A DNA stretch of 32,579 bases from Bacteroidota bacterium (lineage in GTDB: Bacteria > Bacteroidota > Bacteroidia > UBA7662 > JAIXUI01): contig JAIXUI010000035.1 of the NCBI GenBank assembly GCA_027484125.1, positions 1 through 32,579 of the forward strand, written 5' to 3'. Under the pieces are notes generated by a model. It had not been told where the DNA came from, searched no databases, and saw only the letters and a program-made list of their open reading frames with translations. Both the position numbers and the translations under genes were made by a program. This document shows positions 1 to 32,579 of the stretch, in pieces. Numbering within the stretch: position 1 is the first letter of the stretch; each line of letters opens with the position of its first letter.

Positions 1-183
1 GGAGCAGCAGCGAGTCGTAAGCTGGAGGTGGTTGATTTGAGTGGCAAGGTGCTACGCACGGTAGTGATGGAGAACGCGACTGCGGCTGAGATTGACCTAA
101 GTGATTTCGCGCAAGCGGTGTACCTGCTCCGCGCAACCGGCAACGGAAGTACTACAGTCACCAAGTTTGTGAACGTGCGATAA
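1..183 (+). CDS. C-terminal fragment of a T9SS-exported protein (type A sorting domain)
   Basis: The window opens inside an open frame that runs to a TAA at 181-183. The 60 visible residues contain LEVVDLSGKVLRTV, then an acidic IDLSDFAQAVYLLRA strand, and end in TKFVNVR. This is the usual pattern of the type IX secretion sorting domain: a VxDxxGK(V/I) strand, then a LSxxxxGxYLLRxxx strand, then a short basic end. Such domains direct proteins across the outer membrane and are removed or anchored at the cell surface. Everything upstream, including the functional domain and start, lies outside the window, so the activity cannot be told. A strong hairpin follows 27 bases after the stop. Confidence 0.85.
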   Translation, partial: GAAASRKLEVVDLSGKVLRTVVMENATAAEIDLSDFAQAVYLLRATGNGSTTVTKFVNVR

Positions 184-209
184 GCGCAATATTCATGATA
201 TGAAAAGCG

Positions 210-235
210 ATCGCCGAGGGGAAACCCTCGGCGAT
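210..235 (+). terminator. GAAA-loop hairpin terminator after the T9SS gene
   Basis: A perfect 11-bp stem (210-220 with 225-235, ATCGCCGAGGG on the left arm) is closed by a GAAA tetraloop. It lies 27 bases after the stop of the T9SS fragment and is followed by a short T-rich stretch (TCTTGTTTA). The stem is strong but the U-tract is weak, so termination on the plus strand is likely rather than certain. Confidence 0.75.
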
Positions 236-338
236 TCTTGTTTAGAGCGCTGATAATGGATAATTAATCAAAGTTCAATGCCATACACTCCAATTGAAAA
301 TGCTGAAAGCAATGCCTGACATTTTATTTGAGTAAATC

Positions 339-381
339 AATGACATGAACAGGCTCAATCATTGAACCAATTCATGTCATT
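339..381. repeat. 43-base near-perfect palindrome downstream of the cyclase operon
   Basis: The arms 339-359 and 361-381 are inverted copies matching at 18 of 21 positions. The outer 11 bp (339-349 with 371-381, AATGACATGAA) are perfect. It sits between the convergent ends of the T9SS gene (plus) and the adenylate cyclase (minus, stop at 406-408). It may be the terminator of the minus-strand operon, although no clean T-tract follows on that strand. Its length and one-base centre are more like a cruciform or a paired protein-binding site than a standard terminator. Confidence 0.6.
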
Positions 382-405
382 CAACTACAGGGCTTTTGAG
401 CGCAT

Positions 406-1689
406 TCAGGGTAGGTAAGGGGAGTCAGATTCAACGAAATACATTTCAATATCTCCTTTATTTTTCGCGGCAATTCTTCCACGGTAGGTACATTTAAACG
501 TATCTCTCACGTATTCCCAAGTGGCATGTGACACATTGATTCTATTGGGTTCACCACTTTCTTGCATACGGGCCGCAGTATTTACCGTATCGCCCCATAT
601 GTCGTAAGCAAATTTCTTTATTCCAACCACACCAGCAACTAAAGGGCCGGTATGAACACCAATTCGAATGTCAAAGGCTGGCAATCCTTTGGCTTGCTGT
701 TGACGTCTGATTTTTTCAACTTCCTTCAAAATAGAAATCGAGAGCTCCACCGCTTTAATGGCATTGTCTCTGGTTTCTTGAGGAATTCCCAAAGCACAGA
801 TGTAAGCATCGCCAACGGTTTTGATTTTTTCAGCATCATACTTATTCAGCAAATTGTCGAATGCCTCGTAATACAAGTCGATGGTATTGACCAAATCTTG
901 AGGGGAAAGCTGTTCACTTACTTTAGTAAAATCCTTAAAATCGGTGAATATAACCGACACACTTTCATAATGACGCGCCCGTGTTTTACCGGTTTGTTTC
1001 AATTCGGTCATTACATCATAGGGGAGAATGTTGAGAAGCAGTTCGTCGCTGCGTTTTCTTTCGCGATCGAGTTGTTTATTCTTTTCATCCAGATTTTTGA
1101 GGGCGGTGTTTTTGGTGTTTTCAAACACGAGGGCAATGAGGTAAATCAGCAATACCAACCCGTTTAGGTTGGTGGTGTTGAATAAATCGCGGCCTTTACC
1201 TGATTCAGGTAATTCACTAATAAAAGGAAAATCAACCAGTGTTAACAAGCCTACCAAAGTAATGGCTAAATAAGAAGTGATGGTCCAGAACCACCCCCAA
1301 CCTTTATTCGACATCATCAATGAGGCGATAGGCAGCACGGCGAACCAAGGAAGTACGGAGGATTTCAGCCCACCTGAGTAAACGACACAAATGCCGACTC
1401 CAATAGTGCCTACGAGGATGTAAGTATTTACAGCGCCTACGAGGCTAAAAATTCGATACTTGAAAAAGAAGGGTAGAATGAGAAAGCCCAGAAAGTTGAA
1501 AACCATGGCGCCCAATAAATGGGGCATGTCCATTAAATAGGAACTAAAAGCATAGAATAGAGAAAAAAAGCTGGTGATAAAGCTTGTGAATACCAGAAGC
1601 CGTGCTTTGCGAAATTCCTCTTCGTGTATTTGGTAACGTTCAGGCACGAAAGAGGCTGCGAAATTGAATATTTTTCCCTGTTGACTCAT
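406..1689 (-). CDS. Membrane-bound class III adenylate cyclase
   Basis: Predicted to make cAMP from ATP at the inner membrane. About six hydrophobic segments fill residues 20-195. A charged signalling helix (KNLDEKNKQLDRERKRSDE) leads into LLLNILPYDVMTELK and the cyclase domain to the end. The class III catalytic set is present: metal Asp250 (FTDFKDF) and Asp294 (KTVGDAY), adenine-specifying Lys290 and the Asp of YDIWGD, and Asn370 and Arg374 of VNTAAR. A Lys/Asp pair favours ATP over GTP. I chose the ATG at 1689 because it overlaps the upstream stop as ATGA, with AACAGGAAA before it; an in-frame ATG at 1707 and a further start at 1728 lie inside the upstream gene. It is the last gene of a three-gene operon. 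The ligand sensed by the membrane part is unknown. Confidence 0.92.
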   Translation of the reverse strand: MSQQGKIFNFAASFVPERYQIHEEEFRKARLLVFTSFITSFFSLFYAFSSYLMDMPHLLGAMVFNFLGFLILPFFFKYRIFSLVGAVNTYILVGTIGVGICVVYSGGLKSSVLPWFAVLPIASLMMSNKGWGWFWTITSYLAITLVGLLTLVDFPFISELPESGKGRDLFNTTNLNGLVLLIYLIALVFENTKNTALKNLDEKNKQLDRERKRSDELLLNILPYDVMTELKQTGKTRARHYESVSVIFTDFKDFTKVSEQLSPQDLVNTIDLYYEAFDNLLNKYDAEKIKTVGDAYICALGIPQETRDNAIKAVELSISILKEVEKIRRQQQAKGLPAFDIRIGVHTGPLVAGVVGIKKFAYDIWGDTVNTAARMQESGEPNRINVSHATWEYVRDTFKCTYRGRIAAKNKGDIEMYFVESDSPYLP

Positions 1690-2375
1690 TTTCCTGTTAA
1701 ATTCCATGCAACCACACAGGCCAGCCACATGACCAGCCCTTGAATAATTCCAAATAGGGTAATTTGTCCGTAGGAGGCTTTCTCGGTTCGGTCAAATAAA
1801 TCCGGTATGGTTAGCATCAATAGCCCTTCAGCAACAAAAATATAAACCGGAACTGGACCTAGCATTTTTGTATTTTCATAATGCCACCAACCGGCATGTA
1901 TGGCGAGGAATTCATATAGTGGAATGATGCAACAACCCAAGACTCCCACGATGATGGACGTAATCAGGAGAGATTTCTTCTTATTGATTAGGAATCCGAT
2001 GTAGCCAATTTGAATAAGAACTACCATCCAACTAAAAGGCATATAAGCTGGGGAGGCGGCCAACATGGGTTCGTCTGGCGGGTAAAAGAGCGTTTTAGTA
2101 TGCACTACCAGCCAATAATCTGCCATGAGCTCTACCAATCCGGCAGTTAGTGCAAAAAGCATGAACCTGAACATCAGGTTGTCTTTTTTCAAAAAGGCCC
2201 AAGCAGCGTAAAGTAAACTAAATCCATATCCCCAAACAGCAGCGCTTTTCCAGCCTTGGAATTTCCAAGCGTCCAGAACAAGGACTCCTACGGCCAAAGC
2301 CATGCTTCCTAAAATGAACCATGTTCTGGATTTTGCTAGTGGATCTGAGGAGCGTGTAGCAGTTGAAGTGTTCAT
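1686..2375 (-). CDS. Polytopic membrane protein of unknown function, operonic with an isoprenoid-type oxidoreductase
   Basis: A 229-residue protein with roughly seven hydrophobic segments and short loops, surely in the inner membrane. Two loops carry polar or aromatic motifs that may form an active site: HTKTLFYPPDEPM and GWWHYENTKMLGPVPVY. The layout, with acidic and aromatic residues at membrane edges, recalls integral-membrane carotenoid enzymes (CruF- or lycopene-cyclase-like), but I do not recognise a family and the likeness is weak. The start is the ATG at 2375, which forms ATGA with the stop of the oxidoreductase gene; a longer form starting at 2399 would lie inside that gene. The stop overlaps the cyclase start in the same way. 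The neighbouring phytoene-desaturase-like enzyme suggests a joint role on a hydrophobic substrate; this is inference. Confidence 0.75.
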   Translation of the reverse strand: MNTSTATRSSDPLAKSRTWFILGSMALAVGVLVLDAWKFQGWKSAAVWGYGFSLLYAAWAFLKKDNLMFRFMLFALTAGLVELMADYWLVVHTKTLFYPPDEPMLAASPAYMPFSWMVVLIQIGYIGFLINKKKSLLITSIIVGVLGCCIIPLYEFLAIHAGWWHYENTKMLGPVPVYIFVAEGLLMLTIPDLFDRTEKASYGQITLFGIIQGLVMWLACVVAWNLTGK

Positions 2376-4219
2376 TTTTTTAATCTTGAAAACAGCCATT
2401 CAAAAACAAAAACGACCAAACAGAAGATCAGCCAAAACAGCATGCCTAGCTTTAACCAAGCTGGAATTTCTGCCGACCAAGCTAACCCTTTAGACCATCG
2501 GTAATGGTCGTACCATTTCAAGGGGCGATAAAGCAAAGGTTCTTTAAGATTCCAAACCTTGCATAATGGTTGGTTGGCCCCGCTTTTCTGAATCAAGGCA
2601 TTTACAGCCCTGCGAGCCGCTTCGTTAGCCCCTTCCATAGTCGCCAAATCGGTATTGGTTTTAACGTAGTCGGCAGCAAAGAATAGGTTAGGAATTTGGC
2701 AATCAGCTGAAGGCCTCAAATCCCATGTGTTGACATTGTTCACCAACAAGGGCTCAACGTTGCATAATCCATTGGTGTTTTGGATAGACAACAACCGTTG
2801 ATCAAAAGCTCGTTTGAATCTGCTATCTGCTATGGCTTGTTGAAGTGGAGCTCCAACTGGTGCATCGGCAAGTTGTTCCGGCCTGATGTCTCTATCCAGG
2901 TAAAAGTCGATGCGCATATCATCGCGAAGAATTTCAACGCCTTCCACATTGAGGCTTGCTTTGAGCTGTGCCCATACTTCTTCGGCTACTTCTTCCCGGC
3001 TGCAATCTTTAGCGGCTTTGGTGGTGGTGAATTGACCTGGAGTGAACCAATCGGAAATATCTACACTCAATAAACCACGAACTTCACCATTGCCTTTGTC
3101 CTTGAGGTCATAGCCACTCCAAAATTGAATTTGGGAGATGCAAGTAACTGCCCATGCGGTGTTACAGCAAATGACATGTCCATGATTGACCGGAACTTCT
3201 ACGTTGAGATAATACTGTATGCCATTCATCCAGCTTACACTTGGAGCTAATTGCTGAATAAAGGCGAGGGTTCTGTCAGCTTTTATCATTTCCGGACTTA
3301 GCAAAGGAGCAGCGCGTTCCACTGGAGTAGCTAGGATAAAATAATCGCCGCTTACCTCTATGGTCTGGCCATTTCCGGATAAATGATCCACGATGGTAGC
3401 ACTTTGAATTTGCTTACCGCTGGCATCCATGGAGATGGAGGTCACTTCATGGCCCAGAAAGTACTTAACACCTTTGCTTTTAAGATAATCCAGCCAAGGC
3501 GTCAACCAACGGTCATTGGTGGGGCCATTCAGAACCCTGTCGGTGTTAACGGTTGGGTCGAGCATGCAGTACAACAACTGGAGGAAAATATCGCCACCTG
3601 TTTTGGTGCTGGCGGTTTCAGCTTTCGCAGCAACCAAAGTGCGGGTCAATCCTTCTACTAAAAGCGAGCGATAAGTAGCGCTAAAGCGGTCTGCTTCTAA
3701 GTATTCCCACCAACCCAAACGTTCATAGTCGTTTTGCCTTCGTGCATTAGAGCTGGTCATTAATTGCCAAACTCGTTTAGCAAAGAATTTTTCTTCTTCG
3801 TGGGTAAGGCCTGAATCTGCGCCTTGAAATAAATCATGCAGCATCAACTCTAAGTCAGATAAATCTCTTGGAAAGGATGCTGTGGTCACTATGGGTTTTA
3901 ACCCATACCTCGCAATCATGATTCGGCTGGTAGGTACTAGATTAGTGTAAACGGATTTGCCATTTTGGAAGGGAATCCGCTTCATGGTATCTGTTACATG
4001 TCGGTAGAAGCCAGGAAAAAAACGAAATCCATGCTCTCCGGGTAATGGATTCGCATAAGGAGGTTGATCTTCCGGCCCTTCGTACCAAATGCTTCGAGCT
4101 TTACCTCCTACGTACCGAACGTTGCGGTCATATACTTCAACTTCAAATCCCCTTTCTATCAACTCATGGGCAGCAGACATTCCCGCTACACCTCCTCCTA
4201 AAATGATAACTTTTGACAT
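2372..4219 (-). CDS. FAD-dependent amine-oxidase-family oxidoreductase (phytoene desaturase / hydroxysqualene dehydroxylase-like), C-terminal membrane anchor
   Basis: First gene of the operon, 615 residues. The N-terminus is a classic dinucleotide-binding fold (VIILGGGVAGMSAAHEL, then EVEVYDRN), and the end of the catalytic domain carries the family's second flavin motif (FFAADYVKTNTDLATMEGAN, then EAARRA). This pattern belongs to the amine-oxidase superfamily, which includes phytoene desaturases, carotene isomerases and the hopanoid enzyme HpnE. The closing 25 residues are a hydrophobic helix with a basic end (WLFSRLKK), so the enzyme is probably tethered to the inner membrane, where isoprenoid substrates reside. 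No phytoene synthase or other carotenoid gene is in the window, so the substrate cannot be named. Automated labels such as hydroxysqualene dehydroxylase would be unproven. Confidence 0.85.
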   Translation of the reverse strand: MSKVIILGGGVAGMSAAHELIERGFEVEVYDRNVRYVGGKARSIWYEGPEDQPPYANPLPGEHGFRFFPGFYRHVTDTMKRIPFQNGKSVYTNLVPTSRIMIARYGLKPIVTTASFPRDLSDLELMLHDLFQGADSGLTHEEEKFFAKRVWQLMTSSNARRQNDYERLGWWEYLEADRFSATYRSLLVEGLTRTLVAAKAETASTKTGGDIFLQLLYCMLDPTVNTDRVLNGPTNDRWLTPWLDYLKSKGVKYFLGHEVTSISMDASGKQIQSATIVDHLSGNGQTIEVSGDYFILATPVERAAPLLSPEMIKADRTLAFIQQLAPSVSWMNGIQYYLNVEVPVNHGHVICCNTAWAVTCISQIQFWSGYDLKDKGNGEVRGLLSVDISDWFTPGQFTTTKAAKDCSREEVAEEVWAQLKASLNVEGVEILRDDMRIDFYLDRDIRPEQLADAPVGAPLQQAIADSRFKRAFDQRLLSIQNTNGLCNVEPLLVNNVNTWDLRPSADCQIPNLFFAADYVKTNTDLATMEGANEAARRAVNALIQKSGANQPLCKVWNLKEPLLYRPLKWYDHYRWSKGLAWSAEIPAWLKLGMLFWLIFCLVVFVFEWLFSRLKK

Positions 4220-4767
4220 GTAATGGATTTATTCGACCTAATATAAATGTTACGAAAGGATTCGCACACTTACTAAAAAGCTCCTTTTGAAGGAATTTTC
4301 CTTTGAATGGCCATAATCGTTTCGCTTATTTAAAATTTACTTATAATTCATATGGATGCTTAAAAAATGAAGTTCAATTGGGTTTTTAATCGTCATGTTT
4401 CATTTTAAAAAAAGTATCATTAATTAATGATATCCCTTTGTTTGCCTACTTAGCTTAAAGGTTCTATCCTCTTTTTTAATGCTACTGAAGGACTACATCC
4501 ATGGCCTCATTGATTGGAATTCACCTTTCAGATAAACGCACTTTGGTATATCTAGGAGATGGAGTGGTGGTATCATGCTACTTTCTTAGCCCACTTAAAA
4601 TTGATGTCTTTTAACGATGAAACTTGACTTTTTAAAGTGCTTTTTTAAATCAAAGATGGAAGGAGTTGAGAAAATCTAGGCCGATACAATTTCAAGTTTG
4701 GTCTTGATAATACCTTGAATGGTAGATTGTTGGTAGCAGTTAAAAGAAGATTCATCAACTTCCGATT
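4220..4767. other. 548-bp divergent intergenic region
   Basis: This AT-rich gap separates the starts of the minus-strand oxidoreductase operon and the plus-strand MbnP/MbnH operon, so it must carry both promoters. I cannot place either with confidence: the stretch TACCTTG at 4711-4717 resembles a Bacteroidota -7 box for the plus-strand operon but lacks a matching -33 TTG. It also holds a perfect 18-bp palindrome (4415-4432). A 37-codon open frame at 4501-4614 has no ribosome site and no recognisable features and is not called. Confidence 0.6.
4415..4432. promoter_or_regulatory. Perfect 18-bp palindrome, candidate operator
   Basis: The sequence TATCATTAATTAATGATA is identical to its own reverse complement over 18 bases. 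It lies between two divergent operons, about 195 bp upstream of the FAD oxidoreductase start and 335 bp upstream of the mbnP-like start. A dyad of this size suits a dimeric helix-turn-helix regulator. No regulator gene is adjacent, and AT-rich DNA can produce such palindromes by chance, so the role is inference. Confidence 0.45.
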
Positions 4768-5430
4768 ATGAAGCGGTTTCTGCTACTGATTCTTTTTTGG
4801 TCGAATGTGACTATGGCCCAGCAATACTTGCGCTGGCAACCAACATGGCATGGGAAGCCAATTGCAGTGACAGAAGAACGTGGTGTCCTCGATGAATTTC
4901 AGCTTAAACAATTCAAGTGGTACATGAGTGGCCTAACCTTCTGGAAGAAAGGACAACAGTTATGGGTGGATACTGCAACTGTTCGACTTTGGGAAGCAGG
5001 CTTTCCAAAGCGCTCGTTTTTAGTATTGCCATCATTCAAGCAAATGCCGGATTCGCTTTCGTTTTTCTTAGGAATGGATAGCCTTACTCACCTGGAGGTG
5101 AAGTTGTCAGGTGATACGGATCCAACTTTAGGCATGTATTGGACCTGGCAGAATGGTTATATCCATTTGAAAATGGAAGCGTTGAAACGAACAGAAGATC
5201 AGCAAGTTAGAACGATTAGCCTCCATTTGGGTGGTTATCGTCATAGCCCTTGCAAATATTCCATAGGTCTTCCCATTTCGAGAAGTTCAAAAAAGGAGAT
5301 TCTTTTAGAAACTGAGTTGAGCCATTGGATAGATTCCTCTCAACCGTTCCCAGACCATTGGATGCAGCCTGGGCAACAGTCTGTTTTATATTCTAGAATT
5401 TGGGCACACTACTTTACGGTCAAACCATGA
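4768..5430 (+). CDS. mbnP: MbnP-like secreted copper-binding protein
   Basis: A 220-residue protein with a signal peptide (MKRFLLLILFWSNVTMAQ). The body matches the MbnP family: an early FKWYMSGLTFW segment, a central FFLGMDSL, then SGDTDPTLGMYWTWQNGYI (Trp125 and Trp127) and SLHLGGY (His153). MbnP proteins are periplasmic copper-binding proteins; a conserved Trp is converted to kynurenine by a di-haem MbnH enzyme, which creates the metal site. The gene overlaps the mbnH-like gene by ATGA, which is the expected partnership and the strongest support for the call. Which Trp would be oxidised cannot be read from this sequence alone. There is no methanobactin operon here, so a copper role is by family only. 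Confidence 0.85.
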   Translation: MKRFLLLILFWSNVTMAQQYLRWQPTWHGKPIAVTEERGVLDEFQLKQFKWYMSGLTFWKKGQQLWVDTATVRLWEAGFPKRSFLVLPSFKQMPDSLSFFLGMDSLTHLEVKLSGDTDPTLGMYWTWQNGYIHLKMEALKRTEDQQVRTISLHLGGYRHSPCKYSIGLPISRSSKKEILLETELSHWIDSSQPFPDHWMQPGQQSVLYSRIWAHYFTVKP

Positions 5431-6404
5431 ATAAGTCTGTAGCAGTGGGGTTTATCCTGGGTGTGTTGGTGTTAGCAGCTTGGAGACTGCCGACTGAGCC
5501 AAATTGGCCAGCACCTATTCAGCAATTAAAACCTTCGCCAAAAGATACTTTAAGGTTTGAGCTAGGAAGAAGGTTGTTTTATGACCCTTTACTTTCTGCG
5601 GATACTTCAGTTTCCTGTGGCAGTTGTCATCTTTCTTACACAGCCTTCACCCATGTGGATCATGCACTTAGTCATGGAATCAAAGACCGGGTTGGCAAAC
5701 GCAATGCACAGCCCTTGTTCAATCTGGCTTGGTATGATCAATTTATGTGGGATGGGGCTATTACCCGTTTAGACCGTCAGCCACTAGCTCCACTTTTACA
5801 TCCTGATGAAATGGGCGATTCACTACCCAATATCCTGAGTAAGCTCAATGCAACTCCATTCTACCGCAGAGCATTTAAAGAAGCATTTAATGCGGAAAAA
5901 ATTCAAACAGAGGAGTTGCTTCAGGCACTTCAGCATTTTGTCCTTCAGTTGGTTTCCAAGGATAGCAAATACGACCGGATGATGGCAGGAAAAGCCACTT
6001 TCGATGAACAAGAAAAGCGCGGTTGGGCTTTGTTTGAAAGCCATTGTAGTTCATGTCACCCTTCGCCCTTATTTACTTCAGGAAAGTTTGAAACCAATGG
6101 ACTTCAACCTGATCCAAAACTTGGGGATGTAGGCCGGGCCGGAATTACTTATTTAGCCTCAGACTCATTCAAGTTCAGGGTTCCTAGTCTTCGAAATTTG
6201 GTTTGGAGTTATCCCTACATGCATGATGGAAGAATGAAGACCCTTAGGCAGGTTTTGAATCATTACAGCCAAATTTTACCGCAAACTCAGTCCTCGCATC
6301 CCTTGAAAGAAGACCGAAATCAGACGGATTTATTGGCCTTCTTGCGAACCCTTTCCGATACAGCATTCGTGCTCAACCCTCGTTTTGCTCCGCCTCGTTT
6401 TTGA
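5427..6404 (+). CDS. mbnH: MbnH-like di-haem cytochrome c peroxidase (MauG family)
   Basis: A 325-residue exported enzyme with an N-terminal hydrophobic segment (VGFILGVLVLAAW). Two c-type haem sites are present: C64-GS-CH68 and C207-SS-CH211. Other family marks are FELGRRLFYDPLLS, LFNLAWYDQFMWDGA, the FRVPSLRNL strand and the YMHDGRMKTL motif near the distal haem. MauG/MbnH enzymes use a high-valent bis-haem state to oxidise a protein residue; here the substrate is most likely the Trp of the MbnP-like protein encoded immediately upstream. I chose the ATG at 5427, which shares bases with the mbnP stop (ATGA), rather than a TTG at 5400. A plain peroxidase that detoxifies hydrogen peroxide is the main alternative. 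Confidence 0.9.
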   Translation: MNKSVAVGFILGVLVLAAWRLPTEPNWPAPIQQLKPSPKDTLRFELGRRLFYDPLLSADTSVSCGSCHLSYTAFTHVDHALSHGIKDRVGKRNAQPLFNLAWYDQFMWDGAITRLDRQPLAPLLHPDEMGDSLPNILSKLNATPFYRRAFKEAFNAEKIQTEELLQALQHFVLQLVSKDSKYDRMMAGKATFDEQEKRGWALFESHCSSCHPSPLFTSGKFETNGLQPDPKLGDVGRAGITYLASDSFKFRVPSLRNLVWSYPYMHDGRMKTLRQVLNHYSQILPQTQSSHPLKEDRNQTDLLAFLRTLSDTAFVLNPRFAPPRF

Positions 6405-6433
6405 TAAACTGTTTTTAAATAATTTTTTTCACC

Positions 6434-7798
6434 ATGAAAAACCGTTCCATCTCATTGCTCACTTTAGGGCTTTTAATGGCCCTCAGTGGATATTGTCAGG
6501 TTAGTAATCCTGCCATCACCTCATGGTTACAGAATACCACAGGAGTTACTGGTCGCTATTACGTACAGGGCAATTCAACGCCTATTCAGGATGTTGTTCA
6601 GGCCAATGTACAATCGGTAAGATATTCTACCAACTGGGTTTATATTGGTGCCACTGGCATTCCCGCCTACGTCACCGGGCCATTTCTTGATGGTAATCCA
6701 TCCAGAGCGACCAATAGAAATGCAATTTTTAAGTTTCCACTAAACCCTGTTGCTAATACGGGAACGCCAACAGCTACCAGTATGGGAAACATAGGGGTGT
6801 TTGTCAATGGTGTTGCCTTGTTTGATTCGCGTGACGGGGTATCTTGGAGATCATCTACCAACTCGCTTGCGGGTGGTCCATTAGGTGGACAAGGAGACAA
6901 TGTGTGGAACCGAGATGCCATTGTGGCAGAGCGAGCAGGATTTGATTGCTCCAAAGGACATCCAGCTATGGGAAATTATCATCATCACCAGAATCCAAGT
7001 GCGTTTAAATTGGATTTACAGGTGCTTTCAACCATTTGCAACCTCTATAATGCGGATGGTTTGTACGCGATAGACAGCACCCAACATTCGCCACTGATTG
7101 GTTTTGCCTACGATGGATTTCCAATTTATGGTGCATACGGATACAGAAATACCAATGGTACAGGCGGGGTTGTGAGGATTAAATCCAGCTACTTCAAAAG
7201 AAACATCACAACACGCACTACCAATCCGGCTGGTGCTGTGGTTACTGCGGGTCCTCCGGTGAATAGCACTTATCCGTTGGGTTATTTTAAGGAAGACTAT
7301 GTGTATGTACCCACTTCAGCGGCTACTCCCGATTATCTGGACGACCATAATGGGCGCTTTTGTGTGACCCCGGAGTATCCTAATGGAACCTATGCCTATT
7401 TCGCCACAGTTGATAGCAATTGGAATTCTGCTTATCCGTATGTGGTAGGTCCTACGTTTTACGGAACTAGGGTAGCCTCCACCGTAACAAGTATTACTGA
7501 AACTACCACTACTTATGTTCCAATAACTACATCAGTAACCGGGTTAGCAATGCCGGAGGTTTCTGTTTATCCTAATCCCTCAGCAGAGTTCTTTGCAGTA
7601 CAATTTAAGGGATTGAACAAGGAGGAAATTCAGTTAGAGCTTCTTGACTCCCAGGGAAGAGTTGTGCAAAAGTCTATTTTGTTTCCTGGGATGACCTTGG
7701 TGTATTTCGATACTTCTATTCTTTACAGCGATTTATATCTTTTGAGAATGAGTGGAAAATTTGGCTCTTCTTTTAAGAAAATAATGGTCGCTCGCTAG
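6434..7798 (+). CDS. T9SS-exported YHYH-domain protein
   Basis: A 454-residue protein. Signal peptide MKNRSISLLTLGLLMALSGYCQ; a YHYH-type domain spanning roughly residues 80-340; and a C-terminal T9SS sorting domain starting at SVYPNPSAEFF and ending FKKIMVAR. The domain is shown by FDCSKGHPAMGNYHHHQNPS (residues 182-185 read YHHH in place of the name-giving YHYH), followed by LIGFAYDGFPIYGAYGY and later RFCVTPEYPNGTYAYF. YHYH proteins have no settled biochemical role; the His and Cys content suggests metal binding. The gene is 29 bases after mbnH and before a strong terminator, so it is the third member of the operon and may act on, or receive copper from, the MbnP/MbnH pair. Because of its sorting domain it should end outside the cell, unlike its periplasmic partners. 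Confidence 0.87.
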   Translation: MKNRSISLLTLGLLMALSGYCQVSNPAITSWLQNTTGVTGRYYVQGNSTPIQDVVQANVQSVRYSTNWVYIGATGIPAYVTGPFLDGNPSRATNRNAIFKFPLNPVANTGTPTATSMGNIGVFVNGVALFDSRDGVSWRSSTNSLAGGPLGGQGDNVWNRDAIVAERAGFDCSKGHPAMGNYHHHQNPSAFKLDLQVLSTICNLYNADGLYAIDSTQHSPLIGFAYDGFPIYGAYGYRNTNGTGGVVRIKSSYFKRNITTRTTNPAGAVVTAGPPVNSTYPLGYFKEDYVYVPTSAATPDYLDDHNGRFCVTPEYPNGTYAYFATVDSNWNSAYPYVVGPTFYGTRVASTVTSITETTTTYVPITTSVTGLAMPEVSVYPNPSAEFFAVQFKGLNKEEIQLELLDSQGRVVQKSILFPGMTLVYFDTSILYSDLYLLRMSGKFGSSFKKIMVAR

Positions 7799-7820
7799 TA
7801 AAAGGACGATTCAACTTTTT

Positions 7821-7868
7821 AAAGGGCAGTATAGGAGTGCTAATACTCAATACTGCCCTTTTTTATTG
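7821..7868 (+). terminator. Rho-independent terminator closing the mbnP-mbnH-YHYH operon
   Basis: A perfect 12-bp stem (7821-7832 AAAGGGCAGTAT with 7850-7861) encloses a smaller GAGT/ACTC stem (7835-7838 with 7845-7848). A long T-rich run follows immediately (TTTTATTGG then eight T). It starts 22 bases after the YHYH stop and marks the end of the three-gene operon. Confidence 0.9.
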
Positions 7869-7950
7869 GTTTTTTTTGAGGTGTTTAAGCAACTACGAGA
7901 AAGATAATGCTGGAATTAGAAAGAAAAATTAATAGATAGATGTTAAATAA

Positions 7951-7980
7951 TTGATGAAAAAAGTGGGGATTGGTACCTTG
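7951..7980 (+). promoter_or_regulatory. Bacteroidota-type promoter for the downstream T9SS gene
   Basis: A TTG at 7951-7953 is followed after 20 bases by TACCTTG (7974-7980), close to the Bacteroidota consensus TTG-N19/20-TAnnTTTG. The expected start of transcription is only about 10-20 bases before the gene, so the leader would be short. It comes just after the previous operon's terminator, as expected for an independent unit. Confidence 0.5.
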
Positions 7981-7995
7981 TGAGGACAGAAATAG

Positions 7996-8841
7996 ATGAT
8001 CATGAAATTTTTTTACGCTTTGTTAATGAGTATTTCCGCTTTGGGGGCGAATGCGCAGCAGACTTTCATTTATAACCAGAATTTCGAGAACTACTCCTCG
8101 TTTTCAGCACCTAATGATTGGACCAACACCGTACCTGGAATGGGGGTTTACCCAGGGCGCGGGGTAAATGCTTCTAAAGGCCTCGACCGAAATTACAATG
8201 CCAATTCACGCAGAGACTCGATCACATCTCCTGTTATGGGTGTTGTTGCTCCTAATTCAAAGTTGAGTTTCAAATACCGTATTGTAGATTATATCGGCAA
8301 TATCGGAGTGAAACATGTGGTGGATCCTGGTGATGAGATTGTGGTGTATGTGCTAGATAGTATTGCTGCAACAGAGGTTTACCGCATCAATACCAATAAC
8401 CATGTGGATACCTCTGCCTTCGCAGAAGTTATAGTGGATCTTCAACCTTTTGTGGGTAGATCGGTTCGGGTGCGATTTAGTGTTACAAGAGGTACTTCCT
8501 CATTGTTCGATTTCAATGCTAACTTCGATGAGGTAGCCATGTATTTCAATCCCATAACCACCAGAGTTAAGGAGTTAGAAAGCACTTATGAATTATCATT
8601 GAGTCCTAATCCGGCAGATGGTCAAGCTGTGCTCCGATTTACCCTTCCTTATGGAGCCAAGCTGGTTGCTTCGGTGTTAGATGTGCAAGGTCGTTTGATT
8701 CAGGAATTGCCCTCCTCATTTTTCCCGGCTGGGCTTCAGCAGCTAGAACTTAACACATCCGCATGGAAACCGGGTATTTACTTCTGCCAATTAGCCAGCG
8801 ATTGGGGACAAAAAACGGTGAAGTTGGTGGTGAAACATTAA
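7996..8841 (+). CDS. T9SS-exported protein with a jelly-roll-like (choice-of-anchor J type) domain
   Basis: A 281-residue secreted protein. A signal peptide (MKFFYALLMSISALGANAQ) is followed by a beta-rich domain beginning TFIYNQNFENYSSFSAPNDW and containing SKLSFKYRIVDY and FNANFDEVAMYF. This follows the choice-of-anchor J / MAM-like lectin-fold pattern seen in many Bacteroidota surface proteins. A T9SS sorting domain (LSLSPNPADGQ to VKLVVKH) ends it. Such proteins often bind sugars or other cells, but no ligand can be named. Two in-frame ATGs (7996 and 8002) are possible; the second gives the cleaner signal peptide. The gene lies between its own promoter and terminator. It is next to the YHYH operon but transcribed separately. 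Confidence 0.82.
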   Translation: MIMKFFYALLMSISALGANAQQTFIYNQNFENYSSFSAPNDWTNTVPGMGVYPGRGVNASKGLDRNYNANSRRDSITSPVMGVVAPNSKLSFKYRIVDYIGNIGVKHVVDPGDEIVVYVLDSIAATEVYRINTNNHVDTSAFAEVIVDLQPFVGRSVRVRFSVTRGTSSLFDFNANFDEVAMYFNPITTRVKELESTYELSLSPNPADGQAVLRFTLPYGAKLVASVLDVQGRLIQELPSSFFPAGLQQLELNTSAWKPGIYFCQLASDWGQKTVKLVVKH

Positions 8842-8922
8842 ATGCCCTTTTACATTATTCGATAAAGTCACAAGCGCAGATCTGCTTGCTACCCAATTTC
8901 AATTTTCGAATAAACAACCTAA

Positions 8923-8959
8923 CAAAAGCCTCCGGAACGCAATAATCCGGGGGCTTTTG
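8923..8959. terminator. Bidirectional hairpin terminator between convergent genes
   Basis: A 14-bp stem with one T/G mismatch (8923-8936 CAAAAGCCTCCGGA with 8946-8959) has a nine-base loop. T-rich flanks occur on both sides (CTTTTGTTTGG on plus, CTTTTGTTAGG on minus). It separates the T9SS jelly-roll gene (plus) from the small secreted-protein gene (minus) and can serve both. Confidence 0.85.
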
Positions 8960-8988
8960 TTTGGTTGGAGAAGAAGGGTGGACGTTCT

Positions 8989-9489
8989 TTAATTTTTTAA
9001 ATATTCTTCAAGGCTCCTATTTTTTTCTGCCTTAATGGCTTTTTTTATTTCTTTGGTCAACTTCACCTTGTTGTTTGAATCATTAGCGTAGTTAACGAAA
9101 AGTCGAACCGCTTGAAGTTTGATGGCGCTGTTGTTTTTTGCTTCTGATTTGTTTTCTAGCACAAATTTGGCCATGGCTGCCATGTAAATACCAATGAGCT
9201 CTTTGTCACTGTCGCAAAGTTTCATAGCGGTGTCGTCAAGCTCAAAACTGTAATCCGGTGTGCCACTCATCCACTTGATCAGGTAAACGAGTGATTCCCG
9301 CCTGCCTGCATTTTCAAAGTCAAGCGGTGTTGATAAAATATAGGTTGAGGCTTGCAGCGCAGCACTGTTGGCTTGATCGTTAAAGTCTTCTTTCTTCTCT
9401 AATTTTATGCTGTTATAATTAGGAGTTGATTGCGCTTTTAATTCAAAAAGAGCAAAAAAGAAGATAAGGCAAAGTAGGAGTCTTTTCAT
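8989..9489 (-). CDS. Small secreted protein of unknown function
   Basis: A 166-residue protein with a clear signal peptide (MKRLLLCLIFFFALFELKAQ), so probably periplasmic. The mature part is mostly helical and charged, with a FENAGRRESLVYLIKWMSG segment, a central single Cys (MKLCDSDKELIGIYM) and a Lys/Glu-rich end (KKAIKAEKNRSLEEYLKN). It resembles small conserved hypothetical proteins of Bacteroidota, but I recognise no named domain. It has no sorting domain or lipobox. It stands alone: 428 bp separate it from the GH31 gene upstream on the same strand, and it converges with the T9SS gene. Confidence 0.75.
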   Translation of the reverse strand: MKRLLLCLIFFFALFELKAQSTPNYNSIKLEKKEDFNDQANSAALQASTYILSTPLDFENAGRRESLVYLIKWMSGTPDYSFELDDTAMKLCDSDKELIGIYMAAMAKFVLENKSEAKNNSAIKLQAVRLFVNYANDSNNKVKLTKEIKKAIKAEKNRSLEEYLKN

Positions 9490-9917
9490 GAGTTTGGTTT
9501 TGGGTTGTTTGGTTTTGGGGAATTGATGGATGTTTATTGGCGAAACTAGGATTCCACCTCGTTTGTTGTTTGGAGCAGTCTAAATCGATGTTTAACGCGC
9601 TGAAAGAGTAGGTGTCGTTCATTTTAATCACACCTTCATAATAGTTTTGGCCTTTTTTATGAAGGTCAAAGAAAGCTGTGTTTGTTCAGTAAATTGTTAA
9701 TGGCGTTGAATGATGATTTCGGACTGGTTGATTACTTCCGTATGTTAATTAAGATGATTGAAAGCTATTTTTTCTGATTGGTTGCTACATGAAGTAAGAA
9801 GCCCTAATGTTCCAAATTTAATCAATAGAATTTTCATTGCTACTCTTATCTGCTTTTAAAAATTTATAATTGTTAAAAGCCCATAAGTTAAATACTCATG
9901 GGCTATTAACTGCGAAA
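9490..9917. other. 428-bp intergenic region with no supported gene
   Basis: AT-rich DNA between the GH31 gene end and the small secreted-protein gene (both minus). It holds the GH31 terminator (9878-9904) and must hold the promoter of the small gene, which I cannot place. A perfect minus-strand TAAATTTG box (9813-9820) lacks a -33 partner and is about 320 bp from the gene. A 62-codon frame at 9443-9631 overlaps the signal-peptide end of the real gene and has no protein-like features. Confidence 0.6.
9878..9904 (-). terminator. Terminator of the GH31/glycogen synthase operon
   Basis: On the minus strand a 7-bp stem AGCCCAT/ATGGGCT (9898-9904 with 9878-9884) is followed by TTTTAACAATTATAAATTTTT. 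It lies 13 bases after the GH31 stop. Confidence 0.75.
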
Positions 9918-12353
9918 TCACCAACTAATGGTTTTTTTACCTTTCCAAGTAAATACGGTGTATTGCACGCGGTGTGGGCCTGCGTCTTTGATTTTGGAAT
10001 CCATAAGCTGATTGTTTGAGCTAAAGAAATCAAATTGTCCTGACGCGAAGGAGGCGCCTTTCAGCTTTTGGCTTTCAAATCCATGAAGAATCAAGCGAAT
10101 ATGCGTGAATTTGCTGCGGTAAGGTCCTTCAACTTCTTCAATGTCGAGTTTTCTTTGCTGATTTTGATAGCGAATGTTTCGTTTGAGGAAGGTGCCTTTC
10201 TCATGATCAAAACTCTGTCCGTCGTCTTCGTAATAGACGTACTCTAGGTTTTCGTTTCCGAAGAAAACATGCACATCCAAGGTGTCTGAGGCTTTCTCTC
10301 CGGTATGATTCACTACATTCTGCATCGGGATGATTCCGGGTCCTTTGAGGAAGATGGGGAGTTTTTCCAAAGGACTTTCCACCATGATTTCTTGCTTGCC
10401 TTCTAGTTGTTCGCCGGAGTGAAGGTTGTACCAGCGACCTTGTGGCAGGTAGGCTTTCGTAATTTCTTTATTCGACTCTACCGGACACACCATCCAGCTT
10501 TGGCCCAACAGAAACTGGTTTTGATAGATGCGGTAGAAGGTTTTCTCGTCTTGAGGGGTTGCAAGGGGTAGGCTGCGAGAGATAGGCATTCCGGTTTGGG
10601 ATGCTTCATAAAACAAACTATACATATAAGGAAGCAGTTTGTAACGCAATCCCAGGTAACGACGGCTGATGTCTTCCACTCGTTCTCCATGTGCCCAAGG
10701 TTCTGCATCGCGGTTGTTGTAGCCGGTGTGGCTGCGGCAAAATGGGGCAAATGCACCAATGGTAATCCATCTTCCAAACAGTTCCGGCGTTCCGGAAGCG
10801 GTAAATCCGCCAATGTCGTAGCCTGCGAAGGGCATTCCAGCCAATCCAAGGCTGTTGACCATGCGCACTCCTGTGAGCATGATGTCGTCGGTAGCCAGAT
10901 TGTCACCGGTCCAAATGGAAGTATAGCGTTGCGAACCGCTGAAGGCTGCGCGGGTTAGCAAAAACGGTCGTTTTCCTAAAAGTTGTCGGGTACCTTCATA
11001 GGTACCGCGGGTCATTTGGAAACCGTAGATGTTGCGCCCCGAACGGGTGGTGCCTTTTTGCCCATCGAAGTCAAAGACCACGTTTTCAGGAAAACGCTGT
11101 CCCCAGGTGGCGGGTTCATTCATGTCGTTCCAGAAGCCTTCTACGCCATCGTCCACAAGTCCTTTGAATTGCTGTCCCCACCAATTGCGTGCTTGGGCTT
11201 TGGTGAAGTCCGGAAAGTGGCACCAGCCGGGCCAAACTTGACCGGTGTAAGGTTTACCATCGGTGTATTTCAGGAATAAATCTTTTTGAAGTCCTTCCTC
11301 GTAGGCAGCGTAGTTTTTCTCCACTTTAATGCCCGGATCAATGATAACAGTGGTTTTAAACCCCATGTCTTTCAGGCTTTTTACCATCCCTTTGGGGTTA
11401 GAAAAGCGTTCCGGATGCCAGGTGAACACTTTGTAGGCATCCATATAATGGATGTCGAGGTAGATGACATCGGCTGGGATGTTCTTCTCTCTAAAAGTGC
11501 GGGCTACGTTAAGCACTTCTTTATCGGGGAAGTAGGAGTATCGGCATTGCTGATAGCCTAAACTCCAAAGAGGAGGGAGGGTCATCCGTCCGGTGAGGGC
11601 CGTGTATTCCCGTAATATTCCGGGGATATGGCTGCTAGATATTAGGAAATAATCAACCGTGCCTTCTTCTACGGTAAAACTGGAGAATCGATCAGTAGAA
11701 GCGCCAAAGTTGAAATGGGTTTTACTGCTATTATCGAGGTAGATGCCGTAAATCACGCCATGATGCAGGCCCATATAGAAGGGAAAGCTGGCATATAAAG
11801 GGTCGTTTCGGCTGTCGTAGCCGAAGAAGTCGGTGTTCCAGTTGGTGAATCCGTCTCCACGTCGGTCTAAGTGACCTGTTTTTTCTCCAAGTCCGATGAA
11901 TTTTTCGCCTTCCTGCAAGGTCTTATAAACGCTTCCTTCTTCGCCATTCCATTGGGTTCCTAGTCCGGGCTCGTCTTCATTCAGCAGTTTGCCTTCTGCA
12001 TTATAGAACCGCAAACGCAGGGGACTTTTGTTGATTTCCAGCCGAACGGAGTCGGTCTGAACCAGCCAATGATTGGCTTTTTCTTCAATTTTAGCGGTGC
12101 TTGTGCGGGCACTTCCTACGATTGCGTAGGAAAAGTCGGCAGTTAGCGGCTGTCTGTCGGCTCTTACTCGAATCATATTCGCAGACCAAGGGGTTATTTC
12201 CCACCAGGTTCCGCGGGTCTCCAACTTGAGCACTCCTTGAACCACTTGAGCTTGGGTGATGGCGCCTGCTTCAAGCGGAAGCGATGGCCTAGCGGCGGAT
12301 GCTGAACTGGCCAGCATCAAACCTGTTGCGAAAATCAATAACAAACGTCTCAT
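9918..12353 (-). CDS. Secreted GH31 alpha-glucosidase
   Basis: An 811-residue glycoside hydrolase family 31 enzyme that removes alpha-linked glucose from sugar ends. A signal peptide (MRRLLLIFATGLMLASSASA) sends it to the periplasm or beyond. A galactose-mutarotase-like N domain leads to the (beta/alpha)8 barrel: YSYFPDKEV, DVIYLDIHYMDAYKVFTW, the nucleophile Asp410 in GFWNDMNEP, and the acid/base Asp484 in WTGDNLAT. Then come the proximal beta-domain and a DUF5110-like C-terminal domain (VYYEDDGQSFDHEKG). The glycogen synthase gene lies 64 bases upstream on the same strand, which fits a joint role in alpha-glucan turnover, although the two enzymes act in different compartments. The start codon sits in an 11-bp hairpin, so translation may be controlled. 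The specificity (alpha-1,4 or other) cannot be read. Confidence 0.95.
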   Translation of the reverse strand: MRRLLLIFATGLMLASSASAARPSLPLEAGAITQAQVVQGVLKLETRGTWWEITPWSANMIRVRADRQPLTADFSYAIVGSARTSTAKIEEKANHWLVQTDSVRLEINKSPLRLRFYNAEGKLLNEDEPGLGTQWNGEEGSVYKTLQEGEKFIGLGEKTGHLDRRGDGFTNWNTDFFGYDSRNDPLYASFPFYMGLHHGVIYGIYLDNSSKTHFNFGASTDRFSSFTVEEGTVDYFLISSSHIPGILREYTALTGRMTLPPLWSLGYQQCRYSYFPDKEVLNVARTFREKNIPADVIYLDIHYMDAYKVFTWHPERFSNPKGMVKSLKDMGFKTTVIIDPGIKVEKNYAAYEEGLQKDLFLKYTDGKPYTGQVWPGWCHFPDFTKAQARNWWGQQFKGLVDDGVEGFWNDMNEPATWGQRFPENVVFDFDGQKGTTRSGRNIYGFQMTRGTYEGTRQLLGKRPFLLTRAAFSGSQRYTSIWTGDNLATDDIMLTGVRMVNSLGLAGMPFAGYDIGGFTASGTPELFGRWITIGAFAPFCRSHTGYNNRDAEPWAHGERVEDISRRYLGLRYKLLPYMYSLFYEASQTGMPISRSLPLATPQDEKTFYRIYQNQFLLGQSWMVCPVESNKEITKAYLPQGRWYNLHSGEQLEGKQEIMVESPLEKLPIFLKGPGIIPMQNVVNHTGEKASDTLDVHVFFGNENLEYVYYEDDGQSFDHEKGTFLKRNIRYQNQQRKLDIEEVEGPYRSKFTHIRLILHGFESQKLKGASFASGQFDFFSSNNQLMDSKIKDAGPHRVQYTVFTWKGKKTISW

Positions 12354-12377
12354 CTTCAGATTTGAGAATCCGAAGAT
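12352..12377 (-). promoter_or_regulatory. Hairpin covering the GH31 start codon
   Basis: On the minus-strand RNA, ATCTTCGGATT pairs with AATCTGAAGAT over 11 bp (one G-U pair) with a four-base loop. The last bases of the 3' arm are the AT of the ATG. The same DNA read as plus-strand RNA would have a mismatch at that pair, so the structure is better on the coding strand. It could hide the start site unless ribosomes leaving glycogen synthase, or another factor, open it. Confidence 0.5.
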
Positions 12378-12417
12378 AAGGCATTTAAGAAAGGGAGAAA
12401 TCGAAGTGTTTGACTGA

Positions 12418-14205
12418 TTATCCGGTGATTTGCCGATAAGCAGCGTGGTAGTGATTGGCCAAATGGCTCCAGGCGAAGCGATCTGAGGCGTTTTCTACTG
12501 CATTTCGTTGGGCAATACGGTCTCGGCGGTTTTGTTTGCAAAAGCGGAACATGATCTCGCTGAGCTGGTTGGCGGCGTGTACCGCGCTTTTGTCACGGCG
12601 ATAAACGACAAAGATGCCTTTGCGTTCATGGTCGGGCATGTGGTTGAGGATGTAATCGCCAAAGCCGCTCAGGTCAGAGGTAACGGCAGGAACTCCTGAT
12701 GCGATGCTTTCTAATGGGGTGTATCCCCAAGGTTCGTAATAGGAGGGGAAGATGCCTAGGTGACAGCCTCTAATAAATTGGCCATATTCCATCCCGAATA
12801 GTGGGTTGTTTGGCGTGATGAAGTCGGGATGATACACCACTTTCACCCTGTTTTCCACCCGATTGTCTAATCCTGCTTTGGCAAGGGCGTTCATGATCTG
12901 ATCTTGCCCTTCGTTGGTGAGCAGGTGAGTGACTACCCCCGGATTTTGGTCGTTTCGCCAAGCTTGAACGGTTCTTTTTAACCGCAGTTTCCAATAGTCT
13001 TCTACAAACTTACTGAGGTCGGGAAAGGGGTTATCATGTCCCATAGCTACGGCATCGAAGAGCTTTTCACCAACTTGCTGTTCTATGGAGCGGGTGGTAT
13101 GCTGAATTTCGTCGAGTACAGCCCTTGAGTTAAGGACATTGGGGTGAATGCTCAAGGTGGGTTGGCGAGTGATGAAGAACATCACTACGGTAACATCAGT
13201 GCCGCTTTGAATCAACTTTTGGTTGAGTCTGGCTAGGCTTTCTATGGTTAAATCAAAGCCTTTATTCTTGAATTCAAATCTGCCTGAAGTGAAAAAGTAG
13301 ATGGTTTTATCGAGCTCGAAAGGTTTGCTAGGGAAGAAATGGGCAATCACAAACCGGTTGATTTGCTGCTTGTATTGGTGATGCAGAATTTGAAATTCAT
13401 GCATGGCAGTAAACCGGTGAATGTTCAGGCCATTAGGTAGAATCTGATCGGGTTTTCTACCTAAAAAGACCTCGCATTCCATGGCAGTGACTTGGCTCAC
13501 GGTGCTAAATACATCGGAATGTTGGGCAGCTCCTCTTTCTAGGCTGACTTGGGTGATGGCATGAAAGTTACTTGCTTCTTGCAGCCAGTTGAATTGGTGC
13601 AGGTTTTCGTAGAATAGGTCTTTGTTCATGGCCAAATAGCGGCCTAACAAAGTGGCATGGGTGGTGAAAACCGTTTTAATTTGTGGGTGTCCTTTGGGAA
13701 AATACAAAATAGGATATCCGGTCATCCACTCGTGAAAGTGAGCGACCACAGGTCGGTCGCAAATTTCAGGTCTGGCAAGTTGTTCGAAGAAGAGCCGGCT
13801 GCAAAACCCAAAAGCCAATACTTGATCAAGCAGTTGATCTTGCTGGTCAGTAGGGATTCCATGGTCTTTCCATAAAAAGAACTTGATGTCATTGAGTTTC
13901 GCCTTAACAGAGTCGGGATTGATGAGCACTACTTTGGGTTTACCGGACACGAGCCAAGTGCCGTAATAAACTTCTAATCCGGCTTGACGTAAAGCTTGGG
14001 CAGCGCGTCCGAAAACATCTTGATTTTCATCGGCAGGTTCAAACTCTGCCGGCATGCGTTTATGCAGATAAGGCCCGAGCAAACAATAGTCGCTGCCCCA
14101 TTCTTGCACAATCTCAGGAGCTTTTGATCGAATGACCGTGTAAATGCCCCCGATTTGATTGCAAACTTCCCAAGCTACTTCTACCAGATAATGACTTCCT
14201 TTCAT
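12418..14205 (-). CDS. GT3-family (eukaryote-type) glycogen synthase
   Basis: A 595-residue cytoplasmic enzyme that extends glycogen with alpha-1,4 glucose from UDP-glucose. It belongs to family GT3, the fungal/animal type, not bacterial GlgA (GT5). Shared motifs are EVAWEVCNQIGGIYTVIRSK near the N-terminus, HFHEWMTGYPILY, TTHATLLGRYLA, ILPNGLNIHRF, FTSGRFEFKNKGFDLTIE and SYYEPWGYTPLES with the paired Glu491 and Glu499. It is shorter than the yeast enzyme (about 700) and lacks its long phosphorylated tail, yet keeps a C-terminal basic helix (KQNRRDRIAQRNAVENASDR) where yeast has its glucose-6-phosphate sensing arginines. GT3 synthases are known in Bacteroidota. It precedes the GH31 gene in a likely operon. 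Confidence 0.93.
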   Translation of the reverse strand: MKGSHYLVEVAWEVCNQIGGIYTVIRSKAPEIVQEWGSDYCLLGPYLHKRMPAEFEPADENQDVFGRAAQALRQAGLEVYYGTWLVSGKPKVVLINPDSVKAKLNDIKFFLWKDHGIPTDQQDQLLDQVLAFGFCSRLFFEQLARPEICDRPVVAHFHEWMTGYPILYFPKGHPQIKTVFTTHATLLGRYLAMNKDLFYENLHQFNWLQEASNFHAITQVSLERGAAQHSDVFSTVSQVTAMECEVFLGRKPDQILPNGLNIHRFTAMHEFQILHHQYKQQINRFVIAHFFPSKPFELDKTIYFFTSGRFEFKNKGFDLTIESLARLNQKLIQSGTDVTVVMFFITRQPTLSIHPNVLNSRAVLDEIQHTTRSIEQQVGEKLFDAVAMGHDNPFPDLSKFVEDYWKLRLKRTVQAWRNDQNPGVVTHLLTNEGQDQIMNALAKAGLDNRVENRVKVVYHPDFITPNNPLFGMEYGQFIRGCHLGIFPSYYEPWGYTPLESIASGVPAVTSDLSGFGDYILNHMPDHERKGIFVVYRRDKSAVHAANQLSEIMFRFCKQNRRDRIAQRNAVENASDRFAWSHLANHYHAAYRQITG

Positions 14206-14285
14206 GCTCTTAAATTAGGAAGGGAATAAGCTCAGGTGTTTGTATAGTTAGAATTTTTATTGTTCAGGTTTAAAAAAATGTCACT

Positions 14286-16280
14286 TTACTGTTGCTTAAG
14301 TACTTTCTCGATTACCCTACTTCCATCGTTAAACATTACTTCAACGAAGTACAGCCCTTTGTTGAGGCCAAAGCCAGGTATCATAAGGTGGTTTTTGGTT
14401 GACGTTGGAAGCTGTTGATAGCATATTTTTCCTTGCGTATCGATTACTTTAACGAAAGCGATGGCCTGCTTTTCAGAGGAAGTGATGATTTCAAAGTTTT
14501 CGCTGAAAGGATTGGGAATCAGGGTAATAGGTCTGGTGCGTTCAGCTTCTTGGGTAGAAACTGTTAGGCCATTGAATTTGATTTGATCTACCTTCCCTCT
14601 GGCTCCATTTTTACCAATAAATATTCCGGCCAAGGCTTGAGTAGGTAAATTCAAATTTCTTCGGTAGTAAGGCGTCCAGTTAATTCCGTCGGGTGAGTGG
14701 AAGCCATCGATCCAATTTCCTGAGCGGACTACTTTGATCCAAAACGGAAGAGGAAGGGTAGAAACAAGGTTGTAGCCGGAAGGCTGCCCTGTTTGACCTC
14801 TCCACGACCAGAAAACCCCTCTGTTATCCAAACCAGAAATGGCGCAATAGGCACTGTTGGAATCTAAACTAGCGCGCACCATCAGGCCAATTTGGTCATT
14901 CCAAGTGTCGCTTACTTGTAAAATACGCATACTAATCGAGTCGCCATGGGCCATTGGTCGCCATAAAAAGGGCAGTTTGTCTTGCGTGGCACCCGGACCT
15001 GTCGCCCAAGTTCTCATCACCAAACTGCTATCTGTGGCATTAAAACAGGCTTGGCCTGGAGCGAATGAACTACCTATTTGAGTGAGGCTGAATCCTGGGG
15101 CAAAGTTTCCCGAACAATTCAAATCGTCGAATTGAAAGGTGGCGATGGGTTGCTGATTCTGATAACGGAATGGATACCAAACCTCTTCCGTTTCACCGTT
15201 TTCCAAGACTAGCTCTATGGCTAAGTTCCAAGGGCCAGTAGGAGGGTATTGGCTGGCACCGAGCATCACCTCTGAAACTGGCATAACAATCCGGAAGCTG
15301 TCGTTTTGTAGGCCTAATGGTGAAGCCGAAAAGGCTATTCTTCTGTATCCTGCGCTCGGACTAGCGAATGGATCTTGGTAAACATTGATATCAGTGACCG
15401 GAACATTCGACCTCCATCTCCCGGAAACAGTCCAACTGCCGTTAGACCACTGGCTGTAGAGGCTCACTAATCCAGCCACATGGCCGGTGTAAAAGCTTGT
15501 AGCAGGCTGAGTATTGAAAAGTTGACATCTGTTTAATATTGCCGCTCCGGCTCTGTTGATAAACGTCGGACTTGCGGTTAAGGTGTAATTCCCGTCAGCC
15601 ATTAAGTTGGTGCCATGTGCCGGACTTTGCTGTTCGGTGAGGGTTTGATGGCTATGAGGTAAGTTAAGGGCATGGCCTAATTCATGGGCGATACCCCCGA
15701 AGTAAGTTACAAATTGCTGGCCCAAGGTCCCGCTTTGTCCCAGGTATTGCAGGTCTAATTGAGGGTAATCGGTTGCAAAGCAGGTCTTTCCGATGCCGTA
15801 GTAGGGAAGCCCGTTCATTTGATTCACCCCAGGAGTGGCCACAATCACTAAGTGGTGTTCACTGAGTGCGTACGAGGGGTTGAGGGTTTTAAAATCTCGA
15901 TATTCTTGAATGAGTGAGTCGTTTCCGGATGGATTTAGATTATTACGGTAAAAATTCAACGGTTTCTTTCCATGAATTACTACTATTCTTACGCTATCAG
16001 AGGCCGTCCACAAACCAAAGGTTTTATTCCCATAACCGTTTAATTGCATTTGTTGACTGTAGTACTGTCTCAGCCAAATAAGCATTTGAGAATGACGTCT
16101 TAAGTAGCTGGTATCCAGAGGTAAGTCTGAAGCTTTGAAATAGTAAACATTAAGGTTGTGAGGCTGAGCAGATTGATAGTTAACTCCTTGATGAAAAGTG
16201 CTGTAGCCTTGGCTTTTGCCAGTTGAATGAAGTAGAAAAACTACAAGTAAACCCAAGTAAAACTTTGTCAATTTGGACAT
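14286..16280 (-). CDS. T9SS-exported zinc metallopeptidase with a concanavalin-like domain
   Basis: A 664-residue protein. Signal peptide (FYLGLLVVFLLHSTGKSQG); metallopeptidase domain to about residue 240, with H197-ELGH-ALNLPH as zinc ligands and catalytic Glu and a later NLMADG that fits a Met-turn. Next come a beta-rich region (about 270-370), a DUF1349/concanavalin-like domain (about 390-570; WNDQIGLMVRASLDSNSAY, FHSPDGINWTPYYRR), and a T9SS sorting domain (LIPNPFSENFEI to VIEKVLKQQ). It is likely cell-surface or released and digests external protein. The HExxHxxGxxH metzincin motif has Asn in place of Gly. The gene lies 80 bases upstream of glycogen synthase on the same strand but has no clear functional link to it; it diverges from the PAS gene. 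Confidence 0.87.
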   Translation of the reverse strand: MSKLTKFYLGLLVVFLLHSTGKSQGYSTFHQGVNYQSAQPHNLNVYYFKASDLPLDTSYLRRHSQMLIWLRQYYSQQMQLNGYGNKTFGLWTASDSVRIVVIHGKKPLNFYRNNLNPSGNDSLIQEYRDFKTLNPSYALSEHHLVIVATPGVNQMNGLPYYGIGKTCFATDYPQLDLQYLGQSGTLGQQFVTYFGGIAHELGHALNLPHSHQTLTEQQSPAHGTNLMADGNYTLTASPTFINRAGAAILNRCQLFNTQPATSFYTGHVAGLVSLYSQWSNGSWTVSGRWRSNVPVTDINVYQDPFASPSAGYRRIAFSASPLGLQNDSFRIVMPVSEVMLGASQYPPTGPWNLAIELVLENGETEEVWYPFRYQNQQPIATFQFDDLNCSGNFAPGFSLTQIGSSFAPGQACFNATDSSLVMRTWATGPGATQDKLPFLWRPMAHGDSISMRILQVSDTWNDQIGLMVRASLDSNSAYCAISGLDNRGVFWSWRGQTGQPSGYNLVSTLPLPFWIKVVRSGNWIDGFHSPDGINWTPYYRRNLNLPTQALAGIFIGKNGARGKVDQIKFNGLTVSTQEAERTRPITLIPNPFSENFEIITSSEKQAIAFVKVIDTQGKICYQQLPTSTKNHLMIPGFGLNKGLYFVEVMFNDGSRVIEKVLKQQ

Positions 16281-16411
16281 TCGTGTAAGTATTTGAGTGT
16301 AACCATTTCACTTAAATCTACTATTTTGTTGGAGTATTTACTGTGTTTAATGCAGAAAGCTTCCATCACTTGATGTGGGTGCGCGCTGCTTTTCATTGAT
16401 TGTCGATAAAA

Positions 16412-19400
16412 ATGTCAAAAAATCTACTCCGGAGAATAGTAAATTCTCATCGAATTCCAGCAATGTCTTGGGAGGTTGACGGCAACATTCTGCTGAATAA
16501 CAGAATGTTGGAGTTCGCTAGTCAACTGAGTATTAGCCAACCTCTCGAATTTTCAGAATGGGAGGAGCTTATTATGCGTTTGCCAAGAGGAAGCTCTTTT
16601 TTATCCGGTCAAATTGCTGCATGGTCAGCCTTGTTACCAGAACTCCCTAATTTTTCTAAACGTCTCAGACTGGAAGGTTCTTTCGAAGAAGGGGTTTTTC
16701 TCATACTGCTCTACGGTCTCCAAGATGAATCATCTGGAACCATGGACATTGAAGAAACCTATCAGATGCTGGCGGAGCACAGTAGAACAGTCACTTGGGA
16801 AGTAGATGCCGAAGGCAATTACACTTACGTAAGTCCTGTATCTGAAATTGTGATTGGATATAAGCCGGAGGAAATGGTTGGGAAAATGCATTTTTATGAC
16901 CTTTTTCCTATCGAAAACCGGGAACGATTTCAGAAAGAAGCTGAGGAGTTTTTTGGTAATAAAAAAGAGTTTCGAAACTTTCTCAATCAGATACAGAAAA
17001 CTGATGGCCAAAAAATTTGGGTCGCCACTAATGCAATCCCATTTCTCGATGAGAAAGGTAATTTACTCGGGTATAAAGGCAATGACACAGATGTAACGGA
17101 GCGTGTTTTAGCTGAGGAAGCACTAATCGAACAGTCAAGATTGCTTAAGCTGGTTACTGACAATATGTTTGATATGGTGGTGCTCAAGGATTTAGATGCG
17201 CGCATCACCTATGTTGCCAAAGCTCACCATAGTTTAGGTTATGATCCTAAAGACCTGATTGGGCACTCCTGCCTCGAATTGGTTCATGATGACGAAGTCG
17301 ATTTTTTAAGAGAAGAGATAAATAAGCTAAAACAGGATGCTCATTACGTTCTAAAAGCTGAATACAGGATTAAATGTGCCGATGGTAGCTTCGTTTGGCT
17401 GGAGAGTTTGGGTCGTGTGCTTGTTGATGACGAAGCTAAACCTAATGGTATTTTATTCAGTTCCAGAGACATTTCAGAGCGGAAAAGCGCCCAATCAGAA
17501 TTGAAAATTAGTACGCTTAGGTTTCAGTATTTATTTGAGAATATGTCTCAAGGTGTTGTTTATCAATCAGTAGATGGAAAAATAAATGCGGTTAATCCAG
17601 CTGCTGAATTAATCCTTGGGGTTACTGCAGAGGACATGATGGGTCGAACTTCCTATAATCCTGAATGGAAAGCCATCAAGGAAGATGGGACGCCTTTCCT
17701 AGGGCATGAACATCCTGCTATGATTGCCTTGAAAACAGGAAAGCCGGTTTACGATACCATCATGGGGGTCATGAATCCTCGTGACAATGCTTACCGCTGG
17801 ATACAGGTGAGTGCCATTCCTCAATACCTCCCGGGCGAAAATTCGCCTTTTCAAGTTTTTGCCTCTTTTACTGACATTACCAAACGTGTTGAATTGGAGA
17901 AGTCGCTCAAGGAAAGAGAAAGCTTTCTACAAGATATTATTCAAAATAGCGGCTCCCTTGTTTATGTGAAGGATACTCAAGGACGTTATATCGTGGTGAA
18001 TAGGCGTTGGGAAAGCTTGTTAGACCTTCCTGAACATGAGGTTATAGGTAAAACAGATGATCAATTATTTCCCGAGCAGGTTGCTAAGCAATGCATGAAC
18101 AGTGACCAACTGGCTCTGGAATCTAAAGATGCTATCTCAGTAGAAGAAATTATAATAAATAGAAAAACAGGAGAGCAAAGTATTTTCCTCACTGTCAAAT
18201 TCCTGCTCAAAGACAATGAAGGTCGTATAACTGGAATTTGTGGTATGAGTACTGATATTTCAGAGCTTAAATACACAGAAAAAGCACTTTTGAAAAGTGA
18301 AGCTCAGCTAAAATCTCTACTGGATGGTGCAGAAATCGCCATCTGGTCAGTGAATAGAAACCTTGAACTTACTTTTGCGAATAACGTCTTTCTAAGAGAT
18401 TTTGAAGTTTGGACAGGCATTGCTTTGTTGATGGGCAATCCATTTTTACAACATCTACCGGAAGAATTAAAGCAAGAAGCCATCTCTCGTTTCAACAGGG
18501 TTTTCTATGGTGAAGTGGTGAGGGTCATAGAAGAAATTCCTACCTCATCCGGTTTGGTTTATTTAAGCACTTCTATTTATCCCATTGTCATAAAAGGAGA
18601 AGTGGAAGGTGCTGCCGTCTTTAGCATCAACATTACCAGTGAAGAACAAGCTCGCAAGGCTTTGGCAGAAAGTGAATCACGATTCCGTAGCCTCTTCGAC
18701 GATAATGCTTCTTCCATGTATATCTACAATCCTTACACCGATCAGTTTGTAGATGTTAATCCGGCAACCGAATCTTTGTTTGGCTTCCCCAAAAAGGAGT
18801 TTCTTAAACTCAAACCTTCGCGATTTATCGGTGAACAGCAAGTAGCTGACGAGAACCTCAATAGGTTGTTGAACGAAAAATCAGTCCGGGAAGAGCGGCA
18901 AATGGTGAAAAAATCAGGCGTTAAAATAGATGTGGAGGTTTACAGCAGCCTCATTCCTGATGGTAAAGATTGGTTGGTCTATGAAATCGTTCACGACATC
19001 ACCATCCGTAACCGATACTTCGAGGCGATGGAAGCCCAGAACAAAATCCTCAAGGATATTGCTTGGACTCAGTCTCATTTAGTTCGTGCTCCGCTAGCAA
19101 GAATACTAGGTTTAGTGGATTTACTCAAGGAGCGTGAATATGCAGAAATGAGTCAAGACCAAATCATCCAGTTGATTTGTACCTCTTCAGAAGAGTTAGA
19201 CGCGGTTATTCGTGATGTTTCTGAAAAAGCCTATCTAGCCGGACAATTTGAACCAGTTGATGAAGCTTTGGTCCAGGAAGAAACCATGATTATCTCGGTG
19301 GCTCCTGAGGTTTTACTCGTGGACGATGACCGCATCATTCTCACCATGCACAAAGGTGCTGTGGTTAAGCAGGGCCTCACTGAAGCGCCTTATTTGTTTA

Positions 19401-19702
19401 TGAATGGTGAAACCGCCTACCAGCATCTGTTGGATAACGATGCCGAGATGAAGGTTTTCATAGTATTTCTCGATCTAAACATGCCGGTTATGGACGGCTG
19501 GCAATTCCTCGAAAAGCTGGAGAAGGTGTCTTGGAAGTCTGTCATTAAAGTGGTGGTTTTAACTTCTTCTGTAGATACTGCCGACAGAATTCGTGCTCAA
19601 CAATACCGATATGTGGTTTCTTACCAAAATAAACCGGTGAATGCCAGCATGATAAGTGAACTTCGTTATCATCCAGAGTTGAAGAGTTATTGGCCTCAAT
19701 AG
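16412..19702 (+). CDS. Multi-PAS signalling protein with an HisKA-like helix pair and receiver, no ATPase domain
   Basis: A 1096-residue soluble protein without membrane segments. After a short N-terminal region come about six PAS modules, roughly 115-240, 242-363, 364-503, 504-626, 627-751 and 752-880. Several end in the PAC-like pattern DxTxR/DISE(R/L). A helix pair follows at about 881-955, with His889 in SHLVRAPLARILGL (compare HELRTPL in kinases). Next is a receiver domain from about 970, with DDD acidic residues, phospho-acceptor Asp1021 (FLDLNMPVMDGW), the TSS site and Lys1074. No HATPase_c motifs (N, G1, G2 boxes) exist between the helix pair and the receiver. It therefore cannot phosphorylate itself and may take phosphate from another kinase. 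I chose the ATG at 16412 over a TTG at 16400. A methyltransferase gene follows 23 bases on. Confidence 0.88.
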   Translation: MSKNLLRRIVNSHRIPAMSWEVDGNILLNNRMLEFASQLSISQPLEFSEWEELIMRLPRGSSFLSGQIAAWSALLPELPNFSKRLRLEGSFEEGVFLILLYGLQDESSGTMDIEETYQMLAEHSRTVTWEVDAEGNYTYVSPVSEIVIGYKPEEMVGKMHFYDLFPIENRERFQKEAEEFFGNKKEFRNFLNQIQKTDGQKIWVATNAIPFLDEKGNLLGYKGNDTDVTERVLAEEALIEQSRLLKLVTDNMFDMVVLKDLDARITYVAKAHHSLGYDPKDLIGHSCLELVHDDEVDFLREEINKLKQDAHYVLKAEYRIKCADGSFVWLESLGRVLVDDEAKPNGILFSSRDISERKSAQSELKISTLRFQYLFENMSQGVVYQSVDGKINAVNPAAELILGVTAEDMMGRTSYNPEWKAIKEDGTPFLGHEHPAMIALKTGKPVYDTIMGVMNPRDNAYRWIQVSAIPQYLPGENSPFQVFASFTDITKRVELEKSLKERESFLQDIIQNSGSLVYVKDTQGRYIVVNRRWESLLDLPEHEVIGKTDDQLFPEQVAKQCMNSDQLALESKDAISVEEIIINRKTGEQSIFLTVKFLLKDNEGRITGICGMSTDISELKYTEKALLKSEAQLKSLLDGAEIAIWSVNRNLELTFANNVFLRDFEVWTGIALLMGNPFLQHLPEELKQEAISRFNRVFYGEVVRVIEEIPTSSGLVYLSTSIYPIVIKGEVEGAAVFSINITSEEQARKALAESESRFRSLFDDNASSMYIYNPYTDQFVDVNPATESLFGFPKKEFLKLKPSRFIGEQQVADENLNRLLNEKSVREERQMVKKSGVKIDVEVYSSLIPDGKDWLVYEIVHDITIRNRYFEAMEAQNKILKDIAWTQSHLVRAPLARILGLVDLLKEREYAEMSQDQIIQLICTSSEELDAVIRDVSEKAYLAGQFEPVDEALVQEETMIISVAPEVLLVDDDRIILTMHKGAVVKQGLTEAPYLFMNGETAYQHLLDNDAEMKVFIVFLDLNMPVMDGWQFLEKLEKVSWKSVIKVVVLTSSVDTADRIRAQQYRYVVSYQNKPVNASMISELRYHPELKSYWPQ

Positions 19703-19725
19703 GTGGCGATATTGCAGTTTGTTCT

Positions 19726-20358
19726 ATGGACATAAGTGTTTCCAATCATCAAGATTATATCAATGAAGCCTTCAGTGGTTACGCGGAGGCTTATTATCAG
19801 CGTGAGATACAAGATCCTCGAATGCCGGTTGCTGTTGAAGCATTCATGCAACAAATTCTTCCTACTGGCTGGTTAGAAGATTGGGGTTGTGGACCGGGTC
19901 ATTGGTCTGAAGAGTTGAAAAAGTATAATACTCCCCATCTTTTTAAACTTATTGAGGTGTCAGAGGGAATGTTAGAGAAAGCAGAAACTATGGTGCCTGG
20001 TGTTTCCTATTTAAGAATGGATATTCGTCAATATCAAGCACAGAATGCCTCTATTTCCGGAATCGTGATGGGGTACTTAATCCCTTATCTTACAGAAAAT
20101 GAAATGCTCGATTTATTGAATATGGCGGTGAACGCTTTGCTCCCCGGAGGCTGTTTATTGTTGGCTTATATGGCCGTATCGCCGCGCAAAAGTTTTGAGC
20201 AATTTTCCTCAGATGGTAAATACAAAATGCAAATGAACTATCATGATAGCTTGGTTATCAGTCAGTTGTTGAGTAAGTATAAGTTAAACTGTGTATATAA
20301 AAATGGCTTAGAAAAAAATGACCATGTGGACATCATGGAAATCTGGAAAAAAGCCTAA
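19726..20358 (+). CDS. Class I SAM-dependent methyltransferase
   Basis: A 210-residue cytoplasmic enzyme. The SAM-binding motif I is LEDWGCGPGHWSEEL; motif II is near FKLIEVSEGMLEKAE; the post-I region is GVSYLRMDIRQYQ; and GIVMGYLIPYLTENEMLDLL fits motif III-IV with a missing usual acidic start. The central PGGCLLLAYMAV is the family's motif V/VI strand. The substrate is unknown; the fold resembles small-molecule and quinone-type methyltransferases. The start is the ATG at 19726, just after the PAS gene stop; an upstream TTG (19690) would overlap that gene. It is probably co-transcribed with the PAS protein and ends 19 bases from the convergent SirB1-like gene. Confidence 0.85.
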   Translation: MDISVSNHQDYINEAFSGYAEAYYQREIQDPRMPVAVEAFMQQILPTGWLEDWGCGPGHWSEELKKYNTPHLFKLIEVSEGMLEKAETMVPGVSYLRMDIRQYQAQNASISGIVMGYLIPYLTENEMLDLLNMAVNALLPGGCLLLAYMAVSPRKSFEQFSSDGKYKMQMNYHDSLVISQLLSKYKLNCVYKNGLEKNDHVDIMEIWKKA

Positions 20359-20377
20359 ATAAGACTAGACGTAGAAG

Positions 20378-21274
20378 TTAAGAGGTTGTTTTTCCTTGTT
20401 GAATGATGGTTCTAAGTTCAATTAAATCATAGACCATCTCCGTCTTATTTCGATCAGTATAGCCTCTGATGAGGTTGTTGATGGCACGAACAATCACATC
20501 CACCGTGCTGCAAGGGCGGAAAAATCTTTCCTGAGGCTCTGTTTTCATGAGCTTTAAGAACTCTAAAATCTCCTTACGATGAAAAGGCATACCATTGTTA
20601 AGTGGGTTGATGTAGAACAAGACTTCTCGTTGATCAATGCTCTGATGAAGTGCTTCTACGCGATCATCTAAGTAGCAAAGTATGAAGTGTTGAGGTAAAT
20701 CAACGCCGTAGATAGGAAATCCCAGCTTTTGAGAGATCAACAAATACAAAATAGAGAGCGACAGTGCATTCCCTTTTTTCTTCTCGAGAACTTGATTGAG
20801 ATACGAATTAGCGGGTTCCGTAGGATTTTCATTGGCTCCGGTAAACCCATGAATTTTGTAGATGATATGACTCAGGATACGAACTTTTTCGAGAGCGGTA
20901 AGCTCATACCGCAATTCCAGCCAAGTTTCAATTCGCAACGATTCTATCTGCATCCGCAAGCTTGAAATATCGAGATTGGGATAACGGTGACGGTTGATGA
21001 GGACAATACCATCAAACAATGATTGATCGTTGGAACCTACCCAATCTTTTAATTCTTGCTTGAGTTGATGGAACTGAACTTTATGAATAATCTCCTCTAA
21101 TCGAGACTGAATAAGGCTGTTGGAAGTGTTTTCCCAATAAGCTTCTAGCCTAGGGACCAATTCGGTTCCTTGTTGAATTAAGTCATGGGTGATTTGCTGA
21201 ATGATGCCCTCATCGGAATCATCCAGCAAAGTAACCATGGCTTTCAGAGTGTCATCATTAAGATCTTGAATCAC
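20378..21274 (-). CDS. SirB1-like transglutaminase-fold protein
   Basis: A 298-residue protein of the SirB1/Transglut_core2 type. The N-terminal 90 residues are helical and repeat-like (MVTLLDDSDEGIIQQITHDL). The fold is shown by LRIETWLELRYELTALEKV, the EKKKGNALSLSILYLLIS segment and LGFPIYGVDLPQHFILCYLDD. In this family the catalytic Cys of true transglutaminases is usually absent, so activity is doubtful; I see no obvious Cys-His-Asp triad. The start is GTG at 21274, whose last two bases form TGA with the topA stop (GTGA overlap), so it is translationally coupled to topA. The next in-frame Met (21238) would leave the coupling unexplained. The role is unknown. Confidence 0.8.
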   Translation of the reverse strand: MIQDLNDDTLKAMVTLLDDSDEGIIQQITHDLIQQGTELVPRLEAYWENTSNSLIQSRLEEIIHKVQFHQLKQELKDWVGSNDQSLFDGIVLINRHRYPNLDISSLRMQIESLRIETWLELRYELTALEKVRILSHIIYKIHGFTGANENPTEPANSYLNQVLEKKKGNALSLSILYLLISQKLGFPIYGVDLPQHFILCYLDDRVEALHQSIDQREVLFYINPLNNGMPFHRKEILEFLKLMKTEPQERFFRPCSTVDVIVRAINNLIRGYTDRNKTEMVYDLIELRTIIQQGKTTS

Positions 21275-23673
21275 GAGCGTTTTGCTTTCGTACTGGTGCT
21301 TCGTTTGGTGCTCTTAGCTGCCTTGGTAGCGGCAGGGGCTGCCGTTTTACCCCTTGTAGGTTTTTTCTTGGGCCCTGCGGCCTCTGCTGCTGCAATAAGC
21401 TCCATGCATTCAGGCAAGGTGAGGCTTGCGGGATCTTGTCCTTTGGGGATTTTCGCATTTACATTGCCATTGGTGATGTAAGGGCCAAATCTGCCGTTGA
21501 GCACTTGAACGTCGCTTCCCTCAAATTTAAGGATTGTACGGTTGGCTTCTGCGGTTCTTTTGTCTTCTATCAACTTTATGGCTTCTTCCGCGGTTATCGC
21601 GAAAAGATCCACACCTTTTGGCAAACTCACGTACTTGCCATCATGTTTCACATAGGGTCCGAATCGTCCATTGTTCACTTGCATGTCTTTTTCTTCAAAC
21701 AGTCCCAACGATCGGGGTAGTCTGAAAAGACTTAATGCGAGTTCTAAGTCGATATCCTCAAGTTTTTTACCTACCGGCAAGCTGGAATACTGCGGTTTGT
21801 CGCCTTCAACATCGGGCTGGCTTAAAACAGCCATGGCTCCAAAACGACCCATACGAACGCTTACTTGCTTCCCGCTTTCCGGATCCACCCCTAAAATTCT
21901 TTCACCGGTTACTCGCTCGCTAGTTTCAATGGTTTCTGCAACTGTTTGATGGAAGGGGCGATAGAAACTGCCCAGCATTTCAGCCCAAGCGCGCTTGCCA
22001 TGCGCTATTTCGTCAAACTCCCGCTCAACCTGTGCAGTAAAGCCGTAATCCATGATGGTTTGGAAGTGACGGGTCAAAAAGTCGGTGACCAACATCCCGA
22101 TATCGGTAGGGAACAGTTTGGCTTTTTCCGCACCGGTATTCTCGGTCAGTGTTTTACCATGAATTTGACCTTTCTCCAACTTCAGCTCCTGATAGGGGCG
22201 AGCTGTTCCTTCTCGGTCTTCTCTGGCAATGTAGCCTCGGTTTTGTATGGTAGAAATGGTTGGTGCATAGGTAGAAGGACGGCCAATGCCCAATTCCTCC
22301 AGCTTTTTAACCAAGGATGATTCAGTATATCGCGGTGCCGGTCTGGTAAATGACTGGCGCGCAGTCATGTCTTTCAGGTCGAGTGGCTGCCCAATGGTTA
22401 ATGGCGGCAACATGCCGCTGTTGTTTTGTTCGTCAGAGCCGGATTCGTCTTCGTCTTTGTCTTCCAAATAAACTTTGAGAAAGCCTTCAAACAGGATCAT
22501 TTCGCCTTCGGCAGTCAATGTTTCAGAAGTAGTGGAAATGCCTATAGTAGCGACGGTTTTCTCAATTTTTGCTTCCGCCATCTGGCTGGCTATCGCACGT
22601 TTCCAGATAAGTTCATAAAGCAATTGTTCATCTCGTTCTCCGCTGATGCGGTGATTCTCAAAGTAAGTAGGGCGGATGGCTTCGTGCGCCTCTTGTGCTC
22701 CTGCACTCTTTGTTTTGAACTGCCTCGTTTGTGAAAATTCTGGACCATAACTCTTGGTGATTTCAGCTTTCGCTGCTTGGAGAGCAGTTTCAGATAAGTT
22801 TACACTGTCGGTCCTCATGTAGGTGATTTTTCCTGATTCATACAGCGATTGCGCAATGCGCATCGTCCGACTTACAGAAAAACGAAGTTTGCGGCCTGCT
22901 TCCTGTTGCAGGGTGGAGGTCGTGAACGGTGGTGCCGGACTCTTTTTTAAAGGTCTGGTCTCCAGATTTTTAATGCTGAATGAGGCGTTAATGCACTTTT
23001 CAAGGAACGCTTGAGCCTCCGATTCGGTGGCAAACCTTTTGGGTAATTCGGCTTTAAGAATGGTTTTTCCGTTCTCTAAGTCGAAGCGAGCATTAATTCT
23101 GAAGAAGCTTTCTGATTGATGCTGCCTGATTTCGCGTTCTCGCTCTACAATCAGTCGAACAGCTACGCTTTGTACGCGCCCGGCCGATAAGCTGGGCTTT
23201 ACTTTCCGCCAGAGTACGGGTGAAATTTCAAAACCAACCAAACGGTCTAAAACGCGCCGAGCCTGCTGTGCATTGACCAAATCAATGTTGATGCTTCGTG
23301 GGTTTTCGATGGCCCTTAGAATTGCCGGCTTGGTGATTTCGTTGAAGACTATCCGCTTGATTTTTGAGTCGCTAAGTCCGAGTACTTCTTTTAAGTGCCA
23401 GGAAATGGCTTCTCCTTCTCGGTCTTCATCGCTCGCAAGCCATACCCAGTCTGAAGCCTGCGCTAGCTTCTTTAACTCATTGACTACCTGAACTTTATCT
23501 TCCGAAACTTCATACAAAGGTCGAAAGTCATTTTCAATTTCCACCCCATGGTTGTTTTTCACCAGGTCACGGACATGCCCATAACTTGACTTCACCATGA
23601 ACTCACTTCCGAGGAAGCCTTCAATGGTTTTCGCTTTGGCAGGTGACTCTACGATGACAAGATTTTTAGCCAT
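21271..23673 (-). CDS. topA: DNA topoisomerase I
   Basis: Type IA topoisomerase of 800 residues that relaxes negative supercoils by cutting one strand. The Toprim domain begins KNLVIVESPAKAKTIEGFLG and contains LASDEDREGEAISWHL with its metal-binding acids. The active-site Tyr lies in GKITYMRTDSV (about residue 285). Bacteroidota-type C-terminal repeats follow (SLFRLPRSLGLFEEKDMQVN, NGRFGPYVKHDGKYVSLPKG and NGRFGPYITNGNVNAKIPKG), with no Cys4 zinc fingers. The tail is rich in Lys, Ala and Thr (KKKPTRGKTAAPAATKAAKS) and probably holds DNA non-specifically. The start is the ATG at 23673; a TTG at 23685 lies in the promoter box. It is co-transcribed with the SirB1-like gene and divergent from cca. 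Confidence 0.97.
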   Translation of the reverse strand: MAKNLVIVESPAKAKTIEGFLGSEFMVKSSYGHVRDLVKNNHGVEIENDFRPLYEVSEDKVQVVNELKKLAQASDWVWLASDEDREGEAISWHLKEVLGLSDSKIKRIVFNEITKPAILRAIENPRSINIDLVNAQQARRVLDRLVGFEISPVLWRKVKPSLSAGRVQSVAVRLIVEREREIRQHQSESFFRINARFDLENGKTILKAELPKRFATESEAQAFLEKCINASFSIKNLETRPLKKSPAPPFTTSTLQQEAGRKLRFSVSRTMRIAQSLYESGKITYMRTDSVNLSETALQAAKAEITKSYGPEFSQTRQFKTKSAGAQEAHEAIRPTYFENHRISGERDEQLLYELIWKRAIASQMAEAKIEKTVATIGISTTSETLTAEGEMILFEGFLKVYLEDKDEDESGSDEQNNSGMLPPLTIGQPLDLKDMTARQSFTRPAPRYTESSLVKKLEELGIGRPSTYAPTISTIQNRGYIAREDREGTARPYQELKLEKGQIHGKTLTENTGAEKAKLFPTDIGMLVTDFLTRHFQTIMDYGFTAQVEREFDEIAHGKRAWAEMLGSFYRPFHQTVAETIETSERVTGERILGVDPESGKQVSVRMGRFGAMAVLSQPDVEGDKPQYSSLPVGKKLEDIDLELALSLFRLPRSLGLFEEKDMQVNNGRFGPYVKHDGKYVSLPKGVDLFAITAEEAIKLIEDKRTAEANRTILKFEGSDVQVLNGRFGPYITNGNVNAKIPKGQDPASLTLPECMELIAAAEAAGPKKKPTRGKTAAPAATKAAKSTKRSTSTKAKRS

Positions 23674-23682
23674 ATATGGCCG

Positions 23683-23690
23683 CAAATAAA
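23683..23690 (-). promoter_or_regulatory. -7 promoter box of topA
   Basis: Reads TTTATTTG on the minus strand, one base from TAnnTTTG, and lies nine bases before the topA ATG (23673). A -33 TTG is not seen. The close spacing points to a very short leader. Confidence 0.4.
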
Positions 23691-23732
23691 GAAGGTATTT
23701 TAAGATTTAGGGCACTGAATCATTTATTCCTG

Positions 23733-23740
23733 CATTTTTG
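23733..23740 (+). promoter_or_regulatory. -7 promoter box of cca
   Basis: CATTTTTG, one base from TAnnTTTG, is followed by CGCCCC and then the GTG start of cca. The same layout (box, CGCCCC, start codon) precedes rpe. With the box at -7, transcription would begin at or next to the start codon, which implies a leaderless message. No clear -33 element is visible. Confidence 0.45.
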
Positions 23741-23746
23741 CGCCCC

Positions 23747-25162
23747 GTGAACCAGGTTACTCTAAAAGGCAAAATCTTTCAATCGCTCCAACAAGTCGCG
23801 GCAGCGAATGACATGGAAACCTATGTGGTTGGGGGATATGTGCGCGATTTGCTGATGGGGCGGCCCTGCAAAGACATCGACATTTTGGTAGTGGGTAGCG
23901 GTATCGATTTTGCTCATCGATTCGCTGATTTTTTACCGGGAAATCGCAAGGTTCAGTTTTTTCAGAATTATGGTACCGCCATGCTGCGTGTTGGCGATCT
24001 GGAGTTGGAATTTGTTGGTGCTCGCAAAGAGTCATATCGTTCTGAATCCCGAAAGCCGCTGGTTGAGGATGGGACCTTGCTCGATGACCTCACCCGACGT
24101 GATTTTACCATCAACAGCATCGCCATTGGCATTTACCCCAACTTCGGAGAAATTGTAGATCCTTTCGGTGGTCAACAGCATATCCGAGACCGTATCTTAA
24201 TCACCCCAACCGATCCATTAATCACCTTTTCTGATGATCCACTGCGGATGATGCGTGCAGTTCGTTTTGCCACTCAACTCAACTTCGACATTCATGCGCA
24301 AACATTGGAGGCCATCAGAACCCACGTAACCCGTTTGAGCATAATCTCTAAAGAGCGTATTTCTGAAGAGCTTAATAAGATGATTTTGGCTCATAAGCCG
24401 TCTATTGGATTCAAACTGCTTTTCGATACTGGCTTGCTCCACCAATTTTTTCCGGAAATGGTCAAGCTTCAAGGGGTACAGTCAGTCAATGGCCATGCCC
24501 ACAAAGACAACTTCTACCATACACTTAAGGTGCTTGATAACATTTGTGAAACAACCGATGATCTTTGGCTACGTTGGGCGGCTATCCTTCACGATATTGC
24601 TAAACCTCCAACCCAGAAATACTATGTAGGTCAGGGTTGGACTTTTCATGGACACGAAGAGTTAGGGGCACGCATGGTTCCGCAAATTTTTCGAAACCTC
24701 AAGTTGCCACTCAATGAGAAAATGAAGTTTGTACAAAAGATGGTTAAACTTCATCTTCGCCCCATTGCACTAACCAAAAGTGACATTACAGATTCGGCAG
24801 TAAGACGGATGGTTTTCGAAGCTGGGGAAGACTTAGAAGCCTTGATGAAACTCTGTAGAGCTGATATCACCTCTACCAACGATTACAAAGTGAGGAGGTA
24901 TCTCAAAAATTTCGATTTGCTCACAGAGAAAGTGAAGGAAGTTGAGGAAAAAGACCGCCTAAGATCTTGGCAACCGCCAATCGACGGACAAGAACTCATG
25001 ACCCTCTTTAATATTCCTGCCGGCCCAGTGGTAGGGGAACTAAAAAATGCTATACGAGAAGCAATTTTAGAGGGAGAGATAGAAAATAACTATTCAGCTG
25101 CTATGGAATTTGTGTTGAAAAAAGCACAGGCCATGGGGCTGCAAAAAACGATTAATGGCTAA
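23747..25162 (+). CDS. cca: CCA tRNA nucleotidyltransferase with HD domain
   Basis: A 471-residue enzyme that adds or repairs the 3' CCA end of tRNAs. The class II nucleotidyltransferase head shows YVVGGYVRDLLMGRPCKDID with the catalytic DxD, then RKESYRSESRKPLVEDGTL, DDLTRRDFTINSIAI and RMMRAVRFATQL, which are conserved in this family. A C-terminal HD phosphohydrolase domain follows: AAILHDIAKPPTQKY and HGHEELGARM. The start is uncertain. GTG at 23747 fits the promoter position best; TTG at 23738 lies inside the -7 box; and no ATG is available before the catalytic region. An activity restricted to A-adding or C-adding cannot be excluded, but a single gene argues for a full CCA enzyme. Confidence 0.93.
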   Translation: MNQVTLKGKIFQSLQQVAAANDMETYVVGGYVRDLLMGRPCKDIDILVVGSGIDFAHRFADFLPGNRKVQFFQNYGTAMLRVGDLELEFVGARKESYRSESRKPLVEDGTLLDDLTRRDFTINSIAIGIYPNFGEIVDPFGGQQHIRDRILITPTDPLITFSDDPLRMMRAVRFATQLNFDIHAQTLEAIRTHVTRLSIISKERISEELNKMILAHKPSIGFKLLFDTGLLHQFFPEMVKLQGVQSVNGHAHKDNFYHTLKVLDNICETTDDLWLRWAAILHDIAKPPTQKYYVGQGWTFHGHEELGARMVPQIFRNLKLPLNEKMKFVQKMVKLHLRPIALTKSDITDSAVRRMVFEAGEDLEALMKLCRADITSTNDYKVRRYLKNFDLLTEKVKEVEEKDRLRSWQPPIDGQELMTLFNIPAGPVVGELKNAIREAILEGEIENNYSAAMEFVLKKAQAMGLQKTING

Positions 25163-25200
25163 TTTTGGCCGCACTGCAAAGCATAACACTACCCTGAACG

Positions 25201-25953
25201 ATGGCAATTTATAGGTTTCGGATTGAGGTTGAGGACCTTGAGGGCGTCCTCCGGGAGATTGACATAAAATCAACACAGACTTTCGAGGATTTGCACTTCG
25301 CAATCCTCAAGGCTTATGGGTTTGATTTCAAGCATCCAGCCTCTTTCTTTTATTCAGATGATCTCTGGCATATGGAGTCAGAGATCGCTTTTAATTTAGC
25401 TGCTTATGAACCCGTAAGTAACGCCCAAGCTATGAATAAGGCGCGTATTTCGGAGTTTGTAGAAGACCCACACCAACGGTTCCTCTATGTTTATTTTTCA
25501 GAGGAAGAAACCTTTACTTTTCAAGTAGAACTCATCGATATCATCACCAGCGATAAGCCGGCAAACGCACTCCCGCAAATGGTTCGTTCTGTGGGAGAAG
25601 CGCCTAAACAGTACAAATCCAGGGTGGTCATCAAACCTAAAAAGGATGATACAGCGCCTGTTGCGGTTCTGCCCGACTTAGACGATGAAGTGGATGTTCC
25701 GGATAGTCCGGAAGCAGAGCCTTCAATTGATGTATTCGAAAGTTTCGAGGCCAATGATAAGTCGATGAGAACCAAGGGTTTATCTGACTTGGATCTTGGT
25801 GACGACTTGCTTGACGACGAAAAAGAGAAGGATGAGTTCGAGGACGATGAGGAGGAAGAGGAAGAACTCGATGACGAGGATTCGGACGATGACTACGGCG
25901 CTGGCCGCAGCCGTGGTGGTCGGAGAAACAACGATTACGACGACGATTATTGA
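25201..25953 (+). CDS. pRiA4b ORF-3-domain protein with an acidic tail
   Basis: A 250-residue cytoplasmic protein. Residues 1-120 fit the plasmid pRiA4b ORF-3-like domain, often labelled IS1096 passenger TnpR-like: IYRFRIEVEDLEGVLREIDI, TFEDLHFAILKAYGFD, and SFFYSDDLWHMESE. After a linker (120-190) the C-terminal 50 residues are very acidic (EDDEEEEEELDDEDSDDDYG), interrupted by a small basic patch (RSRGGRRNN) and ending DYDDDY. It is not part of a mobile element; the gene lies in a housekeeping string between cca and miaA and its stop overlaps the miaA start. Function is unknown; the tail could bind basic proteins, RNA-modifying partners or metal ions. The start ATG is 38 bases after the cca stop. 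Confidence 0.85.
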   Translation: MAIYRFRIEVEDLEGVLREIDIKSTQTFEDLHFAILKAYGFDFKHPASFFYSDDLWHMESEIAFNLAAYEPVSNAQAMNKARISEFVEDPHQRFLYVYFSEEETFTFQVELIDIITSDKPANALPQMVRSVGEAPKQYKSRVVIKPKKDDTAPVAVLPDLDDEVDVPDSPEAEPSIDVFESFEANDKSMRTKGLSDLDLGDDLLDDEKEKDEFEDDEEEEEELDDEDSDDDYGAGRSRGGRRNNDYDDDY

Positions 25954-26840
25954 GCCGCCCCAAGGTTTTAATTGTTGCCGGGCCTACTGCCTCAGGTAAG
26001 TCCCAGCTCGCTGTTCAGATAGCTGCCGCCAATGATGCTGTGGTTCTTTCCGCTGACTCCAGGCAGTTTTATAAGGAGATTTCCATAGGAACCGCTCGAA
26101 TCTCAGAACAAGAAATGAACGGAGTGCCCCATTTTTTCGTGGGGCATTTCTCTGTTTATGAGCCTATTACTGCCGGAAAGTTTGAACATCTGGCCCTCAA
26201 CATCATTCAAGAACAACACCAGCAAGGTAAAAATGTGGTGGTTTGCGGCGGTTCAGGTTTATTTCTTGATGCATTGGTTGTTGGAATGGATGATTTGCCA
26301 CCTGCTGACCTTGAAATCAGGCAAAATCTCATACTTAAGCTAGAAACTGAAGGCTTGGCTACTTTGCTGGACCAACTTCAAGCACTCGATCCTGTTTTTT
26401 ATCAGCAGGTTGACCGACAAAACCCTCGTAGAGTAGTGCGTGCATTAGAGGTTTGCCTTTTATCAGGACGTCCTTACTCCGATCAAAGAGAGAAAAAAAC
26501 GGCTAAACGTCCATTTTCCCCTGTTTGGATTGCCCCTGATTGGCCGCGTGACTTGCTTTATGACCGTATCAACCAACGTGTGGACCTCATGATTGAACAA
26601 GGGTTGGAACAAGAAGTCAAAGATTGGGCCCATGCCTTTCATCTTGATGCCTTCAATACCATAGGGTACCGTGAATGGATACCTTACCTGGAAGGACAAG
26701 CGAGCAAGGAAGAGGTCATTGAAAAAATCAAGCAAAATACCCGCAGACTTGCCAAACGTCAGCTTACTTACTGGCGTAGAAATCAACATATCAGTTGGAT
26801 TCCTGCAAATCAGCTGCATGATTTTAAGTTTTCCTTTTAA
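25950..26840 (+). CDS. miaA: tRNA dimethylallyltransferase
   Basis: A 296-residue enzyme that transfers a dimethylallyl group to A37 of tRNAs reading UNN codons. The P-loop is VAGPTASGKSQLAVQIA; DSRQFYKEISIGTARIS carries the Asp of the family's substrate site; VVCGGSGLFLDALVVGMDDLP and RRVVRALEVCLLSGRPYSD follow. The C-terminal FNTIGYREWIPYLEG and QNTRRLAKRQLTYWRRN bind tRNA. The start is TTG at 25950, which shares bases with the preceding TGA stop (TTGA); the P-loop begins 10 residues later, so no downstream Met can serve. Expression is thus coupled to the acidic-tail gene. Confidence 0.96.
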   Translation: MSRPKVLIVAGPTASGKSQLAVQIAAANDAVVLSADSRQFYKEISIGTARISEQEMNGVPHFFVGHFSVYEPITAGKFEHLALNIIQEQHQQGKNVVVCGGSGLFLDALVVGMDDLPPADLEIRQNLILKLETEGLATLLDQLQALDPVFYQQVDRQNPRRVVRALEVCLLSGRPYSDQREKKTAKRPFSPVWIAPDWPRDLLYDRINQRVDLMIEQGLEQEVKDWAHAFHLDAFNTIGYREWIPYLEGQASKEEVIEKIKQNTRRLAKRQLTYWRRNQHISWIPANQLHDFKFSF

Positions 26841-26850
26841 ACAGAGCTTG

Positions 26851-26915
26851 GTAAGTAACCCGATGTAAGGCTAGCTCAAATGAATAGGCTGAGCTCCTTA
26901 CCTGTAGCTTACTTC
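26851..26915 (+). other. Branched hairpin after miaA, possible terminator or RNA element
   Basis: An inner stem pairs GTAAGG (26865-26870) with CCTTAC (26896-26901) and AGCTCA (26873-26878) with TGAGCT (26890-26895), with a two-base CT bulge. An outer stem pairs AAGTAA (26853-26858) with TTACTT (26910-26915). It begins 10-12 bases after the miaA stop. No T-run follows, so it does not look like a simple rho-independent terminator. Confidence 0.45.
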
Positions 26916-27160
26916 CCGGTGCTTCAATAGAGGCTTGATGTTCTAAGAATCTATACGTCAAAGTTCAGATTCCTTGGCGTTAGGAAAATCTGGTCTGTAG
27001 AATTTTTCTTATAAATTTCAATGAAAGTGGTGCCGCTGATGCGCTTTTGATAGGTGATTTTTACGCTGAAAAAGCTGTTTTACTTCTTAATAAGCAGGTT
27101 GGCAGATAAGTTTTATTCATACATGATTCGAAAATTATTTAAAATAAAATGACAGAAAAG

Positions 27161-27190
27161 TTGCAAATGCTGTATAAGGTGATATTTTAG
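27161..27190 (+). promoter_or_regulatory. Bacteroidota-type promoter of rpoD
   Basis: TTG at 27161-27163 is followed after exactly 19 bases by TATTTTAG (27183-27190), close to the TTTG-N19-TAnnTTTG consensus. The leader would be about 20 bases before the ATG at 27218. This is the clearest promoter in the window. Confidence 0.65.
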
Positions 27191-27217
27191 TCCATAATTC
27201 CACTAAACAAAGTAACT

Positions 27218-28081
27218 ATGCGGCAGCTTAAAATCTCGAAGCAGATTACCAACCGTGAGAGTCAGTCACTCGATAAATACCTTCAGGAAATAGGACGAGT
27301 TGACCTTATAACTGCTGAAGAAGAAGTAGTCCTTGCTAAAAAAATCCAAGCCGGAGACCAAAAAGCGCTTGAAAAGCTAACTAAAGCAAACTTGAGGTTC
27401 GTGGTGTCGGTAGCTAAGCAATACCAAAACCAAGGGCTAACCCTCGGTGACTTAATCAATGAAGGAAACCTCGGTTTGATAAAAGCCGCCCAACGCTTTG
27501 ATGAAACCCGCGGATTTAAATTTATCTCTTACGCAGTTTGGTGGATCCGTCAGTCAATTCTGCAATCATTAGCAGAGCAAGCACGCATAGTACGCCTTCC
27601 TCTCAACCGTGTTGGTTCTCTCAATCGCATTACCAAAGCCTTCTCTAAGCTCGAGCAAGAGTTCGAGCGCGAACCCACTGCCAGTGAGTTGGCCGAACTC
27701 CTCGAAATGAGCGAAACCGATGTGGCGGATACCATGGGGGTTTCGGGAAGACACATCTCTGTAGATGCCCCTTTTTCTGACGGAGAAGAAAATACCCTGC
27801 TCGATGTTTTACAAAGCAATCTGGAACCTAACCCGGATCAATCGCTTATCCACGAATCGTTGCAAAAAGAAGTCGAAAGGACGCTTGCAACGCTATCATT
27901 CAGGGAGGCTGAAGTGCTTAGGCATTTCTTCGGTCTTGGCGGTACTCAAGCATTAAGTCTGGAAGAAATTGGAGACAAATTCGACCTTACCCGTGAAAGG
28001 GTTCGTCAGATCAAAGAAAAATCTATTCGTCGTCTTCGTCAAACCAGCCGTTGTTTGGCTCTTAAGGTCTATCTCGGATAA
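27218..28081 (+). CDS. rpoD: Primary RNA polymerase sigma factor RpoD (SigA)
   Basis: A 287-residue sigma-70 factor, the size and form of the Bacteroidota housekeeping sigma, which lacks the long region 1.1. Region 1.2 is [19 protein letters not shown]; region 2 contains [38 protein letters not shown] and [18 protein letters not shown] (core binding and -7 recognition); region 3 is [20 protein letters not shown]; region 4.2 is [19 protein letters not shown]. The Bacteroidota -7/-33 promoter consensus (TAnnTTTG, TTTG) is read by this protein. It stands alone between its own promoter and a strong terminator. Confidence 0.97.
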
Positions 28082-28100
28082 ATCTTCTACCTGATAAAGT

Positions 28101-28140
28101 AAAAACTCCGACTTGCTTCAAACAGCGTCGGAGTTTTTTT
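28101..28140 (+). terminator. Terminator of rpoD
   Basis: A perfect 12-bp stem (28101-28112 AAAAACTCCGAC with 28127-28138) is followed by a T-run. It begins 19 bases after the rpoD stop. Confidence 0.92.
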
Positions 28141-28157
28141 ATGACCTGCTAGGTCAT
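28141..28157. promoter_or_regulatory. 17-bp dyad before the rpe promoter
   Basis: ATGACCT and AGGTCAT (28141-28147 and 28151-28157) are perfect inverted copies with a GCT spacer. The dyad lies between the rpoD terminator and the rpe -7 box, about 32 bases before that box, a position typical of an operator. No regulator is known for it. Confidence 0.4.
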
Positions 28158-28188
28158 TGACGATGGTCTATTTCTTTCAATACACTTT

Positions 28189-28196
28189 TATCTTTA
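28189..28196 (+). promoter_or_regulatory. -7 promoter box of rpe
   Basis: TATCTTTA matches TAnnTTTG at all but the last base and is followed by CGCCCC and the ATG at 28203. As with cca, transcription would begin at about the start codon, giving a leaderless or near-leaderless message. No clear -33 TTG is seen at the right spacing. Confidence 0.5.
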
Positions 28197-28202
28197 CGCC
28201 CC

Positions 28203-28862
28203 ATGAAATCATTGGTTGCTCCCTCTCTTTTAGCTGCTGACTTTGGAAACCTGGCTGAGGCCGTTGCCCTCATAGAACGCTCCGATGCCGATTGGTACCA
28301 CGTAGATGTAATGGATGGGGTTTTCGTTCCCAATATTTCTTTTGGAATGCCGGTGATGGAGTTCTTGGCACGTTCTACAACTAAACCGCTCGATGTTCAC
28401 CTTATGATTGTAGAGCCGGAACGATATATCGAGGCATTTGCAGCGTTAAAAACCCAAATACTCACTGTTCATCTTGAAGCTAGCCGCCATCTACATCGAA
28501 CCATTCAGCAAATACATGCAGCAGGTATGAAAGCTGGTGTCGCGCTCAACCCTCATACTTCTGTGGATACTTTGGTTGATATTCTCGATGAAGTTGACTT
28601 GGTTTTGGTGATGTCTGTAAATCCTGGATTTGGCGGTCAATCGTTTATTCCAAGAGCACTTGAAAAAGTGGCTCGCCTCAATCAAATGCGTAAGGAACGT
28701 GGTTTGAACTTTTTGATTGAAGTTGATGGGGGCGTGAAAGACGAAAATTCACTTGCGCTCGTTCAGGCTGGTGCCGATGTTTTAGTAGCAGGTAACTTTG
28801 TGTTCAAAGCGCAAGATCCTGATGCTGCCATTCGTGCCATCAAGCATACCAGGGTCAGGTGA
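28203..28862 (+). CDS. rpe: Ribulose-phosphate 3-epimerase
   Basis: A 219-residue TIM-barrel enzyme of the pentose phosphate pathway that interconverts ribulose 5-phosphate and xylulose 5-phosphate. Family motifs are APSLLAADFGNL, WYHVDVMDGVFVPNISFG (metal and catalytic Asp), LDVHLMI, VHLEA, LNPHTSVD, VLVMSVNPGFGGQSFI, EVDGGVKDEN and GADVLVAGNFVF. It needs a divalent metal. Its TGA shares bases with a GTG that starts the TonB-dependent receptor. It is transcribed from the box at 28189-28196. Confidence 0.97.
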   Translation: MKSLVAPSLLAADFGNLAEAVALIERSDADWYHVDVMDGVFVPNISFGMPVMEFLARSTTKPLDVHLMIVEPERYIEAFAALKTQILTVHLEASRHLHRTIQQIHAAGMKAGVALNPHTSVDTLVDILDEVDLVLVMSVNPGFGGQSFIPRALEKVARLNQMRKERGLNFLIEVDGGVKDENSLALVQAGADVLVAGNFVFKAQDPDAAIRAIKHTRVR

Positions 28863-31294
28863 GGTTTTTTTCTTTCGTATTAACTTTAATTTTTGCTTTA
28901 GCCGCTCATTCAGTTTCGGCTCAATGGTCATATCGCGGGCAGGTTGTAGATGCAGCAGGGTCGCCCATTGAAGCGGCACTGGTTGTTGCAGTGGGTACTG
29001 ACTTGTCTGCTCAAACGGATTCCACTGGAGTTTTTCAACTCGATTTTCCAGCAAAACCATCGTTGCTCAAACTCACCATAACTTTATTAGGATTCGAAAC
29101 AGAAACCTTTCAGGTGACCACACCTTTCAAACAAAAGGTGTTTTTCCTCACCAAAAAGGCCTACACCTCCAGTCAGGAAATTACCGTTTTCGACCGCGCT
29201 TCTACCCACAGTCCGGTCATTCGCATCGATCCCAAGCTGGCTGCTACCATGCCGAGTCCGTCGGGAAACTTTGAAAGCATCCTACAGGTTTTTGGTGCTA
29301 GATCTACCTCTGAGTTGAGTTCTCAATACAGTGTTAGAGGTGGAAACTTTGATGAAAATCTCGTTTATGTCAACGATTTCGAAATTTATCGACCTATCCT
29401 AGCGCGCTCGGGCCAGCAGGAAGGAATGAGTTTTATCCATTCTGACATGGTTGGGAGCGTTCGGTTTTCAGCCGGTGGATTTGAAGCTAGGTATGGCGAT
29501 AAGCTGTCTTCTGTACTTGATGTGCGCTATCGAAAGCCTACTGCCTTTAAAGCGACGGTAAATGCCTCCTTCACCGGGGCCATGGCCCAAGCAGAAGGCA
29601 CCGCAGCCAACGGTAAGTTTACTTGGATGCTAGGGGCACGATACCGCACTCTTACCAATTTGCTGCGGACTCTCGACACTCAAGGAGAATATAGACCAAG
29701 CTTTGCGGATGTTCAATCGTTTCTTACCTACCGGCCAAATGCCAGGCATGAATGGCAACTGCTTACTTCTTACGGAGAAAACTCTTTTGAAGTGGTTCCG
29801 GCCACCCGAGAAACGGTTTTTGGTACTGTTAGAAATGCTGTGCTATTCAGAGTCTTTTTCGCCGGAAAAGAAATCACTGATTACCAAACAGGAACTTTGG
29901 GTGTTAGTCATACCTGGACTCCACGTCCACGTTTTGCATTAAAAACCCTTGTTTCTGTTTATCAGGCACTCGAACGGGAGCGTACCGATGTGGAGGGGCA
30001 ATATCGGCTAGACCAGCTAGATACAGACCTTGGTTCCAACACTTTTGGACAGGTGTTATTCAATCGCGGTATTGGAGGATTTCATTCCTTTATGCGAAAT
30101 TCTCTTCTAGCAACTGTAGCCAATGCTGAGGTAAAACTTACAAGAGAATCCCTGCTTTTTGGATTGTTTCAAGCAGGATTGAAGGTGCAAAATGAACAAA
30201 TCGAGGATCGGTTTTTTGAATGGCGAAGAGTAGATTCCGCGGGATTTAGTGTTCCATTTGGTGCTGATTCTGTTGTTCCGATTGACAGTTACGCAAGATC
30301 CCTCAATAGCATACAATCTCAGCGTTTCAGTGGCTTTCTCCAAAATGAGTTTGAGCTTAGCACCCGCTATCAAATGCGGCTTACTTCCGGAATTCGTTTC
30401 CAACATTGGACCTACAATCAGCAAACTTTCTTCAGTCCTCGATTTTTATTTTCTGTACGTCCATGGCCCGCAAGGCCGGTTATTGCTCGCGTTTCGGTAG
30501 GTCATTATGCCCAATCGCCTTTCTTTCGTGAGTTACGTGACCTTCAAGGTATCGTCAATCCCGCCATCAGAGCGCAACAATCTTGGCAATTTCTCGCCGG
30601 AATGGACTACGACTTCAAAGCCTTTAATCGCCCGTTTAAACTCGTTGGTGAAGTTTATTACAAGCAGCTTACCGATGTTATTCCTTACGAAATCGATAAT
30701 GTTAGGGTGCGCTATTATGCAACCAATAATGCCACAGCTTTCACCCGCGGAATTGATTTAAGATTAAATGGAGAGTTTGTCAACAGCATGGAATCGTGGA
30801 TTTCTATGTCGTTTATGCAAACGATGGAAGACCTAAAAGACGATTTTTATTTCGATGAAGCAGGGAATAAAGTCTCTCCGGGCTATATCCCCAGACCTAC
30901 CGATCAACGATTCAATCTCGCCATCATGTTCCAAGATTACCTCCCTGACAACCCAACAGTGAGGGTTAATCTTAATCTGGTTTACAGTACCGGACTTCCC
31001 TTCGGCCCCCCTGATTTTCAGCGATATAGAGACACCCTCAGGATGCCGGATTATAGAAGGGTGGACATTGGATTTCAGAAATTGCTGGTGGGCCGAGGAG
31101 CACGTTTTCAGCCCAAATCCGGCTGGCTGAAAAACTTAAAAGCCTGTTGGTTAGCCTTGGAAGTTTTCAACTTACTGGAAGTCAATAATACTGTTTCCTA
31201 CTTATGGGTTCGTGATGCCTCTGGTTCTCAGTATGCAATTCCTAACTACTTGACTGCGAGGATTATTAATTTTAGAATAGTTGTGGAGATATAG
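28859..31294 (+). CDS. TonB-dependent receptor with carboxypeptidase-regulatory-like domain
   Basis: An 811-residue outer-membrane protein. A signal peptide (FFSFVLTLIFALAAHSVSAQ) precedes a carboxypeptidase-regulatory-like beta-sandwich (YRGQVVDAAGSPIEAALVVA, about 25-105). A plug domain follows (SILQVFGARSTSELSSQYSV, then RGGNFDENLVYVNDFEIYRP), then a long beta-barrel to the C-terminus (FRIVVEI, ending in an aromatic-aliphatic pattern). This type imports or senses an unknown substrate by TonB-linked energy. There is no SusD partner gene. The GTG start overlaps the rpe stop; the next in-frame Met lies far inside the protein, so GTG is well supported. What it transports is not visible in the window. 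Confidence 0.92.
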   Translation: MRFFSFVLTLIFALAAHSVSAQWSYRGQVVDAAGSPIEAALVVAVGTDLSAQTDSTGVFQLDFPAKPSLLKLTITLLGFETETFQVTTPFKQKVFFLTKKAYTSSQEITVFDRASTHSPVIRIDPKLAATMPSPSGNFESILQVFGARSTSELSSQYSVRGGNFDENLVYVNDFEIYRPILARSGQQEGMSFIHSDMVGSVRFSAGGFEARYGDKLSSVLDVRYRKPTAFKATVNASFTGAMAQAEGTAANGKFTWMLGARYRTLTNLLRTLDTQGEYRPSFADVQSFLTYRPNARHEWQLLTSYGENSFEVVPATRETVFGTVRNAVLFRVFFAGKEITDYQTGTLGVSHTWTPRPRFALKTLVSVYQALERERTDVEGQYRLDQLDTDLGSNTFGQVLFNRGIGGFHSFMRNSLLATVANAEVKLTRESLLFGLFQAGLKVQNEQIEDRFFEWRRVDSAGFSVPFGADSVVPIDSYARSLNSIQSQRFSGFLQNEFELSTRYQMRLTSGIRFQHWTYNQQTFFSPRFLFSVRPWPARPVIARVSVGHYAQSPFFRELRDLQGIVNPAIRAQQSWQFLAGMDYDFKAFNRPFKLVGEVYYKQLTDVIPYEIDNVRVRYYATNNATAFTRGIDLRLNGEFVNSMESWISMSFMQTMEDLKDDFYFDEAGNKVSPGYIPRPTDQRFNLAIMFQDYLPDNPTVRVNLNLVYSTGLPFGPPDFQRYRDTLRMPDYRRVDIGFQKLLVGRGARFQPKSGWLKNLKACWLALEVFNLLEVNNTVSYLWVRDASGSQYAIPNYLTARIINFRIVVEI

Positions 31295-31437
31295 ATAATT
31301 CAACGAAATTTCATACCTATTTTGGTAAGTTTATCGAGCTTTTACGGAATTCATCGCCATACGACGAGGTCTTACCGTTTCTAATGTTTACACTTGGTGT
31401 GCATGGTAATTTCGAAATAGAAACAGAAGAAATCACC

Positions 31438-32579
31438 ATGAAGAAATTCAATTTATTCGCTGTCGCGCTCATGCTCACGGCAATCCTTTTCACAGGTTGT
31501 CAGAAGGATGAAGCCCTGAGCACCCAACCGAGGGTATCGAAAATGAGCGATTTGAAAGTGGATCCTAACTTTTTATTCGCAACCACTACCATGACCCAGT
31601 TTGACCTTGCGGTTGCTTTGGGTGATGCTGGTGCACAGGAAAAATTCTTATTTAGTATTTACGATAAATCACCTAACGAGGGTGGGCGATTGATTGATCG
31701 TGGAATGGCAGATGGAAGCCTTCGCTATCGTTCCAAAATGAACCTGCCAGCTGCGCTTAAATCCGTTTATGTGGTGATGAGAAGTTCGTTTGGTCGGAAT
31801 GAATCTAAAGTTATCGAACTAAATGGCGGGGTAGTTACAGCGGCGTTCAACCAAGCGCAAGTGGGTAACGTGGTAGCTGGTAGAACCAATAGCGGTCCAA
31901 ATTGTACCTCTGGTTGTACCATTACCCTAAATGCCAACACCAATGGTTACACCATCAATGCCGGACAAACGGTTTGCGTGGCTCAAGGAGTAACTCTTTC
32001 GGGCAACGTTACGTTTAACGGTGGTGGAAGATTGCGCGTTTGCGGAAACTTTAATCCGAACAACGTTAACCTCAATGGTGGCGCGAAGATGAACATTGTC
32101 ATTACCTCAACTGGTCAATGGACTTCTAACCAGATAACCATGAACGGTAACCAAGATACTATCTTGAATTACGGAAGTGTTAATGTTGGAAATAACTTAA
32201 TTGTTATGGGTTATTTCTTGAATGCCAATGTGTTAACTGTTGGAAATCAGTTTAATGTTAATAATGGCGGTTTCTTTGAAAACACTGGTACTGCTACTGC
32301 TGAAGACATGAACAACAATCAAACAGTCGTCAACAGAGGTCTTTTAATCAACACCAGAGACTTCCGCAACAACGGACAGTCTAACTTTTCAAACGCCTGC
32401 CGCCATATTGTTCAGCGAGATTTCCATCAAAACAAACTCTACGCCAACGGTGGTTATGTGGATGTTGCCGACGATACTCGTTTCAACGGCGGTGGTATTA
32501 CCACTCTAAGTAGCGGCTCATTTTGGAAAACTGGTGACACCCACATCAACGGATATATTGGTGGATTGAATAGTAGTTA
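31438..32579 (+). CDS. Surface-exposed lipoprotein with a Gly/Asn-rich repetitive domain, cut by the window edge
   Basis: The open frame runs to the window end; at least 380 residues are seen. The signal peptide (MKKFNLFAVALMLTAILFTGC) gives a lipobox-like LFTGC with Cys21. The next residues, QKDE, match the lipoprotein export signal (QKDDE-type) that moves Bacteroidota lipoproteins to the cell surface. Residues 22-150 are a beta-rich region with no recognised name. From about 155, repeats of about 15-20 residues with NGG and N-x-L-x-V strands (LSGNVTFNGGG, NVNLNGGAKMNIV, FNVNNGGFFENTG) suggest a right-handed beta-helix or similar ladder. Four Cys (about 157-202: CTSGC, VCV, VCG) could form disulfides. 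A role in adhesion or matrix is plausible but unproven. Upstream 143 bases hold a possible TACACTTG box at 31389-31396. Confidence 0.83.
   Translation, partial: MKKFNLFAVALMLTAILFTGCQKDEALSTQPRVSKMSDLKVDPNFLFATTTMTQFDLAVALGDAGAQEKFLFSIYDKSPNEGGRLIDRGMADGSLRYRSKMNLPAALKSVYVVMRSSFGRNESKVIELNGGVVTAAFNQAQVGNVVAGRTNSGPNCTSGCTITLNANTNGYTINAGQTVCVAQGVTLSGNVTFNGGGRLRVCGNFNPNNVNLNGGAKMNIVITSTGQWTSNQITMNGNQDTILNYGSVNVGNNLIVMGYFLNANVLTVGNQFNVNNGGFFENTGTATAEDMNNNQTVVNRGLLINTRDFRNNGQSNFSNACRHIVQRDFHQNKLYANGGYVDVADDTRFNGGGITTLSSGSFWKTGDTHINGYIGGLNSS

Follow-up and report, generated by a model that had tools for sequence, protein, structure and literature searches.

A conserved MbnP-MbnH-YHYH operon of Bacteroidota as a candidate methanobactin-independent metal module

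The window, by which we mean the whole stretch of 32,579 nucleotides analysed here, is contig 135 of a Bacteroidota genome of 3.33 Mb that is 99.7% complete. Three genes and a terminator are at the center of this study:

4768..5430, + strand: predicted MbnP-like copper-site protein (220 aa; PF20243)
5427..6404, + strand: MbnH/MauG-like di-haem enzyme (325 aa; PF03150)
6434..7798, + strand: YHYH protein with T9SS tail (454 aa; PF14240, PF18962/TIGR04183)
7821..7861, + strand: intrinsic terminator at the operon end (RNA fold of -23 kcal/mol, z = -6.2, then a U run)

The genes for MbnP and MbnH overlap in an ATGA at 5427-5430 (gap of -4), and the YHYH gene follows MbnH after 29 bases. Both gaps were recomputed and have the values given in the original prediction, which had proposed a single operon of MbnP-like, overlapping MbnH-like and YHYH genes with one terminator at 7821. 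Coordinates and Pfam matches agree with this proposal, and RNA folding of 7815-7868 gave a hairpin of -23 kcal/mol (z = -6.2) with a U run directly after it. A simple terminator scan did not list the 7821..7861 hairpin, presumably owing to its long apical part. The three genes are one operon, with gene identities and layout established. A T9SS protein encoded at 7996-8841 was considered as fourth member of the operon, but was left out of the module because it lies behind the terminator and because no recurrent family is found at that place in relatives. The genes 5' of MbnP (2372-4219 and 1686-2399), coding for an amine-oxidase-type flavoprotein and a DUF6989 protein, are on the opposite strand and unrelated.

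By Pfam, the protein encoded at 4768-5430 is a member of the MbnP family, with 73.4 bits for PF20243 at a cut-off of 27. It starts with a Sec-type signal peptide, judged by eye (MKRFLLLILFWSNVTMAQ). Trp125 and Trp127, which had been singled out as the residues to be modified, are indeed the WxW motif of the protein (W125-T-W127); these two and the other marked residues, M123 and H153, are the same in 75/75 aligned MbnPs, as are D104 and K135. An AF2 model of the protein (pLDDT 90) was used for a fold search against the PDB and, at E < 0.001, only the six chains of 7L6G, the MbnP of Methylosinus trichosporium, were retrieved (prob 1.00, TM ~0.57 by query). Searched by sequence, the PDB gave no match to MbnP or to its profile, but a Deinococcus MbnP serves as sequence bridge, its WxW region lining up with GMAWNWQ of 7L6G. 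Chains of MopE or CorA were found neither by sequence nor among the listed fold matches of the model; an earlier study noted no marked sequence similarity of MbnP to MopE/CorA (PMC3621798).

The MbnH-like enzyme (168 bits for PF03150) has an N-terminal signal or anchor and two CxxCH haem motifs, at 64-68 and 207-211, that are invariant in 38 aligned proteins. Its best match in the PDB is 6e1c, a "Di-heme enzyme" (E 1.3e-38). Tyr280 aligns with a Tyr in 6e1c and with Met in the peroxidases 1iqc and 3o5c. Trp108 sits in a "WDG" stretch. The best NCBIfam match is TIGR04039, "MbnH family", with 187 bits as compared to 157 bits for the MauG model; this is under the cut-off of 363, and the TIGR04052 equivalog scores MbnP with 29 bits at a cut-off of 140. 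Five relatives of MbnP and all five relatives of MbnH that were tested stay below as well. Since all ten of these Bacteroidota and Deinococcus proteins miss the NCBIfam equivalog cut-offs, the failed scores mark a broad branch and not this locus. The window MbnP and MbnH are divergent. The pair is reportedly named "metallo-mystery pair" (TIGR04052/TIGR04039).

The third gene product matches PF14240 with 191 bits (cut-off 25). It has a signal peptide and, at residues 378-452, a C-terminal T9SS type A sorting domain (35 bits for PF18962; TIGR04183 also matches), and would therefore cross the periplasm and end up outside the cell. Invariant in 66 aligned proteins are His176, the YHxH motif at 182-185 (Y182, H183, H185) and His218, and the invariant histidines look like a metal site. 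The AF2 model (pLDDT 90.7) gave no significant match in a fold search of the PDB, and its fold matches are viral YHYH proteins only. YHYH proteins of bacteria, diatoms, phages and giant viruses have, to our knowledge, no known function. With the phage, giant virus and other bacterial members of PF14240 the window protein shares the domain, the invariant His residues and, for the viral ones, the predicted fold; it differs from them by its T9SS export route and its tie to MbnP-MbnH. For phage YHYH domains, a role as Zn-dependent hydrolases with a zinc site of three His and one Asp was predicted (PMC7824862), and His176, His183, His185 and His218 fit this published predicted site. This literature prediction is one of a zinc hydrolase, not of a copper protein, and counts against a copper reading of the operon.

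That YHYH belongs to the pair had been put forward as an inference to be checked by a co-occurrence search, and the outcome of this search was strongly positive. When the window YHYH was used to scan 84,980 species genomes, 519 relatives were retrieved; the best 80 were examined, the loci being picked by YHYH alone, and 64 of these have at least 2.2 kb of upstream DNA. MbnP and MbnH are present beside the window-like YHYH in 54 of these 64 loci, nearly always in the order MbnP-MbnH-YHYH and on one strand. The triad operon is conserved in many freshwater Bacteroidota, and the same triad is present in three further genomes of the order to which the window belongs. For counting, window-like YHYH were defined by a score cut of 250 bits and a core-only model; a YHYH profile with the T9SS tail was dropped, since it drew in unrelated T9SS proteins. 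In an even sample of 395 Bacteroidota, a full-length YHYH gene lies at most 5 kb from MbnP in 8 genomes as compared to ~0.09 pairs expected by chance (Poisson tail 1e-13, a value that ignores kinship, with the window's own genome as one of the eight). In a ninth genome the contig ends inside MbnH next to YHYH. Counting only genomes with full-length YHYH, MbnP is present in 10/11 that have the window-like type but in 3/13 that have other types (Fisher p = 0.0013); unlike the window-like type, the other Bacteroidota YHYH types are mostly without a link to MbnP-MbnH. Genomes with a window-like YHYH but no MbnP in the stretch examined were searched as a whole, and MbnP was found elsewhere in 16/16, against a background of 97/395 Bacteroidota genomes; the figure of 16/16 is inflated by kinship and some of the 16 cases are merely truncated contigs. 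In at least 7 of the 16 the MbnP is of the YHYH-linked type. In one case (L166/G437), MbnP is apparently located ~11 kb upstream of YHYH on the same contig, the contigs being matched by their equal length. The association of YHYH with MbnP-MbnH is strong and specific.

The genome from which the window comes has four MbnPs and four CCP_MauG genes, which make up three pairs including the one described here; the remaining MbnP is on a contig without a CCP_MauG match. The single YHYH of this genome adjoins the MbnP-MbnH pair of the window. A quick tree was built from 95 MbnH proteins, 76 of them YHYH-linked. One set of 77 (SH-aLRT 99) holds 74 of the linked enzymes and only three unlinked ones, the linked enzymes being a near-clade. 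The two linked enzymes outside the set are extra paralogues in one tandem cluster. The window MbnH is inside the set, but its exact place is unsure because of its long branch (1.25). One unlinked member (G192) has genes for a sigma factor and a Metal_resist protein in front, and its YHYH is encoded elsewhere in the genome.

When neighbouring genes were clustered, 26/51 loci proved to have genes for an ECF sigma factor and a Metal_resist protein immediately before MbnP, often separated by a gene for a small one-helix protein. The Metal_resist-like protein reaches 25.8 bits for PF13801, just under the cut-off of 29.2. Metal-sensing sigma modules, CnrYXH for instance, have this arrangement of an ECF sigma factor, a small membrane protein and a Metal_resist protein. 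In control MbnP loci without YHYH, sigma factor and Metal_resist gene were seen in 1/12, and this one is G192, inside the YHYH clade. A multicopper oxidase (PF07732/PF07731) with a T9SS tail is encoded downstream or in between in 17 YHYH-linked loci; 15 linked loci have a redoxin/AhpC-TSA protein, and in 15 a second YHYH is encoded that is divergent and has a membrane segment at its N-terminus. Secreted sulfatases or calcineurin-like phosphoesterases are found in some. None of these neighbours, whether sigma factor, Metal_resist gene, multicopper oxidase or one of the other families, accompanies the window operon, and Cu-oxidase_3 has zero matches in the whole genome; the window MbnP therefore cannot serve such an oxidase, and the three genes are the core of the system.

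MbnP-MbnH pairs are conserved far beyond methanobactin producers (PMC3621798), and the proposal of a methanobactin-independent pair, although supported here, is thus already established. None of the genes mbnA, mbnB or mbnC was recognised among the window ORFs or the linked families, mbnA being too short for such lists. By the title of a study cited in PMC9426467, the MbnP family binds copper in a kynurenine-dependent manner, and MbnPH-like genes were noted in other operons together with copper genes and AhpC_TSA (PMC9426467). The closest known counterpart is the MbnP-MbnH of Methylosinus trichosporium OB3b (7L6G; MbnH-type 6E1C), with which the window pair shares the adjacent genes, the WxW motif, the MbnP fold and the Tyr in place of Met; in contrast to that pair, the window proteins score under the equivalog cut-offs and are followed by a gene for a T9SS YHYH protein. 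MopE-SACCP of Methylococcus capsulatus and CorA-CorB of Methylomicrobium album are similar in that a di-haem peroxidase-like enzyme is encoded next to a copper protein that is secreted or surface-bound and has, close to its copper, a kynurenine derived from Trp; both systems are copper-repressed. CorA has a His/kynurenine copper site and is encoded beside the di-haem CorB (PMC3912023), and the sites of MopE and CorA are analogous to the kynurenine-copper chemistry of MbnP (PMC3912023, PMC3423442). In contrast to these systems, MbnP looks periplasmic here, and the surface protein would be YHYH. MauG, the enzyme of tryptophan tryptophylquinone biogenesis, is also a di-haem protein with a Tyr ligand that oxidises a Trp of its partner, but no methylamine dehydrogenase partner is seen at the window, and the MbnH model scores higher than the MauG model. 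A methanobactin-independent MbnP-MbnH next to copper genes is found on a plasmid of D. radiodurans (NZ_OV024759.1), where MbnP-CCP adjoins CopC and CopD; the annotated neighbours there, unlike those in the window, do not include YHYH. A search of 5.39 million papers, to which the main ones on MbnH and MbnP did not belong, turned up no report that links YHYH with MbnP/MbnH. Within this literature the YHYH partner and the secreted metalloprotein cassette seem to be undescribed.

The reading to which we give slightly better than even chances is that the operon encodes a metal module independent of methanobactin, with copper as the most likely metal, in which a kynurenine site on MbnP serves, or exchanges metal with, T9SS surface metalloproteins. 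The kynurenine and copper chemistry is carried over to the window pair from the known systems because the Tyr ligand, the WxW motif and the His are conserved. MbnH, as a Tyr-ligated di-haem enzyme, would oxidise W125 or W127 of MbnP to kynurenine in the periplasm, and the kynurenine would create a high-affinity copper site together with H153 and perhaps M123 or D104 nearby. The copper of MbnP would then be given to, or exchanged with, metalloproteins that cross the periplasm on their way to T9SS surface placement, which would be YHYH and, in many relatives, the T9SS multicopper oxidase. At the head of the operon, about half of the relatives have the ECF sigma factor, often the small membrane protein, and a periplasmic protein of the Metal_resist/CpxP-like kind. 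What speaks for copper is association: the chemistry of MbnP, the multicopper oxidases, the Metal_resist/ECF genes and CopC/CopD in Deinococcus. We infer the copper flow and the role of YHYH from this context. Against this reading count the lack of a sigma factor, a Metal_resist gene and a multicopper oxidase at the window operon, the divergence of its MbnP and MbnH with their low NCBIfam scores, and the zinc-hydrolase prediction for YHYH. It is tempting to speculate further that the kynurenine-copper protein and its maturase are a station dedicated to loading copper onto proteins bound for type 9 secretion, that MbnP metallates YHYH, and the multicopper oxidase where present, in the periplasm before export and that YHYH is a new class of secreted copper enzymes with a fold absent from the PDB, but this stronger version is rather unlikely. 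If the module works as proposed, it would show a possible way for copper to reach the secreted enzymes of Bacteroidota. The recurrent and specific link of YHYH to MbnP-MbnH, together with the neighbouring multicopper oxidases and sigma modules of the metal-sensing type, is the first concrete functional context found for YHYH and would tie this uncharacterised family to copper handling. The role of MbnP-MbnH outside methanotrophs and the function of YHYH could both be tested in one small operon.

The sigma factor and Metal_resist genes directly upstream in 26/51 loci, and the redoxin/AhpC-TSA in 15, would also be explained by an envelope metal-stress regulon, in which a metal-sensing sigma factor co-regulates MbnP, MbnH and YHYH for surface metal tolerance or detoxification with no direct cooperation of YHYH and MbnP. 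However, about half of the loci, including the window, are without the sigma module and yet have the exact order MbnP-MbnH-YHYH with small gaps, and MbnP is present in 16/16 tested genomes with a window-like YHYH even when unlinked. We therefore regard a mere regulon as not very likely. The module may also handle another metal (zinc, iron, manganese), or YHYH may be a secreted zinc-dependent hydrolase that merely shares the operon. The prediction for the phage YHYH domains (PMC7824862) points in this direction, as do the secreted sulfatases and calcineurin-like phosphoesterases in linked loci. But MopE, CorA and the MbnP family, as far as studied, are copper binders, and the linked multicopper oxidases require copper, which makes a metal other than copper, or a bystander hydrolase, unlikely.

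Far less probable than a copper module is that MbnH has two substrates and also modifies a Trp or Tyr of YHYH in the periplasm, giving YHYH a derived cofactor. YHYH adjoins MbnH and has conserved Trp, and MbnH-linked YHYH commonly have W138 and W330, where six deep unlinked ones have Tyr and Gly/Ala. However, three clearly MbnH-linked YHYH (L074, L076, L077) have neither of the two, aligned YHYH without MbnPH seen nearby have W138 in all cases and W330 in most, and W31 and W158 are invariant even in unlinked types. The Trp pattern, on which this comparison is based (Tyr positions were examined in less depth), tracks lineage and not linkage, and YHYH as second Trp substrate of MbnH is thus unsupported. 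It is likewise very doubtful that MbnH is an ordinary di-haem cytochrome c peroxidase that removes hydrogen peroxide with MbnP as accessory protein: PF03150 spans peroxidases as well as MauG-like enzymes and the PDB matches after 6e1c are cytochrome c peroxidases, but Tyr280 replaces the Met ligand in 37/38 aligned proteins, the gene is coupled to MbnP by overlap, and the genome has, on contig C116, a separate canonical-looking enzyme with Met at the stretch corresponding to Tyr280.

The genome from which the window comes has a second pair of genes for MbnP, the predicted copper-site protein, and MbnH, its MauG-like di-haem partner, and the pair also recurs in other arrangements at the compared loci (L-numbers; coordinates are those within each locus):

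L010 283-2087 (contig 77): second MbnP-MbnH pair of the window's genome
L075 6411-9464: one MbnP, then two tandem MbnH paralogues
L058 1-2774: one MbnP, then two tandem MbnH paralogues
L201 2242-5128: one MbnP, then two tandem MbnH paralogues
L211 5875-9388 (plasmid NZ_OV024759.1 of Deinococcus radiodurans): five genes in the same direction, for MbnP, a cytochrome c peroxidase, a hypothetical protein, CopC and CopD in this order

At the position of the Tyr ligand, the L010 MbnH has Met (RQVLDFMAS), whereas the 37 other aligned MbnHs all have Tyr; despite this exchange, the WxW motif is retained in its MbnP. Judged from these residues, the enzyme may be peroxidase-like, or an altered maturase paired with MbnP. 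In the MbnH tree, the extra paralogues from L075 and L058 lie on deep branches of their own. In L126, a large cluster with two multicopper oxidases, MbnH is split over two ORFs (2867-3906), likely by a frameshift or an assembly error. The Deinococcus cluster is a methanobactin-independent MbnP-MbnH pair accompanied by copper genes.

The YHYH protein of the window (6434-7798) gave a confident AlphaFold2 model (pLDDT 90.7). Since a PDB fold search with this model returned no significant match and its only fold matches were viral YHYH proteins, the fold appears to be unsolved. Beyond the operon terminator, a secreted protein of 281 aa with a T9SS tail is encoded at 7996-8841; in relatives, no recurrent family was seen at the corresponding position.

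A divergent second type, YHYH2 (L139, L152, L159, L133), has about 540 aa and an N-terminal membrane segment. Its genes neighbour T9SS calcineurin-like phosphoesterases at these loci, and in some loci YHYH2 is accompanied by its own pair of ECF sigma factor and Metal_resist protein. A Bacteroidota-type MbnP-MbnH-YHYH triad was also seen on an 8.2 kb contig labelled Phycisphaerales (L094), which is probably mis-binned rather than a case of transfer.
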